Positions 1 to 20,377 of a stretch of 20,377 bases of DNA are shown here, one piece after another; the stretch's first letter is position 1, and each line of letters opens with the position of its first letter. The position numbers and the translations under genes are program-made. The DNA lies in the NCBI GenBank assembly GCA_910592205.1, contig CAJVPJ010000632.1, positions 1 through 20,377 of the forward strand, given 5' to 3'. The DNA comes from Paraglomus occultum (lineage: Eukaryota; Glomeromycota; Glomeromycetes; Paraglomerales; Paraglomeraceae). The notes under the pieces are model-generated. The model searched no databases, had not been told where the DNA came from, and saw only the letters and a list, made by a program, of their open reading frames with translations.

Positions 1-74
1 CTCTTATTTTTTCGACAACATTTTTATAAAAAAATCTTTTTTTTTTTCTCCTTCTTTTTTTTAAAAAATAATAG

Positions 75-78
<4 letters not shown>

Positions 79-105
<27 letters not shown>
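79..105. repeat. 27-bp poly-C homopolymer, preceded by G5
   Basis: An uninterrupted run of 27 C follows five G (74-78), next to T-rich and A-rich low-complexity sequence (1-73). No function is visible. A run this long at the edge of a window may be a true homopolymer or a length collapsed or expanded by sequencing or assembly, so the neighbouring join should be treated with caution. Confidence 0.9.
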
Positions 106-144
106 ATAACGGGCTGTATATTATGTGCGGGTCCGTATCATTTC

Positions 145-251
145 GTCGACAATCATTTCGCCGACAGTTCATTTCGCCGAGAATTAATTACCTAAAAAGG
201 AGAATTTCGAAATAATGTTGGTAAACATTTGTCGGCGAAATGATTGTCGAC
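145..251. repeat. Foldback / MITE-like inverted repeat, 22-bp perfect arms
   Basis: The left arm (145-166) starts GTCGACAATCATTTCG and is matched perfectly in reverse complement by 230-251, with a 63-bp spacer. The submotif ATTTCGCCGA recurs at 171-180 between the arms, so the left side carries a tandem of the same unit. No coding sequence and no clear TA target duplication are visible. It is most simply a short non-autonomous foldback element; a structured transcript is an alternative. Confidence 0.75.
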
Positions 252-613
252 ATGATTGCCTCCCATTATGTGCTACCAACTGCAAGACGTTTTGATTGGC
301 GTGCATAAATAACGTCACTTCGGCCCATTTGCGCCGTCTCCATTCGAACCAAACCAACTGCAACGTCAATTCCAGTTTCATGTCTTTGGCTGAGACTTTC
401 AGTATTATCTTCTCCGTCCAAATTTCTCGAAATAACTTTTTAATGGAATGTTTTTTTTAAAATGATTACATACTTGTTATCAACATACGCCGTCACGGCT
501 AAGCTCAGCTAGAAGGGTGTCGAAGGAACGTACAGGTTGGGAACCATTACGAATAATCATGTACTGCGATATTCACCCCTCCTTATCCTTCACTTACCCC
601 GTTTTACTGGCAG
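252..613. other. Non-coding stretch, nothing recognised
   Basis: No recognisable protein, RNA gene or repeat was found. The end of the stretch (about 575-613) is pyrimidine-rich and finishes in a possible splice acceptor (CTGGCAG), which is the only reason to suspect an exon at 614. Confidence 0.5.
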
Positions 614-876
614 CAGTGTCAACGGCATCAACCACAACCGCCGCAATCGCCACAACCTCAATCTTCTTCCAGCATTTCTCCACACCCATACTATTTCCAG
701 CATCATCCCCCGCAAGTCGATCCTGCAATTGGCCTAATACCGTCGATTCACCAGAAACAAGGGGAAAAGAAAATGCGGGAATCTTATTCTTTGACGTTGA
801 TGAAACACTTGGAAAAAAGGTGTCGTCAAAAGAATCGGAAAGTCTAGACAGTATCAAGAAGATTAGCTGACGTGCA
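614..876 (+). CDS. Possible Gln/Pro-rich exon, unidentified (weak)
   Basis: After a pyrimidine-rich tract and a possible acceptor at 611-613, one frame reads a Q/P/S/H-rich segment (QPQPPQSPQPQ, then HPYYFQHHPPQ). It continues into a basic, amphipathic stretch (SLTLMKHLEKRCRQKNRK) near 780-840. This composition is typical of fungal transcriptional regulators, but no DNA-binding domain is seen. The frame meets TAG at 845-847 and then stays open to a good donor (CAG|GTAATT at 876/877), so it is either a coincidental frame, a pseudogene, or spliced before the stop. I do not recognise the product. Confidence 0.25.
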
Positions 877-1305
877 GGTAATTAGACCATTTGAAATTCG
901 GGGAGAGTATATTGAAAAGGAGAGGGAGGAGAGAATTTGGGTGTGAGTGAGAGCGGAGTATCATGCTGTGATTTGAATGGTGGTTGACAAGAGTTAAGTA
1001 ATCATTCAATGGGCTAGGTATATTCTAATTACGTACACTCATATTAATTCACCTGATACCTATTTATCTTCACTTATTGACCCTTCTTCACCAACCAATT
1101 ACTTCCACATCAATAACTTTCATCTTTTCTTCAACGCCTCAAAGAAAACCCCTCTTCCCTACTTAATTCCTGTTCCTAATCGCACTTAGTCTCATGGTCT
1201 GGTTAACAAATCACAGATTCTTTTGTCAACTAGATCGAACAATTACCTTCAAAAACAGACTACGGTTACGAATCCCGCTCCCATCCACGTTATCTGGCGA
1301 CTACT

Positions 1306-1386
1306 ATGTCAGTGGCGGCCCCGATCAACAACCCATCGAATTCGGAGACAACGCCAAGCGTAGAGGTGGAAGGTGGTCAGGCTGAC
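1306..1386 (+). CDS. Possible small coding exon, unidentified (weak)
   Basis: An ATG at 1306 opens 27 codons of S/P/T/N-rich sequence (MSVAAPINNPSNSETTPS, then an acidic stretch) ending at a consensus donor GAC|GTATGT. A pyrimidine-rich acceptor (TTATTTCAG) lies near 1515-1524. Joining phase 0 to that acceptor gives only four more codons before TAA. It may belong to the same gene as the Q-rich exon at 614, but no splice chain links them convincingly. Confidence 0.22.
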
Positions 1387-2010
1387 GTATGTCAGAGCTT
1401 TTATCATGATTGCACATTCGGAATATATTGTTCACAGTAAACAATTCATCTCAACACCCATCAGAAGCATCAGGATTCAGCAATAAATATCCGTTATAAT
1501 TAGAACTCGTGTTGCTTATTTCAGAACGACTCGAGCTAAACCTTTTTACTCATTCTGTGACAAGTGCGAAAGAGCTTACCGAAGGAGAATTGGATAAAAA
1601 ACAAGACACTATTAACGAGTCATTGTAAATTCATAAACAAAATTAGTGCTTGATATAAACAACTAATTTATTTTTGGATAATTCTCTGATTTTAAGTAGC
1701 AATACCATTCCACATATGCCACTCAATGTCAATAGTTGCAGAGGAGAAGAACATATAGTCGTAAGCGAAGCTAATCAGAAGAAGCTACGATTGGGATATT
1801 TCTTGAGAATAATAATAAAGACAAAATGGTGAAGTGTTTACTACATGTTAATACTGTACATGATGTATACATGTGCTATTCAATTATTAAGCAACACTTT
1901 CGAGCCGAATTATGTTAAAATTATTCGTTCACTATACCATGATGTCTTAATAACTAAAAATTACGGAAGAATAAATGAATTATGTAGATATTTTACCATA
2001 GGATAAAAAA

Positions 2011-2039
2011 CAAACTCCTTTATGTTAATAAGGAGTTTG
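2011..2039. repeat. Perfect 10-bp hairpin, 9-nt loop
   Basis: CAAACTCCTT (2011-2020) pairs with AAGGAGTTTG (2030-2039) around the loop TATGTTAAT. It stands alone in AT-rich DNA, with an A-run just downstream (2048-2056). Its function is unknown. Being eukaryotic, it should not be read as a bacterial terminator; chance is possible at this length. Confidence 0.6.
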
Positions 2040-2382
2040 ACGAGACGAAAAAAAAACTAATTTCTCTCTGGTTTATTTCTTGTTTAATTGTTTCAACAAC
2101 TTATTACTCGACAGAAAAATAACAATCAAGATAACAGTGTGGGTTATGTAAAATACAATACTACTTTGAGTAAGAATGTTTGATAAACATTACAGATAAA
2201 AAACGTTAATTTTCGTCTGCTGCTACTGCTCAAACTCATCTCATCCGTAACTGTATATGCGGAAGTAAATATATTGCGTCAAAATAGCCGGTACTCGAGT
2301 CTTCAGTTCCATCTTCATCTTTACTACGTTAGCAGTTCGTGATGATGATAATTGTCATGCTCTTCACTCGTTTTGCGCGCGT

Positions 2383-2394
2383 GGGGGGGGGGGG
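2383..2394. repeat. 12-bp poly-G run
   Basis: A homopolymer G run follows an alternating GC stretch (GCGCGCGTG) in otherwise AT-rich DNA. No function is assigned. Its length may be unreliable. Confidence 0.9.
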
Positions 2395-2777
2395 TTTCAC
2401 TTTTATCAATGCGACGACCCGTCGTGTCTTTTCTTATTATGCTTGCTTCTTGTCTTACTGCAGAGATTATCGTTAACGGTTTTCAATTGTACATGCCGTA
2501 ACTTTTTCTTCTTCACCGCTTCCACCGATTTCTTTTTTGCCGATATATAATTTTCATTGTTTGACTGAGGTATTGGTATACGACTAGAATTTTCGCTGTC
2601 GGCATAAACGAAGAGTTAGGTTGGTAAGTTTTTGCAAAGGCAGAGCCGGCTTTATGGGGGAAAACTGTTGTATGTTGTCGGATGAATTTATTCTTTGTAA
2701 TAAACAAGTGAATTCGTTCATTAAAGCAGTTTAGATGACATGTTGCTATGTGAAGTGTAGAATTGTAGGGTCCTGAT

Positions 2778-2795
2778 ATTATTATTATTATTATA
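2778..2795. repeat. (ATT)n microsatellite
   Basis: Five perfect ATT units plus a partial one. On the minus strand this yields a run of isoleucines in an open frame, a sign that the frame is not a gene. Confidence 0.85.
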
Positions 2796-3156
2796 GTGAT
2801 TATTTCTCGCTGATTCGATATTTTGCGGTCATCATACCACATCCTATATAGTCGTCTGTCTTCATTGACTTTGAGCGGAGCGCGACAAACTCATGATCGT
2901 ATATCCGTGATTTACATCGCGAACAAGGTATCACATCATACATAAATATCGATTCTTTGTCAAACAAGTCACGTCATCAAAAAATTTGACGTATAAAACT
3001 AGTGTAAGTCTTAATGCAGTTAAGGTGCCACAACATAAACATCGGAATGGTCATAAATAAAGCAATAATATGAAAAGGTATTGAATCCCAATAAAACAAG
3101 TAACAAAATTTACTAATACCGAAGTTCAATATATACTATAAACTTAAACAAACAAG

Positions 3157-3705
3157 TTACATGTATGTTCTTTCCACCATTCCACATGATTGAAGAATAG
3201 ATAACAGTTGTTCCAGGTTAACATCTGCCTTCATAATAATTACTATGCATCCATGACTCGTAGCGCTTGTCATCACGTTTGCGTTGTCGAAAAAAGTAGG
3301 AGTAGATGGTGTGTGGCTTGACGTTTGTGTGGGAGGAGGACGAATAGAGGGTTCACCGTAGTTATTCGTGCCATAATTTGCTGGAAAACCAGGACAATCA
3401 ACTCGCTCTTCATTATTTTCAACGTATTCGTAAGGCGTGGTATTCACCGGTTCATTTCCATCGTGGATACAGTCGAGAGAATTGAGGTTAGTAGAAAAAA
3501 AGACTTGACTAGGAGGTTCGTAAGACGTTCTGCTGGGAGGTTGATAGCAATGAGTGTTGGAATCCATGTTCACGTTACCCGAGTCCATGATAATTGTTTG
3601 ATTGGGAGAATTGTTTATATAACTTGAGCCCACATAATGCATCTGTTCAGATGGAATGCTATGTGTATAACTTCCGTAACTTGCTTGGTTATTAAAACCG
3701 GCCAT
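3157..3705 (-). CDS. Low-complexity, probably disordered protein of unknown function
   Basis: An uninterrupted minus-strand frame of 182 codons runs from ATG at 3705 (an in-frame ATG also exists at 3726) to TAA at 3157. The sequence is rich in N, S, P, T, Y and Q: MAGFNNQASYGSYTHSIPSE at the start, CYQPPSRTSYEPPSQ in the middle, RPPPTQTSSHTPSTPTFFDN later. It has no membrane segment or catalytic motif. The last 30 residues change character to a possible amphipathic helix (ADVNLEQLLSILQSCGMV). Such composition is typical of the disordered tails of fungal transcription factors or RNA-binding proteins. It may be one exon of a larger gene; no upstream exon was found. Frame length and composition in AT-rich DNA argue that it is real, but identity is unknown. 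Confidence 0.5.
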   Translation of the reverse strand: MAGFNNQASYGSYTHSIPSEQMHYVGSSYINNSPNQTIIMDSGNVNMDSNTHCYQPPSRTSYEPPSQVFFSTNLNSLDCIHDGNEPVNTTPYEYVENNEERVDCPGFPANYGTNNYGEPSIRPPPTQTSSHTPSTPTFFDNANVMTSATSHGCIVIIMKADVNLEQLLSILQSCGMVERTYM

Positions 3706-3948
3706 GTCTGAGCAGTATAATGACAAGAGATAAACAGCGTGCTCGGGTTAAAAATTCGACAGATGAGTCTAACAATAAAATGTACGTTACTCGACTCGTT
3801 ATTTCAATAAGACTAACCGTCCCGCTTGCTTCGTGTGACATAAGGGTGACACAGTGTGAACTATGATAGTATTGGTGTCACAGTAAACATTGACATTGCT
3901 GCTGTTGTATCCCTTGGGTTAGGGTTGTAACGAAGATTTCGGAGTCAG

Positions 3949-4875
3949 ATGAGGCTGAAAAGTTTTGTCGCCGATTCTTTATTTTGATAAATTTAAAGAC
4001 AATTATTCAAAAAACGACTTGATTTTCTCAAAGTCAGTCTCCATTAACATCTGTGCAATGTTTCAAATAGTACTGTCAACTCTTAGAAGGAAGTTCCCAT
4101 AGTCAGCTTTTGGGATGGTGTCAACAACTGGCTAAACAGCCCTTGCCAAATTTTCAACATTATTAAAACTTCTTTTCTTAAGTTCTTTCATAGTTTGAAG
4201 GAATATGCAAAAATGACAAGAAGAATGATCTAACCCATATGGAAAATTAGGAAGAAGTGTTACCTGTTACCTTTGAAGATATTCAGTTATGATTGCGCTG
4301 ATTAATTTGGCGCAGCGTGCCATAGTGATGCATGACGTCTGAACAGATTTTTTCCAGAGTGTTCGAAAATACGCCTGATAGTATACGATTTGTATAAAAC
4401 TTTCACAGGAAGTACCCACCTGACTAACCATTTCTGTGGTAATAAAAATGAGGGTCAGTGTTTATGAAGTAGTCGACTTGGCAATATTTTTCTGACGTCA
4501 TTGCTTCGCAAAGACACCCAGAACGAACATTGTCAAGAACACTCTAATCTCTATCCCTTGAATGCATGAATTCAGCTTTAAGTTGCGCCAAGAGATAGTG
4601 CTCGTTCCCCTACTGCATTGACCAACTCGTTGTGAAACTGAGTTGGCTCCCGACCGATTCCTATATGAAACAAAAATTTATTATCGTCATCATTTGTGGC
4701 TTATTTCGTCCAGTCGTTTGGTATGGGCTTTTCAAAAAATGGTTTCTCGAAATGGCGATATGAATGTTTGTGATCTTTTTTTTTCATACATTCCTCGATC
4801 AACTCTATTTTTACATAGGTCAGCTGATTGTTGAAATCTAACCCCGGCGACAAAACTTTTCAGCACCCTCACGTA
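3949..4875. mobile_element. Decayed mariner-like element with terminal inverted repeats
   Basis: The left end (3951-3973) reads GAGG-CTGAAAAGTTTTGTCG and the right end (4845-4870), in reverse complement, reads GAGGGTGCTGAAAAGTTTTG and continues identically. The ends match over about 23 bp with one 3-bp gap. The spacing of about 0.9 kb is short for a full mariner (about 1.3 kb), so internal sequence is probably lost. The minus strand carries the C-terminal part of a mariner transposase (4022-4254). A TA lies just outside the right end (4874-4875); the left target duplication is not clear. Confidence 0.8.
4022..4254 (-). pseudogene. Mariner-family transposase, C-terminal remnant
   Basis: One minus-strand frame, interrupted by TAG and TGA, reads LPNFPYGLDHSS, then ARAV, VDTIPKADYGNF and METDFEKI. 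Intact mariner transposases have the catalytic third Asp in a segment like PPYSPDLAPCD, followed by the NNVEDLARAV, DTIPKADYG and YFEK blocks, and this frame follows that order. The Ser-Pro-Asp core is changed to GLD. The rest of the protein (helix-turn-helix and first two catalytic Asp) is too eroded to read in 4255-4840. It is not functional. Confidence 0.75.
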
Positions 4876-5222
4876 GGAATTCATGTGATCGAAATTTGTT
4901 CATAGTGCGTAGACAGTGATAGTCCTTCGCTTTGCTCCAGACAGAAATGAAAAGGTGCACTTTGCATGAGCCTTTACTGCTTGAGACAGAAAACACTTAC
5001 TGTGTTTAGTCTGGAGCCAGCACTACATCTTCTGAAAGGTCAGTTGCTAGTCAAATAGGTAGGTAACTGAAGTGTTAGGTGACTGTCACTTTATACTTGT
5101 GATAATGTGGGAGGACGGAATAAAAACAATGCCACTATTTGATTTTACCTATATTAGTAATCTACGGCTATTATGAAAGTATCAAATTAAATTTTATGGT
5201 ATCGGGACATTAAATTTAAGTA
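4876..5222. other. Non-coding stretch upstream of the HEI10-like fragment
   Basis: This is where a RING domain would be expected if the HEI10-like gene were whole. I looked for Cys/His spacing in the three plus frames and found no convincing RING. Confidence 0.45.
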
Positions 5223-5556
5223 TTTTGGATTGACTGCATATTGTGTGAAGCAGAGTCAGCTGATGGAGCGAAGACTATAAATCCGTATGTATAATTAATA
5301 ATGTGATGTGTATGGAAAGTATTATTGATTTACTGCAGCATATTCTCAATACGTTTATTGTTCCATTAGTCTGTCTTATCTGGTCTTCGACCAGATATCA
5401 TGGAAATTACGGCCAGAGCGCTTTCGTTCTGGACGTACCAGACTACGCAGGAGTCCTGGTTGCAGGACATACTATACCAAAACCTGCAAGAAAAGTGCCA
5501 GCATTTGGAAAAGCAGCTGCACTCAATTAAAAAAGAGGCGCAAAACGAGTTTTGTG
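5223..5556 (+). pseudogene. HEI10 / CCNB1IP1-type meiotic E3 ligase, partial
   Basis: Two exons are readable. The second (5370-5556, after acceptor CCATTAG) encodes SVLSGLRPDIMEI, then ALSFWTYQTTQESWLQDILY, then a Glu/Lys/Gln-rich coiled coil (QEKCQHLEKQLHSIKKEAQN). This is the characteristic segment that follows the RING in the CCNB1IP1/HEI10 family (consensus VLSGL-P-IIMEI-SRA-SFWTYQ--QE). The preceding exon, ending at the donor TAT|GTATAA (5288/5289), reads CILCEAESADGAKTINPY, fitting the end of the RING (C-x2-C) and its linker, and it joins in phase 0. Family members act in crossover designation during meiosis. The N-terminal RING, with most of its zinc ligands, is not found upstream, where a mariner relic lies. 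The C-terminal part is not found downstream either, after the donor at 5556/5557. It is probably a broken copy. A gene with long introns reaching beyond the transposon is possible but less likely. Confidence 0.72.
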
Positions 5557-5899
5557 GTAATATATCATTCTAATGGTGTTTTTACTGAATTTAATTTGCT
5601 AAAAACTAGAAAGCAGATGTTGCTGGAATTGCCAAAGAAATTAAATCCTTTCTATCCTAATTATCATTTAGAAAACAAAATTAGGGAACTAGAAAAAGAA
5701 TTATTTACCACTAAGAAGAATTAAATATTGAGAGGGAAGAAATATTTAATATAAATACTGACACCTAAACCTGAGACTGATGAAGATTCACATCACAATC
5801 AAATTTATTGGATGATGATATTGATAATGAATATTTATCAAGGGAAGGGCCAGGGGGGAAATAATAGAGGCAGTGGTAGTAGAAGACATGGTAGTATTA

Positions 5900-6665
5900 T
5901 GAGATTAAATTTATTTTTTTACTATTACTTTTAATCAAGGTCATCTCTTATTTTTTTAATTTCGATTTGAGCAACTTGACCATTTTGTTGCTCTTTAATT
6001 GTTTATTTTCTTTTTTCAACTTAACATTTCCTGAGAATTATGCAAAAGATAACAAAAAATTTGATGCAAAGAATAGATTAAGATAGTATTATTTTCTGTA
6101 GGCAAGTCCTCAGTGTAGTGAATGATATTATAATTACCATTATATGCATCAACTAAATCATTAACAGAAAGGGTTCTTTCTGTTTTAACCTCAATTGCAA
6201 ACAGTAACAGCAGAGTAGCAGAGCTGAGTTGATAAAAAATAGGTCTGGTTCTCCCATGACATCAATATCAGTATTTGTATGCACACCAAATTCTTCTTAT
6301 TATTATTAGGATCTACAACATAATCACCCTGGAGTTTTTTCAGTGATCTAATATATTATTATCAATAGCACTTTGAACAGTTTCTTCATTTGACACCCTC
6401 TATTATGTATGTTGTTAGTTGGAAATCTGTCTTATTGAATTGTGGACTGGAGCGATAGTTCTGCATCTGAACTTCTTCCTCAAATCATTCCACATAACTG
6501 CATCAGTTGGTGTATGGCAGTGTGCAGATATCATACAAGATTTGCTTTTTCTGTCAGGTTGGATGTTATTAATATTAAGTTCAGGAAGAATGAGATGTAA
6601 GACATCTGATTCACTAACAGGCTCTGCATAAAAGAGAGTTATGATGAGTACATGTTGATGATAAT
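5900..6665 (-). pseudogene. PD-(D/E)XK nuclease-like (Crinkler-like) relic
   Basis: On the minus strand, fragments of a protein can be read in shifting frames. PVSESDVLHLILPELNIN comes first (about 6620-6570), then GEPDLFFINS (about 6256-6227), then LLLLFAIEVKTERTLSVNDL (about 6215-6150), and finally SLHQIFCYLLHNSQEML (about 6075-6025). The PD, a hydrophobic strand and the E-x-K (EVK) in that order are the core of the PD-(D/E)XK nuclease fold. Similar wording (IE-K plus a following QI--Y---N block) occurs in Crinkler-like and related proteins expanded in Glomeromycotina. A frameshift lies between GEPD and AIEVK, and several stops interrupt the rest. The flanks are very AT-rich; a 47-codon plus-strand frame ending at 5724 (Lys/Glu/Leu-rich) is not recognised. 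Confidence 0.45.
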
Positions 6666-6836
6666 GATGGGAGTTATGATAAACAAGAGTGATAAAAAGT
6701 ACAAAAATATTTATAATAAAGAAAACTATAAATACTATACCTATGTGTATACACTACTCTATGTCCCCAACGCCCGAGTCACAAAGTCATTACCTGTCTG
6801 AGTCTTAGCAGCCGCTCCGAGTTGTAAGTTTGACGT

Positions 6837-7495
6837 AATTAGCTTTCTTGAACGACGCATTATCAAACAAAAGGCAATTACAATTAAAATTAATTTCGCC
6901 GATTTTTTGGCTCTAAACATTTAGTTTATTTTAGTACTGAGTTGGTCATCCATTATTCGGCATGCTCTTAATCAACTTAGAATATGTTTGATGAAAATTA
7001 GTGATTATTCCTCTTTCAGAGCAATCTCTAATTCTGTGGCACTTTTTAAATTACCAGAGCTCATGTAGCCAACAGTGGTATCTCGTACAGTGGATCGCGG
7101 AATTTTAAATGTCTTGGGTATTTTTGAATCCACCTGTTCTAAGACCTAAGATTTTTCCTCGATTAGCTTCTGTTAATTCGGAACTTTTTGGCATTGTAAA
7201 CGATAATAAAAGTGCTCGGAAATAAAACTTGGAAACAATAAAACAAAACAACACGAAGATTTTTGCTTTTTTTTTTATTTAATTATTTACATATAAAAAA
7301 GAGGTGGCAAGAAAAAGTTGAGCAAAACACATGTTTTAGTTTGTATATTTGGTTTATAATAATAGAACAATTTTATTTATTTATATAGATTTAAAATTTT
7401 TACATTTAATATTAATTTCTTCTTTCTTTTATATACAGTAAATTTTAATCGTAACTGCCTTTTGTTGATAATTCGTCGTTCAAGAAAGTAATCGC
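6837..7495. mobile_element. Internally deleted Tc1-like element with ~53-bp terminal inverted repeats
   Basis: The left arm (about 6841-6893) contains CTTTCTTGAACGACG and AACAAAAGGCA. The same blocks occur in inverse orientation at 7440-7492. The arms agree at roughly nine in ten positions over about 50 bp. Between them the minus strand holds only the beginning of a Tc1 transposase (6955-7194), so most of the coding region is deleted. The outer borders and the TA duplication are blurred. Total length is about 0.65 kb. Confidence 0.75.
6955..7194 (-). pseudogene. Tc1-type transposase, N-terminal (HTH) remnant
   Basis: From ATG at 7194 the minus strand reads MPKSSELTEANRGKILGL and RTGGFKNTQDI. 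After a frameshift it continues with IPRSTVRDT and, more weakly, a stretch resembling the second helix-turn-helix of Tc1 transposases (ERGIITNFH). Tc1 proteins start with this paired-like DNA-binding domain (ELT---RG-I-GL---G-S---I). The catalytic DDE domain is absent. The gene is broken by at least one frameshift and by the internal deletion of the element. Confidence 0.72.
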
Positions 7496-8134
7496 ACATA
7501 CAGATTCGTGAAAACTAAGCTACAAAATGATATAAAAATTATGTATAATTATTATACTGGCTTTTGCATAAAACTCGAAAAAACTCCCATCGGATACTTA
7601 TTCAGGGAGTGTATATTAATATGCTAAGGGCTCAATCAATGACGTTATTATTACAAACATTCTAGATTTTTTCCATTGTATGCAGAATGACCAGAGATAA
7701 TTGATGCACAGCAACGCGCATATTTGTCAATTTAAGCATCATCGCAAGATTTTATTATAAAAACAGCACTAGTAGCTTTCAAAAAATCAACTGCAACTCA
7801 ATAAATTAGACAAACCAAACAATTTTCATCAATAACGCTACGAAAAATGCCCACATTCACAAGCGAATTCTTCCTTGGAGTGTTAATTGGTTTTCGTTAG
7901 TAACTGGCTAATCTGTAATAACCAGCTAATCGTGCTGGTGCATTACTTAATCTAAAAAGTTACAACTGAACAAAACCGTCAGCAAAAAAAACTTACTCTC
8001 CAGAAGTCGAAACGATTTTAAACGATCATACGACAAAAGAATTAAATTGAATCCAAAGTTCCCATTTAACAAAATATCGTTTAAAATTTATGAATTAAAA
8101 GCTAAAGAATAGACGATAGTGATAATGTTCAATA
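7496..8134. other. AT-rich intergenic region, nothing recognised
   Basis: There is no open frame of interest, no RNA gene and no clear repeat. It separates two unrelated Tc1/mariner-type elements. Confidence 0.5.
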
Positions 8135-8301
8135 CAGTCAATTGCCTTTAATTCGACCGCCGCCGTTCCGGAGTCATCGGTCGAATTAACGGCAGACGTA
8201 CTTGAAGAAACAATAATAAAAATATTTTTCGGGTCTTGCTCAAGCGATCGAATTATCGGCGAAATCAAATTAAAAGGGGTCGAATTAAAGGCAATTGACT
8301 G
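8135..8301. mobile_element. MITE, 167 bp, perfect 24-bp TIRs and TA target duplication
   Basis: The element starts CAGTCAATTGCCTTTAATTC (8135) and ends with the exact reverse complement (to 8301); the perfect match extends 24 bp. TA flanks both sides (8133-8134 and 8302-8303), as expected for a Tc1/mariner-type insertion. The core repeats the subterminal word TCGAATTA at 8181, 8248 and 8280, with the inverse copy at 8149; these may be transposase-binding sites. There is no coding capacity. The perfect ends suggest a recent insertion compared with its eroded neighbours. Confidence 0.92.
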
Positions 8302-8303
8302 TA

Positions 8304-9455
8304 GTAGCAACAATAAAAAAGACAATGAAATTTAAATTTTGACCAGAGGGATCAAAGAATAGGTTATTATTATACTCATCAATGGCTTTTGGGTCCGAGT
8401 ATTTCCCTCCCATGCTGTAACAAAGATATTGAAATCGCTGAAATCCCATTCCAAATAGTAATAGGCATGATTCGCTGAGTTTATTTGCTAGTCCATCCAA
8501 CGGATAATTCTTTATGTCCACATATGCACTACACCACAGAATCCACAGAAAGAATAACAGTAGTAAAAGCGTTAATAAGCAACCATGTCATAGTTGTCAA
8601 CGTATTTGGTAAAACCCTTTATGAGTTTGTCGCGACGATTAAGCCAATTGGAATATCTTCTGACTGATTAACGTCATCATGACACTTGTTGGAAGTGAAT
8701 ATACCCCTAGCAAAGTCACAAGTCTGTTATACGTTCTTCCTTATTCCAAATGATAGCAACATTGTCATCTTTCCATAATTCGAACTTTTGTTTATAAATA
8801 GCGTCATTTGAGTTGGCTGATTTGTGAATTCAAGTCTTAAGTCGTTCCAAGGGTGACTGAACAAAGTTTTCGGTTGCTGGATTATAACAGTCCCTGATGC
8901 TAACGACATGGTTTGAATTAAAAAAAAAAAAAACTTTTGAAATCTGCCAAATTATGAAAGTATTGACTACCACAATTGATAACGTTTGTTCATATGATGA
9001 CACATTGCTAAATTGTATCGCTCGTTCTGTACGAACATATGACAAGACATAAATGACTACGTACGGTATCTGACTAACGAACCCATATATCGCAGTATCT
9101 CCGAATAAACATCTATACAAATATCCAAACTCTATCGTTTACGAATATATTACTATTAAAGTGTTCTAGTCCACAAAGCGACGAAAGTTCATTAAAATCG
9201 GAAAGGTCTTTAAGAGCAAACGACCTGTCTATTGATATTCGTTCAACGTGATGGGTGACGAGAGTTTGTATACATTGTCTATTCACTGTAATAATACATT
9301 TATTAATCTACGCAACGGATAATTAACGTTGTGATATTAAACTAAATCGACCAACTATATAAATCTGAATGGAAATATAACTCCAAGGAAACACAAGTCT
9401 AGGACTATTTTACAGTCTCTATGTAAGTAAGGATAAGAAAAAGTTAATCGCGGTT
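8304..9455. other. Downstream of sphingosine kinase; unresolved minus-strand frames
   Basis: Several short minus-strand frames occur. One (8304-8521) reads GFQRFQYLCYSMGGKYSDP and AIDEYNNNLFFDPSGQNL before running into the MITE, which supplies its stop codon. Another (8727-8909) reads HPWNDLRLEFTNQPTQM. They look more protein-like than chance but show no recognised domain and no consistent splice chain. The strip 9121-9455 shows nothing. This could be a small unrecognised or decayed gene. Confidence 0.35.
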
Positions 9456-11814
9456 TTATATTTTAACTGGAGCATACCGACCCGTCAACGACAAAAAAGT
9501 AATCAATTGAGAATGAACTTCAACTTGGATTGGCTCCACAGGTTCACTTTCTCCATCAACTGATATGTATGTGTTTGCGATAGTCTTAGGAGTTAAACGG
9601 AATGCCTTTACTTTGCAGTAAATCATCTGTGTGGTTACAATGAAAAGAATGAATTCATCAGTTGTGACAAGTGGATCTAAAATCGTACGCACCCAACAAA
9701 TCATTTGGCGTGTTTTCTTTATCTAATGACATACCTCCTTGGCATCGATATGTTTTCCAGTTTCCATTAATCCCATGAATTTAATTGCCTTGGTTCGACT
9801 AACATTCTTTTTAAACGCAAGCATTAGATCCAACAGTCCGTCATTTGGTGAAGCGCAAGGAAAACAGCACATGTCCCTCGCCACATATGGGATCTTTCCA
9901 GCATAAATCATCCAAACATCTTCATTATAAGTAACCCAATCATCCGGTACTTTTTCATCATTGACGGAACCGTAAGTGTCTGCAATAGATCCCGAAATAG
10001 TGTCGTTTGCCGGTGGTCCGGCAGCATTAGAGTTCTGTTGTGAATTACGATACGATTCTTTGATTGTTTGGAGATTGTCTTGTTCAATCTTTACGGCTAT
10101 TTCACAGCTATAGCGTTTGCCTTGAAGGATGCACTTGAGTGCACCCCAAGTAAAGCGCAGATCACCCATCCATCTGAATCGCAATGTAACGAGGAAAGTG
10201 AGAAGAGGGGAAAAAGCTGTTGGACGAAAAGAGTTTGGGAGCAAAATGCGGGAAGGGAAAGGTTTCGCGTGTACATGAAGAATACTATCTCACCTAAGAT
10301 GCTCTGTGCCCAGATCACAATCAGCCACAATGCCATAAGTCTGGGAAATAAAGCTGAAGTAGCGGTTATTTCCTTGAGTTATTGAGCAGATATCCATTTT
10401 GAACGGTTTGCCTAAAAGATGACGTAATTGCGTTCGCATAAGATGGCAAACAACACCTTGCGAAGAGATTCTCAACAGAGTTTGCAAGCTCAGTCCACAC
10501 CTTTTATGACGCCCAAAGCAGAATATGAAGCACTGTATCCATATTTATTTCCGGTGAGAGAAACCGATATGCCATTTCCACTGCCTATTGATTATTGCAT
10601 CAATAATAATGTTACAAAAGTTTATATATTGAAATTCTAGCTTTCTTACTTTACGTATTTACGTACCACCCGGGATACATCCAATGGGAGTCGTAATTTC
10701 GGCTGCGTCTGGTCTCGATAACAAGCCGTTAATTAGTTCATGCACAATCCCGTCACCACTTACGGCGACTATGGCATCGTACATGCTAAGCGCCAGCGTT
10801 TGTGCTATTTCTTTAGCATGATTTTTTTTTTCAGTAACTGAGTGTTGGGGGAGACATTAAGATTAGAACTCCAATCGTTAAAAGGATATTGCGTGTCACG
10901 ATCGCAAGTCATGATGTTGTCACATCTATAATAAGCCAGCTAAAACTACCGTCTGGAAATTTTTTTGCTTATACGTCTTCTGTCGAATCGATACGTACAC
11001 GTGATATCCCATGTGCATCCAGCAGCTTCGAACAGTGGCTTTACTTCCTTATGAAATGTTTCCGATGCTTTACCAGTGCCGCTGAACGGGTTGATGATCA
11101 CTTTGAAACGCTTGCCTCTCTTGGAATCTGCACAAATTGGATTAGGTAATGGTAAACCATTGGAATATTACATGTATTCACCATTGCGTTCTAAGATCAT
11201 GTGCCCTTGCACCCAAGGTTAATTTTATAAATACCTTTGTATGCGGCCCTATTTACTAACGGTACCCATTCTTTAGCCTTTTCGGCATCGGCTGCTACTA
11301 ATTCGATGGTTTTGACCCGCAGTTTATTAGATCCCTTTGGAGATGCAACCTGTATCTTGATGCTATTTTCATCTTCCAAAGTAACATTCAAGACATTTAG
11401 GGCGGGAATTGATTTTATGCCGCCTAAATCCAGCATTAAAAGCGCATAAACAATGAAGTTGCTTATTCGTCAGTAACTCCAATTCTCTCCCAAATTCATG
11501 ACATTAATCAACCGTTGGATGAACCACTAATACACACTTTGAGCAGAAGACCAGTTGACAGTTCGAACGTTTCCTATAGGAAGTGTCGGAGTCATACTGG
11601 TGTGTTATGGGCAAAGATTCATGGAGACTTTATCACAGCAGCACAAATGATAAGAAACTTCTACAAAGGTTGGGGACTCCTTTTCTATGCGGAAAAATAC
11701 GACATTACATAATTGTTAAAACGTACCGTTTGGACGAAAGGCGATATTGTCTCCATCGAACGAAACAGAGCAAGACTTGGAGCCTATAGTTGCATCCAGT
11801 GTTTGCGTGGTCAT
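9456..11814 (-). CDS. Sphingoid long-chain-base (sphingosine) kinase, 9 exons, 474 aa
   Basis: The enzyme phosphorylates sphingosine/phytosphingosine with ATP to give the 1-phosphate, the entry to sphingolipid breakdown and signalling; family members act at membranes. Exons, all minus strand: 11814-11727, 11573-11538, 11423-11235, 11127-10999, 10837-10667, 10584-10501, 10411-10294, 10173-9735, 9626-9456. The joined reading frame is open throughout (1425 nt), and every intron (82-161 bp) is GT..AG. Residues 1-104 form the N-terminal domain. The diacylglycerol-kinase-type catalytic domain follows, with NPFSGTGKA near 117, SGDGIVHELING at 174-185 (D176 in the SGDG motif), PGGSGNG at 203-209 and DICSITQG later. 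The block LGTEHLRWMGDLRF is typical of the family, and SVDGE near 440-444 is the C-terminal conserved motif. A polar Asn/Ser-rich insert lies in exon 8. The start was chosen because MTTQTLDATIGSK fits the family's N-terminus. It is comparable to LCB4/LCB5 of yeast but shorter. No damage is visible. Confidence 0.93.
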
Positions 11815-13930
11815 TTTCTTGTAGAGTATTATGAGAAGAATAACGGGAATGGGGAATGGGAGAACGGTGAGATAATTGGTATATGTCCAGCAATTTTATA
11901 AACGCATATCACTGCAGACCGATGATCATGAACCCCGCATACAGTAGGGACAATGGGTACAGAGTGAATACTAAATTCCATATGGGAATAATAAGATTGG
12001 TTTGTCACATAAACCACTCTTCGTAAATGACGGCAGAGCTTATTAAAAATATTCATACCGCAAATGCATGTCTAGCGACTTGGACATGCTGTGTTCTTTG
12101 ACATAGCCCTATAGTGAAAACTATACGCATTGCGTTCTGCTGAAATAAATGCAATTGCACAATAAGCAGCAGCATCAGCAGCAGCAGCAGCGAGAAACGC
12201 TACTATCATGGTAAGGAATTTTCCCATTAACCGGGATACTTACCAACTAATTGTCTGCTTACAATTGCTGAAACGAGATGTTGATTGATCGAAGGATTGT
12301 CGGTAGTCTGCAAGACGATAATAAGGGCAGTCAACCCACCACACATCCATGTTCCCATGTTAATTTACTACCCGAAAATCAACATAACAATAACTTGTTT
12401 AAATCGCTGTTAGTATCATAGATACAGGTTCTTTATTGTTGTTACATATTATACTCGATGGAATTCTCAGAGTGAAAACACGTTTAACCCACAATGCGTG
12501 ACAGTAGTTAATCTCGTTCTTAAGCCAGGACCTGTCGCAACAGTCACAACATCCATTACTCGTCAACCGCCAACTGACAATTTAAGCTATAATAACTCAA
12601 ACCGTGCGAGCACTTGTGCAACACTGCTGGCATGACGATCTGGATTTTCGCGATCTACGTTTCCCGCCACAGTATATTCTAATACTGAATTAAAGATATT
12701 TAACGAAATGCAATTTTTCTTTGAGTGGTTCGTGGTAGCATTGGAATACATATAAGGCGAAAAGTGTTAGCAGCTTACGGACCGTTAGATACAATTATTC
12801 CTCTTCCTCGAGAATGAGGACAAAAGGCAAAACAATAAAAGTAAATTAGCGCGTGTTTGACTTGGTAATTCTAGCAAATTATTGGCGTCTAAATAGTAAC
12901 GTTAACATTAATACGAGTACGAAACAGGAATATTATTTTTGTTTGATTGACTTGAAGTGATTGATTTGCGCGACAAGATCCAGTTTGAGGAAGCGTGTTT
13001 TGGTGAGGAGTTTTATTCAAGATGTCCACTTCAAAAATTATGCAACACTTTTGGTTTATGGTATTTACACCCGAGTTTCCCATAATCCACTTTCTCGCAC
13101 AACGAGAATTCATTCGCTATTGTGATAATGTATAATAATAAATGAACGAAGATTTATTGCATGCAACAACACAATTTACCCACCTTTGAAAAACACCACC
13201 TCCATAACGCATAAACATTAATTACTGTGAAGTTAAAATATAAAAAAAAACAACAGAACTAACATTTAGCAATAACTCTTTGCGAAAAAGTTATTTCATG
13301 AAAAATTCCTTTTCACAATTCGGTTTTAAATTACTGAAAAACAGCATAACTTGTAATGCCTCGCTCCTGATATTGATAAAAAGGCCCGAGTTATTTTATT
13401 TAACTAAATCAATATCTGACAGACGAAAGGTCTTCATTGTTTCCATGATGATAATTTGACTCTATAAAGACAAACTCCATGAAGCACTTCAAAAAGTCAT
13501 ATACAGATCGAAAAAGATATTAGAGATTGAGGTATTCATCAGGCTTTGATTTTCAAACTCTAATCCTTTGACTATTTTGATTGTAATCGTATCAAGTAAA
13601 TCGCGATTTTTTGATTACGCAAATCCGAGATAGACAGTTTTGTGGCGTTTAGTAGTTTCGAGACCATTTGGCTATATATACAACTACGTCTAATCAATAT
13701 CCGCAGTCATTGGTAGAGAATCCGCCATATATGTGTAATTGCTACGTCATTAAAGGTAAATATCAACTAAACCGAAAGAGAAATTCTCTTAACAAAAAGG
13801 ATCGCTAAAATATATGTACACAACCAAACGTAAATGTTACATCACCTATGTCAATGATAAATTCCCATATAAATATGGTCAAAAACCAACTGTTCATTTG
13901 CATACATCAAACATCACACTCAAAAAATAC
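11815..13930. other. 2.1-kb divergent intergenic region
   Basis: It lies between the divergently transcribed kinase gene and the small membrane-protein gene, so it should hold both promoters. A (CAG)n tract is at 12165-12192. A near-palindrome (AATAACTCTTTGCGAAAAAG and following bases) starts at 13269. No further gene, RNA gene or transposon end was recognised. Confidence 0.5.
12165..12192. repeat. (CAG)n microsatellite
   Basis: AGC/CAG units with one interruption (CAT). It could encode a short polyglutamine run on the plus strand (16 codons, then TAA), but no exon structure supports coding. Confidence 0.8.
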
Positions 13931-14477
13931 ATGTCTTCCAACGGATTCTACTCCTATGTCCGTCCTTCTACATTGCACATTATTCAAGGAGCGATCAATG
14001 TCGCGGAAGGTGTTGCGTTGTCTTGTCACCCAGATTTAGCCATCCAATCTTCAGTCACGTCTCAGATCGGACAGGTTCAGACTGCGTATAGGCTACTGGG
14101 AATTCCTATGGTACGTTTTAGCGTCATTGAATGATCGGAAAGTTGAAGGCTTTGCAATAAAATAAATCGACGTTATTACAGATTGCTCTCGGTCATTATC
14201 ATATTGTTGCCAGTACGAATGATGACGAGAAATTCATGAAGAATTCAGGTAAAACGGATTATGTAACACGCATGTGCAGTAACAACACTAATACTCTTGT
14301 GTATTTGTAGTATTAAATCGATTACTTGTCTGCGGACTGACTGGATTGCTCAAGTACATGGGCAATGATGTTCCTAAAGTTATATTATATGCGACTATAG
14401 TCGACGCCGTTTTCGCCCTTGGTTCATATGCTGTGGCAGATCAAGCGGCTAGACCGAGACATCCGCGCAACGATTAG
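13931..14477 (+). CDS. Small multi-pass membrane protein, unknown family, 3 exons, 137 aa
   Basis: Exons 13931-14110, 14182-14248 and 14311-14477 join in frame (414 nt) with GT..AG introns of 71 and 62 bp. The protein begins MSSNGFYSYVRPS and ends RPRHPRND. Four hydrophobic stretches are visible: around residues 13-30 (TLHIIQGAINVAEGVAL), 52-72 (AYRLLGIPMIALGHYHIVAS), 84-97 (LNRLLVCGLTGLLK) and 105-124 (VILYATIVDAVFALGSYAVA). A polar loop (STNDDEKFMKNS) lies between the second and third. The layout resembles small four-helix proteins of unknown function in fungi; I do not recognise the family. An in-frame upstream ATG at 13814 would add 39 mostly basic, non-hydrophobic residues. The ATG at 13931 is preferred because the hydrophobic pattern starts soon after it. 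Confidence 0.8.
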
Positions 14478-15297
14478 AAAAAAGTGGCACGTTTTAACAT
14501 CGGGGTTGGAGCATTGTATACCTTATAAAGCCCTCAAATTCCAACCTTCCATGTAAAGTAATTTCGCGAGCACATAGCATAAATGGAAATAAATCGTGTT
14601 CTACAACAAAGTTGACTTGCATATCGCCACACTATCGTTGTACTGTCCAAGAAAGTAGAAATCATTATGAGTAGTCAGTCGTGAGCTGAATTCTCTAATG
14701 CCTTGCTGTAGTATATATTAAGTGGTATTATCATAGCAATTGAATTATCTGCTGTATGCATACGTACAAGTATTCATCATAGAACATTCTGTCAGTTCGT
14801 ACTACGTTCACAGTTATTATTATTATAGGAGCGATTTATCATAATCTCATAATTCAGACTCTTTAGCTTCAAAGTATTAATTAAGTGCTGACCATGACTT
14901 CCCTAGTTTTTCCATCTCATTGCGTCAATTTGCTGCCTTTTTATTTCACAACTGCATGTTGGACTAAAGACTACAATTCGTTTAATACCAGTAAGACTAA
15001 GTGAAAAGACCACGGTTATAGCGCAATTCCGACCCATGTATTCTAACCAAGTCGACATATCATTTTGACTGTTGGAAACAAGGATTCATGCAAGAAGAGC
15101 TTATCCAATACACGTCATTTTTCACTTGGTTCTATCCCCCGATCATCCTACATTTTCAGAAGATCGACATATTATCATAGGGCCACACGGTTCGACATAG
15201 CTGTGTTGCACTTGAGAATTTTACTCCCCTCCAGATCCTCGCAACTGGAAGAAAGCCTTCACTCTCCCTTCCGTTTGCCCATTACTCTGTCGGAACT
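14478..15297. other. Intergenic: 3' flank of membrane-protein gene and 5' flank of LSC1
   Basis: There is a possible polyadenylation hexamer (AATAAA) near 14589. The 3' part is pyrimidine-rich just before the succinyl-CoA ligase start. A 96-codon plus frame (15065-15355) overlaps the true first exon in another frame and is not a gene. No repeats or RNA genes were recognised. Confidence 0.5.
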
Positions 15298-16874
15298 ATG
15301 TTGCGTTACAATGTACGGACTTCGTTTGTTCGTCTTTCCCCAGGTAATCCTTTGAATGCGTCCAGTATGGATCGTTTGCATACTCGTGCGCTGATTCGAA
15401 AAAAAAAAAGAGATATCAACCCCCAATTTTTTCAATCCTATTCCAGTGAATCTTTTCCACAAATCGGCTCAGAGAACCCTTTCTTCTACGGCTATCCGAA
15501 ATTCGGTTTATGATGACACTGTTTGGAATATGCGTTTGACAAAAGATACAAAAGTCATCTGTCAAGGGATAACCGGTCACCAGGTACTGCAAAAAACAAA
15601 GCATGCAAGCCCATTGCTTTAACTTTTTTTATTCAATTGAAGTATCTGTGGATATGGATTTTTCTCTTCACATTAGGGCACTTTTCATACAAAACAAGCA
15701 TTAGATTATGGTACTAATTTCGTAGGTGGCGTATCTCCTGGTAAAGGTGGTAAAACCCACTTGGGACTTCCAGTGTTTAATTCTGTTGCGGAGGTCAGTG
15801 CAGTGAAATTCTAGATGTTGCTCTTCAAATCATATACCCTCGACGCGTATATCTCCATAGTAGGCTGTCCGGGAAGTGAAACCAGATGCTTCTGCTATCT
15901 ATGTCCCACCTCCTTTCGCCGCCAATGCCATCCTAGAAGCTATTGAAGCCGAAGTCCCGCTGGTCGTGGCGATAACGGAGGGTATACCCCAAAAAGATAT
16001 GGTCAAGGTACCTGTGCTTTTTTGTTGTATTAACGAAATGTGTTCACATGGTCATAAACACAATAACTTGATAATATATAGCTTTTCAAGAAAAACCTTA
16101 TTTTAAGTCGCCTTTAATGTTGAGAATCGAATTACGATTTTTTTATTCAGGTCATTAAAGCCTTGAAATCACAAGGAAAGACACGACTGATTGGGCCCAA
16201 CTGTCCGGGGATAATTGCCCCAGAAGCTTGTAAAATTGGAATAATGCCTGGTCATATTCACAAAAAGGGTGTTGTTGGGATCGTCTCTCGATCTGGCACC
16301 TTGACTTACGAGGCTGTCAATCAGACTACCCGTACAAATCTTGGACAGACGTTGTGTGTTGGCATTGGAGGGGATCCCTTTAACGGCACTAATTTTGTCA
16401 ACTGTTTGAGGCTCTTTTTGGATGACGACCACACTAAGGGTGAGTCATTTATCAGAAACAGCATACGCAGAAATAGCGCGATTATTAATATAATACATAA
16501 ATACACACAGGTATCATATTGATCGGGGAGATTGGTGGAACGGCAGAGGAGGAGGCATCTGAATTCTTAAAAAATTACAACCTCACCCGTACCCAACCAA
16601 AACCAGTGGTCGCCTTCATTGCCGGATTGACAGCACCGCCAGGTCGACGCATGGGCCACGCAGGTGCAATCATCGCTGGTGGCAAGGGTGCCGCGCCTGA
16701 TAAGATTAAAGCTCTTGAGAGTGCTGGAGTGATAGTATCAAAGAGTCCAGCGAAAATGGGCCTCCTTCTGAGAGAGGTAACGATAATTGGACATCAAAGT
16801 TTAATGAATTCTATTTGACACTATACTTACGCTAAACGTTCAAACAGGAAATGGAAAGGCGCGGGCTCTTGTAA
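15298..16874 (+). CDS. LSC1: Succinyl-CoA ligase alpha subunit, mitochondrial, 7 exons, 341 aa
   Basis: It is the alpha subunit of the TCA-cycle enzyme that converts succinyl-CoA to succinate with formation of ATP or GTP. It pairs with a beta subunit that sets nucleotide specificity. Exons: 15298-15343, 15447-15583, 15677-15793, 15864-16007, 16151-16439, 16511-16776, 16848-16874. The joined frame is intact (1026 nt) and all introns (70-143 bp) are GT..AG. The first about 40 residues ([15 protein letters not shown]...) are Arg/Ser-rich without acidic residues, a mitochondrial targeting sequence. The CoA-binding domain follows: [48 protein letters not shown] and [10 protein letters not shown]. 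The ligase domain has [20 protein letters not shown] and [10 protein letters not shown], then [11 protein letters not shown]. The phosphohistidine is H294 in [15 protein letters not shown]. Length matches the family (about 330-346 aa). Confidence 0.97.
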
Positions 16875-17049
16875 TCCTACAGTCACAAAAGTAGAACCAG
16901 CCCATTACTATTTTTATACATCACATATTGACATTTATATCCCTTGGCGATTAATTTGGTCCACAGAACGAACGGATAATAATAAAAAAAATTCCAATAG
17001 CATACGTGTTTATCTTTTTATTCTTTGAAAAGGAACAGATGGTGATGTT

Positions 17050-17751
17050 CTAACTGATAATTCTATGGAAAGACATCCAGTTCCACGAGGCGAATTCGAG
17101 ACTTCTTGCGGGATTACGGCTCATTCCCCATTTGAGCGTTATAGTCCATAGTTGACTTATTATTGGCTATCATCTTCTAAGATACTGGCTAAAACTGATT
17201 TTTCTAGACATGGGAGGTCCGCGGAATTACACAGTACAGCGTGGTGCTCGTTTATAATTCGTAGTGGACGTCGCCACAATCCGTTGAGTTGTTGATGGCG
17301 AACGATTTTGTTGAGGAAAATAGTGAGACCGTCCCTCACACTTTGGAAATACGTATTAATTAGATAGCTTTCGACGTAACCGACAAGATCATGGAATAGC
17401 AGTTCGTCGGCTGCTACGATCACATCCAAAAGTGTAATTTCGTCGAGTTCAGATATCACAGTCTTACCGTGAATGATATATCTAAAGAGTATAATCATAA
17501 GAAAAGTAGACGTCTAAGAAAAAGTCAGATAAGAAAAGCGGGGTAATGTCATTTCACTTTTATTCTAGTTTATACAGCTAATAGCGCTCATTCCAGTACT
17601 TTACCGGAGTATGCCTTCAAAGGCATCTGGAGAGATGTTTGGATGCTCTAGTATGTATATGCCGTCTTTCTTCTTGGCCCAGAGCAATGCCTTCGAGTTG
17701 CAGTAAAAGGTTTCTTCTTCCGAGCAGACGGATGGATTTAACAAACACATC
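17050..17751 (-). pseudogene. BTB-BACK domain protein, truncated and frameshifted
   Basis: Two minus-strand exons (17751-17605 and from 17481, intron 123 bp, GT..AG) read NSKALLWAKKKDGIYILEH, PNISPDAFEGILRYIIHGKT, then DVIVAADELLFHDLVGYVES and SVLASILEDDSQ. This is the second half of a BTB/POZ domain followed by a BACK domain, in the style of the very large BTB families of Glomeromycotina (often with Kelch or TLDc ends; substrate adaptors for Cullin-3 ligases). The first half of the BTB domain is missing: the sequence runs into the Fanzor remnant only some tens of bases upstream. At about 17160 the frame stops (TAA), but the BACK sequence goes on in another frame (QLWTITLKWGMSRNPARSLE) to a stop at 17050-17052. 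No C-terminal domain remains. It is a pseudogene. Confidence 0.82.
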
Positions 17752-18555
17752 AATAGTAGGCATTACTAATTACTAAGATTCCCCGAGCGCCAATTTTCAT
17801 CTTTATCCATTACAGTTCCGCAATTTTGGCATTTGTACATCTCGGACCCTCCTATTTTTTGAATGTTTCCACACCAGCTGCAAGTTTTCGAAGTGTAGGC
17901 CTCATTTTGGATAATAACGCGGACTCTTAGTTCTTCTGCCTTAGCCACAAGACGTTAGCGAAATTGATAGTGATATCTTTCGTGTTTTTCGGTTTACCAT
18001 ATTTGATACCTCAAAAGGAGGAATGATGATGGCATCAAATTCGCGAAAGATTGCCGTATCGAGTCGCAAGGGCCTGCTTCTTCTTACGAGGCCATGTGTT
18101 GACACAGACGAATAATTCGTATTGCCTACACGGAGAGTACCACGTGACGGTGTACGAACGCCAGGGTCAATGGAAACTGCATCAACAGAGCCATCCGCTT
18201 GGGTTTCGCGGAGTTGTCTTTGCGCCTCGTAAACCCAGGAAAGTTTCCATTCGTTCGTTTCGCGAATATATGTGAGCTTGCAGTCGGATGTTACGCGGTG
18301 GGGAACAGGCCACTTATTGTTATGACTTTTTTTTTCGAAATGAAGAGGCCATAAATCGCGTTTGTCGTCCGGCGTGATAACAGGCTTATGGCGGTCTGGA
18401 AAGCATTGATGGAGTATGGAGATAGGTGACATAGAAACGGTTCCACATGATTCATGAAAAACTCTGCGCACTAAATCCTTTCGAGAGCGAAATGATAAAG
18501 ATGAATGGTGCGTGGTTGATCCGTTAATTATCCCGTCCCTAAATTAATACACATA

Positions 18556-19710
18556 CAGTGTGTCAAAAAAAAAAAACGGAATAAAAGTTTTATTCACTGT
18601 GTCTCAATGAATGGACCAAATTAAATGGTTTATAGCTTATTTGAAAGGTGAAAACTAACAGATTTATTAATAACAATTAATACGCAATTCTCTCTATGAT
18701 TTTCAATAATACACTCACAGCGATGTCTCATTGAGCCCACAAGATTTTTTATAACAGTATCCGGGATACTTTTCCACTCCTCCACCATAAATTGCTCCAT
18801 CCAGTTTATTGATATTTTTGGGCATCCGTTTCTCCACATTACCCTTCACAATGGCCCACAAATTTTCAATAGTAATAGGATTTAAGTCAGGACTATTGGA
18901 TGGCCAATCCATGACTACTGGAGTATTCTCATCAAGAAAGGCTTTAGCAAGACGACTCGTATGCTTGGGGTCATTGTCCTGCTGAAACCTCCAGTTACTC
19001 ACTCCAAGCATGTGATCAATTTCTGGGAAATGTTGCTGAAAAATTTCGACATAGGATTTGGCAGTTCGTCTTACCAGTTACACAAAATCCACCCCATGCC
19101 ATAATCTTCGTCCAATCTTTTGGCATACACCGAACTGGCCGTGCATTTTTGTGCCAACGTTCTACAGTGTTACGGAAGAGTTGGAATGCTGTTTTCTCTG
19201 AAAAAACAGTGTGGCTCCAGTCATCATTAAGATGTTTCTGGACCATTCTACACGGTTTTGCTTGTGACCATCAGTCAGCATAGGTGTCGCTTTTGGAAGG
19301 CTTTTTTTATATCCAAGATCCTTCAAATGATTGCCAAAGTTCGCGTTGACAAGGAAGTATCACGCCTAATGGATTGCCCGAGCATCTTCGGAGCATGTCC
19401 GATAATTTTTCTGGGGCGACCGTTGCCACCAGCATGTTTCGTGGTTCCAGTTTTTTTAGCTTTTTTATATTATCATATATCGTTAAAAGTGGGATGTTTG
19501 TACGTGCATTGTAATTTTTTCTTGGTAGCAGACATTGTGCAATGTTTTATTCAAAATTTTACATATGTATGCAATAAAAGAGTAGTTTAACTTTATTCCT
19601 AAATCTTTGTGTTTGTTTTGAATCAAACGCGCTGCAAATTGGTCCAAATTGGGCATGCTAGACGCGTTTTTGTGATGCGTACAATTTTCCGAGTTTTTTT
19701 TTGCACACTG
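18556..19710. mobile_element. Tc1-like DNA transposon, 1155 bp, with TA duplication
   Basis: The left end at 18556 reads CAGTGTGTCAAAAAAAAAAA. The right end, in reverse complement from 19710, reads CAGTGTGCAAAAAAAAACTC. Both are flanked by TA (18554-18555 and 19711-19712), the hallmark of Tc1/mariner integration. The similarity stretches about 22 bp, differing in A-run length and one inserted base. The only gene inside is a broken transposase on the minus strand, the same direction as the Fanzor gene around it. Confidence 0.92.
18681..19535 (-). pseudogene. Tc1 family DDE transposase, frameshifted
   Basis: From ATG at 19535 (MSATKKKLQCTYKHPTF) the family order can be followed through several frames: LKKTGTTKHAGGNGRPRKI, LGQSIRRDTSLSTRTLAI, GYKKSLPKATPMLTDGHKQN, KHLNDDWSHTVFSEKTAFQL, MPKDWTKIMAWGGFCVTGKT, WRFQQDNDPKHTSRLAKAFL, DWPSNSPDLNPI, ENLWAIVKGNVEKRMPK and VEEWKSIPDTVIKNLVGSM. 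The second catalytic Asp (DNDPKH) and the final Glu (ENLW) remain. The first catalytic Asp, expected in SDE, is Glu (SEK). Two residues are inserted just before ENLW. At least three frame changes and a deletion in the second HTH region are visible. It is inactive, yet still very close to the family consensus, so it is not ancient. Confidence 0.88.
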
Positions 19711-20377
19711 TATATAGTTAAAAATAAATAAAATAAATAAAAAAGGGAAAAAACCAACAAAGCATAACAATCATACCTAGCAGTTAATGCTTCATCAATT
19801 GCCTCATCGATAACGCTTGCGGGCGCTTTTCCATGTGTACCTTGAAGCAGCATTCCAACACGCACAACAGTTTGCATAAATTTGCGTTCACCCCATACGC
19901 ATAATCTCTAAAGTCTCTTGTCCTCACGTTCATTAACATCTTTTCCAACACGAACATCTGTGTAAAGTCTAAGCTTATTGAGATTTATCGTGATGGACCA
20001 ACACCTGAATCCTTGGTATAGAAGCACGGTGTCTGTTCCAGCGGACAACTGCATTATATGCATATCTCGACAAACCCATCCACCGTTTCAGTAGCTACTT
20101 TTAAAGATGATTTGGATAGACTTTGATTGCAGCGTGTTGTCGTTTGTTGCGTGCTGCCATTGTCCTGATCTTGCGTTTTTTCCCTAGAGTGGGGTTCTCG
20201 TCGGGGGTGACTCTTCTTCCTTGCTTGACTGCAGGGATATCTTGGGAAAGTTCGTGCTCATCGGAGGTCGCTTTGTTGACGAGAACCGTGAGTTTTGTAG
20301 TACAGTCGTACCCCCCTATAATCACACAGTCGGGAACAATGCAACTTTTATTGAAAATGTGCTTATAAAGAGGTTGT

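Follow-up and report, generated by a model that had tools for sequence, protein, structure and literature searches.

A decayed Fanzor locus in Paraglomus occultum and its probable IS607-type element

Paraglomus occultum is an arbuscular mycorrhizal fungus, and at one end of the window (the whole 20,377-nt stretch of its DNA analysed here, which is the entire contig C632) lie broken reading frames resembling an RNA-guided nuclease. Which gene do these pieces come from, what kind of element carried it, and can any of it still function? We searched the genome to which this contig belongs, 32.3 Mb in 1408 contigs, and in what follows C numbers denote contigs of the P. occultum genome, P numbers relative proteins and L numbers loci; the genome itself has been described as small and repeat-poor, with 44 Mb, or 49 Mb in another study (passages of PMC9453076). 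Besides Fanzor hallmarks and signs of decay, the window holds a pair of nested insertions, a precisely defined 3' end and a scrap of TnpA overlapping the Fanzor frame, and related copies and TnpA relics are found elsewhere in the genome. We hold with high confidence that the locus is a dead copy of a P. occultum IS607-type transposon whose cargo was a Fanzor, one that resembles Fanzor2 as judged from its element.

A decayed Fanzor gene on the minus strand

Positions 17729-20302 of the window are, on the minus strand, a decayed Fanzor gene. The initial annotation had proposed a degenerate Fanzor split over frames, and this is borne out by the 60-aa zinc-ribbon frame, which matches PF07282 (Cas12f1-like_TNB) at 9.3e-15 in the Pfam search, and by tblastn with the 469-aa relative P0006, 421 residues of which are covered in the window over 3 frames. 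The motifs it had named on the minus strand are all present in the order that it gave, LKRWMGLSRYAYN at 20053-20091, IDPGVRTP at 18148-18171, IIIPPFEVSNMV at 17995-18030, NEAYTSKTCSWC at 17871-17906, CQNCGTVMD at 17805-17831 and MDKDEN at 17793-17810, and the features of the TnpB/Fanzor superfamily follow one another as RuvC-I, RuvC-II, C4 zinc ribbon and RuvC-III.

Read from the 5' side, all on the minus strand, the coding remains begin with an N-terminal extension frame at 20205..20300 (LQNSRFSSTKRPPMSTNFPKISLQSSKEEESP), whose word order is the same in P0023, P0024, P0026, P0027 and the copy on C517. A basic stretch and N-terminal core, interrupted by stops, follows at 20053..20202 (GKKRKIR...KVYPNHL / LKRWMGLSRYAYN), and the end of exon 1 at 19777..19877 (MQTVVRVGML...DEALTA). 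The RuvC frame at 17944..18543 holds the start of exon 2, RuvC-I with its DPG and the RuvC-II region, with private deletions, and the C-terminal frame at 17769..17948 holds the alternative Glu, the CxxC..CxxC zinc ribbon and RuvC-III. A better match of these fragments to another family had been named as the observation that would speak against a Fanzor. The zinc ribbon matches PF07282, and its best solved relative is the TnpB-like protein L79 (PDB 9b0l, 1e-9); the adjacent RuvC frame (17944-18543) on its own has no match in Pfam or PDB, but it has 26 matches within the same genome, itself included, and aligns with database proteins from metagenomes, Cetraspora and Diversispora.

According to PMC10711439, the Fanzor lineage (Fanzor1, Fanzor2 and pro-Fanzor) is recognised by DPG in RuvC-I and by a catalytic Glu that has shifted to a place six residues ahead of the first CxxC. 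Both features are in the window, as IDPGVRTP (18148-18171) and NEAYTSKTC, the latter with E-AYTSKT-C at 17880-17903. All three catalytic codons of this DPG/alternative-Glu type survive, spread over two frames, namely Asp at 18166-18168 (RuvC-I), Glu at 17901-17903 and Asp at 17799-17801 (RuvC-III). In an alignment of 64 relatives, DPG, the alternative Glu of NEAYTSKTC (64/64) and the second Asp of DRD are all invariant. The RuvC-II stretch named in the initial annotation is present, but the catalytic role probably falls not to its Glu, in IIIPPFE, but to the invariant Glu at 17901-17903. Judged by the motifs of TnpB, the Glu position of ordinary TnpB seems to be P388 here (Pro at least 90% conserved), and the IIIPPFE Glu presumably sits beside this canonical place, now mostly Pro. 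The predicted structure of P0013 is poor (pLDDT 58, pTM 0.41). As a side observation, in six TnpBs of the DPG/alternative-Glu type (P0104, P0105, P0117 from Moorena, P0095, P0098 and P0107) YTSKTVSWT replaces the first CxxC of the zinc ribbon while DPG and the Glu are kept.

TnpA relics and the overlapping frames

A bacterial IS607 TnpA query found 18 places in the genome at E up to 0.01, all of them partial; stops interrupt 7 of these, and another 5 have E values no better than 0.0016 to 0.005. A single Resolvase match was obtained in the genome, at C1247:10869-11048 (2.8e-6), and the C1247 frame, a fragment cut by the contig end, scores 38.8 bits (6.6e-10) against the NCBIfam IS607 TnpA model, whose full-length cut-off is 110. 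On five contigs, C379, C493, C327, C90 and C642, a TnpA match is followed within ~2.5 kb, downstream on the same strand, by a Fanzor match. On C1247 one stretch of DNA can be read as TnpA and, in a second frame, as the N-terminal motif of Fanzor (PYWNTRVAAWSQR / LWLPTETDSVALL), and the two frames look as if they were arranged around one shared intron.

The window has its own counterpart of this arrangement. At 20212..20301, minus strand, a C-terminal scrap of IS607 TnpA (a serine recombinase), TTKLTVLVNKATSDEHELSQDIPAVKQGRR, runs in another frame over the Fanzor N-terminus and matches residues 29-90 of P0015 at 42% over 62 aa, while the neighbouring frame is the Fanzor extension LQNSRFSSTKRPPMSTNFPKISLQSS. 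Residues 2-69 of P0015 in turn match the NCBIfam IS607 TnpA at 3.4e-17 and 62.6 bits, below the full-length cut-off of 110. With TnpA relics closely preceding Fanzor relics on five contigs and a TnpA scrap in the window, the element that carried the gene seems to have been of the IS607 (Fanzor2) type, and not the Tc1. No TnpA serine motif was found within the 680 to 900 nt upstream in any of the four copies read of the window's subfamily (C517, C1363, C622, C25), and none of these contigs is among those with the 18 TnpA matches. An in-frame Met precedes the N-terminal motif in C1363 and C622 and is absent in C517 and C25. In the window's subfamily the catalytic start of TnpA had apparently been lost already, with the overlapping stretch retained as the Fanzor N-terminus.

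Overlap as such is familiar: IS607 genes often overlap (parts of PMC6188088 and PMC9956272), and the IS605-type ISDra2 has a partial gene overlap (a passage of PMC8612924). In a bacterial relative, L090 (Desulfatirhabdium MAG), whose best segment has 73% identity to P0062, the open frames of tnpA and tnpB overlap by 509 nt. We scanned 44 loci (2 bacterial, 42 IMG/VR) and scored 33 (1 bacterial, 32 IMG/VR contigs), having dropped 6 without a scored tnpB frame, 4 without tnpA and 1 (L130) with tnpB far from tnpA. All 33 scored loci, many of which are related to each other and hence not independent, have overlapping tnpA and tnpB/Fanzor frames; the overlap measures 104 to 620 nt, and its register is +1 in every one. 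For a permutation test we used 21 of the 33, leaving out by choice 12 that were near-duplicates or had short tnpA frames. Up to the tnpA end, the +1 frame runs without a stop for 114 to 206 codons, compared with means of 18 to 80 after synonymous permutation, with P<0.01 in 20 of the 21 loci (the exception, L106, at 0.05), and the +2 frame reaches P<0.05 in 2 of 21; the test measures frame openness rather than translation, in a set without IS607 elements bearing ordinary TnpB as control. The N-terminal motif, as defined by our own pattern, occurs in 22 of 38 long proteins, including P0022, which is just 26 to 28% identical to P0013.

From these frames we put forward, at about even odds, that overprinting of the tnpA +1 frame gave tnpB of the IS607 lineage ancestral to Fanzor a genuine N-terminal domain (YWN...LWLPT...), that the two genes became locked over 100-200 codons, and that later Fanzors lacking TnpA, including the window's subfamily, kept the stretch as a fossil of the recombinase gene. 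Somewhat less probable, though a serious contender, is that the overlapping Fanzor N-terminal frame is a mere shadow of tnpA and that Fanzor starts later. The frequent overlap of IS607 genes (per the part of PMC6188088 cited above), the lack of the motif, by our pattern, in 16 of the 38 long proteins and the lack of an in-frame Met just before it in C517 and C25 fit such a shadow. Against it, the openness of the +1 frame exceeds synonymous permutation in 20/21 loci, with +2 below 0.05 in 2/21, the stretch is kept by P0022 and by the window's subfamily, and this subfamily keeps it with no TnpA serine motif within the 0.7-0.9 kb upstream in 4/4 copies read.

If translated, an overprinted N-terminus would explain the origin of the Fanzor N-terminal extension and would support the published route from IS607 TnpB through Fanzor2 to Fanzor1, and it would supply a sequence mark for testing descent, a Fanzor N-terminus still readable as TnpA in another frame. 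The locus is otherwise a system of an already known type, and the overprinted N-terminus is the part of interest. The word "overlap" is absent from PMC10711439 and PMC3627910 and appears once in PMC11061315, concerning guide RNAs; search listings gave no literature on overprinting of Fanzor or TnpB by tnpA, and prior publication is possible.

Intron, insertions, decay and the 3' end of the element

The element copy extends on the minus strand over 17729..20302, from a junction with a MITE-like repeat to an exact 3' terminus, with its 5' part beyond the contig end, and its DNA homology to other copies spans q76-q2649 in minus-strand query numbering. The extent of 17766..20377 originally assigned to the locus does not hold, because the element ends at 17729, 20303-20377 belongs to another repeat and 18556-19710 is a Tc1/mariner relic within an intron. 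The end of the MITE-like repeat (20301..20377, minus strand, its other side beyond the contig end) cuts the Fanzor 5' end: the two are joined at a TA, which is why Fanzor homology has its sharp start at 20302. Eleven other places carry the repeat, at 85-100% within the part that they have in common with the window, and most of seven places compared share ~170 nt. Since two of these places are 100% identical to the window part, the repeat has probably been active recently in P. occultum. At 20301-20377 of the window, as at L068, L069, L071-L073 and L076, the repeat terminates in GGGGGGTACGACTGTA at TA.

A GT-AG intron (GTATGA...TTTAG), inferred at 18539..19776 on the minus strand and enlarged by Tc1, likely separates DEALTA from the next exon. 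Its removal by eye yields ALTARDGIIN where P0006 reads ALTARDNIIN, and the GT-AG stretch is found without Tc1 in C517 and C896. Inside the intron, at 18556..19710 on the minus strand, lies the Tc1/mariner relic, bounded by TA dinucleotides and the inverted ends CAGTGTG...CACACTG; it matches DDE_3 at 2.1e-6 with 28.1 bits, slightly below the curated 28.6, and has 52 DNA matches in the genome, itself included. Mariner-borne Fanzor1 is known (parts of PMC3627910), and a Tc1/mariner with inverted ends and TA between the Fanzor pieces might suggest a Fanzor1 that travelled as its passenger, by capture of the Mariner type. We consider this very unlikely and reject it: the Tc1 element sits inside the Fanzor gene and not around it, its insertion site is empty in C517, C1363 and C896, so that Fanzor copies without Tc1 exist, Tc1 copies lie on many other contigs, and the Fanzor has a 3' end of its own.

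The likely GT-AG intron and the retained catalytic codons might likewise suggest a live gene whose frame changes are introns, with no pseudogene at all. This too has very little probability and was rejected, as the Fanzor frames carry in-frame stops, the C-terminal LLDGA stretch is lost, and comparison with sister copies shows 10 private deletions of 1 to 66 nt, besides 36 private substitutions and 2 small insertions, in an alignment of two separate pieces with 4 sequences in the 5' piece and 5 in the 3' piece. The largest private deletion falls in the conserved stretch between RuvC-I and RuvC-II. Pairwise substitution divergence of the window from C517, C1363 and C896 is 4.5 to 14.9%, varying by copy and piece. 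Among the Fanzor copies private deletions exceed private insertions, a bias that could help explain the small P. occultum genome.

At 17729..17742, minus strand, the element terminates in ...ATCCATCCG, the candidate end of a guide-RNA scaffold, beside the would-be guide. Twelve aligned 3' ends of the subfamily, one of them the window's, all have CCATCCG as their last bases, followed by unrelated flanks. The same end is found in C228, C980 and C913, and a variant, CCTCCCG, in C622; in the stretches read of C571 and C25 there was no CCATCCG end. In other subfamilies CCATCCG occurs in C1356, C880 and C52 and CCAGCCG in C237, and CCATCCG is absent from the stretches read of C109, C36, C71 and C379. 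The 14-mer TTACAATCCATCCG occurs 14 times in the 32.3 Mb, its reversed control not once. Six 3' ends, those on C461, C279, C786, C930, C169 and C1149, are near-identical, with 0 to 2 differences per 75-77 bases. Of the 11 motif places with a known distance, five are separated from a contig end by 61 to 106 nt, and the one on C1149 by 230 nt; with a limit of 150 nt, set post hoc, the probability that five or more of 14 would fall so close to a contig end is ~7e-7. Six near-identical 3' ends near contig ends suggest recently amplified copies that were dropped by the assembly.

Predicted folds of the 3' RNA are weak, with z of -0.86, -2.11 and -1.55 for copies and +0.93 for the window, and an Rfam search of the window gave no match. 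In the predicted folds of C461 and C1356, GATGGAG pairs with the terminal CCATC, and GATGGAG is lost in the window copy; the pairing could possibly be the reason why LLDGA is conserved in both protein and DNA. The LLDGA codons (GATGGAG) are seen to pair with CCATC in the predicted folds of L081 (21-120) and L035 (144-243), with fold energies that are not strong.

Beyond the terminus, starting ~3 nt from the element end, lies a fragment of what we take to be a BTB-BACK-like gene (17163..17726, minus strand), which contains the would-be guide. A search with its 112-aa frame gave 29 further matches in the genome (21-36% identity), the top one presumably in a BTB/TLDc gene; a Pfam search of the flank returned no BTB name. 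In studied Fanzors, RNA from the element 3' end carries ~15 nt of flank as guide (part of PMC10432273). By analogy, the living Fanzor would have bound RNA read from the element's 3' end, with a scaffold ending in CCATCCG and a guide from the flank. By cutting the empty site it would have kept the element from being lost on transposition. The element itself would have been moved by TnpA, either its own or that of a relative. The window copy can no longer do either job, because its gene and its 3' RNA region are both broken. The Fanzor hallmarks on which the first picture of the locus was built are real; it had not recognised that an IS607 TnpA frame overlaps them, that an intron is present, that two insertions are nested in the locus or where the element terminates.

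Four other features of the contig deserve mention. A succinyl-CoA ligase gene on the plus strand, in two frames with CoA-ligase matches, adjoins the element at 16163-16818; a frame at 9726-10244 has a YegS_C (lipid kinase-type) match; a run of 27 C lies near the contig start (79-105); and a 15-bp tandem repeat, ATCATTTCGCCGACA, at 137-184 resembles sequence beside the Fanzor 5' region on C622 and C913 (L066, L034).

Relatives and known systems

The genome contains 24 PF07282 matches, 20 of them above the cut-off, and 65 matches to a P0013 query, all partial, the window being included in both counts. Of the close, active relatives expected elsewhere in the genome, relatives do exist; none of the 17 copies examined, the window included, shows a complete open Fanzor gene, and the copy on C1149 is open over its visible 68 residues, after which the contig ends. 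On C564 (G000:C564:18051-21013) two decayed Fanzor copies lie in opposite orientation within 3 kb. Beyond P. occultum, relatives are found in Diversispora, Cetraspora and Gigaspora, and then come bacterial TnpBs; the closest named non-fungal relatives being bacterial, contamination by a bacterial TnpB might be supposed, but we rejected it as having next to no probability in view of the intron, the many copies on contigs of the same genome, the protein on the Fanzor-copy contig C237 that is 100% identical, over 87% of the query, to a Paraglomus occultum protein (Ambispora and Funneliformis next at 50-55%) and, as a check on fungal neighbours, the split succinyl-CoA ligase gene on the window.

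Among the papers covered by the literature search, none joins Fanzor with Glomeromycot-, and the PDB searches returned no chain named Fanzor among their matches. The present locus adds an arbuscular mycorrhizal fungus to the hosts of IS607-type Fanzors, here bearing an intron and apparently amplified not long ago. By its element the window Fanzor looks Fanzor2-like; the tree of relatives has no certified Fanzor1 row. The best solved relative, L79 (PDB 9b0l), shares the zinc ribbon (1e-9) and matches the family profile at 2.5e-39, but it is an intact protein, and the N-terminal motif of the window family did not align to it. Fanzor1 proteins such as SpuFz1, 600-700 aa in size (a passage of PMC11423790), have the same hallmarks, and the full-length relatives P0023, P0024, P0026 and P0027 have 646-685 aa; unlike Fanzor1, the window-type element looks IS607-like and not like a DDE, Crypton or Helitron carrier. 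From Fanzor2 and the pro-Fanzor TnpB of IS607 the window copy differs in being decayed and intron-bearing, in its arbuscular mycorrhizal fungal host and in that no TnpA catalytic start was found in its subfamily. With them it shares DPG, the alternative Glu six residues before the first CxxC, a 3' terminus at which no inverted end was noticed, and IS607 TnpA in elements of the same genome.
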